DNA of 64,000 nt, from the NCBI RefSeq assembly GCF_001553115.1, contig NZ_KQ960172.1:148111-212110 (forward strand), read 5' to 3'. A program made the position numbers and the translations under genes. The notes under the pieces were generated by a model. It was not told the DNA's origin. It saw nothing but the letters and a program-made list of their open reading frames with translations, and did no database searches. Below, in pieces: positions 1 through 64,000 of the stretch. Positions within the stretch are counted from its first letter, which is position 1. Each line of letters begins with the position of its first letter. Source of the DNA: Aedoeadaptatus coxii. GTDB taxonomy: Bacteria; Bacillota; Clostridia; Tissierellales; Peptoniphilaceae.

Positions 1-3000
1 GACCCAGAAAGTTTTTTCAAATACATCTGTCGCCTTGTCCGTCGTCTTGACGATAACTTTTACAAAGTTATCCGGTACCTTCGGTTTGTCTTCCCCTTCT
101 TTTTGTTCCACTACATCATCAGTGAATAGGGGTTTGATAAGTGTTTCTTCTTCAGTAAACTTATGACGTTTAGTGAAGTCGAAGATTCCGTTTTCTTTTT
201 TATTTTCGTTTTGATTTTTTTGATCCGCTGTCCACTTTAAGAAGTCGTTTTTATCCTTGTCGTCTTGTGACCATGCGACTTCAGGAATAGTAACCCAAGC
301 ATTCGGATTAACATAATATACCTTGGCATCTTTGTTTGTATTTTTTTCAGTCGGCTGTACCGTGACCTTGACATAGTTGCCGGTTACATCGCTTAATCCG
401 CCTTCTTCAGCTTTTTTGCCTTCAGCTTCTTTTAAGAAGAGTGGTTTATCGCCAGCCTTGTTAAGGGCTTCATAAACGTTTTTGTAAACCGTGATCGGGA
501 TAGTCAGTTCTTGGGGTTCTTTTCCGTCTTTAAAGGTGACTTTCGCCTTGATATTTACTGTGCGAACAAGTTCATCCTTGTCGGCAGCTTTCTTTTCATT
601 GACTAAATCATATACTTGAGCGTCTGTTGTTAATTCAGTACCAGCTTCGTCATATAATTTTATTTCAGTTCCTTTTGGAAGATCTTTTACTTGGTCTTTT
701 TCTCTCCAAACAAGTTGTTTCTTCAAGTCCTCAAGCTTCGGAGCAAAGTCATTTGTCCATTGGCCCTTGGGATCTTTAAAGGCTTCTGTTTTTACTAGGC
801 CAGATGCGCTTAAGCCTGACCATTCAAAGTAGGCTGTGAAAGTGTGGTTTACGTTTATAATTGTGTTTTTGTTTAATAAGGCTTTGTTGTCCCACTTCGT
901 AAATTTCTTTCCGGTCTCCGGTGTAATGTAGTGCTTGTTAGCATCTACAGTTTCACCTTCTGCCAATTCCTTTGGAACGGGAAGCAGATCGGATTTAAGC
1001 CCCTTGATGACATCGTAGTTAAGTTCGGTAATATCATTTCCTTCAGCATCTTTACCAAAAGATCCTCCCTTTTCTGCCTTAAAGGTAACTCTTACATAAC
1101 CATCTGGTGTCACGCCATCTTTTGGAACTTCTATTACTCTTACGTCTTTATAGTAGAAGGTAATTTCTTTTTTACCTGTTCCGTTAATGCCTAAGAACTC
1201 ATTTGTATCTTCATTGACATCAAAGAATAGTTGTTGTTGTGGGTCGCTTACAAGTTTCCATCCTGGGATAGGTCTGTAATTTCTTGCATCAAAGTGACGG
1301 TTACCGTTGGAAACGGCTTCTGGGTCTATAATAACCGCGCCTTCTTGTGTCTCTTTGCCCTTAAACCGTTCATCAATATAGTTGACCTTGTATTCACGAG
1401 TTCTAAATGGCTTGTAGAAGAACTTAAATACATTGTTTTCTACTTTAGGATTTGGAATTAATTTTCCACTGCCATCATCAATCTTTTCTGGTTCAACTTT
1501 GAATTGTTGGAAGAAGGTGTTATCAGCCATTACTCTATCATTATAATCTTTGTAAATACTGTAAACGTCTGAAGTATCCTTGTGAGCTTCAAGCTCTTCA
1601 TGAGTTGCCAAGATATATTTATCATCTTGCCTATCTCCAGTTGTAGCAACTAAATAGTTAGCACGTTTATCTTCTAGTGTATCTTCGTCAGGATTTTTAT
1701 TTATGCTTGTATCTTTGTTAAAGTCCTTGTCCAAGAAATAATGCTCTACCTTTACATCTACTCTTGCATTTGGTACCCAAATTGCCTTTAGGTAGACTGG
1801 TGCTACTACGTCATTACCAAAGGAGTAAAGTTCCGGAACTTTATAAGTGTCTCTATAGCTTGTGTCTTGCTCGTTAGTGTAGTCGCCTGTCTTGGCATCC
1901 TTCTTATAACGAATGACTTCCCAACCCATAAAGTCGTAGCCTTTCCTCGTGGGCTTAAATTTCGGCTCTACGAGTTTTTGTCTTTGGATGACGGTAAAGA
2001 CTTGCTTGTCGCCGTCGTTCTTTTCTTTTTTCGCATAGGTATTTATTTCTTCTTGACCTATATCGCCTTCTTGTATCTTTTTGCGGCTTGTAGTTAAGTT
2101 ATCTTCTTTAATATTTCTTAAAGATCCACCGTTCGGGTCGAAAGTTACCTTCCATTTATAATCTGGTTCGCCCCACTTAGCATATAGGTTGACTGGGTGG
2201 TTAGGCATGATTTCGCCTGGGTTTTCCCAGATAAGCTTAGTGCCGGCAGGGTCTAGTGCCCAGCCTTTGAAGACCATTTGGTCTGAAAGATTGTCGGGAC
2301 GCTTAACTTTTAACTTGCCATTTGCTGGGTCTGTAAAAATTAAATCATTAAGGTGTAATTCTTTTAACTTTTCCGGATTATCCAATAGGTTGGCAGGATT
2401 TTCTTTTTTATATTCTTCGTTGCCTTCTAAATCAGGGCTTAGAGCCTTTAGAGGAAATTCGTAGAAAGTATTTAATGAGTTAGTACCATTAAAATAACTA
2501 TCATCTCTAGTGATTGACGGGTCGTAGTTAAACCTTAGTGGATACTTGTTACGAGTGTATTCAAATTTAAGGTAGCCATTTTTGTCGAAGGCTGAAACTA
2601 TAGGATTACCATTTTCATCAGTCAACGCGTCGCCAAATTCATCAACATTGCTAAAGAAGAACTTAATAAATTTCATCTTACCTAGAGGGAGCTCATCTCC
2701 AAGCACTGTATATGTCTTAGCAGGGAATGGGATTACTTCTTCACGCTCGTCGTTTTTATCATCTACGCCACCTTCATCAAGAAATTCCGCTGGTTCATTA
2801 GCTCTCTTACCGGTAAAGCCTTGAACCTTAGGGTATTTAGGCCTATAAGATTCAGAATTGGTATCTGCCTTGGACCTGTATAGGTCGTAGCGGATAATTG
2901 TTTCACCCGGCTTAAAGCCGTCCATCCAAAAGTCCATGTGGTGAGGCATAGAGTTTTCGGCCTGATTTATACCAAAGGAAAGAGTTGTAAAATCGTATTT

Positions 3001-4794
3001 ATCTAAATCTATGCTTGTTCCATCACCCTTGTCTATCTTTTTCGTATAGCCGCCCCACCTAATGTAGTTTGGCATGTCCAAAAATTCATCGGCATTAAGT
3101 CTATAAGGAGGTGTATCTAAGTAACCTGGCCAATTTGGTGTATTATAGTTTGGTCCCCAGCCAAAAGATTGATAGCCAGGGGTAAAGCCCTTAGTTTGCA
3201 TGGCGTCGTTTGGCCAGCCTAGCATTAGCTGGTTAAACCTTGCCTTGTAATGGTAAGGATTGCCGGGGCCGCCCTTCTTCACTACCTCGCCTTGATCTTC
3301 ATCATATCCCCAAATTTCCGGGTAGAAAGTGTTGGCAGCAGGTTGAGCATTAGACTTCGTAAAGTATAGGTCGTAGACTTGTCTATCGTAGTAGATATTG
3401 TAGACAGTCTTACCTGTTGAATCAACAGACTTGACTAGGTTTACATTTTCAGGGTCCTTATTTTGGTCATGCGTTAAGGCTTGGTTGTAGACATAGAATT
3501 TGTTTAGATAAAGATCTTTGCCACGATTAAATCTTGCGTTAGCCCATATCTTATTTAGACGAGCTTGGTCTAAGTCCGTAAAGACGATGTCTTTTACAGG
3601 TTCATTATCCAAGTCCGGCCTCGAACCGGTATCTTGGTTTGTATAGACACGAGTGCCTATATAGTCGTACTTATCTAATAGAGAAGCACCATCTGCGTGG
3701 TCTGCCTTTTCTGCCCAGAATTGGACCGCGTAGTCAGCCTTTTCCTTGTCTTTCCACACGGCGGTGAAAGTAACCTTACTTGCCGGCATAATTAATTTCG
3801 CATCAAGATTTTTGATAGGGCTGTCGGTTCCAACTTTAATTATTTCATTTGCCTTATATGTTTTTCCATCCTTTGTTTTTAAATCAACAGATGGTTTCCA
3901 GCCTAAAAAGTCACCGCCGACTTTTGTAGGGATATTTGCATCGGCAATTTTAGGCATCTCTTGTCCATAGTAAAGTGTACGAGCCGGAATTGGTGTGCCG
4001 CCTGCGGTGTCGAAAACGACATCGTAGTGGGCGCGGTTGTAGCGGTATTCCAAAATAAAGTTCTCGGCATTTTCCGGTACTTGCATGGTGATATAGGGTG
4101 CTTCCGGAACAAAGCCTTTTCGATTTGGATCACTGTCACCTAAAGGGATGACTTCCATAGTTGAACCGGTGTTTCCATCTTGAGTGGTAATAAGTTCTCC
4201 AGTTTCTCCAACACTTCCATCTGGATTTGTGTATTTGCTAAAGTCTTCTAAATCTTGGAAGACGTGTTTGATTTTAATTTGATTTGACTTGGCCTTGTAG
4301 CGAAAATCTTCATTAGCTTGGTATCTGATTCCGTTGGTCTCATTGCCCGTCTTGCCTTTACCGTCTGCCGCAGTTTTTACCATATCGTAGGTGATCTTAT
4401 AATTGTCCTCGGGCTTTTCGTAGCCGGAAAGGTCCGGAAGGTCGATGGTTTTATCGATCTTTTTTTGTTCATCTTTCGTGGCAGCTGCCCCTACGCTTGC
4501 AATATAAGGTTGGTAGTCAACCTGATACTTTTCGCCTCTTTGAACCTTATAATCTATGCGTAAGGTGTAAATTTTAGGTTGATCCGGATTGTTTATTAAT
4601 TCCTTGGCCGTTTGACCTGTCTTCAGTTTCGCCGGAGAAACGGGCGTTTTATTATTGATAATCGCAGATTGATCCCTGCCTAAATTATCGTAGTCGTAGC
4701 TTGCGGCGAATGCGTTGTATGGAAACGATGTCGTGACCATAATAAAAGCCATTGCCATCGCTAAAAAACGCTTCGCAAAAGTGCGCATGTCCAT
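1..4794 (-). CDS. Large secreted surface protein with InlB-type repeats (partial, 3' end outside window)
   Basis: The frame is open from an ATG at 4794 to base 1, giving at least 1598 residues; the C terminus, where a cell-wall anchor would be expected, is not visible. An AAGGAG ribosome binding site lies 8 bases upstream. Residues 1-30 form a signal peptide (basic start, hydrophobic core, likely cleavage after Ala-Phe-Ala). The exported part contains several modules resembling Listeria-Bacteroides/InlB B-repeats (pattern V-x-F-D-x-x-G-G ... G-W) near residues 257-310, 840-870 and 880-950. There are also MucBP-like stretches near 1040-1220 and a later GG-x-F ... W-D module near 1235-1300. Such proteins are typically wall-attached adhesins of host-associated Gram-positive cocci; that role here is inference. 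The gene is visibly more AT-rich than its neighbours, which may reflect transfer or repeat-rich composition. Confidence 0.85.
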   Translation of the reverse strand, partial: MDMRTFAKRFLAMAMAFIMVTTSFPYNAFAASYDYDNLGRDQSAIINNKTPVSPAKLKTGQTAKELINNPDQPKIYTLRIDYKVQRGEKYQVDYQPYIASVGAAATKDEQKKIDKTIDLPDLSGYEKPEDNYKITYDMVKTAADGKGKTGNETNGIRYQANEDFRYKAKSNQIKIKHVFQDLEDFSKYTNPDGSVGETGELITTQDGNTGSTMEVIPLGDSDPNRKGFVPEAPYITMQVPENAENFILEYRYNRAHYDVVFDTAGGTPIPARTLYYGQEMPKIADANIPTKVGGDFLGWKPSVDLKTKDGKTYKANEIIKVGTDSPIKNLDAKLIMPASKVTFTAVWKDKEKADYAVQFWAEKADHADGASLLDKYDYIGTRVYTNQDTGSRPDLDNEPVKDIVFTDLDQARLNKIWANARFNRGKDLYLNKFYVYNQALTHDQNKDPENVNLVKSVDSTGKTVYNIYYDRQVYDLYFTKSNAQPAANTFYPEIWGYDEDQGEVVKKGGPGNPYHYKARFNQLMLGWPNDAMQTKGFTPGYQSFGWGPNYNTPNWPGYLDTPPYRLNADEFLDMPNYIRWGGYTKKIDKGDGTSIDLDKYDFTTLSFGINQAENSMPHHMDFWMDGFKPGETIIRYDLYRSKADTNSESYRPKYPKVQGFTGKRANEPAEFLDEGGVDDKNDEREEVIPFPAKTYTVLGDELPLGKMKFIKFFFSNVDEFGDALTDENGNPIVSAFDKNGYLKFEYTRNKYPLRFNYDPSITRDDSYFNGTNSLNTFYEFPLKALSPDLEGNEEYKKENPANLLDNPEKLKELHLNDLIFTDPANGKLKVKRPDNLSDQMVFKGWALDPAGTKLIWENPGEIMPNHPVNLYAKWGEPDYKWKVTFDPNGGSLRNIKEDNLTTSRKKIQEGDIGQEEINTYAKKEKNDGDKQVFTVIQRQKLVEPKFKPTRKGYDFMGWEVIRYKKDAKTGDYTNEQDTSYRDTYKVPELYSFGNDVVAPVYLKAIWVPNARVDVKVEHYFLDKDFNKDTSINKNPDEDTLEDKRANYLVATTGDRQDDKYILATHEELEAHKDTSDVYSIYKDYNDRVMADNTFFQQFKVEPEKIDDGSGKLIPNPKVENNVFKFFYKPFRTREYKVNYIDERFKGKETQEGAVIIDPEAVSNGNRHFDARNYRPIPGWKLVSDPQQQLFFDVNEDTNEFLGINGTGKKEITFYYKDVRVIEVPKDGVTPDGYVRVTFKAEKGGSFGKDAEGNDITELNYDVIKGLKSDLLPVPKELAEGETVDANKHYITPETGKKFTKWDNKALLNKNTIINVNHTFTAYFEWSGLSASGLVKTEAFKDPKGQWTNDFAPKLEDLKKQLVWREKDQVKDLPKGTEIKLYDEAGTELTTDAQVYDLVNEKKAADKDELVRTVNIKAKVTFKDGKEPQELTIPITVYKNVYEALNKAGDKPLFLKEAEGKKAEEGGLSDVTGNYVKVTVQPTEKNTNKDAKVYYVNPNAWVTIPEVAWSQDDKDKNDFLKWTADQKNQNENKKENGIFDFTKRHKFTEEETLIKPLFTDDVVEQKEGEDKPKVPDNFVKVIVKTTDKATDVFEKTFWV

Positions 4795-4917
4795 TGTGCT
4801 TACTCCTTCCTTTTTTATCTCAATTTCGGCACGCCTTTGAGTAATCAACAGTGTCCCGTCAGTCTTCAGTTTTAAAGACAAGAAATACAGTATTGCTTCA
4901 TATATTTTCACAAATCT

Positions 4918-4923
4918 ATCATA
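4918..4923 (-). promoter_or_regulatory. Extended -10 box upstream of the surface-protein gene
   Basis: TATGAT preceded by TGC (extended -10) reads on the minus strand. It predicts a leader of roughly 115 bases before the ATG at 4794. No convincing -35 is seen at 17 bases. The leader contains a short CTCAA/TTGAG inverted repeat but matches no riboswitch I recognise. The rest of 4924-5029 shows nothing further. Confidence 0.45.
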
Positions 4924-5029
4924 GCACAAAAGGCCCTGAAAGATTTAGTCAATTAGTGAACTTTAGCTATATTTTTAAACACTTTGTTCGATTTATTTAA
5001 TTATGAATATCATTTCTATCAAACAAAAA

Positions 5030-5053
5030 AAACGACACCCCGTGATGTCATTT
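5030..5053 (-). terminator. Rho-independent terminator after the 97-residue membrane protein
   Basis: A 10-base-pair stem (with two G-U pairs) around an ACGG loop is followed by a run of T on the minus strand, directly after the stop codon at 5055. It closes the two-component/membrane-protein module. Confidence 0.85.
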
Positions 5054-5054
5054 T

Positions 5055-5348
5055 TCATCTTAAGCAAATGCGATAAAAAGCAAAGGCTAAAACCAATAAA
5101 CCTAAAACAAAGAGAAGGCTTGCTGCCGATTTTTCGCCTTTTTTATAATGTTTATAGATGGTGCTGATCCACTGAATTATGTAAAGGGCCAATGCCGCAA
5201 AGGTACACAGGAGCCCCATAGGCGTAAGGATTTGGAAAAGCATGTCCGGATAGGCGGCGCCGCTTAACACCACGGCGACCAGGGATCCCACGCCTATGAC
5301 CGACAAAGCGACGGCGATTTTTCCGCTATTTTTCAGAATTTTTTTCAC
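5055..5348 (-). CDS. Small membrane protein of unknown function (97 aa)
   Basis: I do not recognise a family. The product has three hydrophobic segments (about residues 10-30, 38-60 and 77-95) separated by a short Lys-rich loop (YKHYKKGEK), so it should be an integral membrane protein. The start is GTG, chosen because GGGAGGTG lies just upstream. It overlaps the 3' end of the preceding 59-codon gene by 23 bases, so the two are probably translationally coupled. It is the last gene before a strong terminator and lies in the same run as a response regulator and two other small membrane proteins, which suggests a shared envelope-related role (inference). Confidence 0.6.
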   Translation of the reverse strand: MKKILKNSGKIAVALSVIGVGSLVAVVLSGAAYPDMLFQILTPMGLLCTFAALALYIIQWISTIYKHYKKGEKSAASLLFVLGLLVLAFAFYRICLR

Positions 5349-5505
5349 GGCTCACCTCCCGAATTTTGTCGATGGCTCCTTGACCCGAAAGGACAAAGAG
5401 CACGCTGTAAACCAATCGCCACATCATATTGGGCGCGGTGTCTATGAGGCTCGCAAACACCATAAAGCTTGCGACGAAGTAAAGTAGGTATATTTTCTGT
5501 TTCAT
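5326..5505 (-). CDS. Very small membrane protein (59 aa), overlapping gene
   Basis: An ATG-started frame of 59 codons ending in TAG at 5326. The protein begins MKQKIYLLYFVASF, has two hydrophobic stretches (about residues 4-22 and 28-43) and a charged tail (DKIREVSREK). A GGAG lies about 12 bases upstream, a slightly long spacing. The last 23 bases overlap the start of the next gene, whose ribosome binding site lies inside this frame; this coupling supports its being real. No family is recognised. It belongs to the three-gene set of small membrane proteins downstream of the two-component system. Confidence 0.5.
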   Translation of the reverse strand: MKQKIYLLYFVASFMVFASLIDTAPNMMWRLVYSVLFVLSGQGAIDKIREVSREKNSEK

Positions 5506-5536
5506 GGGTTTATTTTACTCCGTGCCCTGCAAAAAT

Positions 5537-5905
5537 TCAATTGTCCGATTCCCTTTGAAGGCTTTTTCTAAGGATGATGCGCGCCACTAAATAGATCGCG
5601 CTTAAAACGTTGGCGGTGATGTAAAAGGCGTATCGGCTTGTAAAAAAGAAATTGGAGACGCCGAGGATCAGGGCGCTGTTGTTAAAGAAGCCGCCGTTCC
5701 AATTTTCGGCGTAAGCGTAGAACATCCCAAGATTCTTTTTGATCTCCATGCCGGCGATCACCATAGATGCCAGGAACAGAATAAAGCCTACGGTAAGGCC
5801 GATGGTATCGGGCAATGCCGGGTGAAAGTATTCTCTCAAAAAGCCGAAGAGTAGGGACACTCCTAAAGTGTAAGCCGTCATTTTAATGTCGAGTTTTTGA
5901 ATCAT
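5537..5905 (-). CDS. Membrane protein of unknown function (122 aa)
   Basis: The protein has about four hydrophobic segments (residues ~9-24, 33-50, 75-92, 96-112) and no motif that I recognise. The start at 5905 has the strong ribosome binding site AAAAGGAGG. Its promoter carries the same 14-base motif, at the same distance from the -10 box, as the promoter of the neighbouring histidine kinase gene, so it is a likely target of the adjacent response regulator (inference from sequence). Two smaller membrane-protein genes follow it before a terminator at 5030-5053. Confidence 0.65.
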   Translation of the reverse strand: MIQKLDIKMTAYTLGVSLLFGFLREYFHPALPDTIGLTVGFILFLASMVIAGMEIKKNLGMFYAYAENWNGGFFNNSALILGVSNFFFTSRYAFYITANVLSAIYLVARIILRKSLQRESDN

Positions 5906-5923
5906 AAGCTCCTCCTTTTCTTT

Positions 5924-5961
5924 AGTTTAGCATTCACCTACGATCGATTCAGTTAACTTTT
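5924..5961 (-). promoter_or_regulatory. Promoter of the 122-aa membrane protein with candidate response-regulator site
   Basis: Minus strand: the 14-base motif AAAAGTTAACTGAA (5948-5961) is followed by the -10 box TAAACT (5924-5929). Exactly 21 bases separate the motif's TTAACT core from the -10. The identical motif and spacing occur at 8110-8147 upstream of the histidine kinase gene. An activator site overlapping a weak -35 is the simplest reading. Confidence 0.6.
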
Positions 5962-5968
5962 TACTCTT

Positions 5969-6568
5969 TTAAAAGCTATCGATGTAGCCGATGGTTCGGG
6001 CGCGCTGTACCATTTCCTGATAGTTCTTTACGTTTAGTTTCTCGTAAATCCGATTGAGTATAACGGCGAGGCTCGAGGTGGAGATAAAACATTCCTCCGC
6101 CACTTCTCGGCGGGATTTTCCCACGGCGTAAAGACGAAGTATTTTCAGCTCGCCGGCGGTAAGATCTTCCCATGTTTTCTGACTACGGAAAAAGTATTTT
6201 TTATCTTCCTCTACAACGGCTTTCATGATCTTCATAAGCTTTTCCGTGGTTTCTTCTTTGGAAATAAAGCCGTAGCATCCTATGCTCTCTGCTCGCTCCC
6301 GGTAATATCCCCGATCGTAGCCGGTCAAGATGAGAATCTTCGCTCCGTAGATCTTAATAAACTTTTCGCTGACATCCAAACCGTTTTCTCCTTTACCGTA
6401 ACCGGAAAGATTAATGTCCATTAGAATGAGATCGTAATCATTATTTTTTAACTCGGCTTCCGCCTTTTTTACGGAATCGGCGATGTGGATAGTACATCCC
6501 TGAGATTCAAAATCGGCTTTCAAGCATTGGGCCAGCATTTTATGATCTTCGATTAATAAAATCTTCAT
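5969..6568 (-). CDS. LuxR/NarL-family response regulator
   Basis: The 199-residue protein has an N-terminal receiver domain with acidic pocket E7/D8, phospho-acceptor D51 (in LILMDINLSG), a conserved Thr in ILILTGYD and a Lys in GFISKEE. A C-terminal LuxR-type helix-turn-helix covers about residues 135-195 (LTAGELKILRLYAVGKS). A longer frame extends upstream to 6658, but the ATG at 6568 is preferred because AAAGGAG lies just before it and because it begins the conserved receiver strand. The gene overlaps the end of the kinase gene by 29 bases, so the pair is translationally coupled. It is expected to dimerise on phosphorylation and bind DNA. Candidate sites are the shared motif at 5948-5961 and 8134-8147. 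Confidence 0.93.
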   Translation of the reverse strand: MKILLIEDHKMLAQCLKADFESQGCTIHIADSVKKAEAELKNNDYDLILMDINLSGYGKGENGLDVSEKFIKIYGAKILILTGYDRGYYRERAESIGCYGFISKEETTEKLMKIMKAVVEEDKKYFFRSQKTWEDLTAGELKILRLYAVGKSRREVAEECFISTSSLAVILNRIYEKLNVKNYQEMVQRARTIGYIDSF

Positions 6569-8090
6569 AGATTCGCTCCTTTGAAATGGGGATCTCGACG
6601 TAAAATGCGAGCACCGGTTCTTCTCCTTCCTTTTGTTCCGAGATTGTAAATTCTCCACCCAGTTTTCGCGCTTCCATGGTGAGAAGCTTTAAGCCGATGT
6701 GTTTCCCGCCGTCGTTTTCAGATTCCAATTTGTCGCCCATATTTTTCATATGAAGGCGGAGAGCGCCATCTTCTGTGTGAAGCTCCATGGTGCTATAAGA
6801 TCCTCTGGAATGTTTAAAGAGATTGCTTACCAGTTCCCCTATGATTTTATAGACTGCCCGATCGTAAGGCGGCGGCAATACCAATTCTTCCGGGCAGTTA
6901 AAATCGATGAGAATGTCTTTGTTATCGTATTTTGCCCGCAACTCGTTTATCAGCCTATAATAGTGGTCGCTTAAACTGTCTACGTAGTTTAAAAGAGGAT
7001 CGTTTAAATTAATCTCTTCCCGAATGGTTCGAATGCTGTCTTTTAAAACTTTTTCGATTCGTTCCTTTTCATCGAATGGTTCCGCCCTTTGGGTCAGCTT
7101 TTGTGCGAGGATAATATCCTGTAGAACATCGTCGTGGAGAAAGCGATTGGTTTTTTGGATGTAAAGCTGATCGTATTCTTCGAGAAGCATGCTCTCATTC
7201 CCCATTTCCCTAAAAGTTTCGGACGTATTTTTTATAAGATGTAGGTAGGTTCCGTAAGATCGGATCATGAGATAGATAAAGGTGAGCTGAAGCCCTTGTA
7301 CTGCACTCGCCTTATAATCTGCCAAGTTCACTTTTACGAGAAGAATGGAGATAAAGGCGATAAGAAAGGTGATGATGTGAATTTTTACGAGGGAGATCAC
7401 TTGTTTTCCTTCAGGCTTACTTCCCTTGACCATAAGAACAATCAAAAGAATCATAAGGGGCGTCATCATGGTCATTTCATCAAATATTTGCGAACTTTGA
7501 AGGGCGCCTCCTTTTAGGTGGTAAAAAACGAGATAACCCATTAAAAATAGGGACATCATGGGGATGATCTTTGAACTATAGAGGGTATGGCGATGAATAT
7601 CTCTTAAATTGAGAAGATAGAATGCGGTAGGAAATCCGCAGAGAATAATCATACTCGCCACGTAGAGGTAGTGAGCATCAAAGCCATAAGCTGTTTCCAG
7701 TAGAAAGATGCCGAGAAAGTACGCCCCTGCAAAGAGTCGAAGTGACGTAAGATTGCGGCGACCTTCCAACAATATTTCCATGTAAGAGGCAACGAATAGA
7801 TAAAGAATGAAATAGCGTACGAGGTAAATATCACGAGTATAAAAATAAAGCATAGGCTCCAGCAAAAAATAAAAGGCCGGCACTAAAAAGCTCATATTGC
7901 CTCGTTTAAAATATTTCCGCCCCTGTTCTTTTAAGCAGATGTAAAAAGTAATTTGATTGGCTATGGCGAAAAACATAATAATGGATTCGTTTCTGTTGCC
8001 GCCAAAAAACCAAAGTGCTATGTATAGAGCCATTTGTAAGAAGATGTTTGCCGCCAACATCCCTCTCCATTCCCTCGATTTAGTTTTCAT
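6540..8090 (-). CDS. Sensor histidine kinase (HisKA_3 / NarX-DegS-type), multi-pass membrane
   Basis: The 516-residue protein has seven or eight hydrophobic segments in the first ~280 residues and no large extracellular domain, so sensing probably occurs in or at the membrane. The dimerisation box is RFLHDDVLQD with phospho-acceptor H319, the HisKA_3 form used with LuxR-type regulators. A GHKL ATPase domain follows (YKIIGELVSNLFKHSR as N box; GLKLLTMEARKLGG near the end). AGAGGTGAAAGA precedes the ATG at 8090. It overlaps the response regulator gene downstream. The promoter carries the same motif as the promoter of the small membrane-protein genes, suggesting autoregulation. The signal is unknown. 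Confidence 0.92.
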   Translation of the reverse strand: MKTKSREWRGMLAANIFLQMALYIALWFFGGNRNESIIMFFAIANQITFYICLKEQGRKYFKRGNMSFLVPAFYFLLEPMLYFYTRDIYLVRYFILYLFVASYMEILLEGRRNLTSLRLFAGAYFLGIFLLETAYGFDAHYLYVASMIILCGFPTAFYLLNLRDIHRHTLYSSKIIPMMSLFLMGYLVFYHLKGGALQSSQIFDEMTMMTPLMILLIVLMVKGSKPEGKQVISLVKIHIITFLIAFISILLVKVNLADYKASAVQGLQLTFIYLMIRSYGTYLHLIKNTSETFREMGNESMLLEEYDQLYIQKTNRFLHDDVLQDIILAQKLTQRAEPFDEKERIEKVLKDSIRTIREEINLNDPLLNYVDSLSDHYYRLINELRAKYDNKDILIDFNCPEELVLPPPYDRAVYKIIGELVSNLFKHSRGSYSTMELHTEDGALRLHMKNMGDKLESENDGGKHIGLKLLTMEARKLGGEFTISEQKEGEEPVLAFYVEIPISKERIYEDFINRRS

Positions 8091-8109
8091 TCTTTCACCT
8101 CTTTTCTGT

Positions 8110-8147
8110 ATTATACTTAATTTTTTCCTCGGCTTCAGTTAACTTTT
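8110..8147 (-). promoter_or_regulatory. Promoter of the two-component operon with candidate autoregulatory site
   Basis: Minus strand: AAAAGTTAACTGAA (8134-8147), then 21 bases from the TTAACT core to a consensus -10 TATAAT (8110-8115). A second copy with the same geometry lies at 5924-5961. Confidence 0.65.
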
Positions 8148-8160
8148 GGTTCTTTACATA

Positions 8161-8189
8161 AAAATCCCCCGAACCTTTCGGCTCAGGGG
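8161..8189 (-). terminator. Rho-independent terminator of the EF-G-like gene
   Basis: CCCCTGAGCC, a GAAA tetraloop and GGTTCGGGGG (two wobble pairs) form a 10-base-pair stem, followed by ATTTTTA on the minus strand, just after the stop at 8203. Confidence 0.9.
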
Positions 8190-8202
8190 CTTATATTTGT
8201 GT

Positions 8203-10254
8203 TTATGCTTTTCGTGCGGCGATGATTTCTTCCGCCAAGTGAGCGGGCACTTCTTCGTAGCGTTCAAAGTCCATTGTAAAAGATCCGCGGCCTTGGGTCA
8301 TGGCGCGAAGATCAATGGCGTATTCAAACATTTCCGCTTGAGGCGCTTCCGCCATAATGAGTTGTTCGCCGGCGTGTTGATCCATACCGAGGATGCGTCC
8401 GCGACGCTTGTTCATATCGCCCATAACATCGCCCATGTATTCGTCGGGCACGGTGACTTCCACGCGCATAATGGGTTCCAGTAGAATGGGGTTGGCTTCG
8501 GCAATGCCTTTTTTGAAGGCGAGGGATGCCGCCATTTTAAAGCTGACTTCGTTGGAGTCGACGTCGTGGTAGCTGCCGTCGTATAATACGGCTTTTACGC
8601 CGCGCACGGGGTAGCCTGCGAGGACGCCTTTTTCCATAGATTCTTCCAAGCCTTTTTCCACTGCCGGGAAGTAATTTTTCGGTACGCTGCCGCCAAAGAC
8701 TTCTTCGTCGAATACGAAGTCTTCTTCCGTCGGTTCGAAGCGAATCCAAACGTCGCCGTATTGGCCGGCGCCACCGGATTGTTTTTTGTGTTTGCCTTGT
8801 ACGGAGGCCGTACCGCGAATGGTTTCTCTGTAAGGAATGATGAAAGGCACTTTCTTGACTTCGACGCCGAAGGTGTTTTTCAATTTGTCCAGAATGACAT
8901 CTAAGTGAACGTTACCTTGGCCGCCGATGGTCATTTGCTTGGTTTCGGGATTGCGATCGATGACGATGCCCGGATCTTCGTCTTGTAATTTGCGAAGAGA
9001 GGTGGTGAGTTTTTCTTCGTCGTTTTTCGATGCCGCTTCGATGGCGTAGAAGTATACCGGTTGGGGCATTTTAACCCGTTTGTAAACCACGGGGTGTGCT
9101 TTATCGCAAAGGGTGTCGCCGGTTTTGGTGGCGGTGAGTTTGCCGATGGCGCCGATGTCGCCGGCGTGAATGGCTTCTACAGGGAATTGATCTTTTCCGC
9201 GAATGATGAAGGGACCGGTGTTCTTTTCGTCTTTTTCCTGAGAGGCGTTAAAGAGGCCGGTTTCTTTCGTCATGGTGCCGCTTAATACTTTGTAAACGGA
9301 GATTTTGCCGACGTAGGGATCGGTAATGGTTTTGAATACGACGGCGGAGAAGGGTTCGTCGCTGGAGATGCTGCGCTCTTCCCCGGATTCGTAGCGGAAT
9401 CCCGTGTGGGCGCGTTCGTCGTCCGGAGCGGGCATGTAGTTGACGATGGTGTTAAGCAAAATATCGATGCCTATGCCTTTTTCCGCACTGCCGACGAGTA
9501 AGGGCACGGCGTCGCCTTCTAAAAGAGCCGCCGTCACGCCGCGAAGGAGTTCTTCACGGGTGAATTTTTCGCCGTTGAAGTATTTTTCCATGAGGACTTC
9601 ATCGCTTTCGGCGACGACTTCGGCGATTTCTTCATACATACGCTCGGTGGCTTTAATTTGATCGTGGCTCAGTTCCACTTCTGCGGGAGCGGCTTCGGAG
9701 TATTTAAACCCTTTTTGGAAGATAACGTCGGTTACGCCGACAAAGTGTTCGCCTTCGCCGATGGGTACGGAGAAGGGAATAACTTTTTTACCGAAGAGGG
9801 TTTCGATTTGTTCCATAAGGTTGCGGAAGTTCACGTTTTCGCCGTCGATTTTGTTGACGAAAATAATACGGGGCAAGCCGATTTCTTCCGTATATTTCCA
9901 CATGCGTTCGGAGCCCACTTGCACGCCTGCTGTGGCGTCGATGATCATAAGGGCTGCTTCCGCCGCGCGAAGGGCGCCGATGGATTCGCTGATAAAATCC
10001 ATATATCCCGGCGTGTCGATAATGTTGAGTTTCATTTTACGCCATTCGATAGGAATGATGCTGGTGCCGATAGATGTTCCACGATCCTTTTCTTCTTTTG
10101 TGAAGTCGGACATGGTATTTTTTTGATCGACGTGGCCGATTTGTTTGGTCGCGCCGGATTGATAAAGCATGGCTTCGGTAAGATTGGTTTTACCCGATCC
10201 GCTGTGACCGACTAAAGCCAAGTTACGCACTAGATTGGTATTATAAACTTTCAT
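8203..10254 (-). CDS. Elongation factor G-like translational GTPase (EF-G paralogue)
   Basis: The 683-residue protein has the whole EF-G domain plan: GTPase domain, domain II (~residues 290-380), and domains III-V ending in the usual YEEVPAHLAEEII tail. The nucleotide motifs depart from classical EF-G. The P-loop is GHSGSGKT (16-23) instead of AHIDAGKT, switch I reads RGTSI instead of RGITI, and the G3 motif is DTPGY (80-84) with Tyr in place of the catalytic His. NKID (134-137) is kept. It therefore belongs to the EF-G-like subgroup found beside a standard fusA in many bacteria; a role in ribosome translocation, recycling or rescue cannot be decided from sequence. TAGGAGGAAT precedes the ATG. 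It is a single-gene transcription unit with its own promoter and terminator. Confidence 0.9.
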   Translation of the reverse strand: MKVYNTNLVRNLALVGHSGSGKTNLTEAMLYQSGATKQIGHVDQKNTMSDFTKEEKDRGTSIGTSIIPIEWRKMKLNIIDTPGYMDFISESIGALRAAEAALMIIDATAGVQVGSERMWKYTEEIGLPRIIFVNKIDGENVNFRNLMEQIETLFGKKVIPFSVPIGEGEHFVGVTDVIFQKGFKYSEAAPAEVELSHDQIKATERMYEEIAEVVAESDEVLMEKYFNGEKFTREELLRGVTAALLEGDAVPLLVGSAEKGIGIDILLNTIVNYMPAPDDERAHTGFRYESGEERSISSDEPFSAVVFKTITDPYVGKISVYKVLSGTMTKETGLFNASQEKDEKNTGPFIIRGKDQFPVEAIHAGDIGAIGKLTATKTGDTLCDKAHPVVYKRVKMPQPVYFYAIEAASKNDEEKLTTSLRKLQDEDPGIVIDRNPETKQMTIGGQGNVHLDVILDKLKNTFGVEVKKVPFIIPYRETIRGTASVQGKHKKQSGGAGQYGDVWIRFEPTEEDFVFDEEVFGGSVPKNYFPAVEKGLEESMEKGVLAGYPVRGVKAVLYDGSYHDVDSNEVSFKMAASLAFKKGIAEANPILLEPIMRVEVTVPDEYMGDVMGDMNKRRGRILGMDQHAGEQLIMAEAPQAEMFEYAIDLRAMTQGRGSFTMDFERYEEVPAHLAEEIIAARKA

Positions 10255-10299
10255 CTGAATAATTCCTCCTATCGTGACATTTCCTGAAGGGAAACGTTT

Positions 10300-10578
10300 T
10301 TATGTTTTGATTATATCATAGACCGATTTAATTTTCATTGCGAGGTTTTCATGTTTCTCTTTTTCTAAAATGTTTCTGTGATTTGTGAAAGAGTTGCAGT
10401 ATTCTCCCCCACTCTCGGCTTTTTCCAAATATATGGGGAAAAGGTTGCCGAGATGGGGTTTATAAAACTCACTTTGTAGCAGAAGAAAATGCCTTGCGGT
10501 ATTTCCCCCATCTATGGCATTCAACCGTAGGTCACGTTCTTCATTTGGGCAAAAATCAAACTCTCTTTGCGTCTGCAA
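10300..10578 (-). CDS. Doubtful small ORF (92 aa), possibly part of a repeat element
   Basis: A TTG-started frame with GAGGTGAG upstream runs through the 511-base gap between the EF-G-like gene and the desulfhydrase gene. The protein has no recognised domain, signal or membrane segment. Within it, two similar blocks (IDGGNTARHF and ESGGEYCNSF) reflect an imperfect DNA repeat about 100 bases apart. The frame also runs into the EF-G-like promoter. A repeat-derived, non-functional frame is at least as likely as a real gene. Confidence 0.2.
   Translation of the reverse strand: MQTQREFDFCPNEERDLRLNAIDGGNTARHFLLLQSEFYKPHLGNLFPIYLEKAESGGEYCNSFTNHRNILEKEKHENLAMKIKSVYDIIKT
10310..10315 (-). promoter_or_regulatory. 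-10 box of the EF-G-like gene
   Basis: Perfect TATAAT on the minus strand, about 55 bases upstream of the ATG at 10254. A weak -35 (TGAAAA) lies 16 bases further upstream. Confidence 0.5.
10394..10519. repeat. Imperfect direct repeat pair with internal hairpin
   Basis: Plus strand: blocks starting TTGCAGTATTCTCCCCC (10395) and TTGCGGTATTTCCCCC (10495) are near-copies of about 25 bases lying 100 bases apart. The first copy also forms one arm of a long imperfect hairpin with 10435-10458 (CCCCA-C-TCTCGGC against GCCGAGATGGGG, inner TTTTCC/GGAAAA). No T-run follows, so it does not look like a terminator. Apart from the doubtful 92-codon frame and the EF-G-like promoter, I see nothing else in 10255-10727. 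Confidence 0.5.
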
Positions 10579-10727
10579 AACTTCTCACCTCAAACCGATT
10601 AGCTCTTTTGGTTATAGAACCTGATTCAATCTTTCAGCATTCACCGTTGAACATTTTATTAGCGTTAAGGCATAGACTGTAATAAATAAATTCTTTCTCT
10701 GTTATCTTTTATTTATGTAACACAAAA

Positions 10728-10751
10728 GGGAGCGCGGTTTTCCGTGCTCCC
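10728..10751 (-). terminator. Rho-independent terminator after the D-cysteine desulfhydrase gene
   Basis: GGGAGCACGG, AAAA loop, CCGCGCTCCC (one mismatch), then TTTTGTGTT on the minus strand, 14 bases after the stop at 10766. Confidence 0.85.
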
Positions 10752-10765
10752 TCGTGTTTTTTATT

Positions 10766-11737
10766 TTATTTTCTAAGCAGCATTTCCATTTGTTCTCTCG
10801 TCCAACCGAAAGCGCCGCCGGAGTGTATAAAGAGGATATTTTCTTTTTCGCTCCAATGGTTGTTCATCAGTTCGGAAAAGAGACCGTACATGGCTTTGCC
10901 CGTATAGACGGGATCTAAGATGATGCCGGTTTGAGATACGAAGTCCCAAATAAATTCCATTTCTTCCGGACGACTTTTGGCGTAGCCGAGGCCGACGTAA
11001 TCGTCTAAAATCGTCACGCTATAATTCGCCACGTGATGGCCCGTCAACTCGTTCATTTCGTCGATAATGGGCGGCAGTGTTTTTTCCGTAATGTTTTCTT
11101 TCGTATCCAGTACGGAAATGCCGACGATGTCTTTTTCGCCTCCCGCCAGTGCGTTGCCGTAGACGAGGCCCGCCAACATACCGGCCGATCCCGCCACGCA
11201 GACGACGGTGTCGAAGGTAATACCCATTTCTTTTTCCTGATCGAGGATTTCGTTGAAGCAATCGAGATAGCCTAAGCTTCCCAGGCCGTTGCTCCCGCCC
11301 ATGGGAATGATCATGACGTTGCCGCCTTTTTCTTCGATTTCTCGTTTCACTTTTTCCATGAACTCGTCGGGATCGTCGTCTTCTTTGCCGATAATGTGCA
11401 CATGGGCGCCAGCCAATTGATCTAAGAATAGATTGGCTTCGCTTTTTGAATCTCGATGCCCTTGTAAGACTAAATGGCAGTTGATTCCCAGTCGCGCCGC
11501 CGCCATGGCCGTGGCGCGGGCGTGGTTGCTCTGCACGGCGCCTCGTGTAATGACGTCGGTAACGCCTTCTTCCAGTGCTTTTTGGAACAGATATTCCAGC
11601 TTGCGAATTTTATTTCCGGTAAATCCGACGCCGGTCATATCGTCCCGTTTAATATACAGATGGGCCGGTAAATCGGCATCCATTAATTGGATCTCTTCGA
11701 TTCGCGTCGGCGTATTGGCCAATGATAATTTTTTCAT
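10766..11737 (-). CDS. dcyD: D-cysteine desulfhydrase / ACC-deaminase-family PLP enzyme
   Basis: The 323-residue fold-type II PLP enzyme shows the family Lys in FTGNKIRKLEYL (K43) and the phosphate/substrate loop QSNHARAT (S70, N71, H72). A Gly-rich cofactor loop follows later (MGGSNGLGSLGY). In this family D-cysteine desulfhydrase converts D-cysteine to pyruvate, H2S and ammonia; relatives deaminate 1-aminocyclopropane-1-carboxylate or other D-amino acids, and sequence alone does not fully fix the substrate. GAGGTATTCTT precedes the ATG. It follows the histidine phosphatase gene by 9 bases and ends in a terminator, so it is the last gene of the ileS unit. Confidence 0.8.
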   Translation of the reverse strand: MKKLSLANTPTRIEEIQLMDADLPAHLYIKRDDMTGVGFTGNKIRKLEYLFQKALEEGVTDVITRGAVQSNHARATAMAAARLGINCHLVLQGHRDSKSEANLFLDQLAGAHVHIIGKEDDDPDEFMEKVKREIEEKGGNVMIIPMGGSNGLGSLGYLDCFNEILDQEKEMGITFDTVVCVAGSAGMLAGLVYGNALAGGEKDIVGISVLDTKENITEKTLPPIIDEMNELTGHHVANYSVTILDDYVGLGYAKSRPEEMEFIWDFVSQTGIILDPVYTGKAMYGLFSELMNNHWSEKENILFIHSGGAFGWTREQMEMLLRK

Positions 11738-11746
11738 AAGAATACC

Positions 11747-12349
11747 TCAATAAGATAGTCCGTCCTTTTGATCCGCTCGTTGAAGCACTTGCCACTTTCC
11801 CTTTTCGCAGCTCGCTATGGTAAGGCCCATGCTCTTTGCAATGGGTCTGTGCCAAAATCGGGCGACGGGCACCCCTTCCAGGACATTTAAAAGGGCGCGA
11901 ATGCTGACGCCGTGGGCGACGATCAGGATATGCTCTTTCGGTTCGCTCTCCAATCTTTGGATGAACTCTCCCATACCTTTGTAGAGATCGTGAAAGTTTT
12001 CAAGGCCCGGAAGGTGGAACTGATCCGGCGTTTGAAAATACACTACGCTGTTCGGATCGTTTTGGATATCTTTAAAAAGTTTTCCCTCCCACGAGCCGAG
12101 GGGCAACTCTCTCAGTGCTTCTTCTTCTATTATCGGAATCTTTCGGTTATTAATCAAGCCCTCTGCCGTTTTCTTTGCCCTGGGAAGATCGGAAGTGTAA
12201 CAGATGTCGATGGGAATATGGGAAAGTCTGTGTGCCATCATGGCAATGTCTTCCAGCCCTTTTTTCGTCAGCGGCGAATCCATTCGCCCCTGGACGCGAT
12301 CTTCTCTGTTCCACTCCGTTTCTCCGTGGCGCAGAATATAGAGTTTCAT
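11747..12349 (-). CDS. Histidine phosphatase family protein (phosphoglycerate-mutase-like)
   Basis: The 200-residue protein begins MKLYILRHGETEWN; RHGE (R7-E10) carries the catalytic phospho-His of the branch-1 histidine phosphatase superfamily, and VAHGVSIRALL supplies the second catalytic His. ELPLGSWEGK matches the region with the family's catalytic acid. Members of this size include cofactor-dependent phosphoglycerate mutases and broad phosphatases such as PhoE or CobC; the substrate here is not predictable. It begins one base after the ileS stop codon and has no obvious ribosome binding site of its own, so its translation probably depends on ileS. Confidence 0.85.
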   Translation of the reverse strand: MKLYILRHGETEWNREDRVQGRMDSPLTKKGLEDIAMMAHRLSHIPIDICYTSDLPRAKKTAEGLINNRKIPIIEEEALRELPLGSWEGKLFKDIQNDPNSVVYFQTPDQFHLPGLENFHDLYKGMGEFIQRLESEPKEHILIVAHGVSIRALLNVLEGVPVARFWHRPIAKSMGLTIASCEKGKWQVLQRADQKDGLSY

Positions 12350-12350
12350 C

Positions 12351-15300
12351 TTAGAGTTTTTTTAATTGGAAACGTACGGTTTCGCCGTTTAGATCTTGAT
12401 CGTCGCCGTCGAGTGCTTCCAAGGTCATGGATTCGGCCAAGGTTTCGTCGCAAATTTCAGCTTTTGCCGCTTCCAGCACGTCTTTCACTGTGCCTTCGGC
12501 ATCGTAGGCGATGGCGATGTGATCGGTAACTTCATAATCGTTGGCTTTCCGTTGATTTTGTACTTTCGAGATAAATTCGCGCACATAACCTTCTGCCAAA
12601 AGTTCGTCGGTAAGTTCCGTATCGAGGATGACGAAGAGATTGTCTTCCATGCTGACGTCGAAGCCTTCTTTGGCGTCGATATCGACGAGAACGTCGTCGA
12701 CGACGACTTCTGTTTCTTCGCCGTTTAAGGTCATGGTGACGCTTTCGTTGGATTTCAATTGATCGTAAAGTTCTTTGGCATTGCTTTCGCCCAAGATCTT
12801 TTTGAAGTCTTTAATCTTCGGACCGAATTTTTGGCCTACTTCTTTAAAGTTCGGCTTCAAGCTGTAGGTCATGTATTCCGTCAAATCGTCGCAGAAGTAA
12901 ACTTCTTTCACGTTTAATTCTTCTTGGATCAATTCCGTTAAATCGCCGATGATGGGTTTGAGATCGGCGTCGACGAGAACTTCTTGAAGGGGTTGACGCA
13001 CTTTGATCTTGGCATTTTCACGGCCTGCACGCCCTAAGGTTACGAGGGTACGGACGATGCGCATTTTTTCTTCGAGTTTTTCGTCGATAAAGGATTCGTC
13101 CGCCACGGGGTAAGTTTCCAAGTGGATACTTTCGCCGCCGACGAGGGTTTCGTAAAATTCTTCGGCGATGAAGGGCGCCATGGGGGCGATCATTTTACAT
13201 AGGCCGAGCAAGACGTCGTAGGTTGTCTTAAAGACGGCTTTACGAGATGGGGTATCTTCTTCGCTCCAGAAACGGCGACGGTTTCTGCGGATATACCAGT
13301 TGGAGAAATCTTCGGAAACGAAATCTTGAATGTCGCGAACGACTTTTGTAATTTCGTGGATTTCCATGTTTTCTACGACGGATTTTAAGAGGCTGTTGTA
13401 CTTGGAAAGGATCCAGCGATCGATTTCGTCATATTCCACTTCTCCCGCTTCTCTCGGATCGACGCCGTTAATGTTGGCGTAAAGTGTGAAGAAGTTGTGG
13501 ATGTTGCGCAAGGTGCGGAAGAATTTTCCGTTCACTTCACGCAAGCCGTCTTCGTCGAATTTTGTCGGCGTCCATGGGGGCGAAACGTACATCAGGTACC
13601 ATCTCACCGCATCGGCGCCGTATTTTTTAAAGAGTTCTTCCGGCGACACGGTGTTGCCCCGGGACTTACTCATTTTCTTGCCCTCTTTATCGAGGATCAA
13701 ATCGTTGACGAGGACGCTCTTATAAGGTGCCTTGCCCGTCATATAAGTGGAGATGGCGAGAAGGGAGTAGAACCAGCCGCGAGTTTGGTCGATACCTTCG
13801 TTGATGAAGGCGGCCGGGAAGAGTTTGTCGAAATCGTCTTTGTGTTCAAAGGGATAGTGCCATTGGGCGAAGGGCATGGAGCCGGAATCGAACCAGCAGT
13901 CAATAACGTCGGTGACGCGGGTCATGGTGCCGCCGCATTCGCATTTAATGTGAACGTCGTCGACATAGGGGCGGTGAAGGTCGATGGATTCGTCGATATC
14001 TTCTTCCGCACGTTCCACGAGTTCTTTGATGCTTCCTACGGAAGTGGTCTTGCCGCAGTCTTCACAGCGCCAAATGGGGAAGGGTGTACCCCAGTATCTG
14101 GAGCGGGAGATGGCCCAGTCGTTTAGGTTTTCCAGCCAGTTGCCGAAACGCTTTTCGCCGACGAAATCCGGATACCAGTCTACGCCATTGTTGTTTTCGA
14201 TGAGTTTTTCTTTCATCTTGGTAACTTCAATGTACCAGGAGGGGTGTGCGTAGTAGATAAGCGGCGTCTTGCAGCGCCAGCAGTGGGGGTAATTGTGGAC
14301 GATGGTTTCTTTCGAGAACACTTTATCTTGGCTCTTCAGGTAGTCGATGATTTCTTCGTTGACATTGTGAACGAATTTGCCCTTCCATTGGGTTTCGGTA
14401 AAGTTTCCGTCGTCGTCTACGGGTTTTAAGAATGCCAAGTTGTTGCGGCGACCGGTTTGATAGTCGTCTTCCCCGAAGGCGGGAGCGGTGTGGACGATAC
14501 CCGTACCGTCTTCTGTGGTGACGTAATCTGCCGTGACCACGACGAAGGCGTCTCCTTCTTCCACTTTTACTTGGTCTAATAATTGTTCGTAACGGCGGCC
14601 GGCGAGTTCTGCGCCTTTCACCGTTTCAAGTACTTCGTATTCCCCTTTTAATACGGCGTCTTTTAAATTATCGGCGAGATAGTAGACATTGCCGTCTTCG
14701 TATTTTACTTTTACGTAATCTACATCGGGATGCACGGCGAGGGCCACGTTGGAGGGCACGGTCCAAGGGGTTGTGGTCCATGCGAGGTAGTAGGCATCTT
14801 CGTCGGTGCATTTGAATTTCATAGTAATGGTCGGCGTCTTGTCTTCTTGATAGCCTTGGGCTACTTCGTGGGATGCAAGGCCTGTGCCGCAGCGTGGGCA
14901 GTAAGGTAAGATCTTATGGCCTTCATAGATCAGGCCGTCTTCAAACATTTTGTTGAGGATGTACCAAACCGATTCGATGTAGGAATTGTTCAGGGTGATG
15001 TAGGGATCGTCCAAGTCGATGAGGTAACCCATGCGCGACGTCATTTTGCGCCAAAGGCCTTCGTATTCGAACACGGATTCCCGGCATTTTTGGTTGAATT
15101 TTTCGATGCCGTATTTTTCGATGTCTTGTTTATTGTGGAGACCTAATTTCTTTTCCACTTCGATTTCCACGGGAAGTCCGTGGGTATCCCAGCCTGCCTT
15201 ACGGTTGACGCGATAACCCTGCATGGTTTTGTAACGGCAGGTCATATCTTTTAATGTACGGGCCATGACGTGGTGAATGCCCGGCTTGCCGTTGGCTGTC

Positions 15301-15446
15301 GGAGGGCCTTCGTAGAACACGAAGTCTTCTTGGCCTTCGCGGGTTTCGACACTTCGTTTCAAAAGATCGATGTCTTGCCAATACTTGACGACACGTTGCT
15401 CACGCTCGTCGACCAGGTCTTGAGATAATGTCTTAAACTCTGTCAT
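12351..15446 (-). CDS. ileS: Isoleucyl-tRNA synthetase (IleRS2 type)
   Basis: The 1031-residue class I synthetase charges tRNA-Ile with isoleucine. The HIGH-type motif is GKPGIHHV near residue 47, the signature KMSKS is in KKMSKSRGN near residue 600, and a WCTTP-like region (AWTTTPWTVPSN) marks the editing (CP1) domain. The length and the GIHH-type start resemble the eukaryote-like IleRS2 class rather than the standard ~920-residue bacterial form with a C-terminal zinc finger. IleRS2 enzymes are generally insensitive to mupirocin, which is inference here. The start at 15446 is chosen over an upstream in-frame ATG (15521) because AAAAGGAGAAG precedes it and the longer version would translate through the T-box terminator. 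Expression is controlled by that leader. Confidence 0.96.
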   Translation of the reverse strand: MTEFKTLSQDLVDEREQRVVKYWQDIDLLKRSVETREGQEDFVFYEGPPTANGKPGIHHVMARTLKDMTCRYKTMQGYRVNRKAGWDTHGLPVEIEVEKKLGLHNKQDIEKYGIEKFNQKCRESVFEYEGLWRKMTSRMGYLIDLDDPYITLNNSYIESVWYILNKMFEDGLIYEGHKILPYCPRCGTGLASHEVAQGYQEDKTPTITMKFKCTDEDAYYLAWTTTPWTVPSNVALAVHPDVDYVKVKYEDGNVYYLADNLKDAVLKGEYEVLETVKGAELAGRRYEQLLDQVKVEEGDAFVVVTADYVTTEDGTGIVHTAPAFGEDDYQTGRRNNLAFLKPVDDDGNFTETQWKGKFVHNVNEEIIDYLKSQDKVFSKETIVHNYPHCWRCKTPLIYYAHPSWYIEVTKMKEKLIENNNGVDWYPDFVGEKRFGNWLENLNDWAISRSRYWGTPFPIWRCEDCGKTTSVGSIKELVERAEEDIDESIDLHRPYVDDVHIKCECGGTMTRVTDVIDCWFDSGSMPFAQWHYPFEHKDDFDKLFPAAFINEGIDQTRGWFYSLLAISTYMTGKAPYKSVLVNDLILDKEGKKMSKSRGNTVSPEELFKKYGADAVRWYLMYVSPPWTPTKFDEDGLREVNGKFFRTLRNIHNFFTLYANINGVDPREAGEVEYDEIDRWILSKYNSLLKSVVENMEIHEITKVVRDIQDFVSEDFSNWYIRRNRRRFWSEEDTPSRKAVFKTTYDVLLGLCKMIAPMAPFIAEEFYETLVGGESIHLETYPVADESFIDEKLEEKMRIVRTLVTLGRAGRENAKIKVRQPLQEVLVDADLKPIIGDLTELIQEELNVKEVYFCDDLTEYMTYSLKPNFKEVGQKFGPKIKDFKKILGESNAKELYDQLKSNESVTMTLNGEETEVVVDDVLVDIDAKEGFDVSMEDNLFVILDTELTDELLAEGYVREFISKVQNQRKANDYEVTDHIAIAYDAEGTVKDVLEAAKAEICDETLAESMTLEALDGDDQDLNGETVRFQLKKL

Positions 15447-15459
15447 TTTCTTCTCCTTT

Positions 15460-15650
15460 TCTAAATCAAAAAGCGCCCCAATCGTCGTTAGACGAAGGGA
15501 CGCTTTTAAACGCGGTACCACCCTACTTATAGGATTCTATCACTCGAAGCCTTAACGCGGCGAACGCCTTACGGTATCTCGGAAGGTGATGCGACTCATC
15601 GTATGTCGATGCTTCTCAGCTGCTGCATCTCTCTGTAAAACAGGGACGAT
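15460..15650 (-). promoter_or_regulatory. T-box leader (tRNA-Ile-sensing) of ileS
   Basis: Minus strand: a stem I region with AGAGAG and GCTGAGAAGC elements, a candidate isoleucine specifier ATC at 15588-15590 (assigned by position, tentative), the nearly invariant T-box sequence GGGTGGTACCGCG (15511-15523), then the terminator. Uncharged tRNA-Ile is expected to stabilise the antiterminator and allow ileS transcription. Confidence 0.93.
15468..15508 (-). terminator. Conditional terminator of the ileS T-box
   Basis: AAAAGCGTCCC pairs with GGGGCGCTTTTT across a loop containing TCGTCTAACGACGA. It competes with the antiterminator formed by the T-box sequence just upstream. Confidence 0.88.
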
Positions 15651-15664
15651 CAATCTTCGGCTTC

Positions 15665-16078
15665 CTAATCGATAAAGTTTGTAATTTTTAAGCTTTGTAA
15701 TTCTTCGATGATATTTCGTTGCACACCGTAAATGCTTCTGTGGAATTTACATCCTTCGATCCCGTGGCCGTTAAATCGGTTGCAATATGGATCGTTGGCG
15801 TGTAGACAACGGGAAAGTTCGATGGGCCCGTCGATGGCCAGGATTATATCGTAGAGGGAAATGGATTCGGCAGGTCTATTGAGAATATAGCCTCCCTTTG
15901 CGCCTCGCTTGGACAGCGTTAAACCGCCAAGATTGAGTTTCCGCAAAATCCGTAAAGTGAATCGTTCGGGTACCGTCATGGCTTCTGCAATTTTCGGCGC
16001 ACCTACAACTTCACCTTCGTGAGCTGCTAAATGTGCAATAATGCGAAATGCGTAATCAATTTCTTGAGTTAATTTCAC
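15665..16078 (-). CDS. Rrf2-family transcriptional regulator with three cysteines
   Basis: The 137-residue protein has an N-terminal winged helix (LTQEIDYAFRIIAHLAAH; ERFTLRILRKL recognition region) and the IscR/NsrR-type cysteine set C91, C99 and C110, which in this family can hold an Fe-S cluster sensing iron-sulfur status, NO or redox. The start is GTG at 16078 with AAGGAGG nine bases upstream. It has its own promoter overlapping the end of the SAF-domain gene. No isc or suf genes are in the window, so its targets are not evident; ileS directly downstream is controlled by a T-box and may simply lie next to it. Confidence 0.9.
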   Translation of the reverse strand: MKLTQEIDYAFRIIAHLAAHEGEVVGAPKIAEAMTVPERFTLRILRKLNLGGLTLSKRGAKGGYILNRPAESISLYDIILAIDGPIELSRCLHANDPYCNRFNGHGIEGCKFHRSIYGVQRNIIEELQSLKITNFID

Positions 16079-16106
16079 AGCGCAAATCCTCCTTCTTTAG
16101 GTTCAC

Positions 16107-16135
16107 ATTATAGCACGTTAATACTCAATGGTAAA
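16107..16135 (-). promoter_or_regulatory. Promoter of the Rrf2 regulator gene
   Basis: -35 TTTACC (16130-16135), 17-base spacer, -10 TATAAT (16107-16112) on the minus strand. The -10 overlaps the last codon region of the upstream gene. Confidence 0.5.
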
Positions 16136-17412
16136 GAATAAAATTTGTTGTGCTCCTTGACAAACATTTTAAATAGTTTACTTTCGTCATCGAATTCCAC
16201 ATCTTCAAAGCGAATAAAGTCGCCTTTTTTTATTTTTTGCTTCACTTTTACATCGCCGGTAATGAGGCCGATGGGCACGTAGTTGTTTTGATAGACTTCG
16301 CGGGCGTCCATTAAGGAGCCGTAGGCCGTGTCGCTGCCGATGCCCGAAAGGTCATCTCCCGGTTCCAAATCTTTTTTCGCTACGGCGACGGTGTGGGCGA
16401 TGTAGCCCTTTTCAGGGGCGATGGTGGCTTCCCCGTATAAAACGGCTTTCGCCAAGGTAAGGGGCGCTTCGATATTGGTCAAGTGATAGGGTCTGTAAAA
16501 AACATATCGCGGCCCGTCGCCCATGGAAAGATAGGGCATTTCTTCGCTTATGACGGGATCGTCGGTTTCCACGACGACGAACACGCCGGGGGCGATGCCC
16601 ATGACGTAATCCAAAACCCCTTTGTTTTTGAAAAAGCCCCCTTCTTCTTTTAAGCGAAACTTATCCGCCAAGTCGCCGATGGCGGATTGGATGCCGTGGC
16701 AGCCGGTAATGTCGGGCAAAAGACCGGTGGCGTTGGCGACGGCGTTTAACTCGATCATGGTATTGGTGGCATCGACAAAGGATGTGAGCATGCGGGGGCT
16801 CAATCCTTTTTTCTCCGCCTTTTCTCTCAATGTTTCCGGGGTCGCCTCTACGTCCATGGGGTTGTTTTTTCCCTTGCCGGCGGCGACGACGTCGAAGCCT
16901 AAGAAAGTTGCAAAATTATAGAGCTCCATAATGGCGCCCGGTTCGTCCCCTGCCGTACCCGTGTAGCACAGCCCTTTTTCTTCCGCCTTTTTCATAAAAT
17001 AGGGGCCGAGGAGTACGTCGCATTCCACATTGAAGCTGACGATGTGTTTGCCGTGGTTCAGCCCCTCTTCGTTAATGACGGCGCCGGCTTCCGTATTGCC
17101 CGTGCAATCCACGATGACGTCGACGTCATCTGAAAGCCATGTCATGCTGTTGTCTGTAGTCAATGCCATGCCGTAGTGTTTAATATCTTCCGCCACTTCT
17201 TTTTCCGTGCCGCTGATGTGAAGGGCTTTTTGCGGTAAGCCCACTTTTTTTGCCGCCTGAAGTAAGGCCTCTTCTGTTCTGGACGACCACAAGGTAACGT
17301 CCATTCCTTCCAATGTATTTAATTGCGCAACCAAGCCCGTTCCCATTAAGCCGCAGCCGACGACGGCCACGCGGATCGGTCCGTTTTTTCGCAAATCAGA
17401 CATTAATTTCAT
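16108..17412 (-). CDS. NAD(P)-dependent oxidoreductase with C-terminal SAF domain
   Basis: The 434-residue protein starts with a Rossmann fold (VAVVGCGLMGTG, residues 16-26), followed by a homoserine-dehydrogenase-like core with DVIVDCTGNTEAG and the loop GTAGDEPGAIMELYNFA. The last ~100 residues (from about KGYIAHTVAVAKKDLEPGDDL) look like a SAF domain, as in many sugar-acid or amino-acid metabolising dehydrogenases. The exact substrate is not known to me. The start at 17412 is preferred to the in-frame ATG at 17427 because the latter overlaps the GGAGG that would serve as ribosome binding site. The gene has its own promoter and diverges from the M16C peptidase gene. Confidence 0.78.
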   Translation of the reverse strand: MKLMSDLRKNGPIRVAVVGCGLMGTGLVAQLNTLEGMDVTLWSSRTEEALLQAAKKVGLPQKALHISGTEKEVAEDIKHYGMALTTDNSMTWLSDDVDVIVDCTGNTEAGAVINEEGLNHGKHIVSFNVECDVLLGPYFMKKAEEKGLCYTGTAGDEPGAIMELYNFATFLGFDVVAAGKGKNNPMDVEATPETLREKAEKKGLSPRMLTSFVDATNTMIELNAVANATGLLPDITGCHGIQSAIGDLADKFRLKEEGGFFKNKGVLDYVMGIAPGVFVVVETDDPVISEEMPYLSMGDGPRYVFYRPYHLTNIEAPLTLAKAVLYGEATIAPEKGYIAHTVAVAKKDLEPGDDLSGIGSDTAYGSLMDAREVYQNNYVPIGLITGDVKVKQKIKKGDFIRFEDVEFDDESKLFKMFVKEHNKFYSLPLSINVL

Positions 17413-17439
17413 CCATCTGTCCTCCATTCATTCTTAAAA

Positions 17440-17445
17440 ATTATA
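17440..17445 (-). promoter_or_regulatory. Extended -10 box of the SAF-domain oxidoreductase gene
   Basis: TGTGC followed directly by TATAAT on the minus strand, 28 bases upstream of the ATG at 17412. It faces away from the M16C promoter at 17498-17527. Confidence 0.55.
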
Positions 17446-17497
17446 GCACAACTCGCCCCCGTCTATCGGCGAATCTGCACCAATCTTTGCGCTTCTT

Positions 17498-17527
17498 TTG
17501 ATATTCGTTATTTTCTTCGGGTATAAT
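17498..17527 (+). promoter_or_regulatory. Promoter of the M16C peptidase gene
   Basis: -35 TTGATA (17498-17503), 18-base spacer, -10 TATAAT (17522-17527). An AGGAGTGA ribosome binding site follows at 17539. Confidence 0.7.
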
Positions 17528-17549
17528 GATGGAAGAATAGGAGTGAACT

Positions 17550-20423
17550 ATGAATAAATCTTATAAATTAATCGACAAGAGAAACATTCCTGAACTTCAC
17601 GGGGACGTTTCTTTTTTAAAACACATTAAAACCGGCGCCGAGCTTTTGCTGCTGGACAACAAAAATCACAACAAGACCTTTGCCATCGGTTTTAAAACGC
17701 CGCCGGAAGATTCGACGGGCGTCGCCCATATTGTGGAGCACTCCACGCTTTCGGGCTCGAGGAAATACAAAACCAAGGAACCTTTTATGGACATGGTGGC
17801 GAGCAGTGTGCAAACTTTTTTAAACGCCATGACCTATCCCGACAAGACGCTCTACCCCATTAGCTCCCGAAACGACAAAGATTTTCGCCAGCTTATGGAC
17901 GTTTATTTAGACGCGGTATTCTATCCTGAAATGCGTGAAAATAAAAAAATCTTTTATCAGGAAGGTTGGCATCCCGAAATCGAAGAGGATCGACTCATTG
18001 CAAACGGCGTGGTCTTTAACGAAATGAAGGGCGTCTATTCCGATCCCGCCAATCGCGTCTCGGATATGGTGCGTGAAAAACTCCACCCCTCCGGAACCTA
18101 CTCCCACGATTCCGGCGGCAATCCCGACAACATACCCGACCTTACCTTCGAGAATTTTTTAAATTTCCACAAACGGTATTATCACCCGTCCAACAGTTAC
18201 ATTTTTCTCGCAGGCGACATGGATTTCGAGGAGCGCTTGGCTTATTTAGACGAGGCCTATCTCTCCGCCTTCGACGCCGTCGATCCCCAATCGGACATCG
18301 TCGGCCACAGTATGTATGACAGCCCCAAGGAATTTAGCGGCACTTATGATCTTTCGGAAGATGAAGATCCCGACGGCAAATCTTATTTCGCCCTTTCCTT
18401 TTTCTCGAAAACCGATCCAACACCTGAGGATTTACTTCTTCGAAGTTTCTTCCAGGAACTTCTCGTGGAAAGCGAAAACGGGCTCATTAAAAAAAGACTT
18501 CGCGATGCGGCCATCGGCGAAGACGTGTATTCGGAACTTTCCACTTCCAACACCTTGGACTTTACGATTTACTGTTACCACGCAAAAACGGAGCGTTACG
18601 ACGAGTTTAAGCGCATCGTCATGGAAACATTGGAAGATGTGGCCAATAAAGGCATCGACGAAGATGTTTTACAGGCGACTCTCGAAAAGTTTGAATTTAC
18701 CGTCCGTCGCGGCGGCGGCGCCCACGCCGATTTAATTCAATACATCGGCGCGTTAAATACTTGGCTCTACGGGCAAAATCCTTTAGATGGCATGGAGCTT
18801 TCCCCTAAACTGGATGCCCTACGGGAAAAAATCGGCACGGACTTTTTCCAAAAAGCGGTAAAGGAATACTTCCTCGACGTTCCCCATCGCGTCGCCATGC
18901 GCATCGACCCCGAAATCGGGAAGGAAAAGCGGATCGAGGAAAAACGCAGAGAAAAGCAACGAGCAGCTTATGCGTCTCTCTCCGCTTCGGAACGGGAAGA
19001 GATTATGGCTCTGTCTCAAGACTTAAAGGCCTATCAGGAAGCTCCCGATTCAGAAGAAGCCAAGGCTACCATTCCCAAGCTGGAACTTTCCGATCTTTCG
19101 AAAAAGATTACCTCGATTCCGAGAAAAGTGACGACCCTTTCGGACATTATCGTGACCACCAATCCCTTAAATACCAACGGCATTCTTTATACCAATTGGG
19201 CATTTAACATGAAGCATTTGAACCTGGACGAGTTGGCCTACGCTTCCATTCTTTCCGATGTATTGGGTAAAATCGCCACGGAGCATTACTCGGAAGCGGA
19301 ACTTGAAACGGAAACATTCCTCTCCGGCGGCGGCTTTACTTTCGATACGCCGGTAGAGCAAATGGACGACGGCTACGTGCCCTACTTCTTTATTTCCACC
19401 GGCGCCCTTCCCCGTCAACAGGCGCGTGGCTACGCCGTCTTGGAAGAAATGCTTTCCAAGAGCAAGCTCCACAACGAAGCGCGCATTAAAACTATTTTGG
19501 AAACGATGAAGGCGGATATGGCGGCGTCCTTCCTGCAATCGGGACACTCCATCGTTTCCAATCGCGTCCGCGTTCGCTACAGCGAGGCCGCTTATGTGAA
19601 CGACGCTTTAAATGGCTTGGACTTTTATTTCTTCGTCTGCGATCTCATCGAAAAAGGAGATTATAAATCTGTCGCCGACAAATTGGAAAAAGTGGCGAAA
19701 AAAATCTTTACCGCTTCCCGCTTGACGGCCAATCTCATTGCCGATGAGGAGGATATTCTCATGGCGGAAGCCGCCCTCGCCGATCATCTGCTCCACTTCA
19801 AAAAAGATTCCTACGACGATGCTGTCATTTCCTTCGAGCCGAAGGATGTCAACGAAGCCTTTACGCTGAATTCCATGGTAAATTATGTTTCTAAAGGCGG
19901 CAATCTGAAGGAAACGGGCTATGCCTATGACGGCAAGCTCGTCGTCCTCGCCAATGTGTTGAGCAATTTATTCCTCCACAAAGAAATTCGCGCCAAAGGC
20001 GGCGCCTACGGCGCGGGCATTCGCATAACGCGCTTTGGCGACGTGGCGACTTATTCCTACCGGGATCCTCAAGTGGAAAAAACCGTGGACGTTTACGATC
20101 ATATGGGCGATTTCTTAGAAAGCCTCTCCATGAGCGATCGCGATCTTACGGATATGATCATCGGCGTTATGAACGTCTTCGATCCCCACTTGGCGCCTTC
20201 CGCCTACGGCATTTTAGACTTTAAACGCTTCTTAAACGGAACGACGGCAGAAGATCTGGAAACGCGAAAGGCGGAAGCCATGGCCACTACCGTCGACGAT
20301 CTTCGCGGCTTTAGCGATTTGATTCGAAAGATTATGGCACAAGACCATATTGTCGCCATCGGCGACGGCGAGCGATTAAAAGCTACCGAACTCTTCGACG
20401 TCTATCGCTCCCTTAAACAATAA
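17550..20423 (+). CDS. M16C-family zinc metallopeptidase (PreP/insulinase-like)
   Basis: The 957-residue protein has the inverted zinc motif HxxEH as HIVEH (H60, E63, H64) and a distal Glu in NEMKG (E158), spaced as in presequence-protease (PreP) enzymes. The rest matches the two-lobed M16C plan with a long linker of charged helices near residues 450-510. Such enzymes cut peptides enclosed in their chamber. No signal peptide is seen, so it is probably cytoplasmic and degrades short peptides, fitting an amino-acid-fermenting lifestyle (inference). The ATG at 17550 follows AGGAGTGA by five bases. It stands alone between its own promoter and terminator and is one of only two plus-strand genes here. 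Confidence 0.93.
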   Translation: MNKSYKLIDKRNIPELHGDVSFLKHIKTGAELLLLDNKNHNKTFAIGFKTPPEDSTGVAHIVEHSTLSGSRKYKTKEPFMDMVASSVQTFLNAMTYPDKTLYPISSRNDKDFRQLMDVYLDAVFYPEMRENKKIFYQEGWHPEIEEDRLIANGVVFNEMKGVYSDPANRVSDMVREKLHPSGTYSHDSGGNPDNIPDLTFENFLNFHKRYYHPSNSYIFLAGDMDFEERLAYLDEAYLSAFDAVDPQSDIVGHSMYDSPKEFSGTYDLSEDEDPDGKSYFALSFFSKTDPTPEDLLLRSFFQELLVESENGLIKKRLRDAAIGEDVYSELSTSNTLDFTIYCYHAKTERYDEFKRIVMETLEDVANKGIDEDVLQATLEKFEFTVRRGGGAHADLIQYIGALNTWLYGQNPLDGMELSPKLDALREKIGTDFFQKAVKEYFLDVPHRVAMRIDPEIGKEKRIEEKRREKQRAAYASLSASEREEIMALSQDLKAYQEAPDSEEAKATIPKLELSDLSKKITSIPRKVTTLSDIIVTTNPLNTNGILYTNWAFNMKHLNLDELAYASILSDVLGKIATEHYSEAELETETFLSGGGFTFDTPVEQMDDGYVPYFFISTGALPRQQARGYAVLEEMLSKSKLHNEARIKTILETMKADMAASFLQSGHSIVSNRVRVRYSEAAYVNDALNGLDFYFFVCDLIEKGDYKSVADKLEKVAKKIFTASRLTANLIADEEDILMAEAALADHLLHFKKDSYDDAVISFEPKDVNEAFTLNSMVNYVSKGGNLKETGYAYDGKLVVLANVLSNLFLHKEIRAKGGAYGAGIRITRFGDVATYSYRDPQVEKTVDVYDHMGDFLESLSMSDRDLTDMIIGVMNVFDPHLAPSAYGILDFKRFLNGTTAEDLETRKAEAMATTVDDLRGFSDLIRKIMAQDHIVAIGDGERLKATELFDVYRSLKQ

Positions 20424-20440
20424 AGAGAACCATAAGAAAA

Positions 20441-20467
20441 ACCATTGGGGAAAATCCTCAATGGTTT
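20441..20467 (+). terminator. Rho-independent terminator of the M16C gene
   Basis: ACCATTGGGG, AAAA loop, TCCTCAATGGT (one mismatch), then TTTTTT, about 18 bases after the stop. Confidence 0.88.
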
Positions 20468-20534
20468 TTTGATGCTCATCTAACGGTCGACAGAAGGCGA
20501 ATGATTCAGTTTGCCCTAAAATCGTTGCACTTAA

Positions 20535-20564
20535 AAATCCCAAAGGTTTCCGCCCTTGGGATTT
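20535..20564 (-). terminator. Rho-independent terminator of ftsH
   Basis: AAATCCCAAGG and CCTTTGGGATTT pair on the minus strand, followed by TTTAAG, just after the stop at 20572. It faces the M16C terminator. Confidence 0.8.
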
Positions 20565-20571
20565 CTATCGT

Positions 20572-22485
20572 TTAGTTATCGTCTTTTTTATCCAACTCTT
20601 CCGCTACTTCTTTGGAAAGATCTTCTTTTTCCAAACGCACGCCGCTGCTGTAATCATCTTTTTCTACAGTCTCGCCGTTAAAAATAGCTTCAAATTCTTT
20701 GCCGCTAATGGTTTCCTTATCCAACAAAGCATCGGAAACTCTTAGGAGAATGTCCAAGTTCTCTTTTAAAAGATCGTGGGCTTTATTGTAAGCGTCGTGT
20801 ACGAATTTTTGCATGGCGCGGTCGATTTCGGCTGCCACTTCTTCGGAATAGTTTTTCGTGTGGCCCATGTCTCTGCCGATAAAGACGGAATCGGAGTCGC
20901 TACCGTAAGTGAGCGTTCCGATGTCGTCGCTCATGCCGTAGGTGGTGACCATTTCCCTGGCCATCTTCGTCGCCCGTTCAATATCGTTGCTGGCGCCTGT
21001 GGAAATATCGCCGAGGACGAGAGATTCCGCCACGCGGCCGCCTAAAAGGCTAACCAATTGATTGAGCATTTCCGATTTTGTGGTGTAGTGCATAATATCG
21101 TCTTCCGGCAAATAGGCGGTAAAGCCGCCGGCACGTCCTCTGGGAATGATGGTAATCATGTGGACGGGATCGTGATCCGGAAGAAGCCGGGAAACCACAG
21201 CGTGTCCCGCTTCGTGAACCGCCGTAAGTTTTCGCTCTTTTTCTTTCATAACGGAGCTCTTCTTTTCGGGGCCGGCGACCACTTTAATGCTCGCCTCGTT
21301 GACGATGTCCATAGAAATCTTTTTCAGATTTTCCCTGGCGGCTAAAAGAGCCGATTCATTCATAAGGTTTTCCAGATCCGCCGGCGTAAAGCCTGCCGTT
21401 CGCTTGGCGACGACCTTCATATCCACATCGTCTGCCAAGGGTTTTTTCTTGCCGTGAAGTTGTAAAATTTGTTCGCGGGCACGAACATCGGGAAGGCCGA
21501 CGAAAATTTGGCGATCAAATCTGCCCGGGCGAAGAAGCGCCGGGTCTAAAATGTCCGCACGGTTGGTGGCCGCCATAACGATAACGCCTTCGTTGGTGCC
21601 GAAGCCGTCCATCTCCACGAGCAATTGATTAAGGGTCTGTTCCCGCTCGTCGTGGCCGCCGCCTAAGCCTGCGCCCCGTCTGCGACCGACTGCATCGATT
21701 TCGTCGATAAAAATAATGCAGGGTGCGTTATTTTTCGCCGTCTCGAACAAATCCCGTACGCGACTTGCCCCGACGCCGACGTACATTTCCACGAAATCGG
21801 AGCCGCTCATAATATAAAAGGGCACTTTCGCCTCGCCGGCCACGGATTTTGAAAGATAAGTTTTACCCGTTCCCGGAGGGCCGACGAGCAACACGCCTTT
21901 TGGAATCCGCGCGCCCATGGATACGAATTTCGCCGGATTTTTTAAGAAGTCGACGATTTCGCCGAGTTCTTCTTTTTCTTCTTTTAAACCTGCCACATCG
22001 TCGAAAGTGATTTTTTTACCGTCTTCTTCTTCCATCATACGGGCTTTACTTTTGCCGAAACTCATCATCCGGCCCCCGGCGCCTTGCTGGGTGCGCATGA
22101 AGCTGAAGAAGAGATAGCCCATAAAGAGCATGACGATGAAGGTGGGCAAGAAGCTCGTAATCGTCGTGGTGTTTTCCGTTGCAGGTGTGGCGGAGAAGGT
22201 GATGTCGCCATCTTCTACCGGTTGTTGCAAATGGTTTTTATAGAAAGAATCCCAGACCATAGGAGGGATACTGGTGCGCACAATGTCCTGATCGTTTTTT
22301 GTGATCACCGCTTCCGTTCCCTTTAAGTCGATGGACTTCACTTTATGTTCATCTATTATATTAACGAGCGTCGTGTAGCTGATTTCTTCCACGCCTCGTT
22401 GATTGGGTTTAAATAAGTAAATCCCGAAGATCAACATGGCGAGAAGTGCGAGGTAAAATGCCACGCCGCTCCATTTTCTATTCAA
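20572..22485 (-). CDS. ftsH: ATP-dependent zinc metalloprotease FtsH
   Basis: The 637-residue membrane-bound AAA+ protease degrades membrane and regulatory proteins. Two transmembrane segments (about residues 7-25 and 110-130) flank the short extracytoplasmic domain. Walker A is GPPGTGKT (202-209), Walker B is [11 protein letters not shown], and the zinc site HEAGH lies in the protease domain. The C-terminal tail is rich in Asp, Lys and Glu. The start is TTG at 22485, eight to nine bases after AAAGGAGGG. It ends the conserved tilS-hpt-ftsH order but has its own -10 box. Confidence 0.97.
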
Positions 22486-22516
22486 TATGATAACCCTCCT
22501 TTACATGGTAATTTTT

Positions 22517-22522
22517 AGTATA
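22517..22522 (-). promoter_or_regulatory. -10 box of ftsH
   Basis: TATACT on the minus strand, about 32 bases before the TTG start. No clear -35 at the ideal distance. Confidence 0.4.
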
Positions 22523-22542
22523 CCATAAACGGAAGTTCTACA

Positions 22543-23106
22543 CTATTTTTCATAAATCTCCGGTTTTAACACGCCTACAAAGGGAAGATTGCGGTACTCT
22601 TCCGCATAGTCGATGCCGTAGCCGACGACAAATTTATCCTCCACTTCGTAGCCGATGTAATCCACATCGACGGCCCGTTCTCTCCGAGAAGGTTTCGTAA
22701 GAAGGGTGGCGATGGCCACTTTTTTGACGCCGCGGCTTTCCATGACTTTCGTCAAGTAGCTGAGGGTCAGCCCCGTATCGACGATGTCTTCAACGATCAA
22801 CACGGATTTTCCTTCAACGGTTATGGAAAGATCTTTTAAGATGCGCACTTCGCCGCTGGAAGTGGTGGATGTGCCGTAGCTGGATACGTCCATAAAGTCG
22901 ATTTCCATAGGCAGATCGATGGCCTGAATTAAATCTGCCATAAAGGCGAAGGCACCTTTCAGGATACCGATGACGATAAGATGTTCTCCTTTAAAATCTT
23001 CCGTAACCTGTTTTCCGATACGTTCTACCGCCGCTTGAATTTCTTCTTTTGAAATTAATACCTCGCCTACATCTTGGGCGATGGAATCCACGTGAGTCTT
23101 TTCCAT
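22543..23106 (-). CDS. hpt: Hypoxanthine phosphoribosyltransferase
   Basis: The 187-residue type I phosphoribosyltransferase contains the PRPP-binding motif VLIVEDIVDTGLTL near residues 95-108 and the LIVIGILKGAFAFMADL substrate-loop region. It converts hypoxanthine or guanine plus PRPP to IMP or GMP in purine salvage. The ATG at 23106 lies inside the tilS reading frame, 40 bases before the tilS stop, and is preceded by AGGAGG at a seven-base spacing that is itself encoded within tilS. Translation is therefore probably coupled. The tilS-hpt-ftsH order is conserved in Firmicutes. Confidence 0.95.
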   Translation of the reverse strand: MEKTHVDSIAQDVGEVLISKEEIQAAVERIGKQVTEDFKGEHLIVIGILKGAFAFMADLIQAIDLPMEIDFMDVSSYGTSTTSSGEVRILKDLSITVEGKSVLIVEDIVDTGLTLSYLTKVMESRGVKKVAIATLLTKPSRRERAVDVDYIGYEVEDKFVVGYGIDYAEEYRNLPFVGVLKPEIYEK

Positions 23107-24353
23107 TCTTTTTCCTCCTGTCTCGCACTTTTTCTAAGGCCTACGACCCAAATTATTTCCCCGTCTTCCTCGACGATGGGCCAGCGATCGCGCTTCGACC
23201 GCTGTATTTTTTCGTCGATGAAGAGATCCTTTAACTTCTTACTTCCTACTTTTAACTTTATTTTATCACCCGGGCGACGGGTTCGAATACATAGGGCGTC
23301 GGGATTTTTTACCCCGATGCTCTCTTCCCCTTCGCCTTCTATTTCAAAACGGTGGCCGTTAAATTCCGCCCTGCCGTTTTCGAGAAATACCTCATCGGCA
23401 AAGGATGTATCCTTCCGTTCTTTTGAAATCATAAGGGTGCCGTAAGAATTGGCGATGCGGCAGCCGGGAAGGTCGACGCCCTTCCCCGTTTCCGCCGATT
23501 TCAACATTTCCAGGGAGCGAATATGGTCATAACGTATATTTTTAAGATCCCCGCGCACTTCTTCAATGGCCAAACGCAACACGCGGCTCCAAATGCTCGG
23601 GGGCAAGTCGAAAACATCCCTCGTTAACAGAACCTGCCCGTCGCGAACCTCTTTATTTTCTTCGTAAAAACGAAGAGCTGTGGAATGTAAGTAATCTTCA
23701 TCCTCCACTGCCATGGAGCGAAAGCTTTCCATAACCGCCGAAAAATTCGGATTAATCGATTCCGCCGCCGGCACAATGTCGAGGCGCACTTTATTGCGCG
23801 TATAAATCCCCTCGTCATTGGTGTGATCCAAAACATAGGGAATCTCGTGTTCGCGGAGATAGTTTATAATATCCGCCTTCCGCATGTGAAGAAGAGGGCG
23901 AAATAAATCTCCTTCCCTTACGGTCATGCCGCCGATTCCCTCGATGCCCGTGCCGCGAATCAAACGCAGCAACATGGTCTCCACCTGATCGTCCAAGTGG
24001 TGAGCAAGGGCGATGACACCCCCTTCCCTCTTGCACTCTCTGAAAAATCTATAGCGCAATAAGCGTCCGGCTTCTTCCACGCCCATTTTATGCTCTTTCG
24101 CGTAATCCGCCACCTGCACCTGCTTTTCGTACAAAGTTACATTCCATTGTTTGCATATGGCGCGGACAAAGGCGAGGTCTTCGTCGGCTTCTTTTCGCAA
24201 ACCGTGATGCAAGTGAGCGGCTTCCAGTAGAAAAGGAACCTTTCTGCGGTATTCCACGAGGCGATGAAGCAAATACATGGAATCCGGACCGCCGGAAAGG
24301 GCGAGAAGGATGTTGGAATCTTTATGAATGATTTTTTTAAAGATCGCTTCCAA
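23067..24353 (-). CDS. tilS: tRNA(Ile)-lysidine synthase
   Basis: The 428-residue PP-loop ATPase has the nucleotide motif LALSGGPDSMYLL near residues 17-29. It modifies C34 of tRNA-Ile(CAU) to lysidine, switching its specificity to AUA isoleucine codons; it is essential in bacteria. The C-terminal region (RRPGDKIKLKVGSKKLKDLFIDEK) is the usual TilS C-terminal domain. The start is TTG at 24353, preceded by GGGAGG. The 3' end overlaps hpt by 40 bases. Confidence 0.95.
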   Translation of the reverse strand: MEAIFKKIIHKDSNILLALSGGPDSMYLLHRLVEYRRKVPFLLEAAHLHHGLRKEADEDLAFVRAICKQWNVTLYEKQVQVADYAKEHKMGVEEAGRLLRYRFFRECKREGGVIALAHHLDDQVETMLLRLIRGTGIEGIGGMTVREGDLFRPLLHMRKADIINYLREHEIPYVLDHTNDEGIYTRNKVRLDIVPAAESINPNFSAVMESFRSMAVEDEDYLHSTALRFYEENKEVRDGQVLLTRDVFDLPPSIWSRVLRLAIEEVRGDLKNIRYDHIRSLEMLKSAETGKGVDLPGCRIANSYGTLMISKERKDTSFADEVFLENGRAEFNGHRFEIEGEGEESIGVKNPDALCIRTRRPGDKIKLKVGSKKLKDLFIDEKIQRSKRDRWPIVEEDGEIIWVVGLRKSARQEEKEWKRLTWIPSPKM

Positions 24354-24374
24354 GGGAACCTCCCATCAAAAAAA

Positions 24375-24389
24375 CGCCGCAGGGCGGCG
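24375..24389 (-). terminator. Terminator between the S1-domain gene and tilS
   Basis: CGCCGC and GCGGCG form a tight stem followed by seven T on the minus strand, directly after the stop at 24394 and overlapping the tilS leader. It may reduce rather than stop transcription into tilS. Confidence 0.75.
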
Positions 24390-24393
24390 CTTC

Positions 24394-24804
24394 TTATCGT
24401 CTTTTCGTCTTTCCTTGTCGCACATTACGGCGTTGTTTTGCCGATTCAATCTTTTCATTGCTGACTTTCATGAATTTGTTTAACATATCGTCAAAGTTAG
24501 ATGCGTCGGATTTGTGCACTTCTCTGTTCAATTGAACCGCCTGGGGAAGGTCTTTTCTATGTTCACTTTTCGGCTGCGCCCGTTTAATACTTAGCGCGAT
24601 CTTTCCATCGGATTCGATGTTTAAAACTTTTACCTTAACCTTTTGGCCCTTTGAAAGGATATCGGACACTTCCTTGACATATTCGTCTGAAATCTCCGAA
24701 ATATGTACCAGGCCACTGTTTTCTTCATCCATTTGAACGAAGGCACCGAATTTTACAATTCCCGTTACCACGCCATCTAAAATACTTCCCACTTCAATTG
24801 CCAT
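24394..24804 (-). CDS. S1 RNA-binding domain protein (YabR-like)
   Basis: The 136-residue protein has a single S1 domain over residues ~4-72 (VGSILDGVVTGIVKFGAFVQM, GLVHISEISDEYVKEVSD, KVKVKVLNIE), followed by a basic, low-complexity tail ending RQGKTKRR. The position between a DivIC-like gene and tilS is that of B. subtilis yabR. It is expected to bind RNA or ribosomes; its precise role is not established. It starts at 24804, four bases after the preceding stop. Confidence 0.9.
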   Translation of the reverse strand: MAIEVGSILDGVVTGIVKFGAFVQMDEENSGLVHISEISDEYVKEVSDILSKGQKVKVKVLNIESDGKIALSIKRAQPKSEHRKDLPQAVQLNREVHKSDASNFDDMLNKFMKVSNEKIESAKQRRNVRQGKTKRR

Positions 24805-24807
24805 AGA

Positions 24808-25137
24808 TTACTTTAAATCCTCCTTATGTTGATCGCCTTCGCGATCTTTTGCTTTGTCGATATAGAGGACTTCTCGAGGTTTCACCATGCCGAGATCCTC
24901 CCGCGCCACTTCTTCCGCAAAATCCAAATCGTCGCTCCGCCGAATGTCCTCGCCGGTGCGTTTGATTTCTTTGGCGCGCCGCTCAATTTTTTTACGATTT
25001 TCCCGAAGCTCTTTTCGCCTCACAATGGTCATTTGATAACTTCGAAGGGTAATGAAGGCACAAACAAAGACCGCGACGAGAATTATCCATCGTGCCGTTT
25101 TCATAGGCAGTCTATGAACTTGTTTATGCTCTTTCAT
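24808..25137 (-). CDS. divIC: Septum formation initiator family protein (DivIC/FtsL-like)
   Basis: The 109-residue protein has a short cytoplasmic N terminus, one transmembrane segment (about residues 15-33) and an extracytoplasmic coiled-coil rich in Arg, Lys and Glu (residues ~40-65). It ends in the family pattern EVAREDLGMVKPREVLYI. This is the bitopic plan of DivIC, which works with FtsL and DivIB at the division septum. Gene context (between rqcP-like and yabR-like genes) agrees with DivIC. The C-terminal tail is strongly charged. Confidence 0.88.
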   Translation of the reverse strand: MKEHKQVHRLPMKTARWIILVAVFVCAFITLRSYQMTIVRRKELRENRKKIERRAKEIKRTGEDIRRSDDLDFAEEVAREDLGMVKPREVLYIDKAKDREGDQHKEDLK

Positions 25138-25182
25138 CTCATCACCTCAATGAATATAGTATCGCACGTTTACGCCATATTT

Positions 25183-25431
25183 TCAATCCTCGGAAAGGAT
25201 TTCATACAGATCCTCAGCGCCTTTTTTTTGCACATTGTCCTTAATGTCTACGACACGTACTTTTTGGCTGCGATTTCCAAACTGTACTTCGATAATATCG
25301 CCGATGGTTACTTCATCTCCTGCTTTCGCCGTCTTGTCGTTAATCTTGACGCGGCCGCCGTCGCAGGCATCTTTCGCCACGGTGCGACGTTTTATGATGC
25401 GGGAGTTTTTTAAAAATTTATCGATCCTCAT
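25183..25431 (-). CDS. rqcP: S4-domain RNA-binding protein (RqcP/YabO, Hsp15-like)
   Basis: The 82-residue protein is almost entirely an S4 domain (MRIDKFLKNSRIIKRRTVAKDAC ... GGRVKIN). In Bacillus the orthologous position holds RqcP, which binds 50S-peptidyl-tRNA and works with RqcH in ribosome-associated quality control by alanine tailing. The assignment is by family and gene order; RqcH is not in the window. A GGAAG-type ribosome binding site precedes the ATG. Confidence 0.88.
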   Translation of the reverse strand: MRIDKFLKNSRIIKRRTVAKDACDGGRVKINDKTAKAGDEVTIGDIIEVQFGNRSQKVRVVDIKDNVQKKGAEDLYEILSED

Positions 25432-25452
25432 ATTTCTTCCTTTACAAAAAAA

Positions 25453-25468
25453 GAGCTCTTGCGAGCCC
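25453..25468 (-). terminator. Rho-independent terminator after hup
   Basis: GGGCTC, GCAA loop, GAGCTC, then seven T on the minus strand, five bases after the hup stop. It may allow high hup expression with reduced read-through into rqcP. Confidence 0.85.
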
Positions 25469-25473
25469 TTATC

Positions 25474-25752
25474 TTATTTATTGACAGATTCTTTAAGTGC
25501 TTTACCTGCGCGGAATACCGGAGCTTTGGAAGCGGGAATCTTAATAACTTCTTCGGGGTTTCTCGGGTTTCTACCTTCACGTGCCTTGCGGTCGCGTACT
25601 TCAAAGGTACCGAAGCCAACTAATTGTACTTTGTCACCGTCGGATAAAGCTTCTTCGATGGTGCTTAAGAAACCGTTTAATGCGTTTTCTGCATCTTTTT
25701 TAGATAAATTGCTTTTTTCTGCAATGCTTGCGATAAGTTCAGATTTGTTCAT
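25474..25752 (-). CDS. hup: HU-family DNA-binding protein
   Basis: The 92-residue histone-like protein shows the full HU pattern: N-terminal helices (MNKSELIASIAEKSNLSKKDAE), GFGTFEVRDRKAREGRNPRNPEE for the DNA-binding arm, and the closing PASKAPVFRAGKALKESVN. It bends and compacts DNA as a dimer. AGGAGGATAATC precedes the ATG. It lies between mazG and rqcP-like genes, a common Firmicute arrangement, and has its own terminator. Confidence 0.97.
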   Translation of the reverse strand: MNKSELIASIAEKSNLSKKDAENALNGFLSTIEEALSDGDKVQLVGFGTFEVRDRKAREGRNPRNPEEVIKIPASKAPVFRAGKALKESVNK

Positions 25753-25769
25753 GATTATCCTCCTAAATT

Positions 25770-27038
25770 TCAGTTTCCTTCTTCTTTGCCGCGAACATCA
25801 TTTTCAAAGGCTTTTAGCGCCACGGAAAAAGACGTTTCCAAATCGATTCCTTCTTCTTGCGCCTCTTTTAAAAGACGAAGCAATTCACGGACATAGCGTT
25901 CTTCGCCGCCATTGACATAGCTTGCGAAAAAGCTATCCATGGAATCTTCCGCCTTACGGAGCATTTTTTGCCCGCGCAAAAGGGCGGGAAGGCCGTGTAA
26001 ATGCTCAAGCTTCTCGGACAAGGTTTTGTTCCCCGTCTCTTCCGCTTTGAGAGCCTCCCAATCGCGGTGACCTTCGCCGAAGACGTGGGGATGGCGATGC
26101 ACCATCTTTTCCACGAGATTCTCGACCACCGTTTCGTATGAAAAAGTACCTTCTTCTTTGGCAAGTTCCGAATGGAAAATAACTTGAAACAGTACGTCGC
26201 CGAGCTCTTCTTCCAAGCGAAAACTATCGCCTGCTGAAATAGCGTAAGCGGCTTCATACGCCTCTTCAATCAAATTGGCTTTCATGCTTTCATGACTTTG
26301 CTCTCTATCCCATGGGCATCCGTCTTTTCCGCGCAATCGCCGAACAAGTCGCATGACATCGCCTGTGGCGACGGCTCGACTACTCTTCGGCACGTATACC
26401 GTCGTTTCAAAGCCGTAGTCGTCGTAGCGATCCAGCATATAAAGCGGACGACGAAGAATGGTTTCCTTCTTCGGATGACCTGCGTGGTTTAGAATGTAGA
26501 CCTCGTGTTCGTCGCCGTAAAAATCGGAGAGAACCAGTTTTACATCGCTTGCGACGCGCCTGTTGTAGACTTGCGTCATAAGCATATCCACGTGTACATC
26601 GATGTCGAGATCGGTGAAGTTGTCGCCGTCAATAAAGCGCAGACCCTCCACGGGATCTTTTTTGACGCCTCGTAAAACGGGCTCGATGAAACTTAAACCG
26701 TCGACAATGTCGATGTGGGGATCGTGTTCCAATAAATAGACCACGGTCTTTTCCGCCACCAAGGGATGGCCCGGAACAAAGTAACTGATCTTACACGTTT
26801 TGGAGCGCTCGATTAAGTCCTCCGCAATGGCGCGGTAGACGGAATCGAAATCCTCCATGGTGTCGTATAAATGATCATAGCACGTATAAGGAATGGCGTG
26901 GGAACGAAAATACTCTACGGCATCGTGATGTTCCGTGCGCAGAAAATTTTCCGAATCGTCTTCAATGGCGGCGATGGCTTCTGCCGTTAAGCCGCTTGCG
27001 TCTGTAGGTCCGAGACCTATAATTCGCAGATTTCCCAT
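25770..27038 (-). CDS. mazG: Tetrapyrrole methylase-MazG fusion (YabN-like NTP pyrophosphohydrolase)
   Basis: The 422-residue protein joins an N-terminal SAM-dependent tetrapyrrole-methylase-like domain (RIIGLGPTDASGLT at the start, VPGHPLVAEKTV near 95) to a MazG domain from about residue 235 (GCPWDREQSHESMKANLIEEAYEAAYAI). The metal-binding acidic pattern is seen in EEAYEA and RLEEELGDVLFQV. MazG hydrolyses (d)NTPs to monophosphates and is thought to clean non-canonical nucleotides; the function of the methylase half is unclear. The same fusion is B. subtilis YabN. It starts the mazG-hup-rqcP-divIC run and has its own promoter. Confidence 0.93.
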   Translation of the reverse strand: MGNLRIIGLGPTDASGLTAEAIAAIEDDSENFLRTEHHDAVEYFRSHAIPYTCYDHLYDTMEDFDSVYRAIAEDLIERSKTCKISYFVPGHPLVAEKTVVYLLEHDPHIDIVDGLSFIEPVLRGVKKDPVEGLRFIDGDNFTDLDIDVHVDMLMTQVYNRRVASDVKLVLSDFYGDEHEVYILNHAGHPKKETILRRPLYMLDRYDDYGFETTVYVPKSSRAVATGDVMRLVRRLRGKDGCPWDREQSHESMKANLIEEAYEAAYAISAGDSFRLEEELGDVLFQVIFHSELAKEEGTFSYETVVENLVEKMVHRHPHVFGEGHRDWEALKAEETGNKTLSEKLEHLHGLPALLRGQKMLRKAEDSMDSFFASYVNGGEERYVRELLRLLKEAQEEGIDLETSFSVALKAFENDVRGKEEGN

Positions 27039-27061
27039 AACGTCCCCCTTTTACCTTTGCT

Positions 27062-27090
27062 ATTGTACTATTCCGCAGCTTTTTTGTCTA
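27062..27090 (-). promoter_or_regulatory. Promoter of mazG
   Basis: -35 TAGACA (27085-27090), 17-base spacer, -10 TACAAT (27062-27067) on the minus strand, about 24 bases before the ATG. Confidence 0.55.
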
Positions 27091-27156
27091 GTCAAATTGC
27101 CATTTTTCCCCTATTTTCAGCCATTTTCCGCTCCAAAAATTTTTACACAAAAAAAA

Positions 27157-27173
27157 GAGCGCTTCTCGCGCTC
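27157..27173 (-). terminator. Rho-independent terminator of the foldase gene
   Basis: GAGCGC/GCGCTC stem with a five-base loop, then seven T on the minus strand, just after the stop at 27183. Confidence 0.9.
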
Positions 27174-27182
27174 CTTTTTAAA

Positions 27183-28244
27183 CTATTTTGAATTATTTTT
27201 GGAATTTTCTGCCTTAGCTTCCGCTTTGGCTTTTCCGTTATTTCCCTTGTTCTTTCCCGAATCTGCGCCTTTTTGGGCTTCTGCTTGTTCTACGGTAACG
27301 GGAATATCTTTAGCGGTATCCACATAGCGTTTCACTTTTGCTTTTTTACGAAGCTTGTCGTTGTGTTCTTTGAAACGTTCTTTAATCATAGCTTCTTTTA
27401 CGGCATCTTTCGACGCTTCAAAGCTGTCGTTGATCTTATCGAGTTTAATAATGTGGTAGCCGAATTGCGTCTTGACGGGATCGCTGATTTCGCCGGGCTT
27501 CATGGAGAATACTTTTTCGTCGAATTCCTTCACCATTTGGCCGGAGCCGAAGCTACCTAAAGAACCGCCGTTTTTAGCCGATTGAGTATCCTTGCTCTTT
27601 TCTTTGGCAAGTTTTGCAAAGTCGGCACCGCCGTCTAATTCTTTTTTAATGGCTTTGGCTTCTTTTTCCGTTTCCACTAAAATGTGGCTGGCTTCTACGG
27701 TTTTAAATTCGTCTTTGTGTTTTTCGTAGTAAGCCTTCATTTCGTCTTCTTTGGGCTCGAGGTCTTTCAGCATCTTTTCTTGATACTTACGCATTAAGAG
27801 ATTGGTGGAAATGTATTCTTTTAATTCGTCCATTCCCATTTTGTTGGCTTCGAGAACTTTTTTGAATTGTTCTTCTCCGCCATACATCTTCTTCATGTTG
27901 TCGAGCTCTTTGTTAACCTCTTCGTCGCTGACGGTGATCTTGTTTTTCTTAGCATCTTGCTTGATAACTTCAAGGCTAATGAGGTTTTCCAAGGTGTTTT
28001 CGCGCATCAGCTCGCCCATGGTTTTTTTGCTGCCGTCTTGAGCTTCTTGTTTTAAGAAGTCTGCACCGTATTGAGCAACGGCTTGTTGCGCTTGAACTTT
28101 GTACTCTCTTTCATAGCGTTCCAAGGGAATATCTTCCCCATTGACCGTAGCCGCTACATTGGCTTTATTGCCGCAACCTGTTAACAGTACCGACGCTGCA
28201 AGGGTTACGATACCGATTTTTTTAATTGTCTTAGAAAATGTCAT
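27183..28244 (-). CDS. prsA: Peptidyl-prolyl cis-trans isomerase lipoprotein (PrsA/SurA-like foldase)
   Basis: The 353-residue protein begins with a lipoprotein signal peptide and lipobox LLTGC (Cys24). A SurA-N-like chaperone region covers about residues 30-175. A parvulin PPIase domain follows at ~175-280 (SHILVETEKEAKAIKKEL, GGSLGSFGSGQMVKEF, TQFGYHIIKL). The tail is rich in Lys, Ala and Asn. It is expected to sit on the outer face of the membrane and help fold secreted proteins. It follows mfd directly but has a consensus -10 (28279-28284) at its start. Confidence 0.93.
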   Translation of the reverse strand: MTFSKTIKKIGIVTLAASVLLTGCGNKANVAATVNGEDIPLERYEREYKVQAQQAVAQYGADFLKQEAQDGSKKTMGELMRENTLENLISLEVIKQDAKKNKITVSDEEVNKELDNMKKMYGGEEQFKKVLEANKMGMDELKEYISTNLLMRKYQEKMLKDLEPKEDEMKAYYEKHKDEFKTVEASHILVETEKEAKAIKKELDGGADFAKLAKEKSKDTQSAKNGGSLGSFGSGQMVKEFDEKVFSMKPGEISDPVKTQFGYHIIKLDKINDSFEASKDAVKEAMIKERFKEHNDKLRKKAKVKRYVDTAKDIPVTVEQAEAQKGADSGKNKGNNGKAKAEAKAENSKNNSK

Positions 28245-28278
28245 AACTGTCCTTTCTTTCTTTTTATATTTCCTGTTT

Positions 28279-28284
28279 ATTATA
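28279..28284 (-). promoter_or_regulatory. -10 box of the PrsA-like gene
   Basis: TATAAT on the minus strand, 34 bases before the ATG at 28244, just after the mfd stop. A clear -35 is not seen within the mfd end. Confidence 0.4.
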
Positions 28285-28292
28285 ACAAGTAA

Positions 28293-31200
28293 TTATGGTT
28301 TGCGTGTGTGGGTTTTGTGTATTTTCATCAGCTCTAAAAGTTTTTCAAGGGCATCGAGGGGCTCTTCCTTCGCCGTAAGGGTAATGGTCGCCCGCTCGCC
28401 GAAGCCGAAAACCACTTTTTTTCCAAAGACGCTCGTTATCTCGTTCATAAGGGCGAGGGGGAGTTCGTAGCCTTCCAAAAATTCCAGGATGTAATCGTCC
28501 TTTTTTTGCTGCACCGTTTCCACTTGAAGAGTGGATGCCATGTGGCGAATTTTTGAAAGATGAATTAATTGCAACACGGGCTTCGGCGGATCGGAGAAGC
28601 GGTCGATGAGCTCGTCGATCATATCCCGCTCGTCTTCATCGTCTGCAATAACGGCGATTTTACGGTACATTTCCATACGCTGACTTTCGTCTTGAATGTA
28701 ATGTTTGGGAATGTAGGAATCAATGAGCACATCCATAGTGGTATCCGCCGTTTCCACATCCTCTTCTCCCTTGGCGCGGCTGACGGCTTGGCGCAGGAAT
28801 TTAATATAGAGATCGTAGCCGATGGCATTCATATGGCCGTGTTGGCTTTCCCCTAAAATATTTCCCGAACCGCGAATCTCTAAATCCCGCATGGCTATTT
28901 TATAGCCACTGCCGAATTCCGTAAATTCGCGAATGGCGGCGAGCCGTTTTTCCGCCACCTCCGAAATGCTGGCATCCCGCCGGTAGGTGAAGTACGCGTA
29001 TGCCATGCGATTGCTCCGTCCGATACGGCCTCGTAGTTGATAAAGTTGGGAAAGGCCCAAGCGGTTCGCCTCCCACACGATCATGGTATTGGCATTGGCC
29101 ACGTCCATTCCCGTCTCGATAATCGTCGAGCAAAGGAGGACGTCGATGTCGTGTTCCACAAATTGGAGCATGGTGTTTTCCAGCTCTCGCTCGCCCATTT
29201 GCCCGTTGGCCATGGCGAAGAGCGCCTCGGGCACCAGTTCCCGTAAATCTGCGAGGATCTTTTCCATGGATTGCACGCGATTGTAGACGAAGTAAACCTG
29301 TCCGCCTCGATCCAATTCTTTTAAAATCGCCTCTCTTACCATCATGGGATTGTATTCCACCACGTAGGTTTGCACGGGGAAACGCTCTTGAGGCGGCTCC
29401 TCGATCACCGACATATCCCGAATGCCGGCGAGGGACATTTGCAGCGTCCTGGGAATAGGCGTCGCCGTTAAGGTAAGAGTATCCACATTTTCTTTTAACA
29501 ACTTCAGCTTTTCTTTATGACGGACGCCGAAACGTTGTTCTTCGTCGATAATTAATAGCCCTAAATCTTTAAACTGAACATCTTTTGAAAGCAGACGATG
29601 GGTTCCTACGACAATATCCACGCTGCCGTTTCGTATGGCTTCGAGATCCCGCTTTTGTTCTTTCGCCGAACGAAAGCGACTTAAGAGGGCGGTTCGCAAG
29701 GCGAAGTCGTTAAATCGCTCCCGCATGGTGTTGTAGTGTTGCTGAGCGAGAATGGTCGTAGGTACGAGAAAGGCCACTTGCTTTCCGTCGAGCACCGCCT
29801 TAAAGGCCGCGCGAAGGGCGACTTCCGTCTTGCCGTAGCCTACGTCGGCGCAGAGCAGGCGATCCATGGGCTTGTCCTCTTCCATATCCTGTTTAATTTC
29901 CTCGGCGGCGAGAAGCTGGCCGTCGGTTTCTTCAAATTGGAAAGAATCCTCGAATTCTTTTTGCCAAGGCTGATCGGCACTGAACGCAAAGCCCTTAACA
30001 TCTTCCCGCTTTGAATACAGGCGAATTAAATCTTCCGCCATTTCTTCCACGCTGCGCTTCGCCTTCGCCTTGGTATTGCGCCAGGTTTGCGTGTTGAGGC
30101 GGTTGATTTTCGGCGGCGCATCGTCGCTTGCGATGTAGCGGTGGATAAGGGAAAGCTGATCCATGGGTAAAAAGAGCTTGTCCCCGTCTTTATACATAAG
30201 GGAAATGTAATCCCTCTGTACGTTTTGTACTTCGAGATTGGTAGTGCCCAAAAATTTCCCGATCCCGTGGGTTTCGTGAACGACGTAATCTCCTACGTGA
30301 AGGGTGCCGAGATCGATGACGTCTCGCTTTTTCTTTCGCTTCTTTTGCCGCTTAAAATCACCGAAAATTTCCGTGGAGTTTAAAAGCACGAAGCGCTCGT
30401 GTTCAAATTCAAAGCCGCCGTGTACGTGGCCCTCGTCCACTTGAATGACGCTGGGCTTTAATTCACCTGTAATGGGGGTAGTGGCAAAGCCCATATCTTC
30501 CAAGGTTTTAATGAGCCGCTCCGTCTTTTCTTCGCTGCCGCCTAATAAGACGATGGTGTAATCTTCTTCGATGTAGCGCTGAATTTCTTCTTTGAAAATT
30601 CGGAGCCTTCCGCCGAAACTGGTGACGGTTTTAATGTGGAAATTGGCGACTTCTTTTAGATCTACGCTCTCCTTACTGCGCACAATATGGCTGGAAAGCA
30701 CGGTGTCGAATCGGAAAAGATCCCGTTTGACGGCATCGTAATCGATTTGAATTTTTAAATGGGATTTTAAAATTTCACCGGCGTCGGCGAGATCCGTCAA
30801 CGTGTCCACCAAGGAAAGTTCCTGCTTTTGGGCGATTTCATCCATGCGGCGAGGCTCGTCCAAAAAGACGATGGGCTCTTCGGCAAAATAATCGATGACG
30901 CTTGCCCGATCCTCTTTCGGTATATAGGGCAAAAATAAATCCGTATGGCTTACGCGCTCGCCAGTTCCCAAGCCTTCAATAAGAGGCTTGAATTTTTCCA
31001 TCGCCCGCTCTTTCGACACGAGGGAAAGTCTGTCGGTTTTTTCCAGATCTTTCTCGATGCCCTTCGATACGATCTCGCGAAGGCGTTCATCCAGAATAAT
31101 GTCATGGACGGGAAATATATCCGCGGAGTCCACGCCCTCTACAGAACGCTGGGTCTTGCTGTCGAACAGGCGAATAGAATCCACTTCCACGTCGAAAAAT

Positions 31201-31781
31201 TCGATACGACAGGGAAGATTTCCCGGCGGATAAATATCGACGATGCCGCCGCGCACGGAAAACTGACCCATGCCCTCGACGAAATCCACGCGCTGATAGC
31301 CTGCCGTAGCAAGGCGCGCCATGAGGTCGTCGATTTCCATACTTTTCCCTACTTTTAGGGTAAAGGATGCATTTTTTAAGTAGTGGGGCTTTAAGAAAAT
31401 ACCGCCGAGAGCCTCCGGTGTAGTGACGATGATTTTCCCTTCCCCATTTAACATGGCCTGTAGGGTTTGAAGGCGACGGGCTAAAAGTTCATGGCTTCCG
31501 GCATCGCGCTGAAAAAAGAAAAGCTCGCGGGCAGCCAAGTGGTACACGCCGCCCTCTGCAAAGTAACTTAAATCTTCCACGAGCTTCGTCGCCCTTGCCA
31601 AATCCCATGTTACGAGTAAAACCGGGCGTTTACATTCTTCTTTCACGGTTTCCGCAAAAGGCGCGATCACCTGCTCCGGCAAACCGTAAACGCCGATGGG
31701 CGTCTCCCGATCCTTTAAGCAGTTTAAAACCCGTCGGAAAGAAGGATTCGCTTTTAATAATTCATGGTAAATACTCGTCAT
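28293..31781 (-). CDS. mfd: Transcription-repair coupling factor Mfd
   Basis: The 1162-residue protein has the full Mfd layout. A UvrB-like N-terminal region comes first. The RNA-polymerase-interacting domain lies around 490-560 (LHVGDYVVHETHGIGKFLG). The RecG-like translocase follows (GYGKTEVALRAAFKAVLDG as motif I, IIDEEQRFG as motif II, TATPIPRTLQMS as motif III, QLRGRIGRS as motif VI). The C-terminal TRCF domain closes the protein. It displaces RNA polymerase stalled at DNA lesions and recruits UvrA. The ATG at 31781 follows AGGAGG by five bases; an upstream in-frame ATG (31805) lies within the pth terminator and is rejected. Confidence 0.97.
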   Translation of the reverse strand: MTSIYHELLKANPSFRRVLNCLKDRETPIGVYGLPEQVIAPFAETVKEECKRPVLLVTWDLARATKLVEDLSYFAEGGVYHLAARELFFFQRDAGSHELLARRLQTLQAMLNGEGKIIVTTPEALGGIFLKPHYLKNASFTLKVGKSMEIDDLMARLATAGYQRVDFVEGMGQFSVRGGIVDIYPPGNLPCRIEFFDVEVDSIRLFDSKTQRSVEGVDSADIFPVHDIILDERLREIVSKGIEKDLEKTDRLSLVSKERAMEKFKPLIEGLGTGERVSHTDLFLPYIPKEDRASVIDYFAEEPIVFLDEPRRMDEIAQKQELSLVDTLTDLADAGEILKSHLKIQIDYDAVKRDLFRFDTVLSSHIVRSKESVDLKEVANFHIKTVTSFGGRLRIFKEEIQRYIEEDYTIVLLGGSEEKTERLIKTLEDMGFATTPITGELKPSVIQVDEGHVHGGFEFEHERFVLLNSTEIFGDFKRQKKRKKKRDVIDLGTLHVGDYVVHETHGIGKFLGTTNLEVQNVQRDYISLMYKDGDKLFLPMDQLSLIHRYIASDDAPPKINRLNTQTWRNTKAKAKRSVEEMAEDLIRLYSKREDVKGFAFSADQPWQKEFEDSFQFEETDGQLLAAEEIKQDMEEDKPMDRLLCADVGYGKTEVALRAAFKAVLDGKQVAFLVPTTILAQQHYNTMRERFNDFALRTALLSRFRSAKEQKRDLEAIRNGSVDIVVGTHRLLSKDVQFKDLGLLIIDEEQRFGVRHKEKLKLLKENVDTLTLTATPIPRTLQMSLAGIRDMSVIEEPPQERFPVQTYVVEYNPMMVREAILKELDRGGQVYFVYNRVQSMEKILADLRELVPEALFAMANGQMGERELENTMLQFVEHDIDVLLCSTIIETGMDVANANTMIVWEANRLGLSQLYQLRGRIGRSNRMAYAYFTYRRDASISEVAEKRLAAIREFTEFGSGYKIAMRDLEIRGSGNILGESQHGHMNAIGYDLYIKFLRQAVSRAKGEEDVETADTTMDVLIDSYIPKHYIQDESQRMEMYRKIAVIADDEDERDMIDELIDRFSDPPKPVLQLIHLSKIRHMASTLQVETVQQKKDDYILEFLEGYELPLALMNEITSVFGKKVVFGFGERATITLTAKEEPLDALEKLLELMKIHKTHTRKP

Positions 31782-31795
31782 AATGCCTCCTAAAA

Positions 31796-31819
31796 AGCAG
31801 CCCAATTCCTTGAGCTGCT
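31796..31819 (-). terminator. Terminator between pth and mfd
   Basis: AGCAGCTCAA, GGAA loop, TTGGGCTGCT (one wobble), then TTTTA on the minus strand, two bases after the pth stop. mfd must be read through this or from an unseen promoter. Confidence 0.85.
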
Positions 31820-31821
31820 TC

Positions 31822-32382
31822 CTATTTCCCGTTCCAGGAATTCATGGCGCTGTCGATGCCCTCTTTTAAAAAGCTGAGCGTCGCACCTTTCGCCTTTTCC
31901 AATGTCTCGTCCATGACGGGAATTTCTTCTTTTGAAAAACCGGACAACACGAAATCCGCCAAATCCATATGGGGATTTTTCTTTCCTACGGCGATTTTCA
32001 GCCTTGGAAATTGATCCGATTGAATCTGATAAATAATGGACTTCAGTCCGTTGTGCGTGCCGGCGCTGCCGGATTTACGTAAGCGCACAGTGCCGAATTC
32101 GATGTCGATGTCGTCTACTAAGACAAGGACTTCCTCCGGCGCAATTTTAAAGTATTGCATACACTCCCGCACCGATTGTCCGCTTTCATTCATATACGTC
32201 ATGGGCTTTAAGAGGCGCACCTTTTTTCCGAGGATGCGCCCCTCGCCGTAAAGCCCTTTAAATTTAATGGTGTTGACCGGAATGGATAAATGATCCGCCA
32301 CGCGATCCAATGCCATAAAGCCCACATTATGGCGCGTGTTTTGATAGCGATCTCCGGGATTACCGAGTCCTACGATCAGCAT
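31822..32382 (-). CDS. pth: Peptidyl-tRNA hydrolase
   Basis: The 186-residue enzyme has the Pth fold signatures: MLIVGLGNPGDRYQNTRHNVGF at the N terminus (catalytic His in TRHNVGF), LLKPMTYMNESGQSV, and VLVDDIDIEFGTVRLRKSGSAGTHNGLKS. It releases tRNA from peptidyl-tRNA that drops off the ribosome. The start at 32382 begins the conserved sequence one base after the prs stop; a longer in-frame extension to 32448 would run inside prs and is rejected. Order glmU-prs-pth-mfd matches Bacillus. Confidence 0.96.
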   Translation of the reverse strand: MLIVGLGNPGDRYQNTRHNVGFMALDRVADHLSIPVNTIKFKGLYGEGRILGKKVRLLKPMTYMNESGQSVRECMQYFKIAPEEVLVLVDDIDIEFGTVRLRKSGSAGTHNGLKSIIYQIQSDQFPRLKIAVGKKNPHMDLADFVLSGFSKEEIPVMDETLEKAKGATLSFLKEGIDSAMNSWNGK

Positions 32383-32383
32383 C

Positions 32384-33340
32384 TTATGCTTCTTCGAAGA
32401 TCTTGCTAATGGATTTATCCGTATTGACGCGGCGAATAGCCGTTGCAAGAATAGGCGCTACGGTAACGACGTCGATTTTGTCGATATGTTTTTCCGGCGG
32501 AAGGGCGATGGTATCGGTGATGACGAATTTTTCCATAAGGGATCCGTCGATACGTTCGATGGCGGGGCCGGAAAGGACGCCGTGGGTTGCGCAGCCGTAA
32601 ATATTGCGGGCGCCGTATTTGCGAAGGGCATCGGCGGCTTTGCACACCGTGCCCGCCGTGTCGATAATGTCGTCGACTAAAATGCAGTCCTTGCCCTCGA
32701 TGGAACCGATGACGTTCATAACCACATTTTCATTAGCCTTCGGCCGTCTCTTTTCGATAATGGCAATGGGCGCGCCGTTAAGTTCTTCCGCGAATTTACG
32801 AGTTCTAGATACGCCGCCTAAATCGGGGCTGACAGCGACGATGTTCGAGGTGTCGATATTTTCCTTAAAATACTTTGCAAGATAGGGAATCGCCGTCAAA
32901 TGATCTACGGGAATGTCGAAGTAGCCTTGAATTTGTCCGGCGTGGAGATCCATACAGATCACGCGATCGGCGCCGGCTTTTGTCATTAAATTGGCCACGA
33001 GTTTCGCCGTAATAGGCTCTCTCGCCTTTACCTTGCGATCTTGACGCGCGTAGCCGTAATAGGGCACGACGGCGTTAATGCGACCGGCAGAGGCCCGTTT
33101 TAATGCGTCGATTAAGATTAAAAGCTCCATCAAGTGATCGTTCACCGGCCCGGAAGTGGGTTGGATGACGAATACATCCTTGCCGCGAACGGAATCCATA
33201 ATGTCGATGGAAATTTCTCCGTCGCTAAATTGATTCACCGTACACCCTGCCAAAGGAATTTCCAAATCCTTACAAATCTTGTCGACGAGATCCGGGTTGG
33301 AGTTTCCGGAAATAATGACGATGTCTCCGTGATTAGCCAT
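32384..33340 (-). CDS. prs: Ribose-phosphate pyrophosphokinase (PRPP synthetase)
   Basis: The 318-residue class I enzyme makes PRPP from ribose 5-phosphate and ATP for purine, pyrimidine, His and Trp synthesis. Visible motifs are the N-terminal SGNSNPDL and FSDGEISI, VVPYYGYARQDRK, MDLHAGQIQGYF, and the PRPP-binding loop DCILVDDIIDTAGTV. The ATG at 33340 is preceded by AAAGGAT; the upstream in-frame extension lies in glmU. It begins immediately after the glmU stop (one base between). Confidence 0.97.
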   Translation of the reverse strand: MANHGDIVIISGNSNPDLVDKICKDLEIPLAGCTVNQFSDGEISIDIMDSVRGKDVFVIQPTSGPVNDHLMELLILIDALKRASAGRINAVVPYYGYARQDRKVKAREPITAKLVANLMTKAGADRVICMDLHAGQIQGYFDIPVDHLTAIPYLAKYFKENIDTSNIVAVSPDLGGVSRTRKFAEELNGAPIAIIEKRRPKANENVVMNVIGSIEGKDCILVDDIIDTAGTVCKAADALRKYGARNIYGCATHGVLSGPAIERIDGSLMEKFVITDTIALPPEKHIDKIDVVTVAPILATAIRRVNTDKSISKIFEEA

Positions 33341-33341
33341 A

Positions 33342-34715
33342 TTAGCGATCCTTTCTTTTTGCCCATCCGGGAATGTTTCTTTGTTCACTACGTTCTACGG
33401 CGAGGGCGCCGTCTTCCACTTTTTTAGTAATGGTACTGCCGGCGGCCACATAGCCTTCTCTTCCTACAGATACAGGCGCCACTAAATTGGAATTGGAACC
33501 GATAAAGGCGCCGTCTCCTACGACGGTTTCAAATTTTTCCTTGCCATTGTAGTTACAGAAAATAACGCCGCAACCGATATTGACGTTTTTCCCCACATTG
33601 CCATCGCCGATGTAGGCGAGGTGGCCGGCTTTTGTGCCTTCTCCTACGTGGGATTTCTTCACTTCCACAAAGTTTCCGATGTGCACGTCTTTTTCCAACA
33701 CGCTGTTCGGTCTTAAATGGGCGAAGGGTCCGATGGTCACATTGTCGCCGACGTGGGATTCTTCGATAACGGAATTGTCGATGACGACGCCGTTTTCGAT
33801 GCGACTGTTGCTGATTCTCGAAATGCCGCGAATGTAACATTGCGCGCCGATAGACGTATTGCCTTCCAGATGAACGCCGGGATCCAAAACCGTGTCTCTG
33901 CCGATGGTAACGTCGAAATCTACCATCGTCGCTTCCGGGTTTAAGAAGGTGACGCCGTTTTCCATGTGCATTTGATTGATGCGACGACGCATAATGTGTT
34001 CGCATTTCGCCAATTGAACGCGGGAATTAATGCCGAGCATTTCCTCTTCATTGCCGATGGTATAGCCGCCGATGCTCTTTCCTTTTTCTCTTAAAAGGGC
34101 GATGACGTCGGTTAAGTAAAGTTCGCTTTGGCTGTTGTTCGTGCTTAAATTGCCGATGTTTTCTTTTAAGGCGCTTCCCTTAAAGGCGAAGATGCCCGTA
34201 TTCACTTCCGTAATGGCTTTTTCTTTATCGCTTGCATCTTTTTCTTCCACGATGCCCGAAATATTCGAATCTTGTCCGCGAATAATGCGGCCGTATCCGA
34301 AGGGATCGCTTACGATGGCGGTTAATACACAGCCGTCATAATCGTGGGACGTGGCGTAATCGATAAATTTGCCGATGGTCTCCTGGCGGAAAAGGGGTGT
34401 GTCCCCGGTTAGAATAAAGACCATGTCCTCATCGCTAAATTCGTCCATGGCACATTTCACGGCATACCCCGTGCCGTAGGGAATGCCCTCGCCTACTTTT
34501 TGTTCGATGCAGATTACATCGTCGTTTTTAAAACGCTTTATAACTTCTTCTTTTTTGTGACCTACGATGACGACGGTTTTGTCGATTTCGTTGGCCTTGC
34601 AGTTGTCGACTACATAACTCAAAATAGCCTTCCCTGCAACCTGATGCAGCACCTTGGGCATGGAGGATTTCATCCTCGTGCCTTCGCCTGCCGCTAAAAT
34701 AATTGATACATTCAC
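33342..34715 (-). CDS. glmU: Bifunctional UDP-N-acetylglucosamine pyrophosphorylase / glucosamine-1-phosphate N-acetyltransferase
   Basis: The 457-residue enzyme makes UDP-GlcNAc for peptidoglycan. The N-terminal uridyltransferase domain starts SIILAAGEGTRMKSSMPK with the Gly-rich pyrophosphorylase motif. From about residue 245 the protein is built of left-handed beta-helix hexapeptides (for example IGAQCYIRG, IGNFVEVKKSHVGEGTKAGHLAYIGDGNVG). The catalytic-His region of the acetyltransferase is present (THAG-equivalent KAGHLAYIGD). The start is GTG at 34715, with GAGTGAGGTG upstream. It is the first gene of glmU-prs-pth and has a strong promoter. Confidence 0.96.
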   Translation of the reverse strand: MNVSIILAAGEGTRMKSSMPKVLHQVAGKAILSYVVDNCKANEIDKTVVIVGHKKEEVIKRFKNDDVICIEQKVGEGIPYGTGYAVKCAMDEFSDEDMVFILTGDTPLFRQETIGKFIDYATSHDYDGCVLTAIVSDPFGYGRIIRGQDSNISGIVEEKDASDKEKAITEVNTGIFAFKGSALKENIGNLSTNNSQSELYLTDVIALLREKGKSIGGYTIGNEEEMLGINSRVQLAKCEHIMRRRINQMHMENGVTFLNPEATMVDFDVTIGRDTVLDPGVHLEGNTSIGAQCYIRGISRISNSRIENGVVIDNSVIEESHVGDNVTIGPFAHLRPNSVLEKDVHIGNFVEVKKSHVGEGTKAGHLAYIGDGNVGKNVNIGCGVIFCNYNGKEKFETVVGDGAFIGSNSNLVAPVSVGREGYVAAGSTITKKVEDGALAVERSEQRNIPGWAKRKDR

Positions 34716-34747
34716 GCTTACACCTCACTCGTAATCGTTCTCACACT

Positions 34748-34776
34748 ATTATAACGGACTGAGCACGTTCCCTCAA
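34748..34776 (-). promoter_or_regulatory. Promoter of glmU
   Basis: -35 TTGAGG (34771-34776), 17-base spacer, -10 TATAAT (34748-34753) on the minus strand, immediately after the hydF terminator. Confidence 0.75.
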
Positions 34777-34790
34777 CAAGAGCGACGAAA

Positions 34791-34832
34791 AAGGCAGTTG
34801 CCTTTGCCGTTACGGCGCGGGCAATCTGCCTT
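34791..34832 (-). terminator. Rho-independent terminator of the hyd maturation operon
   Basis: AAGGCAGATTGCC and GGCAACTGCCTT pair (one bulge) around an inner GCCGTAACGGC hairpin, then TTTTT on the minus strand, after the hydF stop. Confidence 0.85.
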
Positions 34833-34835
34833 GTT

Positions 34836-35915
34836 TTAAAAATCGATTTTATCCAATATTCCCTTGGCTGCGGCGATCACCATGCCGTAATTGGTAATGT
34901 GAACACCGGCTTCCCGAGCTTTTTCAATGCGCGATTGCACGACGGGACGCTGAAACATACAGCTTCCGCACATGACCACGACGTCGTAATCGGAAATGTC
35001 CTCGGGGAATTGAATGCCTCGCGAAAAATCGATGGTAATGTTGTCGCCTAATTTTTTTCTGAGCATACGGGGGATTTTGACCCTGCCGATATCTTCTTCT
35101 TTCGGCGCGTGGGTACAGGCTTCGGACATTAAAATCCTCGCATTTTCTCCGAGGCCCATTAAGTGGCGAGCTCCCTCGATCATAATCTCCTCATCCCCTT
35201 TTGCCCGAGCAAAAAGAATAGAAAAAGACGTGATCTTCGAATCTTTCGGCTTTTTCTCGTAAACTTCCGGAAAAACCTGAGAGTCGGTAATGATCCAATC
35301 CGGCGCTTTTTGTAAATGGCGAAGGCTTGCGTCCATTGTCTCCAGTGTGGAAATGGTAGCGGTATACCCTCTGTCCAATATTTCCCGCATGGTTTGAACT
35401 TGGGGAAGGATGAGCCGCCCCGCCGGAGCCGATTCATCTTGTGGCATGACCAGGAGAAAATGCCCTTCCCCGATGTCGAGGCCGTCTAAAAGACCGGGGG
35501 CTTTCTTTTTTTCCTTCAGTAAAATTTTCAGCTCATTTAAAATTCGTTCTTTCTCCGGAAAAGGATAGCGCAGGGAAAGGGTGGGGATGTTTTTCTTGTA
35601 AATTCTTTCCAGAAATTCGCCGTCCACCCCTTCCAGCAAAATGGCGCAGTCGATTTCGTCGATGACCTTTCGGGTGCGTTCCATTCGCTGTTTCCCCAGA
35701 GTCGTGTCGTCTAAAAATCCCGCCGTGTCGATGAAGGTGACGGGGCCGATACCGTCGAGCTCCATGTTTTTATATACCGGATCCGTCGTGGTGCCCGGCG
35801 CATCGGACACCATGGAAACTTCCTGACCGGTCAAAAGATTCATCAGCGTGCTCTTACCGCTATTGGTTTTCCCGAAAATAGCGATGTGGAGCCGCATTCC
35901 CTTGGCCGTTTCCAT
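34836..35915 (-). CDS. hydF: [FeFe]-hydrogenase H-cluster maturation GTPase HydF
   Basis: The 359-residue protein has an N-terminal GTPase domain (P-loop FGKTNSGKST, residues 14-23; DAPGTTTDPV; DTAGF), a central dimerisation region, and a C-terminal Fe-S domain with Cys-Thr-His (SEACTHAP) and the paired cysteines MCGSCMF. HydF is the scaffold on which the diiron subcluster is assembled and from which it is handed to apo-HydA. The ATG at 35915 begins right after the hydG stop (one base between). A longer in-frame start at 35990 lies inside hydG and is rejected. Confidence 0.95.
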   Translation of the reverse strand: METAKGMRLHIAIFGKTNSGKSTLMNLLTGQEVSMVSDAPGTTTDPVYKNMELDGIGPVTFIDTAGFLDDTTLGKQRMERTRKVIDEIDCAILLEGVDGEFLERIYKKNIPTLSLRYPFPEKERILNELKILLKEKKKAPGLLDGLDIGEGHFLLVMPQDESAPAGRLILPQVQTMREILDRGYTATISTLETMDASLRHLQKAPDWIITDSQVFPEVYEKKPKDSKITSFSILFARAKGDEEIMIEGARHLMGLGENARILMSEACTHAPKEEDIGRVKIPRMLRKKLGDNITIDFSRGIQFPEDISDYDVVVMCGSCMFQRPVVQSRIEKAREAGVHITNYGMVIAAAKGILDKIDF

Positions 35916-35916
35916 T

Positions 35917-37332
35917 TTAGAACCTGAAATCCCGTTCGCCGCTTTGAATACGGCTAACGTATTCAGCGGCCTTGTTGCGCAAATCGTCACGTTCCACTAA
36001 TTGCAGAAAATCCTTCATCTTCGATTCGCCCAGGGCGCGAGTTTCCGGCGCGGCGTAATCCGACAAATATTCCTGAAGGGTCATAATGGCGTTCGGTTGA
36101 CAGAATTTTGCAATTTGAAAACTCTTTACTTCTTCCATAAAAGTTTCCCCCGTGCGGCCGGCGCGGTAGCATGCGGTGCAGAAGCTGGGCAGGTAACCCA
36201 GTTCCATTAACCAGTAAATAACCTCGTCCAAACTGCGGGTGTCGTTGGTATCGAATTGGGCGGAGTTATCCTCTTCTCTGCCTTCTTTGTATCCGCCGAC
36301 GGATGTTTTCGAGCCGCCGCTGATTTGGGAAACGCCGAGCTCTAAGGCGCGTTCGCGCATACCTTGGCTTTCGCGGGTGGAAATAATCATGCCCGTGTAG
36401 GGAACGGAAATGCGAATTAAGGCGATAATATCTTCAAAAAGTTCATCGGGCACGCCGTTTTCGAATTCGTCGGGATTAATATCATCTGCCGGACGAATAC
36501 GGGGTACGGAAATCGTATGGGGGCCTACGCCCATGTATGCTTCCAAGTGTTCCGCATGCATAAGTTGACCGACGAAATCGTATTGGTAATTGTTTAAGCC
36601 GTATAAAACGCCGAGACCGACGTCGTCGATGCCGCCTTCCATGGCGCGGTCCATGGCTTCGGTATGGTATGCCCAGTTGGATTTCGGCCCCGTCGGATGA
36701 AGCTCTTCGTAATTTTTCTTGTGATAGGTTTCTTGGAAGAGAATATAGGTGCCGATTTCCGCTTCTTTTAATTTGCGGTAGTTTTCCACGGTAGTAGCGG
36801 CAATGTTGACGTTGACGCGACGAATGGCGCCGTTTTTATGTTTAATGGAATAAATGGTTTTGATGCTGTCGAGAACGTATTCGATGGGATTGTTCACCGG
36901 GTCTTCGCCGAGCTCCAGCGCCAAGCGCTTGTGCCCCAAATCTTGAAGGGCGATGACTTCCTCGCGAATTTCATCTTGCGTCAACTTGACCCTGTCGATG
37001 TGTTTGTTTTTGTAGTGATAGGGGCAGTAAACGCAGCCATTGACGCAATAATTTGAAAGATACAAGGGTGCGAATAGGACGACGCGGTTGCCGTAATATT
37101 TCTTCTTAATGTCGATGGCCAGTTCTTTATAGGCCTTGCGAACGTCTTTAAGTTCCGTCAACAGCAAAACGGCGGCTTCTCTGTGACTCAGCCCTTCCAT
37201 TTTCCGCCCTTTTTCGAGGATCTCCTCTTGCAGTTTTCGATTGTTTGCATTGTCTCTGGCATAAGCCAAAGTATCCATAATTTCGTCGTGATTTATAAAT
37301 TCTTCCGCCTTAGGCGATTTTACATTGTACAT
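35917..37332 (-). CDS. hydG: [FeFe]-hydrogenase maturation radical SAM tyrosine lyase HydG
   Basis: The 471-residue radical SAM enzyme (ThiH-like) has the CxxxCxxC cluster motif in NYCVNGCVYCPY near residue 98. Its C-terminal domain carries the auxiliary-cluster cysteines in FCTACYRAGRTGE. HydG cleaves tyrosine to give the CO and CN ligands of the H-cluster. GGAG precedes the ATG, which follows the hydE stop without a gap. Continuous with hydE and hydF on the same strand, so co-transcribed. Confidence 0.96.
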   Translation of the reverse strand: MYNVKSPKAEEFINHDEIMDTLAYARDNANNRKLQEEILEKGRKMEGLSHREAAVLLLTELKDVRKAYKELAIDIKKKYYGNRVVLFAPLYLSNYCVNGCVYCPYHYKNKHIDRVKLTQDEIREEVIALQDLGHKRLALELGEDPVNNPIEYVLDSIKTIYSIKHKNGAIRRVNVNIAATTVENYRKLKEAEIGTYILFQETYHKKNYEELHPTGPKSNWAYHTEAMDRAMEGGIDDVGLGVLYGLNNYQYDFVGQLMHAEHLEAYMGVGPHTISVPRIRPADDINPDEFENGVPDELFEDIIALIRISVPYTGMIISTRESQGMRERALELGVSQISGGSKTSVGGYKEGREEDNSAQFDTNDTRSLDEVIYWLMELGYLPSFCTACYRAGRTGETFMEEVKSFQIAKFCQPNAIMTLQEYLSDYAAPETRALGESKMKDFLQLVERDDLRNKAAEYVSRIQSGERDFRF

Positions 37333-38379
37333 TTATGACTCCTTACCCATATAATCTCCGCGGCTCATGACGATTTCATAGCCTAACGCCGCGATTTGAC
37401 GCTTTAATTCTTCCAAATTTTCCGCCGCTTCCAATTGAAAAGCCGCCTTGTCGTCGTAAAGTGCGTATTGACCGCGCACCGCGGCCGGCGACAAATTCGG
37501 CATAAACACATTGGCGCCCGCTAATATACCCCGATTGCGTCCGTCCTTCGCCAAGGTTTGCATGGCCGTGGTCGACGGTAAATTGGCTTTTGGAAAGAGC
37601 AATCTTAAAATAGCGATGCAAATGGCCGTGCGCTCCACGCTTCCGCTCGGGAAGTTCTTAAAGGGGGTGGCGTGATGGGTTACGTAAGGACCGATGCCCA
37701 CCATGGCGGGCTCGAGTTCTTTTAAAAAGCGAAAATCCTCAACGAGATTTTCCACCGTTTGATAGGGGCTCCCCACCATAAAACCGCTTCCCACTTGAAA
37801 GCCCAATGATTTTAAATCCCGAAGGCATTGAATCCGATGCTCCCTTTTCATGGAAGAGGGATGTAATTTTTTGTAATGCTCGGGATTAAAGCTTTCATGA
37901 CGAAGCAAAAAGCGATCGGCGCCTGCCGCCTTCCAACGGGCATATACGGATTTCGGCCGCTCCCCTACGGAAAGGGTAACCGCCGCATCGGGTTCGATGC
38001 GTTTAATGGCGTGAAGCCACTCCGTAATGTCCTCGTCGGGAAATCCCGGGTCTTCTCCCCCTTGCAGTACGAAGGTTTTAAAACCCATGGCGGCTCCCGC
38101 CTCTACAGTATGCTCCATAACCTCTTTTGAAAGGCGATAGCGCTCCACTTCTCCGTTGCCCCTGCGAATGCCGCAGTAGTAACAATTGTTTTTGCAGTAA
38201 TTTGAAAATTCGATCAGGCCCCGCACGAAGATTTTTTTATGGAAATAGCGTTCCGTAATCTCCCGCGACTTTTTAAATAAAGGCTCTCGCGCCTCGTCCT
38301 CGTGTTCGAGAATGTAGCGTATGTCCTCGTCGCTTAGGGTGCCTGTGTCGTCGTAGTGTTTTAAGATCTCATCGATCAT
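37333..38379 (-). CDS. hydE: [FeFe]-hydrogenase maturation radical SAM protein HydE
   Basis: The 348-residue radical SAM protein (BioB-like) has CxxxCxxC in NYCKNNCYYCGIR near residue 62, followed by the BATS-type C-terminal part (LPSTTAMQTL, GANVFMPNLSP). HydE acts in building the azadithiolate-bridged diiron centre. Its ATG overlaps the TGA of the TM1266-family gene (ATGA), showing tight coupling, with AGGTG upstream. Confidence 0.95.
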   Translation of the reverse strand: MIDEILKHYDDTGTLSDEDIRYILEHEDEAREPLFKKSREITERYFHKKIFVRGLIEFSNYCKNNCYYCGIRRGNGEVERYRLSKEVMEHTVEAGAAMGFKTFVLQGGEDPGFPDEDITEWLHAIKRIEPDAAVTLSVGERPKSVYARWKAAGADRFLLRHESFNPEHYKKLHPSSMKREHRIQCLRDLKSLGFQVGSGFMVGSPYQTVENLVEDFRFLKELEPAMVGIGPYVTHHATPFKNFPSGSVERTAICIAILRLLFPKANLPSTTAMQTLAKDGRNRGILAGANVFMPNLSPAAVRGQYALYDDKAAFQLEAAENLEELKRQIAALGYEIVMSRGDYMGKES

Positions 38380-38630
38380 AAAACACCTGCCAGCGTCGTT
38401 TTCACCGTAACGTGATCCAGCATGCCCAGTTTCCCGGACAGCGCGTTGATCTGATCCTGCTCGCCGTCTACGGCGATGCTGATCAACGAAAGGTTTCGTT
38501 TCGGATAAGGAATGCCCAGTCGGCCGACGATAATGTGGCGGCTCTCGTGTAGGAGCTTGTTAATGCTCTCTACGACAGATTCCTCGTTGGACTCGACGAT
38601 GATGGCGATAATTCCTAATTTTTCGTTCAT
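38376..38630 (-). CDS. TM1266-family putative regulator of the iron-only hydrogenase system
   Basis: The 84-residue protein consists of one ACT/NikR-C-like ferredoxin fold (KLGIIAIIVES ... IIVGRLGIPYPKRNLSLISIAVDGEQDQINALSGKLGML). Small proteins of this family are found next to hydrogenase maturation or hydrogenase genes in Thermotoga and Clostridia and have been proposed to regulate the system, but have no DNA-binding domain and no proven function. TAGGAGGTATT precedes the ATG. It is the first gene of the hydE-hydG-hydF operon. Confidence 0.85.
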   Translation of the reverse strand: MNEKLGIIAIIVESNEESVVESINKLLHESRHIIVGRLGIPYPKRNLSLISIAVDGEQDQINALSGKLGMLDHVTVKTTLAGVL

Positions 38631-38761
38631 AATACCTCCTACCTCTGCTTAAAGGAAACCCTCGAAGAAAAGGTGCATTCATTCTAACGTCATTATTTTA
38701 TCATACCCAGTCCTCCGTTTGATTTAGTGAGGGAAAATATAGAGTATTTTTTTATTGAAAA

Positions 38762-38781
38762 AGAGCCGCCGAGGCGACTCT
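38762..38781 (-). terminator. Rho-independent terminator after the PPC-domain gene
   Basis: AGAGTCGCC and GGCGGCTCT pair around a very short loop, followed by TTTTTC on the minus strand; it ends the nucleoside transporter operon. No clear promoter box is evident for the hyd operon in 38631-38761. Confidence 0.85.
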
Positions 38782-38785
38782 TCTT

Positions 38786-39217
38786 TTAAAAAATCATTTG
38801 ATTGATGCCGATGCCATCGTGATAGGTTCGATGGATGGCACCGTCGATTACGCGAATAAAAATTTCCGCCGTGACGGAGATCACGCAGCGATCTAAATGG
38901 CCGCCTTTTACCACGCCGTCTACGCCGCCTAAATTAATGTGGCTGTGGAGATAGGCCTTTCCGTCTTTTCGGGAAAGGTTGCCGGCGATGGCTGTGATTT
39001 CAAAAGGCTCGGTATAGTGGGTCAACTTATATTCTTTGGCGTTTAAATCCATAATGCCGATGGTGACATCGTCGGTTGCGCCGATGCCTTCGATGGTGGC
39101 CGCTTGAATATTTTCTTTTTCCCCTACTTCCAAAATAGATGCAATCATTTCATCGCCGGGATCCAATCGAAGGGCGATGACGGGCTCATTCCCGTTTGCA
39201 AAGATTTTATATTCCAT
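38786..39217 (-). CDS. PPC (DUF296) domain protein
   Basis: The 143-residue protein is a single PPC/DUF296 domain (LDPGDEMIASILEVGEKENIQAATI, GIGATDDVTIGIMD, and the His-bearing LHSHINLGG with GGHL further on). In plants this domain is joined to AT-hooks; bacterial stand-alone forms are trimeric and may bind a metal or small molecule. No DNA-binding motif is visible, so a regulatory role is not shown. It starts 12 bases after the permease stop with GGGAGGATAAA and is the last gene of the nucleoside importer operon, suggesting a link to purine or nucleoside handling (inference). Confidence 0.85.
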   Translation of the reverse strand: MEYKIFANGNEPVIALRLDPGDEMIASILEVGEKENIQAATIEGIGATDDVTIGIMDLNAKEYKLTHYTEPFEITAIAGNLSRKDGKAYLHSHINLGGVDGVVKGGHLDRCVISVTAEIFIRVIDGAIHRTYHDGIGINQMIF

Positions 39218-39229
39218 TTTATCCTCCCG

Positions 39230-40168
39230 CTATTTCGTGCGCTTGTAGGGAATGCCGTTGGCGCTGGGGCCGCGAGCTTCGCCAACGAAGAGCACCATGG
39301 AAATCATGGTAATAACGTAGGGCAACATGTTTAAGAGATTAGGCGAAATGCTGATGGAGGTGGAACCCATAAAGATTACGAGACCTTCCGCCGCGCCGAA
39401 TAATAAACACGCCAGGAGGGTGGTGTGCGGTTTCCAACCGCCGAAGATAACAGCCGCAAGGGCGATAAAGCCTTGGCCGGAAATCAGCGTTTCTCTAAAG
39501 TTTGCCACGACGGCGAGGCTTAAACTCGCTCCGCCGAGGCCCGCTAAGAAGCCCGACGTCAAGACGCCGATATATTTTAATTTATACACGTCGATACCCA
39601 ATGTTTCCGCCGCGTGGGGATGTTCCCCTACGGAACGCATACGAAGGCCCAACTTCGTCTTGTAAAGCACGAAGAAGACGATGGCCACGAGTAAAAAGGC
39701 GATGTATACCGTAATATATTGGCTGAAAATCATATCACCTACGCTTCCGGCGGGGAAGACGTTGGTTAAAACGCGGGGCATTTTATTTTTAAAGGGAATG
39801 GGTTTGGTCATGGCGGCGCCTTTGAAGAAGAGGCGCGCGAGGAAAATGGAAAGACCGGGACCCAATAAGTTTAATGCCGTACCGCTGACGACGTGATCGG
39901 CGCCGAAATGAATGGTGGCGATGCCGTGTAAAAGGGCGATGGCCATGCCGCCGAGACCGGCGCTGAAAAAGGCGATCCAGGGGTTTCCCACATAATATCC
40001 TACAATGGCACCGACGACGGCGCCGATGGTCATCATGCCTTCTAGGCCGATGTTGACGACGCCCGTATTTTCACTGACCACGCCGCCCATGGCGGTGTAG
40101 ATTAAAGGAGCGGCGTAGAGCAAGGTAATGCCGAGAATACCGGCAATATTCACTAAAAGATTATTCAA
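39230..40168 (-). CDS. nupQ: Nucleoside ABC transporter permease (NupQ-like)
   Basis: The 312-residue inner-membrane protein has about eight to nine hydrophobic segments and the family sequence GGVVSENTGVVNIGLEGMMTIGAVVG near residue 30, with the EAA-like loop around LGIDVYKLKYIGVLTSGFLAGLGG. It is the second permease of a BmpA/RbsC-type importer. The start is TTG at 40168, after GAGGGG, overlapping the end of the first permease gene by 8 bases. Confidence 0.92.
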   Translation of the reverse strand: MNNLLVNIAGILGITLLYAAPLIYTAMGGVVSENTGVVNIGLEGMMTIGAVVGAIVGYYVGNPWIAFFSAGLGGMAIALLHGIATIHFGADHVVSGTALNLLGPGLSIFLARLFFKGAAMTKPIPFKNKMPRVLTNVFPAGSVGDMIFSQYITVYIAFLLVAIVFFVLYKTKLGLRMRSVGEHPHAAETLGIDVYKLKYIGVLTSGFLAGLGGASLSLAVVANFRETLISGQGFIALAAVIFGGWKPHTTLLACLLFGAAEGLVIFMGSTSISISPNLLNMLPYVITMISMVLFVGEARGPSANGIPYKRTK

Positions 40169-41273
40169 GTTCTTCCCCTCCTTTAGCTTTCTTGGAAGCG
40201 AACTTTAGGCGAATCCATTCGAGGAATTGCGGCATGGCGATAAACAATACGATGATACCGATGACGATATTAATAACTTCAGACGGTGTGTTTAACGCAG
40301 AATTTAGTTTTCCGCCACCGTAGCTTAACGCTGCAAACAGAATGCCCGACGGAATACAGGCGATGGGGTTGTTCGCCGCGATCAAAGACACGGCGATGCC
40401 GTTAAAGCCGTAGCCTTGTTGCGCCGCCAAAATACCGATATTGCCCGTAACGCCTAAAACTTGTACGGCGCCTGCAAGACCGGCCATGCCGCCGGAAATG
40501 GCCATGGAAATGACGGTGCTTTTCTTAATGTCGATGCCGCCGTATTCAGCTGCAAAGCGATTAAAGCCCACCGCTTTTAATTGATAGCCTAAAGTGGTCT
40601 TTTTCAGAATAAACCACACGAGGATGGCGACGAGAACGGCGAGAATAATTCCCCAGTGAAGGGGCGGATTTAAAATGCCCTTTAAAAATGCATTGTTCTT
40701 TAAAATCGCCCGTCCCGCTTCCGATTGTTTCCATTTACCTAAAATGCGAATGCTCGCCGAAGGTTCGATGTTAAAAGAGTAGTTGCTGTCCGGCTTTCTG
40801 AGGAAAGCTTTCGTCAACATATAGTTGCTGAAGTAAAAGGCGATCCAGTTTAACATGATCGAAGAAATAACTTCATTTACGCCCCGTTTCGCCTTAAAAA
40901 TACCGACGAGTCCGCCCCAAATGGCGCCGACGATAATGCCGGCTACAAGGGCCACAATGCCGTGTAATACCGGCGGCAGCTTGACGACGACGCCGACGAT
41001 GACGGCGCCGAGGGAGCCCATAATAAACTGACCTTCCGCGCCGATATTAAAGATGCCCGTTCGAAAGGCAAAGGCTACGGCGACCCCGGTTAAAATAATG
41101 GGTACCGCTTCGACGATGGTCCACGACAGATACTTCGGCTTTCCGAAAGCACCTAATATCATGACTTTATATGCTTCCAAAGGATTGACACCGATCACTA
41201 GCAAGATGACGGCACCGACCAAAAGTCCCAATAAAACGGACATAAAAGTATATGACAACATACGCTTATTCAC
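40161..41273 (-). CDS. nupP: Nucleoside ABC transporter permease (NupP-like)
   Basis: The 370-residue membrane protein has roughly ten hydrophobic segments and the family motif AFRTGIFNIGAEGQFIMGSLGAV near residue 70. It forms the importer channel with the following permease. The start chosen is GTG at 41273, eight bases after GGAGG; an earlier in-frame GTG (41282) forms part of that ribosome binding site. It overlaps the end of the ATPase gene by 8 bases, so the operon is translationally coupled. Confidence 0.92.
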   Translation of the reverse strand: MNKRMLSYTFMSVLLGLLVGAVILLVIGVNPLEAYKVMILGAFGKPKYLSWTIVEAVPIILTGVAVAFAFRTGIFNIGAEGQFIMGSLGAVIVGVVVKLPPVLHGIVALVAGIIVGAIWGGLVGIFKAKRGVNEVISSIMLNWIAFYFSNYMLTKAFLRKPDSNYSFNIEPSASIRILGKWKQSEAGRAILKNNAFLKGILNPPLHWGIILAVLVAILVWFILKKTTLGYQLKAVGFNRFAAEYGGIDIKKSTVISMAISGGMAGLAGAVQVLGVTGNIGILAAQQGYGFNGIAVSLIAANNPIACIPSGILFAALSYGGGKLNSALNTPSEVINIVIGIIVLFIAMPQFLEWIRLKFASKKAKGGEELE

Positions 41274-42795
41274 GGTGATCACCTCCTGCCATATAGTAGC
41301 CTAATTCATTTTGATCGGCTTCACCCTCTGCAAAGATCTTCGTAATGGCACCTTCGTAAATAATGCCGATGCGATCGGAAAGGCTGATAACTTCATCCAG
41401 CTCAAAGCTGATGAGCAAGACGGCCTTTCCCCGATCCCGCTGTTGCACGAGGAATTTGTGAATGTTTTCGATAGCGCCGACGTCCAGGCCGCGAGTAGGT
41501 TGGGCGGCGATTAATACTTCCGGATCGTCGTCGATTTCCCGCGCGAGAATAACTTTTTGTTGATTCCCGCCGGAAAGATCTCCCGCAAGATAGGAACTCT
41601 TTCTCGGGCGAATATCGAAAGCTTCCATGAGCTTTTCCGCGTGAGAATGAATAGGTTCGTCTTGTAAAATTCCCTTTTTGGAATAAGGCGCGGCATAATA
41701 TTCATCGAGAATCATATTTTCCGCCACGGTAAATTCCTGCACGAGCCCGCGTTTGTTGCGGTCTTCGGGAATGTTGTTCATGCCCGCTTCGCGAATTTCT
41801 TTTGGAGAAGCGCCGGTAATATTCTTCCCTTCCACGGTAATCGTGCCGCTTTCCACTTTTCGTAGGCCCGTTAAGGCTTCTAAAAGTTCACTTTGGCCAT
41901 TACCGTCGACGCCGGCGATGCCGAAGATCTCTCCTCTTCGTACGTCGAGATTGAGTCCGCGCACCGCTTCGATGCCACGCACGTCCTTGACCCGCAACCC
42001 TTCTACTTTTAAGGCGACTTCGCCGGGAACGCAGGGCTTTTTATCGACTTTAAATTGAATGGAACGGCCTACCATCATTTCCGCAAGTTTCGCCTCGTCT
42101 ACAGAGCCTACATCCACTGTGCCGATGCGTTTCCCCCTGCGAATAATGGTGCATTTTTCCGCCAAGGCTTTAATTTCTTTTAATTTATGCGTAATGATGA
42201 TAACGCTTTTCCCCTCTTTAGCGAGGGCTTTAATAATGGCGATAAGTTCCTCAATTTCCTGAGGTGTGAGCACCGCCGTGGGCTCGTCGAAAATTAAAAT
42301 TTCCGCATCCCGATAGAGGGCCTTTAAAATTTCGACACGCTGTTGCATACCGACAGAAATGTCTTCGATTTTTGCATCCGGGTCGATTTTCAATCCGTAT
42401 TGATTGGAAAGTTCCATAACCCGTTTGCGCGCACTTTTTTTATCTAAGACGACGCCGCTCGTAGGTTCTTCGCCTAAAATAATATTTTCCACTACGGTAA
42501 AAGGTTGAAAGAGCATAAAGTGTTGATGCACCATGCCCAACCCTTTTTCAATAGCATCTTTCGGTCCTTTAAAATCCACCGGTTCCCCGTTGACTTTAAC
42601 TTCTCCCGACGTCGGATCGTAGAGACCGTATAGTATGTTCATAAGCGTCGATTTTCCGGCGCCGTTTTCTCCAAGTAAGGCGTGAATTTCACCTTTTTCC
42701 ACGACGAGATCGATCGCGTCGTTTGCCGTAAAGTCGCCGAATTTCTTCGTAATTCCACACATCTCTACAGCCGGCGCAAAATTTTTTTCAACCAT
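41266..42795 (-). CDS. nupO: Nucleoside ABC transporter ATP-binding protein (NupO-like, two ATPase domains)
   Basis: The 509-residue protein contains two ABC cassettes. The first has Walker A LLGENGAGKSTLMN (~40-53), signature ISVGMQQRVEIL and Walker B LIFDEPTAVLTPQE. The second is degenerate as in the sugar/nucleoside importer class, with GVDGNGQSELLEAL in place of Walker A and signature LSGGNQQKVILARE. It powers uptake of nucleosides delivered by the BMP lipoprotein. It has its own -10 at 42823-42828 and lies after the bmp terminator. Confidence 0.94.
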   Translation of the reverse strand: MVEKNFAPAVEMCGITKKFGDFTANDAIDLVVEKGEIHALLGENGAGKSTLMNILYGLYDPTSGEVKVNGEPVDFKGPKDAIEKGLGMVHQHFMLFQPFTVVENIILGEEPTSGVVLDKKSARKRVMELSNQYGLKIDPDAKIEDISVGMQQRVEILKALYRDAEILIFDEPTAVLTPQEIEELIAIIKALAKEGKSVIIITHKLKEIKALAEKCTIIRRGKRIGTVDVGSVDEAKLAEMMVGRSIQFKVDKKPCVPGEVALKVEGLRVKDVRGIEAVRGLNLDVRRGEIFGIAGVDGNGQSELLEALTGLRKVESGTITVEGKNITGASPKEIREAGMNNIPEDRNKRGLVQEFTVAENMILDEYYAAPYSKKGILQDEPIHSHAEKLMEAFDIRPRKSSYLAGDLSGGNQQKVILAREIDDDPEVLIAAQPTRGLDVGAIENIHKFLVQQRDRGKAVLLISFELDEVISLSDRIGIIYEGAITKIFAEGEADQNELGYYMAGGDHRE

Positions 42796-42822
42796 CGTTT
42801 TCCCCTTTCATATACTTGTTTA

Positions 42823-42828
42823 ATTATA
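42823..42828 (-). promoter_or_regulatory. -10 box of nupO
   Basis: TATAAT on the minus strand, 27 bases before the ATG at 42795. The -35 region is weak. It allows nupOPQ expression independently of, or in addition to, read-through from bmp. Confidence 0.45.
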
Positions 42829-42865
42829 CACTATCGGTCTGTAAATTTAAAAGGTTATAAAAAAA

Positions 42866-42883
42866 GGAGGGCGAATGCCCTCC
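42866..42883 (-). terminator. Terminator between the BMP lipoprotein gene and nupO
   Basis: GGAGGGC, ATTC loop, GCCCTCC, then seven T on the minus strand. Likely sets a higher level of binding protein than of transporter. Confidence 0.92.
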
Positions 42884-42898
42884 CCTTTTCGATCAAAT

Positions 42899-43999
42899 TT
42901 ATTTTGCTTCAAATGCTTTGTATTCTTCTTCCGTTGTCGGAACTTTGATTTCGCCCTTAATAATGCGTTGTTTTAAGGGTTCGATCTTCTTCAGGATTTC
43001 AGGTTTCACGTTCTTGTCGCTGGTAGGAGCGATGTCGACGGTGTCGCCTTCTTTAAGACCGAAGCTTAAGTTTTGTCCGCCGGGGAATGCTTCGCCCTTG
43101 CTCAAGTTTTCGAGCACTTTGTAAACGGCGCTGTCGGCACGTTTCATAGCGGAAGTTAATACATTGTCGGGAGCAATGGAGCTTTGGTCACGGTCTACGC
43201 CGATTGCCCATTTGTCCATGTCTTTTGCAGCTTCAATAACGCCGTCGCCTGCGCCGCCGGATGCGTGGAATACGACGTCAGCACCTTGTTGGTACATGTT
43301 GGTCGCAATGCTCTTGCCCTTAGCAGCGTCGGAGAAGTTGCCGACGTATTGGCTGATAAATTCGATCTTTTGACCTTTTTCCTTAGCCGCTTGATCTACA
43401 CCTGCGTGATAGCCTACTTCAAACGCTTTGATTAAAGTGGATTCTTGGCCGCCTACGAAACCGACTTTGTTGGTTTCGGTAGTAAGACCTGCAATGTAGC
43501 CTACTAAGAAGGAAGGTTCTTCCGCCTTAAATTCAAGACCGGTTAAGTTTTCGATGCCGTCTTTGTTAGCAGCATCGACGATGAGGAATTGAACGTCGGG
43601 ATTGTTTTTAGCAGCTTCTGTTACAGCTTCTTCAAGGTTGAAACCTGCTGCTACGATAATGTCGTTGTCTGCATCGAGTAAGGTTTCGATGTTCTTTTCG
43701 TAGTCGCTGGCTTCTTTAGATTCTTGGTAAGAAACTTCGTAGCCGAAATCGGCATGTGCTTTTTTCAAGCCTTCCCAAACACCTTGGTTAAAGGATTGGT
43801 CGTTGATGCCGCCTTCATCGGTTACAAAACCAATTTTAAGTTTTTTGCCGTCGGCTTTTTCTTCGCCTGCATTGGCTGCGGCATTTTTATCGTTGTCTGC
43901 TTTATTGTTGGCTTTGTTGCTGTTAGCAGCGCCGCCGCAAGCAGTCAAAACGAAAATGGACACCATGGTAAGTGCGAGTAATAGCGTTCTTTTCTTCAT
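42899..43999 (-). CDS. bmpA: BMP-family nucleoside-binding lipoprotein (PnrA/Med-like)
   Basis: The 366-residue extracytoplasmic binding protein has a signal peptide and lipobox LTAC (Cys21), then an Asn/Lys/Ala-rich linker (~24-50). The BMP fold begins KKLKIGFVTDEGGINDQSFNQGVWEGL, where Asp and Asn contact the nucleoside in related proteins. FHASGGAGDGVIEA and WAIGVDRDQSS follow. It should deliver purine nucleosides to NupO-P-Q downstream. It has a strong promoter and its own terminator. Confidence 0.93.
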   Translation of the reverse strand: MKKRTLLLALTMVSIFVLTACGGAANSNKANNKADNDKNAAANAGEEKADGKKLKIGFVTDEGGINDQSFNQGVWEGLKKAHADFGYEVSYQESKEASDYEKNIETLLDADNDIIVAAGFNLEEAVTEAAKNNPDVQFLIVDAANKDGIENLTGLEFKAEEPSFLVGYIAGLTTETNKVGFVGGQESTLIKAFEVGYHAGVDQAAKEKGQKIEFISQYVGNFSDAAKGKSIATNMYQQGADVVFHASGGAGDGVIEAAKDMDKWAIGVDRDQSSIAPDNVLTSAMKRADSAVYKVLENLSKGEAFPGGQNLSFGLKEGDTVDIAPTSDKNVKPEILKKIEPLKQRIIKGEIKVPTTEEEYKAFEAK

Positions 44000-44028
44000 G
44001 AATTTCCCCCTTTATTTGATCTGATCAT

Positions 44029-44057
44029 ATTATAGTATGTACCATTTATATTTTCAA
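44029..44057 (-). promoter_or_regulatory. Promoter of the BMP lipoprotein gene
   Basis: -35 TTGAAA (44052-44057), 17-base spacer, -10 TATAAT (44029-44034) on the minus strand; near-consensus. No purine riboswitch is seen in the ~25-base leader. Confidence 0.8.
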
Positions 44058-44080
44058 TAGGATAAGGTTTGCAATTAAAA

Positions 44081-44100
44081 AAGCGTGCCGAAACACGCTT
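44081..44100 (-). terminator. Rho-independent terminator after the 342-aa membrane protein
   Basis: AAGCGTG, a six-base loop, CACGCTT, then TTTT on the minus strand, six bases after the stop at 44107. Confidence 0.92.
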
Positions 44101-44106
44101 TTAATA

Positions 44107-45135
44107 TTAGAGATAGAATCCTTTTGTGACGGCGAACAAATAGGTGGAGATGACGAAAATCAGAATCGCCATGCCAACACCTTGTCTGAAGTCCACAGAC
44201 TTAACTTGGAAATTCGGACGCTGCATTAATTTAAATAAAATGTAGCCGCCGAAGGCGAAGAGAGGGAAAGCCACAAAAGTAGCCCAGTTGTTAGGCGACT
44301 TCAACATGGCTTTGGGAAGTGCCAGTAAAAAGAGCATCATGGCTCCGTAAATGCCGGGAAGCAATTTTTTTCTATTGGTGAAAATAATCAAAAGACCGCA
44401 TACGGCGGAAGCGGCGCAAATAATAACCGAAACACTGCGCAGCAAGGTCAATCGCGATTGAACCCCGCCGTCGATAAGTTCAAGGGAATTAATATAGGTA
44501 CCCGATTGAGTTTTCGTCGTAATTTGCGGCTTGACCCCTTTGTCTTTAACATCCAATGCGTCGGTAAATTTATCCATTTTACCGTTGGTAATAAAGACGC
44601 CCACATCGGCGAGGGTTCTTCCCGAGCGTACAGCTACGGTGGCAGGCTTTGTAATGACGGAAAAAACGTAATCTTCCGTATTTTCATCTAAGGGAACGCG
44701 AAGTTCCGATGCAGGTTGTAATTTATAACCGAGTTTTTCCAAAATCTTATTCAGCTGCAACGATTCTTTCACCGCCGAATTAATTTTTTCGTATTCGCCT
44801 TTTAGGACGACCTTACTTTTTGAGGGTGAGGTGCCTTCCGGAAAGAAAACGGGCTCCGCCACTTTTCCGAGGATACGTAAATTGGAAGGGCTGCCTTCGT
44901 AGTGAAATTTTACATCGTAGCGATAAAGTATCGGGTCGCTTCCTTCCAAGCGACGGGTAATCTGCAAGTGATCGATATTGGCGGGCTCGTCGAAAATAAG
45001 ACCGTCGAAATCGGAGCGGTTTAAGTCCTTTGTTAAAAAGAGCGATTGTTCCGATACCAAGGGTGTCAATGTCAGTAGAAAGCAAAGTAGTAAAAATACT
45101 ACAAAAATAATGCCGTTTTTCATCTGTTTCTGCAT
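44107..45135 (-). CDS. Membrane protein of unknown function (342 aa)
   Basis: I do not recognise a family. There is an N-terminal membrane anchor (about residues 6-26), then ~210 residues predicted outside the membrane, including VAVRSGRTLADVGVFITNGKMDKF. Four more hydrophobic segments follow toward the C terminus (about 232-250, 258-275, 282-300, 317-337). The start at 45135 is chosen because AGGGGG lies just upstream; an earlier in-frame ATG (45153) precedes that site. It is a single-gene unit with a terminator, divergent from the small membrane protein gene at 45260. Confidence 0.7.
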   Translation of the reverse strand: MQKQMKNGIIFVVFLLLCFLLTLTPLVSEQSLFLTKDLNRSDFDGLIFDEPANIDHLQITRRLEGSDPILYRYDVKFHYEGSPSNLRILGKVAEPVFFPEGTSPSKSKVVLKGEYEKINSAVKESLQLNKILEKLGYKLQPASELRVPLDENTEDYVFSVITKPATVAVRSGRTLADVGVFITNGKMDKFTDALDVKDKGVKPQITTKTQSGTYINSLELIDGGVQSRLTLLRSVSVIICAASAVCGLLIIFTNRKKLLPGIYGAMMLFLLALPKAMLKSPNNWATFVAFPLFAFGGYILFKLMQRPNFQVKSVDFRQGVGMAILIFVISTYLFAVTKGFYL

Positions 45136-45259
45136 GGTTTTCCCCCTATTCATTGATAGTTTTTTCCATCATATCATAAAGGTTACTTATTAGCACGGTA
45201 AAATTCCAAGGCGATTCTCAACTTTCCCCCGATGTGCTATACTGATGGCGGAGGTAATT
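45136..45259. promoter_or_regulatory. Divergent promoter region between two membrane-protein genes
   Basis: Plus strand: TATACT at 45238-45243 preceded by TGC (extended -10) for the gene at 45260. Minus strand: TATGAT (45173-45178) for the gene ending at 44107. No convincing -35 for either. Confidence 0.4.
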
Positions 45260-45718
45260 ATGACCATTGACAAGAAGAAATTTCTAAACATTTTAAAGTC
45301 CATCGATACATTCAGCATCGTCTTGGCTTTATTTTTAGCGTTCACTCAGCCCTATGTCCACATCTACGATAAAGCGGGCAAAATTGTGGAACACAACGCC
45401 ATGCTCCAAGTGCTGATTGTTCTCCTCGTAATCATCGGCATCGTTCCCATTTTCAGAAACGAAATTAAACAAATTCAAAAAAACAAAAAGCCCTTCCATA
45501 TCACTAAAAAAATTAATTCCGTCCATATGGAGCGTGTGAACTTTATCGTCGCCATCGTGTTCGCCCTCTGCCCGCTGGTCTTCGTGCCCTTTGCGGTTTA
45601 TCGCTATGCGGATCAGGGGCTGCGCGCGCAAATGTTTTATGCGGCATTTTACGTCTTCGTCTACATCGGTATCGGCTCCAGACTGCAAATGAAAATCGCA
45701 TTAAATGCCGGCAAATAA
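45260..45718 (+). CDS. Small membrane protein of unknown function (152 aa)
   Basis: The product has four hydrophobic segments (about residues 17-32, 48-65, 95-115, 125-140) and no known motif. The ATG at 45260 has GGAGGT four bases upstream; an in-frame ATG at 45245 lies before that site and is rejected. The predicted -10 ends at 45243, so the transcript leader may be only about 10 bases. It is one of only two plus-strand genes in the window and shares a bidirectional terminator with the flavoprotein gene. Confidence 0.65.
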   Translation: MTIDKKKFLNILKSIDTFSIVLALFLAFTQPYVHIYDKAGKIVEHNAMLQVLIVLLVIIGIVPIFRNEIKQIQKNKKPFHITKKINSVHMERVNFIVAIVFALCPLVFVPFAVYRYADQGLRAQMFYAAFYVFVYIGIGSRLQMKIALNAGK

Positions 45719-45721
45719 AAA

Positions 45722-45759
45722 AGCCCTTCGAAGCTTTCCTGCGAAAGTTTTCGAGGGCT
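45722..45759. terminator. Bidirectional terminator between convergent genes
   Basis: AGCCCTTCGAAGCTTTC pairs with GAAAGTTTTCGAGGGCT (one mismatch). T-runs flank the hairpin on both strands, so it serves the plus-strand gene ending at 45718 and the minus-strand gene ending at 45766. Confidence 0.85.
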
Positions 45760-45765
45760 CTTTTT

Positions 45766-46947
45766 TTATTCTTTTTCCTTTTTAAAAGGATATTTCACGT
45801 TCAATGCCTCTTCGATGTCGGCATGTTCTTCCACGAGTTTTCTGTAGGTCGTCATGGCTTTGGTGTCGTGATATAAAATCACGCCCGTAACCTTGCCGTC
45901 TTTTGCAAACAAGCGGTGATGCACGTCGCCGTCGTCGTAGAAGTAGACGTCTCCTTCCGAAACATTGCCGCAGCTGAAGACTTGAATGTCGCCGATGTCG
46001 AGCTTCGTAAAAAGTTTCGGATCGTCGTAAAGGGCTTGGCCGCCGGTCATATTCGTCGCCGCCACTTTTCCCATGGCGCGGGATGCAGGCCAGATGCCCA
46101 TGGTGCGGCCGTCGATTTCGGCAACATCTCCCGCCGCCCATACATTGTCGATATTAGTTTTAAGTTCCCGATCGACGACGATGCCCCGATTAATTTCCAG
46201 GGGCGTATCTTTAAACAGCCCGATATTGCTTCGAACGCCGATGGAAACGAGGACGCAATCTAAATCCACGACGGTGCCGTCGTCAAATTCGATGCCCGTG
46301 ACGTGATCATCGCCGACAAAACCTTTGGTCGCCGTGCTGGTATACACCATAAAGCCATGATCTTTCATTTCTTCATTAAGCAACATTCCGAGTTCTCTGT
46401 CCAATTGCTTGGAAAGAAGATATTCTTCCATGTCCACAATGACGACGAGGTGGCCTTTTTTCTGCAAACTCTTCGCCGCTTCCAAGCCGAGCAAACCGCC
46501 GCCGATAACGCCGACGCGCTTCGCATGTTTTAAATAGGACGAAATCGACAAGAGATCGTCGTAACTTCTTAAAGTGAATACCCCTTTTAAATCGCTGTTC
46601 TTAAAGGGCGGCAAATTAGCGTGGCTTCCGTTGGCGAGGAGGATTTTCTTCCCTTCCACTTCTTCGCCGTCTGAAAGTCTCAAGATCCTTTTCTCGAAAT
46701 CGATGGATTCGACGGACACGCCGAATTTGCATTGAATGTTGATTTTATCGTTCCAGCCCTCTTCATCCAGTGCCGGAAGAATCGGATCGTCTTCTCCCAA
46801 AAGTTCGGAGAGCTTAATGCGATAATACGGAACTCGCACGTCGTCGCCAATGAGTAAGACGGAGCCTTCTTTATCTTTTTTGCGAATTTCTTTTGCCGCC
46901 GTAACGCCGGCAATGCCGCTACCTACAATTACATAATCAAATGCCAT
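45766..46947 (-). CDS. FAD/NAD(P)-dependent oxidoreductase (NADH:rubredoxin reductase-like)
   Basis: The 393-residue flavoprotein has an FAD-binding Rossmann motif (VIVGSGIAGVTAAKEIRK, residues 6-23), an NAD(P)-binding motif (VGVIGGGLLGLEAAKSL near 145) and the second FAD motif NVWAAGDVAEIDG near 265. A C-terminal domain of ~75 residues follows. Length and layout match the NADH:rubredoxin oxidoreductase of Clostridium and the related FAD domain of NirB. In such anaerobes it would pass electrons to rubredoxin for O2 and peroxide reduction (inference; no rubredoxin gene is in the window). Single-gene unit. Confidence 0.82.
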   Translation of the reverse strand: MAFDYVIVGSGIAGVTAAKEIRKKDKEGSVLLIGDDVRVPYYRIKLSELLGEDDPILPALDEEGWNDKINIQCKFGVSVESIDFEKRILRLSDGEEVEGKKILLANGSHANLPPFKNSDLKGVFTLRSYDDLLSISSYLKHAKRVGVIGGGLLGLEAAKSLQKKGHLVVIVDMEEYLLSKQLDRELGMLLNEEMKDHGFMVYTSTATKGFVGDDHVTGIEFDDGTVVDLDCVLVSIGVRSNIGLFKDTPLEINRGIVVDRELKTNIDNVWAAGDVAEIDGRTMGIWPASRAMGKVAATNMTGGQALYDDPKLFTKLDIGDIQVFSCGNVSEGDVYFYDDGDVHHRLFAKDGKVTGVILYHDTKAMTTYRKLVEEHADIEEALNVKYPFKKEKE

Positions 46948-46977
46948 GACACATCTCCTTTATACATCGTTCCGAAT

Positions 46978-48021
46978 TTATTCCGCCGTTACCTCTGTCC
47001 AGATGCGGTCGTAGACTTTTACCAAATCGCCGGGATCGCGGTACACCTCCAAAGGAGGCAGATGATCCATGTCCGGATAGGCTGTTTTATTCTCGCGAAT
47101 TTCCTTGGGCAACAAAGTGATGGCTTCGGGAATCGGCGACGCATACCCTACATTATACTCCGCATTTTTAGCGGAAATATCCGGGCGCAACATGAAATTA
47201 ATAAATTTCATGGCTCCGGTGGGGTTTTTTGCGTTCTTCGGAACAACTAATGAATCATACCATATATTACTACCCTCTTTCGGGATAATGTATTCCAGAT
47301 TTTTATTTCCTCTGCACATCAGCGCCGCGTCGCCGGAATACATAACGGAAAGAGCGGCATCGCCTTGGCTCATAACGTCCCGTCCGTCGTCGGCGAGATA
47401 GGCGTAAACTAAGGGTTTTTGTTTAATCAGCGCTTCCTTCGCCTTTTCCAATTCGGGAATGGAGTGGCTGTTCATGGAATATCCGAGCATTTTTAACGCC
47501 ACGGCAATGGAATCCCGCTGAGAATTGTACATGATGATTTCATTTTTATATCGAGGATTCCATAAATCTTTCCAGGAATCGATGGGCGTATCCACTAATT
47601 TTTTGTTCACGACGATGCCCAGAGTTCCCCAGAAAAGAGGAAGACTGTAGCGATTGCCGGGATCATATTCCATATTTAAAATGCGCTTGTCTAGCTTTTT
47701 GCTGTTGGGAATGAGGGAATAATCCAAGGGCATGAGCATGTTTTCGCGAATTAAACGCTCCACCATATATTCCGACGGCACCACGACATCGTAAGGATCG
47801 CCGGATTTTTTCAACTTTACGTAAAGGTCTTCGTTAGAGGCGAAGGTGTCGTAGATGACGTGAATGCCCGTCTCTTTTTCAAATTGCCGAAGGGTGTCCA
47901 GGTCGATATACTCGCCCCAGTTGTAGACGTGAATGGTTTCTTTTTTGCTTTCCGGTTTTTTTCCGCAGCCTGCAAGGGTTAAGAGAAGCAGCAGACAGAT
48001 TATCCATTGTAATCGCTTCAT
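46978..48021 (-). CDS. potD: Spermidine/putrescine ABC transporter substrate-binding lipoprotein
   Basis: The 347-residue protein has a lipoprotein signal with lipobox LAGC (Cys19) and a PotD-type binding fold starting TIHVYNWGEYIDLDTLRQFEKETG. YDVVVPSEYMVERLIREN and SVMYSGDAALM carry polyamine-contact regions of the family. The ATG at 48021 follows GAGGTGTAGT; the in-frame extension to 48051 lies in potC. It closes the potABCD operon and delivers polyamines to PotB-PotC. Confidence 0.93.
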   Translation of the reverse strand: MKRLQWIICLLLLLTLAGCGKKPESKKETIHVYNWGEYIDLDTLRQFEKETGIHVIYDTFASNEDLYVKLKKSGDPYDVVVPSEYMVERLIRENMLMPLDYSLIPNSKKLDKRILNMEYDPGNRYSLPLFWGTLGIVVNKKLVDTPIDSWKDLWNPRYKNEIIMYNSQRDSIAVALKMLGYSMNSHSIPELEKAKEALIKQKPLVYAYLADDGRDVMSQGDAALSVMYSGDAALMCRGNKNLEYIIPKEGSNIWYDSLVVPKNAKNPTGAMKFINFMLRPDISAKNAEYNVGYASPIPEAITLLPKEIRENKTAYPDMDHLPPLEVYRDPGDLVKVYDRIWTEVTAE

Positions 48022-48022
48022 A

Positions 48023-48802
48023 CTACACCTCGAGATCGATAATATCCACATCTCGGCGATTTAACACGAGAAGAAGGATCATGACGACGACAAATAAAAT
48101 CGTGGAAATAGCGTTCATGGACGGATTGATTCCCGCCTTCGCCATGGAATAGAGGGTAATGGATAAATTGGAAACCCCCTGCCCCGTAGTGAAAAAGGAA
48201 ATAATAAAATCGTCGATGGACAGCGTAAATGCCAAGAGCGCCCCGGTGACGATGCCCGGTTTGATTTGAGGAATAATGACGTGGTAAAGCACTTCGTGAG
48301 GTTTGGCGCCTAAATCGAAGGCGGCTTCCACAATGTTTTTATCCAGCTGATCCAATTTCGGCAACACGGAAATAATCACGTAGGGCAAGCAAAACACGAT
48401 ATGAGAAAGAATCATGGTAAGCAGCCCCTGCTCCATGGCAAGAAAGCCGTACAAACTCATTAGGGCTACTGCCGTGACGATGTCCGGGTTCAGCACCGGC
48501 AAATAGTTAATGTTTAAAATAAGATGCTGTGTTTTTTTGCTAAACGCGCGAATGCCGATGGCGGAAATCGTGCCGACGATGGTGGCCACCGCCGTGGAAA
48601 TGACCGCCACGATCAATGTAACGTAGAGGCTTTTTAAAATCACGGGGTCACTAAAGAGATCCACATACCAATGGGTGGTAAAGCCCGCCCAAACGCCCCT
48701 TAGCTTCGTGTCGTTAAAACTGAAGACGATGAGCACGAAAATCGGCAGATAGAGAAATAGGAGCATAAGCCCTAAATAAAATTTACGTAGTTTATTTCCC
48801 AC
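48023..48802 (-). CDS. potC: Spermidine/putrescine ABC transporter permease PotC
   Basis: The 259-residue membrane protein has six hydrophobic segments and the binding-protein-dependent transport signature around IVEAAFDLGAKPHEVLYHVIIPQIKPGI (EAA loop contacting PotA). The start selected is GTG at 48802, six bases after AAAGGAG; it overlaps the potB stop. Longer in-frame starts at 48820 and 48847 lie inside potB without a better ribosome binding site. Confidence 0.93.
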   Translation of the reverse strand: MGNKLRKFYLGLMLLFLYLPIFVLIVFSFNDTKLRGVWAGFTTHWYVDLFSDPVILKSLYVTLIVAVISTAVATIVGTISAIGIRAFSKKTQHLILNINYLPVLNPDIVTAVALMSLYGFLAMEQGLLTMILSHIVFCLPYVIISVLPKLDQLDKNIVEAAFDLGAKPHEVLYHVIIPQIKPGIVTGALLAFTLSIDDFIISFFTTGQGVSNLSITLYSMAKAGINPSMNAISTILFVVVMILLLVLNRRDVDIIDLEV

Positions 48803-49625
48803 GGCGAACTCCTTTCTCATCTTTACTTTCCAGCAAGCGAACGGCAAACAACATAAGGAGCAAAATAACGATCAATACCACGGCAATAGCGGAGCCGAAG
48901 GGCCAATTTCCCGTTAAGCGGAACTGTTGCTCGATAATATTGCCTACCAAATAATATTTATTTCCCCCGAGTAAAGAGGAAATGACGAAGGTGGAGAGCG
49001 CCGGAATAAAGCACATTAAAATGCCGCTGTATACCCCGGGAAGCGAAAGAGGAAGAATAACTTTTAAAAAAGTTTCTCTCGAATTGGCACCTAAATCCTT
49101 CGCCGCCTCGATAAGGGAATGGTCCATTTTTTGCAGGATTGTGTATATGGGAAGCACCATAAAGGGCAGGAAATTATAGATCATGCCCATTAAAACCGAT
49201 CCCTGATTGTACATCATATCGAAGGGCCCAAGGCCGATAAAACCGAGGACGCGATTGATAACGCCGTTTCGCCCGAGCAAGGTGATCCATGCGTAGGTTC
49301 TCAGCAAAAAATTCATCCACATAGGGATTACGAAAAGCAAAATCATCGTCGACGATGCCTTCGGCTTTAATCTCGAAATGCTGTACGCCGCCGGGTAACC
49401 TAAGAGCAGACAGATCACCGTCGACAGCACGGCGAGCGTGACCGAGCGCCACATGATACGCAAATACATGGGCTGAAAAAACCGCGCGTACTGCGCCACA
49501 GACAGGCGATACCCTTCCATTGTCATAGTTTCTTCGCCGTTAAAACTGATGAAGACCACGAGCAAAAGGGGCAGTACGATAAATAAAATCGCCCACGGAA
49601 TATAGACTAAGGAGAAACGCTTCAT
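48792..49625 (-). CDS. potB: Spermidine/putrescine ABC transporter permease PotB
   Basis: The 277-residue membrane protein has six hydrophobic segments and the EAA loop in LIEAAKDLGANSRETFLKVILPLSLPGVYSG. It pairs with PotC to form the channel. Its ATG overlaps the end of potA by four bases, indicating translational coupling. Confidence 0.94.
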   Translation of the reverse strand: MKRFSLVYIPWAILFIVLPLLLVVFISFNGEETMTMEGYRLSVAQYARFFQPMYLRIMWRSVTLAVLSTVICLLLGYPAAYSISRLKPKASSTMILLFVIPMWMNFLLRTYAWITLLGRNGVINRVLGFIGLGPFDMMYNQGSVLMGMIYNFLPFMVLPIYTILQKMDHSLIEAAKDLGANSRETFLKVILPLSLPGVYSGILMCFIPALSTFVISSLLGGNKYYLVGNIIEQQFRLTGNWPFGSAIAVVLIVILLLMLFAVRLLESKDEKGVRRGK

Positions 49626-50662
49626 TCCCTTTCCCCTTTCATAACGTGGAAATTATCAGGCTCCACATAAATGCCCACTACATCCCCCGGCTCTTTCGCC
49701 ACAGTGGATTGTACCATCCATTTTTCGCCGCACACGTCTAAAATCATTTCATAGTGCACGCCTTTAAATACCACGGATTCCACGGTGCCCGACAGGCGAT
49801 CGGTAGTGTCCCGTTTAAGTTCCACATCTTCCGGTCGAATCACCACTTGCACCTGTTCCCCCGGCGCGAAACCTTTGTCCACACACTGAAATTCCCTTCC
49901 GTAAAAGGAAACTACTTTATCTCTTACAAAGCGGGCCTGAATAATATTGCTCTCGCCGATAAAATTGGCCACAAAGGCGTTGACGGGCTCGTTGTAAATG
50001 GAGATAGGCGTGCCGATTTGTTGAATGGATCCGTCCTTTAACACGACCACCGTGTCGCTCATGCTCAATGCTTCTTCCTGATCGTGGGTGACGTAAATAA
50101 AGGTAATGCCTACTTGCTCCTGAATCCGCTTTAATTCAAATTGCATTTGTTTGCGAAGTTTTAAATCCAAAGCCCCTAAAGGCTCGTCCAAAAGGAGGAT
50201 TTTCGGATCGTTGACGAGGGCTCTTGCAATGGCAATACGTTGTTGCTGACCTCCTGAAAGGGATTGAATTTTTCGAGAGCCGATGCCCGAAAGATTGACG
50301 AGCTCCAGCATCTCATTGACTTTTTCACGAATTTTTCTCTTCGGCATTTTCTTAAGCTTTAAACCGAAGGCGATATTATCGAAAACATTGAGGTGAGGAA
50401 AAAGGGCGTATTTTTGAAACACCGTGTTTACCGGCCGCTCGTAATGCTTGATCGCCGTAAGAGGCTTTCCGTTGTAAAACACTTCCCCGGCGTCGGCCTC
50501 TTCAAAACCTGCAATAATACGCAAAAGCGTCGTCTTCCCACAGCCGCTCGGCCCGAGTAAGGTTAAAAATTCCCCGTCATCTATGGAAATATCGATTCCC
50601 TTTAGCACGGGATTGTCGCCAAAAGATTTTTCAATTCCCTTAATGGTAATCATCGAATTCAT
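49622..50662 (-). CDS. potA: Spermidine/putrescine ABC transporter ATP-binding protein PotA
   Basis: The 346-residue ATPase has Walker A LLGPSGCGKTTLLR (~35-48), signature LSGGQQQRIAIAR, Walker B ILLLDEPLGALD and H-loop YVTHDQEEAL. A C-terminal TOBE-type domain follows (about 270-340). It powers polyamine uptake. GGAGGTGACCA precedes the ATG at 50662, 10 bases after the regulator gene. Confidence 0.96.
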   Translation of the reverse strand: MNSMITIKGIEKSFGDNPVLKGIDISIDDGEFLTLLGPSGCGKTTLLRIIAGFEEADAGEVFYNGKPLTAIKHYERPVNTVFQKYALFPHLNVFDNIAFGLKLKKMPKRKIREKVNEMLELVNLSGIGSRKIQSLSGGQQQRIAIARALVNDPKILLLDEPLGALDLKLRKQMQFELKRIQEQVGITFIYVTHDQEEALSMSDTVVVLKDGSIQQIGTPISIYNEPVNAFVANFIGESNIIQARFVRDKVVSFYGREFQCVDKGFAPGEQVQVVIRPEDVELKRDTTDRLSGTVESVVFKGVHYEMILDVCGEKWMVQSTVAKEPGDVVGIYVEPDNFHVMKGERE

Positions 50663-50672
50663 TGGTCACCTC

Positions 50673-51212
50673 CTAAAAATTCGGCGGGTTGGAAACCCAA
50701 ATAAGTTCCGCCGTTTCTGAACCGGTGTTTTCAAAAAATACTTCCCGGTCTCCGTTGCCATACACCGTGTCGCCCCCTTCGGCATCGTAAATATAATTAC
50801 CGTAATGAACGGCGAGGCTTCCCTTTAAAATATAGGCAAACCATTGTCCCTCGTAAAGAGAAAGCACTGCCGAATGCCCCTTGGGCTCAATATGCCAAAG
50901 GGTGGGCTCCATGGTATTTTTCTGCGCATTGGGCACGATATAATCGATGGAATAGCCATCCGATTCCGATGTAAAACTGGACGCATCGTCGGATGTAAAG
51001 ACGATTTTCGGCTCGTCCATATGGCGAAAAAAATCGTCCGGCTCTACGCCGAGGGCATCTAAAATATCTAAAAATGTGGCCACGGAGGGGCTCGTTAAAT
51101 CCCGTTCCACTTGGGAAATAAAACCTTTTGTGACTTCGCTGCGTTGCGCCAACTCTTCCTGCGTGAGTTGCTGAATCAAACGCAGCCGTTTTATTTTTTC
51201 TCCGATTTTCAT
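50673..51212 (-). CDS. XRE-family regulator with C-terminal cupin domain
   Basis: The 179-residue protein has an N-terminal Cro/CI-type helix-turn-helix (IKRLRLIQQLTQEELAQRSEVTKGFISQVERDLTSPSVATFLDIL) and a C-terminal cupin barrel (WFAYILKGSLAVHYGNYIYDAEGGDTVYGNGDREVFFENTG). Such regulators sit in front of potABCD in many Firmicutes, and relatives such as PuuR respond to putrescine; polyamine sensing is inferred. The ATG at 51212 is used. An in-frame GTG at 51248 lies only a few bases beyond the -10 box and would be leaderless. The ribosome binding site (GGAG, 12 bases away) is weak. Confidence 0.88.
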   Translation of the reverse strand: MKIGEKIKRLRLIQQLTQEELAQRSEVTKGFISQVERDLTSPSVATFLDILDALGVEPDDFFRHMDEPKIVFTSDDASSFTSESDGYSIDYIVPNAQKNTMEPTLWHIEPKGHSAVLSLYEGQWFAYILKGSLAVHYGNYIYDAEGGDTVYGNGDREVFFENTGSETAELIWVSNPPNF

Positions 51213-51218
51213 GTTATC

Positions 51219-51246
51219 ACTAAACTCCAAGATTAATTTACTAAAC
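51219..51246 (-). promoter_or_regulatory. Candidate operator: two direct repeats in the pot operon leader
   Basis: GTTTAGT occurs twice on the minus strand (51240-51246 and 51219-51225), 21 bases apart, that is two helical turns, between the -10 box and the start codon of the XRE-cupin gene. The position suits autorepression. Confidence 0.35.
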
Positions 51247-51257
51247 ACAATAGTTAA

Positions 51258-51286
51258 ATTATAAAGGGAGGAACTCTATACGTCAA
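51258..51286 (-). promoter_or_regulatory. Promoter of the XRE-cupin/potABCD operon
   Basis: -35 TTGACG (51281-51286), 17-base spacer, -10 TATAAT (51258-51263) on the minus strand; near-consensus. The remaining 51287-51437 holds only a short palindrome at 51347-51359 and no gene. Confidence 0.82.
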
Positions 51287-51437
51287 TAAACGACGGTTCC
51301 TTTTTTATGACTTACTCGATGATAACGCCCGTTAAATAACATAATTCGACATGATGTCGCCGCGCACTGAATCGAAAATTCGCAGTCACCGAATAGAAAT
51401 TTTCTCTTCGCCATTCCCCTGCTTTTAAGCAAGAAAA

Positions 51438-51460
51438 AAGCCCTTGCTTTTGCAAAGGCT
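51438..51460 (-). terminator. Rho-independent terminator of ysxC
   Basis: AAGCCTTTGC and GCAAGGGCTT pair (one wobble) around an AAAA loop, followed by TTTTTTC on the minus strand; overlaps the stop codon. It ends the tig-clpP-clpX-lon-ysxC block. Confidence 0.88.
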
Positions 51461-52068
51461 TAATCATTGTTCTTATGATACAGCGTCATTTGGTAAAGTT
51501 CATCCCAAAGGACATCTATATTTTCCCGCGTCACGGCACTGTAAGGAAAGATCAATTCCTTATATTCCACGTCCAACGCTTTTCGTATAACGGAAATAGC
51601 TTTTTGCCGCTGATTTTTAGAAAGCTTATCCGCCTTCGTCGCCACGATCATGCCCGCATAACCGGATTCTACGATCCAGCGGTACATTTCCTTATCCTGA
51701 GCCGAAGGCTCGTGACGAATATCTACGAGGAGAATGAGCTCCGCCAAATTCTCGCGATAGGCGAGGTAATCGTTAATGGTCTTCGCCCAAGCGTCTTGAT
51801 CTTTTTTCGACGCCACAGCATAACCGTAGCCTGGCAAATCTACGAGACGCAACATATCGTTAATGCGATAAAAATTAATGGTTCGCGTCTTTCCCGGCTT
51901 GCCGCTGGTATGGGCGAGGTTTTTCCTACCGAGCATGGCGTTGATGAAACTGCTCTTCCCAACATTGGAGCGGCCGCAAAAGGCAAATTCCGGCACGTCC
52001 GCCACCGGATATTGCTCTTGCTTTACCGCTACTTTTTCCAGTTCGCAGCTTTTAATTTTCATCGTCAT
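51460..52068 (-). CDS. ysxC: Ribosome biogenesis GTPase YsxC/EngB
   Basis: The 202-residue GTPase has G1 GRSNVGKSS (~32-40), a switch region with GKTRTINFY, G3 DLPGYGYA, G4 TKADKL and G5 YSAVT. It assists assembly of the 50S ribosomal subunit. The ATG lies 17 bases inside the lon gene, preceded by GAGG. The lon-ysxC pair is conserved in Firmicutes. Confidence 0.95.
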   Translation of the reverse strand: MTMKIKSCELEKVAVKQEQYPVADVPEFAFCGRSNVGKSSFINAMLGRKNLAHTSGKPGKTRTINFYRINDMLRLVDLPGYGYAVASKKDQDAWAKTINDYLAYRENLAELILLVDIRHEPSAQDKEMYRWIVESGYAGMIVATKADKLSKNQRQKAISVIRKALDVEYKELIFPYSAVTRENIDVLWDELYQMTLYHKNND

Positions 52069-54385
52069 GGACGATCGCCTCTTTCAATACCTCATCCATG
52101 GTTTCCACGCCGACGATAGTCAGTTTTTTAATCGACGGGGAATCCATTTCTTTAATATCCCGCAAATTAGCTTTCGGGATTAAAACTTTCGTAACCCCCG
52201 CCCGTTGAGCGGCGAGAAGTTTTTCCTTTAATCCGCCGATGGGGAGGACGCGGCCTCGCAATGTTACCTCGCCAGTCATGGCGATGTGACGATCCACAGC
52301 CTTGCCCGTCATAGCGGAATAAAGGGCCGTGGTCATGGCCGTTCCGGCGGAAGGGCCGTCTTTCGGCGTGGCGCCGTCGGGCACGTGAATGTGAATGTCT
52401 TGTTTCGCTTTTAAGGATTCGTCGAGACCGAGCGTATCGGCCATGCTCCAAAGATAAGTGAGGGCCGCCTGTGCGGATTCCTTCATGACATTGCCCAGTT
52501 GCCCCGTCAATTGAAGTTTGCCGCTACCCGGCACGACATTGACCTCGATCCCTAAGATCACGCCGCCTACCGACGTCCACGCTAATCCGTTTACGTAACC
52601 TACGAGGTTTTTCTCCTCGATCCGTTGAGCAAACGTCTTTTCCTCGCCTAAATATTTTTGAAGATTACGCGCCGTAATTCTCACGCCGGTTTTTCCCGTT
52701 TCCATACATTCCAAATTGACCTTACGAATAATTTTGGCAAGGGACTTGTCCAACATACGTACGCCGGCTTCCTGAGTATAGCCCTCGATAATACCATCGA
52801 CGGCGCCGTCGGATAAACGAATGTCTTCGGCATCGTAGCCCACTTCTTTTAACTGCTTGGGCCACAAATGGTTTTTCGCAATTTCTCTTTTTTCCTCGGG
52901 CGTGTAGCCGCCGAGCTGAATAATTTCCATGCGATCCAATAAGGGCGCGGGAATGGTCTTCGTCGTATTCGCCGTGGTAATGAAAAACACATTGGAAAGA
53001 TCAAAGGGTACTTCCATGTAGCGATCCGTAAAGGTATTATTTTGCGCCGGATCCAATACTTCCAAAAGGCCGGATGCCGGGTCGCCGCGATAATCCTTCC
53101 CTACTTTGTCGATTTCGTCGAGCAAAAAGAGAGGATTGTTTTTCCCCGCCTGCTTCATTAAGCTAATGACCCTGCCGGGCATGGAGCCTACATAGGTTCT
53201 CCTGTGGCCGCGAATTTCGTTTTCGTCGGTCATGCCGCCCAGGCTCATGCGCACATAGGGAATAGAAAGGGCGTGTGCCACCGATGCGGCGACGCTGGTC
53301 TTTCCCACCCCCGGCGGACCGACTAAGCAAAGAATAGGCGAACGTGCATTTTTCGATTTATTGCGCAAGGCGATAAATTCCAAAATACGTTCTTTAATAT
53401 CTTTCAGTCCGTAATGCTCGTCGTCTAAAATTTTGCGCGCCGCCTTGAGATCCCTAGACTCTTTCGCGGATTCGCACCAAGGCAGATCTAAAATCCAATC
53501 CAGGTAATTGGTCATGCCACCGTATTCCGGAGACGCCGTATTCATGCGCTCCAGTTTGTCCAGCTCGCGCTCCGCCTTTTCCCGTACATGGTCGGGAAGT
53601 TTTTTCTCGGCGAGCTTTTCCCGGTAAAGATCCACATCTTCCTTTTCATCTTCCCCGGAAAGTTCGCTGCGAATGACGCGCATCTGTTCTTTTAAAAAGT
53701 ATTCCCGCTGAGATTCGTTCATACTGGTTTTTACTTTATCGTCGATGGCGTTTCCGATGGTGAGAAGCTCGTTTTCTTTTACGAGAATGCTGTGAAGGCG
53801 TGTAAGGCGCTCTTTTAAATCAAAGGCGTCCAAAATTTGTTGAGCATCTTCCACCTTCATGTTCACATAGCCCGCCACCGTGTCGGCGAAGGCGCCGGGA
53901 TCCCGATCGTCGATAACCGAATCCAAGAGCCCGGGATACACCTTATTATTTTTTTCCGAGTATTCGCTGAGATCGTCTTGTGTCATTCGGAAGAGGGCTT
54001 CGATTTCATTATCGTCCATGGCCTCTTCGTCGTCTTCGTAAGGCTCTACTCTTACTTCCGTGAGCTTATCCCCTTCGTCGATTTCGTTGATTACGCCGCG
54101 CGCAATACCTTTTACGAGAACGCGAACGATGCCGCCAGGGAGACGTAAAATTTGATTGATCTTGCAAATCGTACCCGTGTCGTAATAATCTTCCACGTCG
54201 GGATCTTCCACATTGGGATCGCGCTGGGTCACCACAAATAAATAGCCGTCCGTATCGTCGGCATGTTCGATGGCAGCCACCGAACGCTTTCTCGCCGCGT
54301 CATAATGGGTTACCACGTGAGGTAAAATCACCATATCTCTCAACGCTAAGAGAGGATAAAGTCCATTGGCGCTTAGTCTTGTCAT
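52052..54385 (-). CDS. lon: ATP-dependent protease Lon
   Basis: The 777-residue AAA+ serine protease has an N-terminal LON substrate-binding domain (LPLLALRDMVILPHVVTHYD), Walker A VGPPGVGKTSVAASVA near residue 355, Walker B PLFLLDEIDKVG, and the C-terminal protease domain with the catalytic Ser in PKDGPSAGTAM and the Lys further on. It degrades misfolded and regulatory proteins in the cytoplasm. It follows clpX after a terminator and overlaps ysxC by 17 bases. Confidence 0.97.
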   Translation of the reverse strand: MTRLSANGLYPLLALRDMVILPHVVTHYDAARKRSVAAIEHADDTDGYLFVVTQRDPNVEDPDVEDYYDTGTICKINQILRLPGGIVRVLVKGIARGVINEIDEGDKLTEVRVEPYEDDEEAMDDNEIEALFRMTQDDLSEYSEKNNKVYPGLLDSVIDDRDPGAFADTVAGYVNMKVEDAQQILDAFDLKERLTRLHSILVKENELLTIGNAIDDKVKTSMNESQREYFLKEQMRVIRSELSGEDEKEDVDLYREKLAEKKLPDHVREKAERELDKLERMNTASPEYGGMTNYLDWILDLPWCESAKESRDLKAARKILDDEHYGLKDIKERILEFIALRNKSKNARSPILCLVGPPGVGKTSVAASVAHALSIPYVRMSLGGMTDENEIRGHRRTYVGSMPGRVISLMKQAGKNNPLFLLDEIDKVGKDYRGDPASGLLEVLDPAQNNTFTDRYMEVPFDLSNVFFITTANTTKTIPAPLLDRMEIIQLGGYTPEEKREIAKNHLWPKQLKEVGYDAEDIRLSDGAVDGIIEGYTQEAGVRMLDKSLAKIIRKVNLECMETGKTGVRITARNLQKYLGEEKTFAQRIEEKNLVGYVNGLAWTSVGGVILGIEVNVVPGSGKLQLTGQLGNVMKESAQAALTYLWSMADTLGLDESLKAKQDIHIHVPDGATPKDGPSAGTAMTTALYSAMTGKAVDRHIAMTGEVTLRGRVLPIGGLKEKLLAAQRAGVTKVLIPKANLRDIKEMDSPSIKKLTIVGVETMDEVLKEAIVHDDEN

Positions 54386-54406
54386 AATATCTCCTTAAAT
54401 AAAAAA

Positions 54407-54422
54407 GCTCACCGCGGTGAGC
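54407..54422 (-). terminator. Rho-independent terminator between clpX and lon
   Basis: Perfect GCTCACC/GGTGAGC palindrome followed by TTTTTTATTT on the minus strand, six bases after the clpX stop. The stem sits 22 bases before the lon start, so it may act as a partial attenuator. Confidence 0.85.
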
Positions 54423-54428
54423 CTTTCT

Positions 54429-55694
<1,266 letters not shown>

Positions 55695-55706
55695 GAACGC
55701 TCCTAA

Positions 55707-56291
55707 CTATTGACGCTTTTCGATAACATCGTCGATGATGCCGTAAGCTTTAGCCTCTTCGGCGGACATGTAGTAATCTCTGTCCGTGTCTTTTTTGACT
55801 TTTTTAAGGGTTTGCCCGGTTCTCTCGGCGATGATCTTATTTAATTGATCCCGTGTCTTTAAGATTTTTTCCGCGTGAATTTGAATATCTGCCGCCTGAC
55901 CTTGGGCGCCGCCTAAGGGTTGGTGGATCATAATATCCGCATTGGGCAAAGCGTAGCGCTTGCCTTTTTCACCGGCCAGGAGCAAAAACGCACCCATGGA
56001 AGCCGCAAGACCCACGCAAATCGTGGAAACATGGGGCTTAATATATTGCATAGTATCGTAAATTGCAAAGCCGGCACTTACGGATCCGCCGGGAGAATTA
56101 ATATAGATTTGAATATCCTTGTCCGGATCTTCCGATTCAAGGAATAATAATTGTGCGACGACCAGGTCCGCCATTTGATCGTTGATCTCCCCGGTTAAGA
56201 AGATAATGCGATCCTTTAAAAGTCTCGAATAAATATCGTAACTGCGTTCGCCGCGATTGGTCTGTTCGACGACCATAGGGACTAATGCCAT
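55707..56291 (-). CDS. clpP: ATP-dependent Clp protease proteolytic subunit ClpP
   Basis: The 194-residue serine protease has the catalytic triad S98 ([11 protein letters not shown]), H123 (MIHQPLGG) and D172 ([11 protein letters not shown]). It forms the tetradecameric degradation chamber used with ClpX. The order tig-clpP-clpX follows the clostridial pattern. GGAGGC precedes the ATG at 56291. Confidence 0.98.
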
Positions 56292-56324
56292 TGTATGCCT
56301 CCTTCATGAGGCTCTCATAGCCTC

Positions 56325-57653
56325 TTACTTGTCTTCTTTATCTTCTGCCGCTTCCACTTCTTTCGCATTTTCTACGAGGAAGTTGACGGCTTTTTTACGT
56401 TCCAAATCCGATTTTAAAGCGTCGGAATTGTTTTCGATCATGGTTTTAACCATTTCTTCTTGTTTGTCTTCGTCGCCTTTAAAGTATACGGCTGCCGTTT
56501 CGCGAGCGTAGTCTTCGATTTCTTTTTCGTTGACTTCAAATTTTTCCGCTTCGATAACCGCTTCCAAAGCTAATTGTTTGCGCACTTCAGCTTCGGCATC
56601 GCCACGCATAGATGCCTTAAAGTCATCTAAACTTTGGCCGAGCATGCCCAGGTATTGTTCCAATTGAATGCCTTGGCTGCGCATATTGTTGTCCATTGTG
56701 CGAACTTGCTCTTCAATGGCGTTGTTGACCATAGCGTCGGGAACGTCTACTTCCATATTGTCCGCTACTTTTTCCAAGACGCGGTTAATACGTAGATTTT
56801 CCGCATTAGCTTCCACTTCGGCGATTTTCTTTTCGCGAATGTCCGCTTTATATTCTTCTACAGTGTCGAATTCGGAAATATCCTTAATGAATTCGTCGTC
56901 CACTTCGGGAAGTTCTTCCTTGCCGATGGAGTTAAGGGTAATGTGGAAGACGGCTTCCTTGCCCTTTAAGTCTTCGTTAAAGTAATCTTCGGGGAAGGTT
57001 ACATTAATGTCGAATTCGTCGCCGACTTCGTGGCCTACGACGCCTTCTTCAAAGCCCGGAATAAAGCTTCCGCTACCGAGTTCCAACTCTTGGTTTTCGG
57101 CGCTGCCGCCTTCAAAGGCTTTGCCGTCCACTTCGCCTTTAAAATCGATGTTAACCTTGTCGCCTTCTTCGGCTGCACGGTCGTCGATGTTAATGTGGCG
57201 AGCATTAAGGTGACGTTGCTTGTCGATTTCGTTCTCGATTAATTCGTCGCCGACTTCGGTGGGAACCGCTTCGATTTCCACACCTTTGTATTCGCCGAGT
57301 TTCACTTCCGGTTTTACTTCCACGTCGATGTTGACGATAATATCTTTTTTACGATCGAACTTTTCTTCGTCGATGTCTACATTCGGTTGGTCGATTACTT
57401 CAAGTTTCAATTCGTCGACAGCCGCTTGATAGTGTTTGGGAAGCACTTCATTTAAAGCATCTTCAAAGAAAATGCCGTCGCCGTAGAACTGTTCGATAAT
57501 CTTTTTAGGTACGTGGCCTTTACGGAAGCCCGGTACATTAAAGTAGTTCTTGTTTTGTTTATAGATCTTCATTTCCGCTTCGCGAATTTCTGCAGCGGGA
57601 ATGGTTAAATCGAAGTAAACCTTATTCTTTTCTTGCTTTTTAATCTCTGTCAT
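56325..57653 (-). CDS. tig: Trigger factor (ribosome-associated chaperone and PPIase)
   Basis: The 442-residue protein has the ribosome-binding N-terminal domain with the signature FNVPGFRKGHVPKKII near residue 37. An FKBP-type PPIase domain follows at about 150-235 (GDKVNIDFKGEVDGKAFEGGSAENQELELGSGSFIPGFEEG), then a helical C-terminal chaperone domain rich in Glu and Lys. It folds nascent chains. The ATG at 57653 follows GGAGGGATATCG; the in-frame extension to 57731 crosses the promoter and is rejected. Confidence 0.96.
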   Translation of the reverse strand: MTEIKKQEKNKVYFDLTIPAAEIREAEMKIYKQNKNYFNVPGFRKGHVPKKIIEQFYGDGIFFEDALNEVLPKHYQAAVDELKLEVIDQPNVDIDEEKFDRKKDIIVNIDVEVKPEVKLGEYKGVEIEAVPTEVGDELIENEIDKQRHLNARHINIDDRAAEEGDKVNIDFKGEVDGKAFEGGSAENQELELGSGSFIPGFEEGVVGHEVGDEFDINVTFPEDYFNEDLKGKEAVFHITLNSIGKEELPEVDDEFIKDISEFDTVEEYKADIREKKIAEVEANAENLRINRVLEKVADNMEVDVPDAMVNNAIEEQVRTMDNNMRSQGIQLEQYLGMLGQSLDDFKASMRGDAEAEVRKQLALEAVIEAEKFEVNEKEIEDYARETAAVYFKGDEDKQEEMVKTMIENNSDALKSDLERKKAVNFLVENAKEVEAAEDKEDK

Positions 57654-57683
57654 CGATATCCCTCCATAATTTATATCTAAAGC

Positions 57684-57689
57684 ATTATA
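57684..57689 (-). promoter_or_regulatory. -10 box of tig
   Basis: TATAAT on the minus strand, 30 bases before the ATG. -35 is weak. I see no CtsR heptad repeat (GGTCAAA-type) here. Confidence 0.5.
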
Positions 57690-57730
57690 CCATAAGGCCA
57701 TTAAAATCGACAGTTTAAGGGCAAAAAACA

Positions 57731-57742
57731 CCCTTCAAAGGG
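57731..57742 (-). terminator. Terminator after the zinc-ribbon membrane protein
   Basis: CCCT, TTGA loop, AGGG with flanking A and T runs; TGTTTTTT follows on the minus strand. A wider GGGC/GCCC closes the structure. Confidence 0.6.
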
Positions 57743-57752
57743 ATTTTTCGCC

Positions 57753-58148
57753 CTATACGCGCCGTTCATAGACGAAATGACAGTAAGGACACCGTATGGA
57801 AACTTTACCTTTGCCCTTGGGAACTTTCGCCAACTTATTACAGGACGGGCAGTGAACATAGCGATAGTATTTTCTGTTTTTAAAACGGACCCACATGGTT
57901 TTGAAAGGAGCTACGAGATCGCGAAACCGCCCGTTTTCTTTTCGTCGCTTGCCATAATTGGCGGAATAGGCGCGAAACAAGGCGATGAGAATGACGATAT
58001 AGGAGAAATTAAACAGGACGCGCCGCTTCAAAAAATAGCAAAGAATAAGGGCCGCAAAGCCTACGATATAAAGGGCCGTATTTAATTCATCCCATCCGTA
58101 GCGTGTTCGCAAAAACTGTTGAAACTTTAATTTCGCTTTATTCCACAC
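57753..58148 (-). CDS. Membrane protein with C-terminal zinc ribbon (131 aa)
   Basis: The protein has two hydrophobic segments (about residues 25-40 and 45-60), a basic middle region, and a C-terminal zinc ribbon with CPSC and CPYC pairs (near residues 100 and 120) embedded in YRYVHCPSCNKLAKVP and SIRCPYCHFVYERRV. No assigned function. It overlaps the end of the dehydrogenase gene by 11 bases, so the two are co-transcribed. Confidence 0.75.
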   Translation of the reverse strand: MWNKAKLKFQQFLRTRYGWDELNTALYIVGFAALILCYFLKRRVLFNFSYIVILIALFRAYSANYGKRRKENGRFRDLVAPFKTMWVRFKNRKYYRYVHCPSCNKLAKVPKGKGKVSIRCPYCHFVYERRV

Positions 58149-59061
58149 CGGTTTGGTAACTCCTTACGGTTTCGGCGCTCTTTCGATATTTTTCCAATTC
58201 TTCATCGGTTAAGTTCAGGGTAATGATTTTTTCTACGCCGTTTTTGCCGATCACGCAAGGCGTGGAAACGTAGACGTCATTTACGCCGTATTCCCCGGAA
58301 TGGAGAGCCGATACTTGAAGGGATTCCTTCGAATCGAAATGTACCGCATCTAAAATATCGTTCACCGTGTTGGCGATGCCGTATTGGGTGCTGCCCTTGC
58401 CGAAAAAGGCGCGGTGACCGCGATAGACTACAGATTCTTCGATAGCCTCTTTGTCGGCGGTAACGTGGTTCTCTTTGAGGAATTGATCGAAGGGAACGTG
58501 ATTAATTGTAACTTGAGAATAGGGAAGGAATTGGCTGTCTCCGTGTTCGCCAAGCATCATACTGTTTACGGAGTGAACGGATACGCCGTAAGTTCTCGCG
58601 AGAATGGTTTGGCTTCGTTCGGAATCGAGAGCCGTACCGCTTCCGATGACGCGGGAAGCATCGAGACCGGAATATTTCCATACGGCGTAGGCGATGGCGT
58701 CGCAGGGGTTTGTTACCACGACGAAGACGCCGTCAAATCCCGCCGCCATAATTTTCGGGATATAGTCTTTTACATCTTCGTGATTATTTTTAAATTCGTC
58801 ACGACGTTGTGCATTTTCCGGGATACGACCGCTGGCTATGACGATGTGATCCGCCTTCGCCACATCGCCGATGGTGCCGGCGATAAATGCCGTGTCGTGA
58901 GGGTAAAAGCGATTGGCATCTTGCAAATCGCTGACCACGCCGTCTAAGCGCTTGTCGTTAATATCGTAAAAAACAATTTCGTTGTAACCGCCGCGCAAAG
59001 CCGCCGTGTAAGCTACAATTTCCCCTACATGGCCTGCGCCGATAATACCTAATCTTGCCAT
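58138..59061 (-). CDS. ldh: L-lactate dehydrogenase-family NAD-dependent 2-hydroxyacid dehydrogenase
   Basis: The 307-residue enzyme has the NAD fold (LGIIGAGHVGEIV; D33), catalytic His H173 in GEHGDSQF, substrate-carboxylate Arg R149 (ALDSERSQ) and the loop Arg R87. Family knowledge places Gln (lactate) or Arg (malate) at the residue aligned with position 102; aligned without gaps to Bacillus LDH, this enzyme has Pro81. It may therefore be a lactate dehydrogenase variant or act on larger 2-oxo acids such as 2-oxoisocaproate. AAAGGAGATAAT precedes the ATG; it lies 11 bases after the YdbC-like gene. Confidence 0.85.
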   Translation of the reverse strand: MARLGIIGAGHVGEIVAYTAALRGGYNEIVFYDINDKRLDGVVSDLQDANRFYPHDTAFIAGTIGDVAKADHIVIASGRIPENAQRRDEFKNNHEDVKDYIPKIMAAGFDGVFVVVTNPCDAIAYAVWKYSGLDASRVIGSGTALDSERSQTILARTYGVSVHSVNSMMLGEHGDSQFLPYSQVTINHVPFDQFLKENHVTADKEAIEESVVYRGHRAFFGKGSTQYGIANTVNDILDAVHFDSKESLQVSALHSGEYGVNDVYVSTPCVIGKNGVEKIITLNLTDEELEKYRKSAETVRSYQTGVE

Positions 59062-59072
59062 ATTATCTCCTT

Positions 59073-59282
59073 TTATTTAATCAATTCTCTCAATGCGTTA
59101 AATTCATCGATACTTAATGTAATGCCCTTGGTCATACGGGAATGATCTTCATTCCAGCCACGAATATCGAATTTCGCCGGAGCCCCGTTATAAGACACGC
59201 GGTTTAATTCCTTCGTCCAGCCGTTATTCGGCGAGCCAAGGACACCTAAATGTTCTACAATTTCAAATGAAAAATCAGCCAT
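59073..59282 (-). CDS. YdbC-like small protein (PC4/p15 single-stranded-DNA-binding fold)
   Basis: The 69-residue protein (FSFEIVEHLGVLGSPNNGWTKELNRVSYNGAPAKFDIRGWNEDHSRMTKGITLSIDEFNALREL, in part) fits the YdbC family, a bacterial relative of the eukaryotic PC4 coactivator; homologues bind single-stranded nucleic acid. Recognition is from pattern (W-x-K-E-L-N ... KFDIR-W ... GITL) and not certain. AGGAGGCATC precedes the ATG, which lies just after the copper ATPase terminator. Confidence 0.75.
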   Translation of the reverse strand: MADFSFEIVEHLGVLGSPNNGWTKELNRVSYNGAPAKFDIRGWNEDHSRMTKGITLSIDEFNALRELIK

Positions 59283-59298
59283 GATGCCTCCTAATTGA

Positions 59299-59321
59299 AA
59301 AAAGCGCCTTAGGCGCTTTTT
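59299..59321 (-). terminator. Rho-independent terminator after copA
   Basis: AAAAAGCGCCT and AGGCGCTTTTT form a near-perfect 11-base-pair stem with T-runs on both sides; directly after the copA stop. The downstream ydbC-like/ldh genes have no evident promoter, so partial read-through is possible. Confidence 0.9.
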
Positions 59322-59528
59322 CTATGCCACCGATACGACCGTATAGCCGGCATCTTCTACCGCTTTTTTAAGCACATCTTCCGAAAGGTTTGCGCCTTCC
59401 ACTTTTGCTTCGCCCGGTTCCAACGTTACCGTGGCTTTTACGCCGTCCAAAGCATTTAAGGCTTTTTCAACGCGGCCGACGCAGTGTTGGCAGCTCATGC
59501 CTTCGATGGTTAATGTTTTATGTTCCAT
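59322..59528 (-). CDS. copZ: Possible free CopZ copper chaperone from an internal start in copA
   Basis: Within the copA frame, AAGGAGG followed eight bases later by ATG (59528) opens a 68-residue product that begins MEHKTLTIEGMSCQHC and is a complete CopZ-type heavy-metal-associated domain. The ribosome binding site is as strong as that of copA itself. This suggests the same mRNA gives the fusion protein and a free chaperone. Known CopZ proteins have this size and carry Cu(I) to CopA. Production of the short form is inferred. Confidence 0.55.
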   Translation of the reverse strand: MEHKTLTIEGMSCQHCVGRVEKALNALDGVKATVTLEPGEAKVEGANLSEDVLKKAVEDAGYTVVSVA

Positions 59529-61916
59529 AATCTGTTCCTCCTTTATACTTTCTTTGTCTTTATACCCCTTTGCGTGGGGATAATCAAGTTTATTTTCATC
59601 TCTTAAAGAAATTAATTTCGGTTCCACGGAAATCTCGTCGCTTTCTGTGCGATCCGCCTCTTCCAACGTCACGAGATTTAAGCGGAGTGCGTTTGTTACG
59701 ACGAAAACCGAACTGAAACTCATGGCGAAGGCGGCGATCATGGGGCTAAGTGTTAAGCCGAAGGACGGGTAAAATACCCCCGCCGCTACGGGAATACAAA
59801 TCACATTGTAAAAGAAGGCCCAGAATAAATTCTGCTTGATGTTGCGAATGGTAGCTTCGGAAAGTTCCACGCCGCTCACCACATCTAAGAGATCGCTGTG
59901 CATCAACACCACGTCGGCACTTTCCATGGCGATATCCGTTCCGGCGCCGATGGCGATGCCCACATCACTTCTCGCAAGGGCAGGAGCGTCGTTAATGCCG
60001 TCGCCCACCATGGCGACCTTTCCCTCTTCCTGATATTTCCGCACAAAGGCCTCTTTTTCATCGGGCAGGACGCCGGCGTGAATTTTATCGATGGCGAGAT
60101 CTTTCCCGATCACTTCCGCCGTCTTTTCATTGTCTCCTGTGAGCATAATAATACGCTTGCCCATGGCCTTTAATTTTTCCAGGGCCTCTTTGGAATTTTT
60201 CTTCACCACATCTTTTGCGGCGATAAAGCCGAAAAGTTCTTTTTCCGTGGCAAAAAAGAGGGGCGTCTTTCCTTCGTTGAGCGTGCGTTGAAGTTCGTCC
60301 TCCACACCCTCTAATGAGTGGCCCAGTTCCTCCATTAGGCGAATATTGCCGCCGTAAAAGACTTCGCCGTCGATGGTCGCCTTCAGCCCTCTACCGGGGA
60401 GAGCTTCGAAATCTCTTACATCTTCGGCCACTTTCTCGCCATATTTTCCTTCAAAGCTGCGAATAATGCCTTCCGCCAAGGGATGTTCCGACGGTTTTTC
60501 CAGGGCATATGCCAATTCAAAAAGGGATTCCGCCCCTCCCTTTATCGCCACTACATCGGTGACAAAGGGCTTACCATTGGTAATGGTGCCCGTCTTATCT
60601 AAAATCAGCGTGTCCGCTTCGTGGAGCAGCTCTAAACTTTCCGCACTCTTGTAGAGCACACCTGCCTTGGCGCCTTTCCCCGTACCTACCATAATGGCGA
60701 CAGGGGTGGCGAGGCCGAGGGCGCAGGGGCAACTGATGACGAGAACGGAAATGGCCAGACGCAGGGCAAATTCTTTATCTGCGCCGAGGAGGAGCCAGAC
60801 TGCCGCCGTCACGAGGGCGATGGCGATGACGATGGGCACAAAGACCCCCGCTACACGATCGGCGATTTTCGAAATGGGTGCCTTCGTCGCGTTGGCATCT
60901 TCCACGAGTTCGATGATTTTCGAAATGGTCGTGTCGTCGCCTACACGAGTGGCTTCCATGATCAGGCGGCCCTGCCTGTTGGTCGTCGCCGCCATCACCT
61001 CGTCCCCCGGCCCTTTTTCCACGGGAATGGACTCGCCGCTAAGGGCGGATTCGTCGATGGCACTTAAACCTTCGATAACTCTTCCGTCTACGGGCACATT
61101 TTCTCCGGGACGGAGGACGATTTTATCGCCGATGACGATATCTTCCACCGCCACGACCATTTCCTCGCCGCCGCGAATCACCGTAGCTTCCGACGGCGTC
61201 AAATCCATGAGGGAGCGAATGGCGTCGGATGTGCGGTGTTTGGCACGGGCTTCCAACCATTTACCGAAGTCGATTAAAACTACGATCATGGCAGCCGATT
61301 CAAAATAAAGTTCGTGTCCGTAGTGAAGCACGCGCTCCATGTCCCCGTGGCCGAAGCCGTAGGAAAGTTGGAAGATGACGATAATGCCGTAAACGTAAGC
61401 GGCGCCGGAACCGATGGCGATTAAGGCGTCCATATTCGGGTGGCGCTTCGCCAGGGATTTAAAACCGTTAATGTAATAGTGGCGATTTAAAAATAAGATG
61501 GCCGTCGCCAACATAAATTGCAGAAGAGCAAAGCTCATTAAATTTTCCGTTCCTGCTAAAAAACGCGGAACGGGTAGCCCCATCATGGGCCCCATGGCGA
61601 TGTAGAAAAGGGGAAGAAGCAAGAGAGCCGAAGCGAGAAGCCGCTTCTTTTTTTCTGCGAGATCGACTAAAAAGGGATCTTCCGCCGGCTCCTCTTTTTT
61701 CTTTCCCTCTGTTCTCTCGGGAAATGCCTTATAACCGGCGTCGTCTACCGCTTTTAAAATTGCTTGTTCTACGCCGTCGTCGGCGACTACTTTCATGGAA
61801 TTGGTCAGAAGATTCACCGCCACGGATTCCACGCCTTCCACTTTAGAAACTGCGCGCTCTACGGCGGCGGAACAAGCGGAGCACGTCATGCCCTCCACTC
61901 TAAATTTTTGTTCCAT
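59322..61916 (-). CDS. copA: Copper-translocating P-type ATPase with C-terminally fused CopZ-like domain
   Basis: The 864-residue P1B-type ATPase exports Cu(I). An N-terminal metal-binding domain has GMTCSAC (C12, C15). Then come the membrane helices, the actuator loop GESIPVEKG, the transmembrane metal site CPC (SCPCALGLATP), the phosphorylation site DKTGT, the HP motif in SEHPLAEGI, and GDGINDAPA. After the last helices (~residue 745) a charged linker leads into a second, C-terminal metal-binding domain (GMSCQHC, C809 and C812), which is unusual. The ATG at 61916 follows AAGGAGG; an earlier in-frame ATG (61946) precedes it. No CopY or CsoR gene is in the window. Confidence 0.95.
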   Translation of the reverse strand: MEQKFRVEGMTCSACSAAVERAVSKVEGVESVAVNLLTNSMKVVADDGVEQAILKAVDDAGYKAFPERTEGKKKEEPAEDPFLVDLAEKKKRLLASALLLLPLFYIAMGPMMGLPVPRFLAGTENLMSFALLQFMLATAILFLNRHYYINGFKSLAKRHPNMDALIAIGSGAAYVYGIIVIFQLSYGFGHGDMERVLHYGHELYFESAAMIVVLIDFGKWLEARAKHRTSDAIRSLMDLTPSEATVIRGGEEMVVAVEDIVIGDKIVLRPGENVPVDGRVIEGLSAIDESALSGESIPVEKGPGDEVMAATTNRQGRLIMEATRVGDDTTISKIIELVEDANATKAPISKIADRVAGVFVPIVIAIALVTAAVWLLLGADKEFALRLAISVLVISCPCALGLATPVAIMVGTGKGAKAGVLYKSAESLELLHEADTLILDKTGTITNGKPFVTDVVAIKGGAESLFELAYALEKPSEHPLAEGIIRSFEGKYGEKVAEDVRDFEALPGRGLKATIDGEVFYGGNIRLMEELGHSLEGVEDELQRTLNEGKTPLFFATEKELFGFIAAKDVVKKNSKEALEKLKAMGKRIIMLTGDNEKTAEVIGKDLAIDKIHAGVLPDEKEAFVRKYQEEGKVAMVGDGINDAPALARSDVGIAIGAGTDIAMESADVVLMHSDLLDVVSGVELSEATIRNIKQNLFWAFFYNVICIPVAAGVFYPSFGLTLSPMIAAFAMSFSSVFVVTNALRLNLVTLEEADRTESDEISVEPKLISLRDENKLDYPHAKGYKDKESIKEEQIMEHKTLTIEGMSCQHCVGRVEKALNALDGVKATVTLEPGEAKVEGANLSEDVLKKAVEDAGYTVVSVA

Positions 61917-61964
61917 AAAACCTCCTTCTTTCGTTAGATTATTCATTCTTCATATGATTTAATC

Positions 61965-64000
61965 CTACCAATCTACTCGGTCATTGTCAACGCTACCGGC
62001 GTTTGCGAGGAGTTTTTCAATTTCCCTTTCCTCATCCGCCGTTATGTCGATTTTATGGTAATCTCCGTCTGCGGAAGTCCAGAGATAGAGATCGGGCATC
62101 TCCCCTTTAATGGCTTCGTAAGCTTTTCCGTAAAGGCCGATTTGCAAGCGGTATTGATCGATGAGATGAGAGCCGATGCCTCGCTCCCCGGTTTTAAAGT
62201 CGATAATGGCCACCCGCCCGTCCAGGATGCGAAGCTGATCGTAAAATCCTTCCAAGGTTACCTTTCCGAAATTGGCAGAGAACGGAACTTCCGTGCCGAG
62301 TATTTCCGCCTCTTCCAGCGTTTTATCGTAGCGATCCATGGCGGCCTTTAACCGCTCCCCGTTAACGCCGAGTGATTCGCCGCGCTGTAAAAGTCGCGCC
62401 TTTAAATCCTCGTCCGGAGCTGTGGCGCGCTGGGCGTAATGGTGAAAGAGCGAACCGAAGGCCAGGTAATTTTCTCCGCTGCCCTTGCCCTGGGCGAGAA
62501 TTTCCTCTTCCTGTTTGCGCAAAAGACCGCTGGCGGATACCACTTTCCGCTTTTCCAAGTGAATGGGCTTTCGCTCCTCTTGAGGTACGGCGGGATCATC
62601 TTTCGTCGCAGTCGATGGTATCTCATGGACATCCTCTTCATCAAATTCGATACCATCCAAATAAGATAAAAGGCCCGATGAACTTTCCTTGGATTTGATG
62701 AGGTAGAGATAATTTTCCGCCCGCGTCATGGCGACGTAAAGCAGACGACGAATTTCGTCGCGATTTTCCGCTTTTTGAATCTCCCGATTCAAATTGTAAA
62801 CCGCGGACGCGTCGGGTCTGTGAATGCCGACGCCGTATTCCTCCGAGTAATTAAAAAGCCCGCCTTCCCCTCGCTCCTTAGCGAAGAGATGGCCCATATA
62901 AACTCTTTCGTACTCCAACCCTTTGGCGCCGTGCATGGTGGAAATGTCGATGTCCGCTTCGCCGCCGAACACCGCTTCTCCCACTTTTTCACGCTCCGAA
63001 TCTTTCTTGATCTTATCTAAAAACCCTTCGATGGTATGGCCCTCGTGTTCGTAAGATTCCGCAAGGGATAAAAATACGTCTACATTGGCGACTCCCTGTT
63101 CGCCTCTTTTGCGAAATACACTGTCATAATAGCCGCTCCAATGAATGAGTTCCTTTAAAAAAACATAGGGTGAGCAAAGGGATTCCCGCTCTTTTAAAAA
63201 TTCCTCGAAACGCGAACGGCGATCGTGTGCATCGTCCCCGAGGGGCAGTCCCTTTTCCGAGCGATAAAGATCTTCTCGAGACCAGCCTACGAAAGGCGAA
63301 CGCAAAGCGGCGAGGGAAAGATTTTCCTCGGCCTGAGCTTCTAAAGCGATGACGAGATCCCGCACCTCTCGCGCGTCGTAAAAACCGTCGGAACTCCTGT
63401 TGCGATAGCGAATCCCCTGCTCGCGAAACACTTCTTCGTAAACACTCATCCATTTTTTTCGCCAAAGGAGAAGGGCGCGGGAAGAGGCAGGGTGCTTGCG
63501 AATGTCCTCGGCGATCCAAAGGGCTTCCCTACGAATGGAATCTTCGTCGTCTTCCCCTTCTCCTACGTCGATGCCGCGAAATTCCCAGTCCCCTTCCCCG
63601 TGGCCGATAACCTCATCGTCGCCGAAAAGATCATCGAAGTAATCTTTTATTAAGGCCACAAGATCGGCGTGGGAACGGTAGTTGTTCACGAGGGACATGG
63701 ACGTCGCCCCGTCTTTTACCATGTCCTCGCCGAAAGATTCGCTCGTCAAACGATCGGCGCCGCGAAAACCGTAAATCGATTGTTTTTTGTCGCCGACGAT
63801 AAAGAGGGTACTCTCGCCTTTCAACGCTTTCAGCAATCGAATTTGCAAAGGATTCGTATCCTGAAATTCATCTACGAGCAAATGATCATAGGCCGGCGCA
63901 GCTACACCGGATTCTAAGAGAGCCGTGGCTTTTTCCAAAAGATCCTGAAAATCCACCGCGCCTTTTTCCCTCTTCGCCTTGCGGTACGATGCGTCTAAAT
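61965..64000 (-). CDS. addA: AddA-type ATP-dependent helicase/nuclease (partial, N-terminal part outside window)
   Basis: The frame stays open to base 64000, leaving 678 codons of the C-terminal part; the usual AddA is ~1150-1250 residues. Superfamily 1 motifs visible are II (LLVDEFQDTNPLQ), III (FIVGDKKQSIYGFRGAD), IV (NNYRSHADLV), V (STMHGAKGLEYERVY) and VI (YVAMTRAENYLYLI). A RecB-type nuclease domain follows with FGSLFHHYAQ, GFYDQLRIL, VAIIDFKTG (Asp and Lys of the active site) and DQYRLQIGLYGKAY. With AddB it processes double-strand breaks for RecA. AddB is not in the window; a standalone UvrD-nuclease fusion remains possible. The gene lies just upstream of copA with no terminator between. 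Confidence 0.85.
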   Translation of the reverse strand, partial: LDASYRKAKREKGAVDFQDLLEKATALLESGVAAPAYDHLLVDEFQDTNPLQIRLLKALKGESTLFIVGDKKQSIYGFRGADRLTSESFGEDMVKDGATSMSLVNNYRSHADLVALIKDYFDDLFGDDEVIGHGEGDWEFRGIDVGEGEDDEDSIRREALWIAEDIRKHPASSRALLLWRKKWMSVYEEVFREQGIRYRNRSSDGFYDAREVRDLVIALEAQAEENLSLAALRSPFVGWSREDLYRSEKGLPLGDDAHDRRSRFEEFLKERESLCSPYVFLKELIHWSGYYDSVFRKRGEQGVANVDVFLSLAESYEHEGHTIEGFLDKIKKDSEREKVGEAVFGGEADIDISTMHGAKGLEYERVYMGHLFAKERGEGGLFNYSEEYGVGIHRPDASAVYNLNREIQKAENRDEIRRLLYVAMTRAENYLYLIKSKESSSGLLSYLDGIEFDEEDVHEIPSTATKDDPAVPQEERKPIHLEKRKVVSASGLLRKQEEEILAQGKGSGENYLAFGSLFHHYAQRATAPDEDLKARLLQRGESLGVNGERLKAAMDRYDKTLEEAEILGTEVPFSANFGKVTLEGFYDQLRILDGRVAIIDFKTGERGIGSHLIDQYRLQIGLYGKAYEAIKGEMPDLYLWTSADGDYHKIDITADEEREIEKLLANAGSVDNDRVDW

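Follow-up and report, generated by a model that had tools for sequence, protein, structure and literature searches.

Does the copA gene of Aedoeadaptatus coxii specify one protein or two? In the window analysed here, a stretch of 64,000 nucleotides whose first letter is position 1, this gene runs into a C-terminal CopZ-type domain. An earlier note, made from the letters alone, had proposed that an SD and an ATG ahead of this domain allow the gene to make a free chaperone besides the tethered one, or else that they record a recent loss of the stop codon between copA and copZ. Judging from comparative sequence analysis, we consider it highly likely that conserved internal initiation in copA yields a free ~7 kDa CopZ-type chaperone besides the full pump.

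Anatomy of copA and its nested reading frame

The longest mechanical copA ORF spans 61946–59322 on the minus strand, where all features described in this section also lie, and encodes 874 residues without an internal stop. It contains, in order, an N-terminal HMA domain (ORF residues 15–73; 61728–61904, PF00403), a P1B ATPase core with actuator and phosphorylation domains (residues 249–660; 59967–61202, PF00122 and PF00702), and a second HMA domain at residues ~810–870. The uninterrupted frame with its two HMA domains bears out the earlier reading of a copA that continues stop-free into a CopZ-type domain. The ORF scores 603 bits against TIGR01511 (cut-off 397), which places it in CopA, and its translation contains VISCPCALG and LDKTGTIT, that is, both the CPC metal site and the DKTGT phosphorylation motif, which we take to be CopA hallmarks.

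Translation of the pump probably starts at ATG 61916 rather than at 61946, since a promoter-like site at 61990–61962 (TTGACA-17-TAGGAT with TG, a match in a simple consensus scan that is no proof of function) lies too near the latter. At 61916 the sequence reads AAGGAGG-TTTT-ATG, placing an SD (AAGGAGG, 61921–61927) 4 nt ahead of the start. The CDS from this start (59322–61916) is drawn from the ORF list, its translation, profile searches and direct reading. Past the ATPase core, the linker (59529–59678) is charged and poorly alike among relatives except for the codons that encode the internal SD. The end of copA carries a terminator-like hairpin with a T run (59300–59323), read by eye and unlisted in the consensus scan, and directly 3′ of the gene lies a 69-residue protein with a PC4 (p15 coactivator-like) domain (59073–59282, PF02229).

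The internal SD, AAAGGAGG (59537–59544), stands 8 nt (AACAGATT) ahead of an ATG (59526–59528) that is in frame with copA, forms the first codon of the CopZ-type domain and is kept in relatives; the AAGGAGG-8 bases-ATG arrangement of the earlier note is thus read directly at 59544–59526. From ATG 59528 to TAG, 68 codons encode MEHKTLTIEGMSCQHC...VVSVA (nested CDS, 59322–59528). The nested domain scores 53.8 bits against PF00403 (cut-off 24.8), carries the GMxCxxC motif of HMA domains, and aligns nearly end to end with the solved CopZ structures 1k0v and 2qif (for 1k0v, query 1–67 to chain 1–70, E 2.5e-12). We call the product CopZ-type only, because the 68-residue piece stays below the NCBIfam CopZ cut-offs (68.6 vs 85 for NF047957; 60.1 vs 91 for NF033795).

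Mechanical gene calling gave 38 genes in the window, with 402 internal in-frame ATGs. Of these, ATG 59528 pairs most strongly with the anti-SD (−11.7 kcal/mol), and only two of the 402 reach −9. For comparison, the best SD close to the start of each of the 38 genes pairs strongly, with a median of −8.85. The anti-SD string used here is an assumed one, because the 3′ end of the organism's own 16S was not found: a search of the assembly with one exact pattern (GGATCACCTCCTTTCT) gave no match, and this 3′ end is either absent from the assembly or unlike the typed pattern.

The anatomy suggests how two products would arise. Ribosomes that begin at the upstream start would make the full copper-exporting ATPase, with one HMA domain at its N terminus and one tethered by the linker at its C terminus. 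Initiation at the internal SD-ATG as well would give a second, ~7 kDa product that consists only of the last domain, a free Cu(I) chaperone of the CopZ type.

Spread of the fused gene and persistence of the internal start

The fused frame is found in all eight genus genomes compared, the window's own and seven others whose CopA proteins share 71–94% identity with the window's. A sequencing error as the origin of the fusion is ruled out by the same open frame in G002 (94% identity) and in six other members of the genus. The comparison with relatives that the earlier note had called for likewise finds no stop codon common to them all between copA and copZ, the genus being fused in 8/8. Fused copA also occurs in rows named Lachnospiraceae, Oscillospiraceae, Christensenellaceae, Selenomonadaceae, Veillonellaceae, Acidaminococcaceae and Erysipelotrichaceae, and in single metagenome bins of Spirochaetaceae and Synergistaceae. 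With all eight genus genomes and distant families fused, a recent stop loss is unsupported for this lineage.

Unfused copA is usual in the order's other families (20 unfused order genomes in a table count by eye, including one copA cut by a contig end). A short HMA frame adjoins copA in 18 of these 20 genomes, lies elsewhere in one and is absent from one, and the fusion likely arose from such an adjacent split copA-copZ pair. On the core tree (195 rows, unrooted), the fused and unfused states need eight changes, three of them forced by starred branches; fusion or fission therefore occurred more than once.

We compared 147 fused loci in two sets. Set 1 comprises 99 loci after removal of the duplicates L037 and L038, which share contigs with L014 and L016. 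Set 2 comprises the 48 fused genes among 87 loci, the remainder being split (33) or without a C-terminal HMA domain (6). Of the 87, 20 belong to the family and order; the other 67 stem from an evenly spread sample of the class, whose 147 genomes gave a match in 133 cases, and part of these matches, best first, was read. Part of set 1 was fetched with the pattern KEEQIMEH, which spans the feature, and set 2 by whole-genome protein searches. A selection bias from this pattern is ruled out: the peptide occurs in only one of the 147 loci, the window's own (L001), and set 2 is pattern-free. Both sets are enriched for fused genes, through full-length match ranking and hand-picked regions, and their counts give no fused share; the loci are, moreover, related rows, and the counts are not of independent events. 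One locus, L036, is included as fused despite a frame interrupted upstream of its C-terminal part (294-codon frame), which is either a broken gene or an assembly fault.

An ATG stands at the start of the CopZ-type domain in 143 of the 147 loci. At 125 of these ATGs the pairing is −8 kcal/mol or stronger; 134 attain −6, leaving nine weaker than that, and 142 pass a lenient cut of −4.5. The pooled profile of the 143 starts reads AAGGAGG at −15 to −9. Three further loci combine a strong SD with another start codon, TTG in L029 and L090 and GTG in L169 (pairing −9.0, −11.1 and −11.9); TTG and GTG are start codons that are read as Leu or Val when elongated. A comparable internal start is missing from just two loci. 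L082 has no ATG there, and its GTG with weak pairing (−5.5), 16 codons ahead of the GMMC motif, was not counted as comparable; L193 has the ATG without an SD (−1.7). The earlier proposal that one gene may supply both a tethered and a free chaperone draws strong support from this near-universal start and SD, the latter exceeding what peptide and codon choice would give and being encoded in more than one register.

Some loci vary the arrangement. L027 and L031 carry tandem C-terminal HMA domains, of which the first lacks a Met close to its beginning and only the last has the SD-ATG; this suggests that an extra HMA domain was inserted upstream of the nested start. In L109, the start region upstream of the C-terminal HMA domain is repeated (MEKTMEKTMEKTMK), giving several consecutive in-frame ATGs.

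A separate copZ-like frame is present in the fetched flanks (median ~1.5 kb per side) of six of the 147 fused loci, and both loci that lack a comparable start are among the six. The extra gene lies directly downstream of copA in L082, with its own SD, and directly upstream in L193. The chance of both exceptions falling among the six is 15/10731 (~0.0014) if relatedness is ignored. The other four, L075, L081, L105 and L169, have the nested start as well as a flanking copZ-like frame, which speaks against a strict either/or rule; in these four, a separate HMA-domain frame of 123–143 residues sits just upstream of the fused copA.

In the window's own genome, three HMA domains exceed the Pfam cut-off: both of those in the copA ORF and a third in a 688-residue P-type ATPase frame. 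Within this assembly (99% complete), no stand-alone gene thus encodes a free HMA protein, whereas the internal start could supply one and would be the genome's sole source of free HMA chaperone. Six of the eight genus genomes are without stand-alone HMA proteins, and short HMA frames occur elsewhere in G007 and G002. An absence of stand-alone HMA proteins from fused genomes is seen in the window's genome and in these six of eight, but it is no rule for the class: other short HMA frames are common in the fused genomes of the class, where copA is not always the sole source. The sole-source argument is therefore a local one.

These comparisons bear on the possibility that copA lost its stop codon beside an adjacent copZ and that the old copZ SD and ATG were simply left over unused, a history we regard as very improbable. 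It has in its favour that split copA-copZ pairs are usual in the order's other families, as in the 18 of 20 unfused genomes above. However, a leftover signal would decay in old fusions, yet all but two of the 147 loci retain a comparable start. The fusion is shared by all eight genus genomes and by families far apart on the trees, and the SD and start persist despite differing linkers, with constraint visible in the synonymous and register tests described below.

Constraint on the SD as an RNA signal

Pairing of −8 is reached by 88 of 96 loci in set 1 and 37 of 47 in set 2, compared with 1.6% (n = 20,768) and 1.4% (n = 9,778), respectively, of window-matched interior sites in the same genes. 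A cut of −4.5 alone tells little, since 20% of ATG-holding interior windows (6,156/30,546) also pass it.

Synonymous shuffles that hold the peptide fixed and use each gene's own codon usage (500 for set 1, 1000 for set 2) reveal an excess of SD-forming codons. In set 1, AGGAG is observed in 81 of 96 loci against a shuffled mean of 24.3 and maximum of 34, and the summed pairing of −991 against −584 (sd 27) is matched by none of the 500 shuffles. Set 2 gives the same picture, with AGGAG in 34 of 47 loci (shuffled mean 8.6, maximum 16) and a summed pairing of −420 against −243 (sd 18), matched by none of the 1000. Single loci are seldom significant (p < 0.05 in 17 of 96 in set 1, median 0.19), and the case therefore rests on the whole set.

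The SD is encoded in different codon registers: 109 loci use codons of the Lys-Glu-Glu type, 29 use the Lys-Gly-Glu or Gly-Gly type, and two use neither. On the FastTree core tree, one main register has given way to the other at least 16 times. Together with the excess in codon choice, the two registers argue that the RNA motif is kept and not the peptide. A peptide-level cause, i.e., a conserved K-E-E linker, is ruled out by the synonymous shuffles and the SDs in the Gly register. Moreover, the SD lies 10–15 nt from the start (set 1), whereas the linker between core end and start measures 9–106 codons across the two sets, the longest linkers including some with an extra HMA domain. A nearly steady SD-start distance beside a variable linker is explained by an RNA signal linked to the start codon; neither a peptide in the linker nor a pause set by the membrane part accounts for it.

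Slowing of ribosomes has been suggested for SD-like stretches, and the one in copA might act as a programmed pause that aids insertion of the last membrane helices or C-terminal folding, with no initiation involved. Its position, a few tens of codons past the last membrane segment, would suit such a role. We nevertheless find this account highly improbable, since the distance to the core end varies as widely as just described while that to the start stays steady. Furthermore, a start-capable codon is present in nearly all loci, including those three with TTG or GTG in place of ATG, and the two exceptions, L082 and L193, own a separate copZ-like gene. That free CopZ is instead released by proteolysis in the linker or translated from an internal transcript, the SD-ATG being secondary, is hard to credit: the linker is long and charged and may be open to proteases, but clipping would not require a conserved SD and ATG, and a simple consensus scan of 59250–62100 gives a single minus-strand promoter-like site, which lies upstream of copA.

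We therefore return to internal initiation. An in-frame SD and start inside an ORF, conserved beyond coding need, is the mark of internal-initiation genes, and copA bears it. The computation establishes the anatomy of the gene, the age of the fusion, and a constraint that acts on SD and start codon as signals in the RNA; from these we infer the making of the free protein, its amount, its copper binding and its delivery to CopA.

Known two-product genes and the probable reach of the nested chaperone

The chaperone of E. coli is an N-terminal HMA domain released by a frameshift to an early stop. Programmed frameshifting at E. coli copA, or CopA(Z), was reportedly the subject of work by Meydan and by Drees in 2017. 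PMC10187127 describes E. coli copA as giving pump and chaperone by frameshifting, the chaperone elsewhere being typically a separate gene. The system predicted here resembles CopA(Z) in that a single copA gene would yield a soluble HMA chaperone in addition to the copper pump. It differs in both domain and signal, a C-terminal HMA domain and in-frame internal initiation here against an N-terminal HMA domain and a frameshift in E. coli; in fact, the internal start precedes the C-terminal HMA domain, and the gene falls outside the E. coli type, in which the chaperone is the first N-terminal one. The passages of PMC7558416 consulted do not mention an internal start.

Separate copA and copZ genes, as in 33 of the 87 loci from which set 2 was taken, encode the same pair of proteins, and in these split loci copZ is preceded by an SD, but a stop codon ends copA first and no tethered form is made. 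The system of PDB 3fry is also alike in having a P1B ATPase with a C-terminal HMA domain. In Cas11b and LysIME-EF1, an internal start yields a C-terminal domain as a separate protein; unlike copA, neither concerns a transporter or a metallochaperone. Such internal in-frame starts are described by PMC11899642 for Cas11b and by PMC7098653 for the two-component endolysin LysIME-EF1. For a nested copZ start, the titles and abstract openings surveyed, a partial coverage of the literature, contained no description.

In many gut-type bacteria, two products very probably come from one copA gene, namely a pump that carries its chaperone tethered and the chaperone in free form. More broadly, we think it likely that much of the anaerobic Bacillota (Clostridia, Negativicutes, Erysipelotrichaceae) uses a nested-start chaperone. 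It would have been kept over deep time because it provides the tethered and the free form in a ratio that a single internal SD sets, and it would be a one-gene solution that arose independently of that of E. coli, as a second one. If so, many gut and mucosal anaerobes make two proteins from a gene that is taken to encode one, and in two lineages the pump gene would have come to contain a chaperone, at opposite ends and with different signals. This parallel would make it testable why pump and chaperone share one message.

SD strength, register switches and start-codon replacement would also form a simple comparative test for further nested proteins. In the window, the second-strongest internal SD-ATG, GAGGAGGATATTCTCATG (−11.5), lies at 19761 on the plus strand within ORF 17550–20423, whose 957-residue product presumably resembles an M16C-type peptidase; this occurrence may be due to chance.
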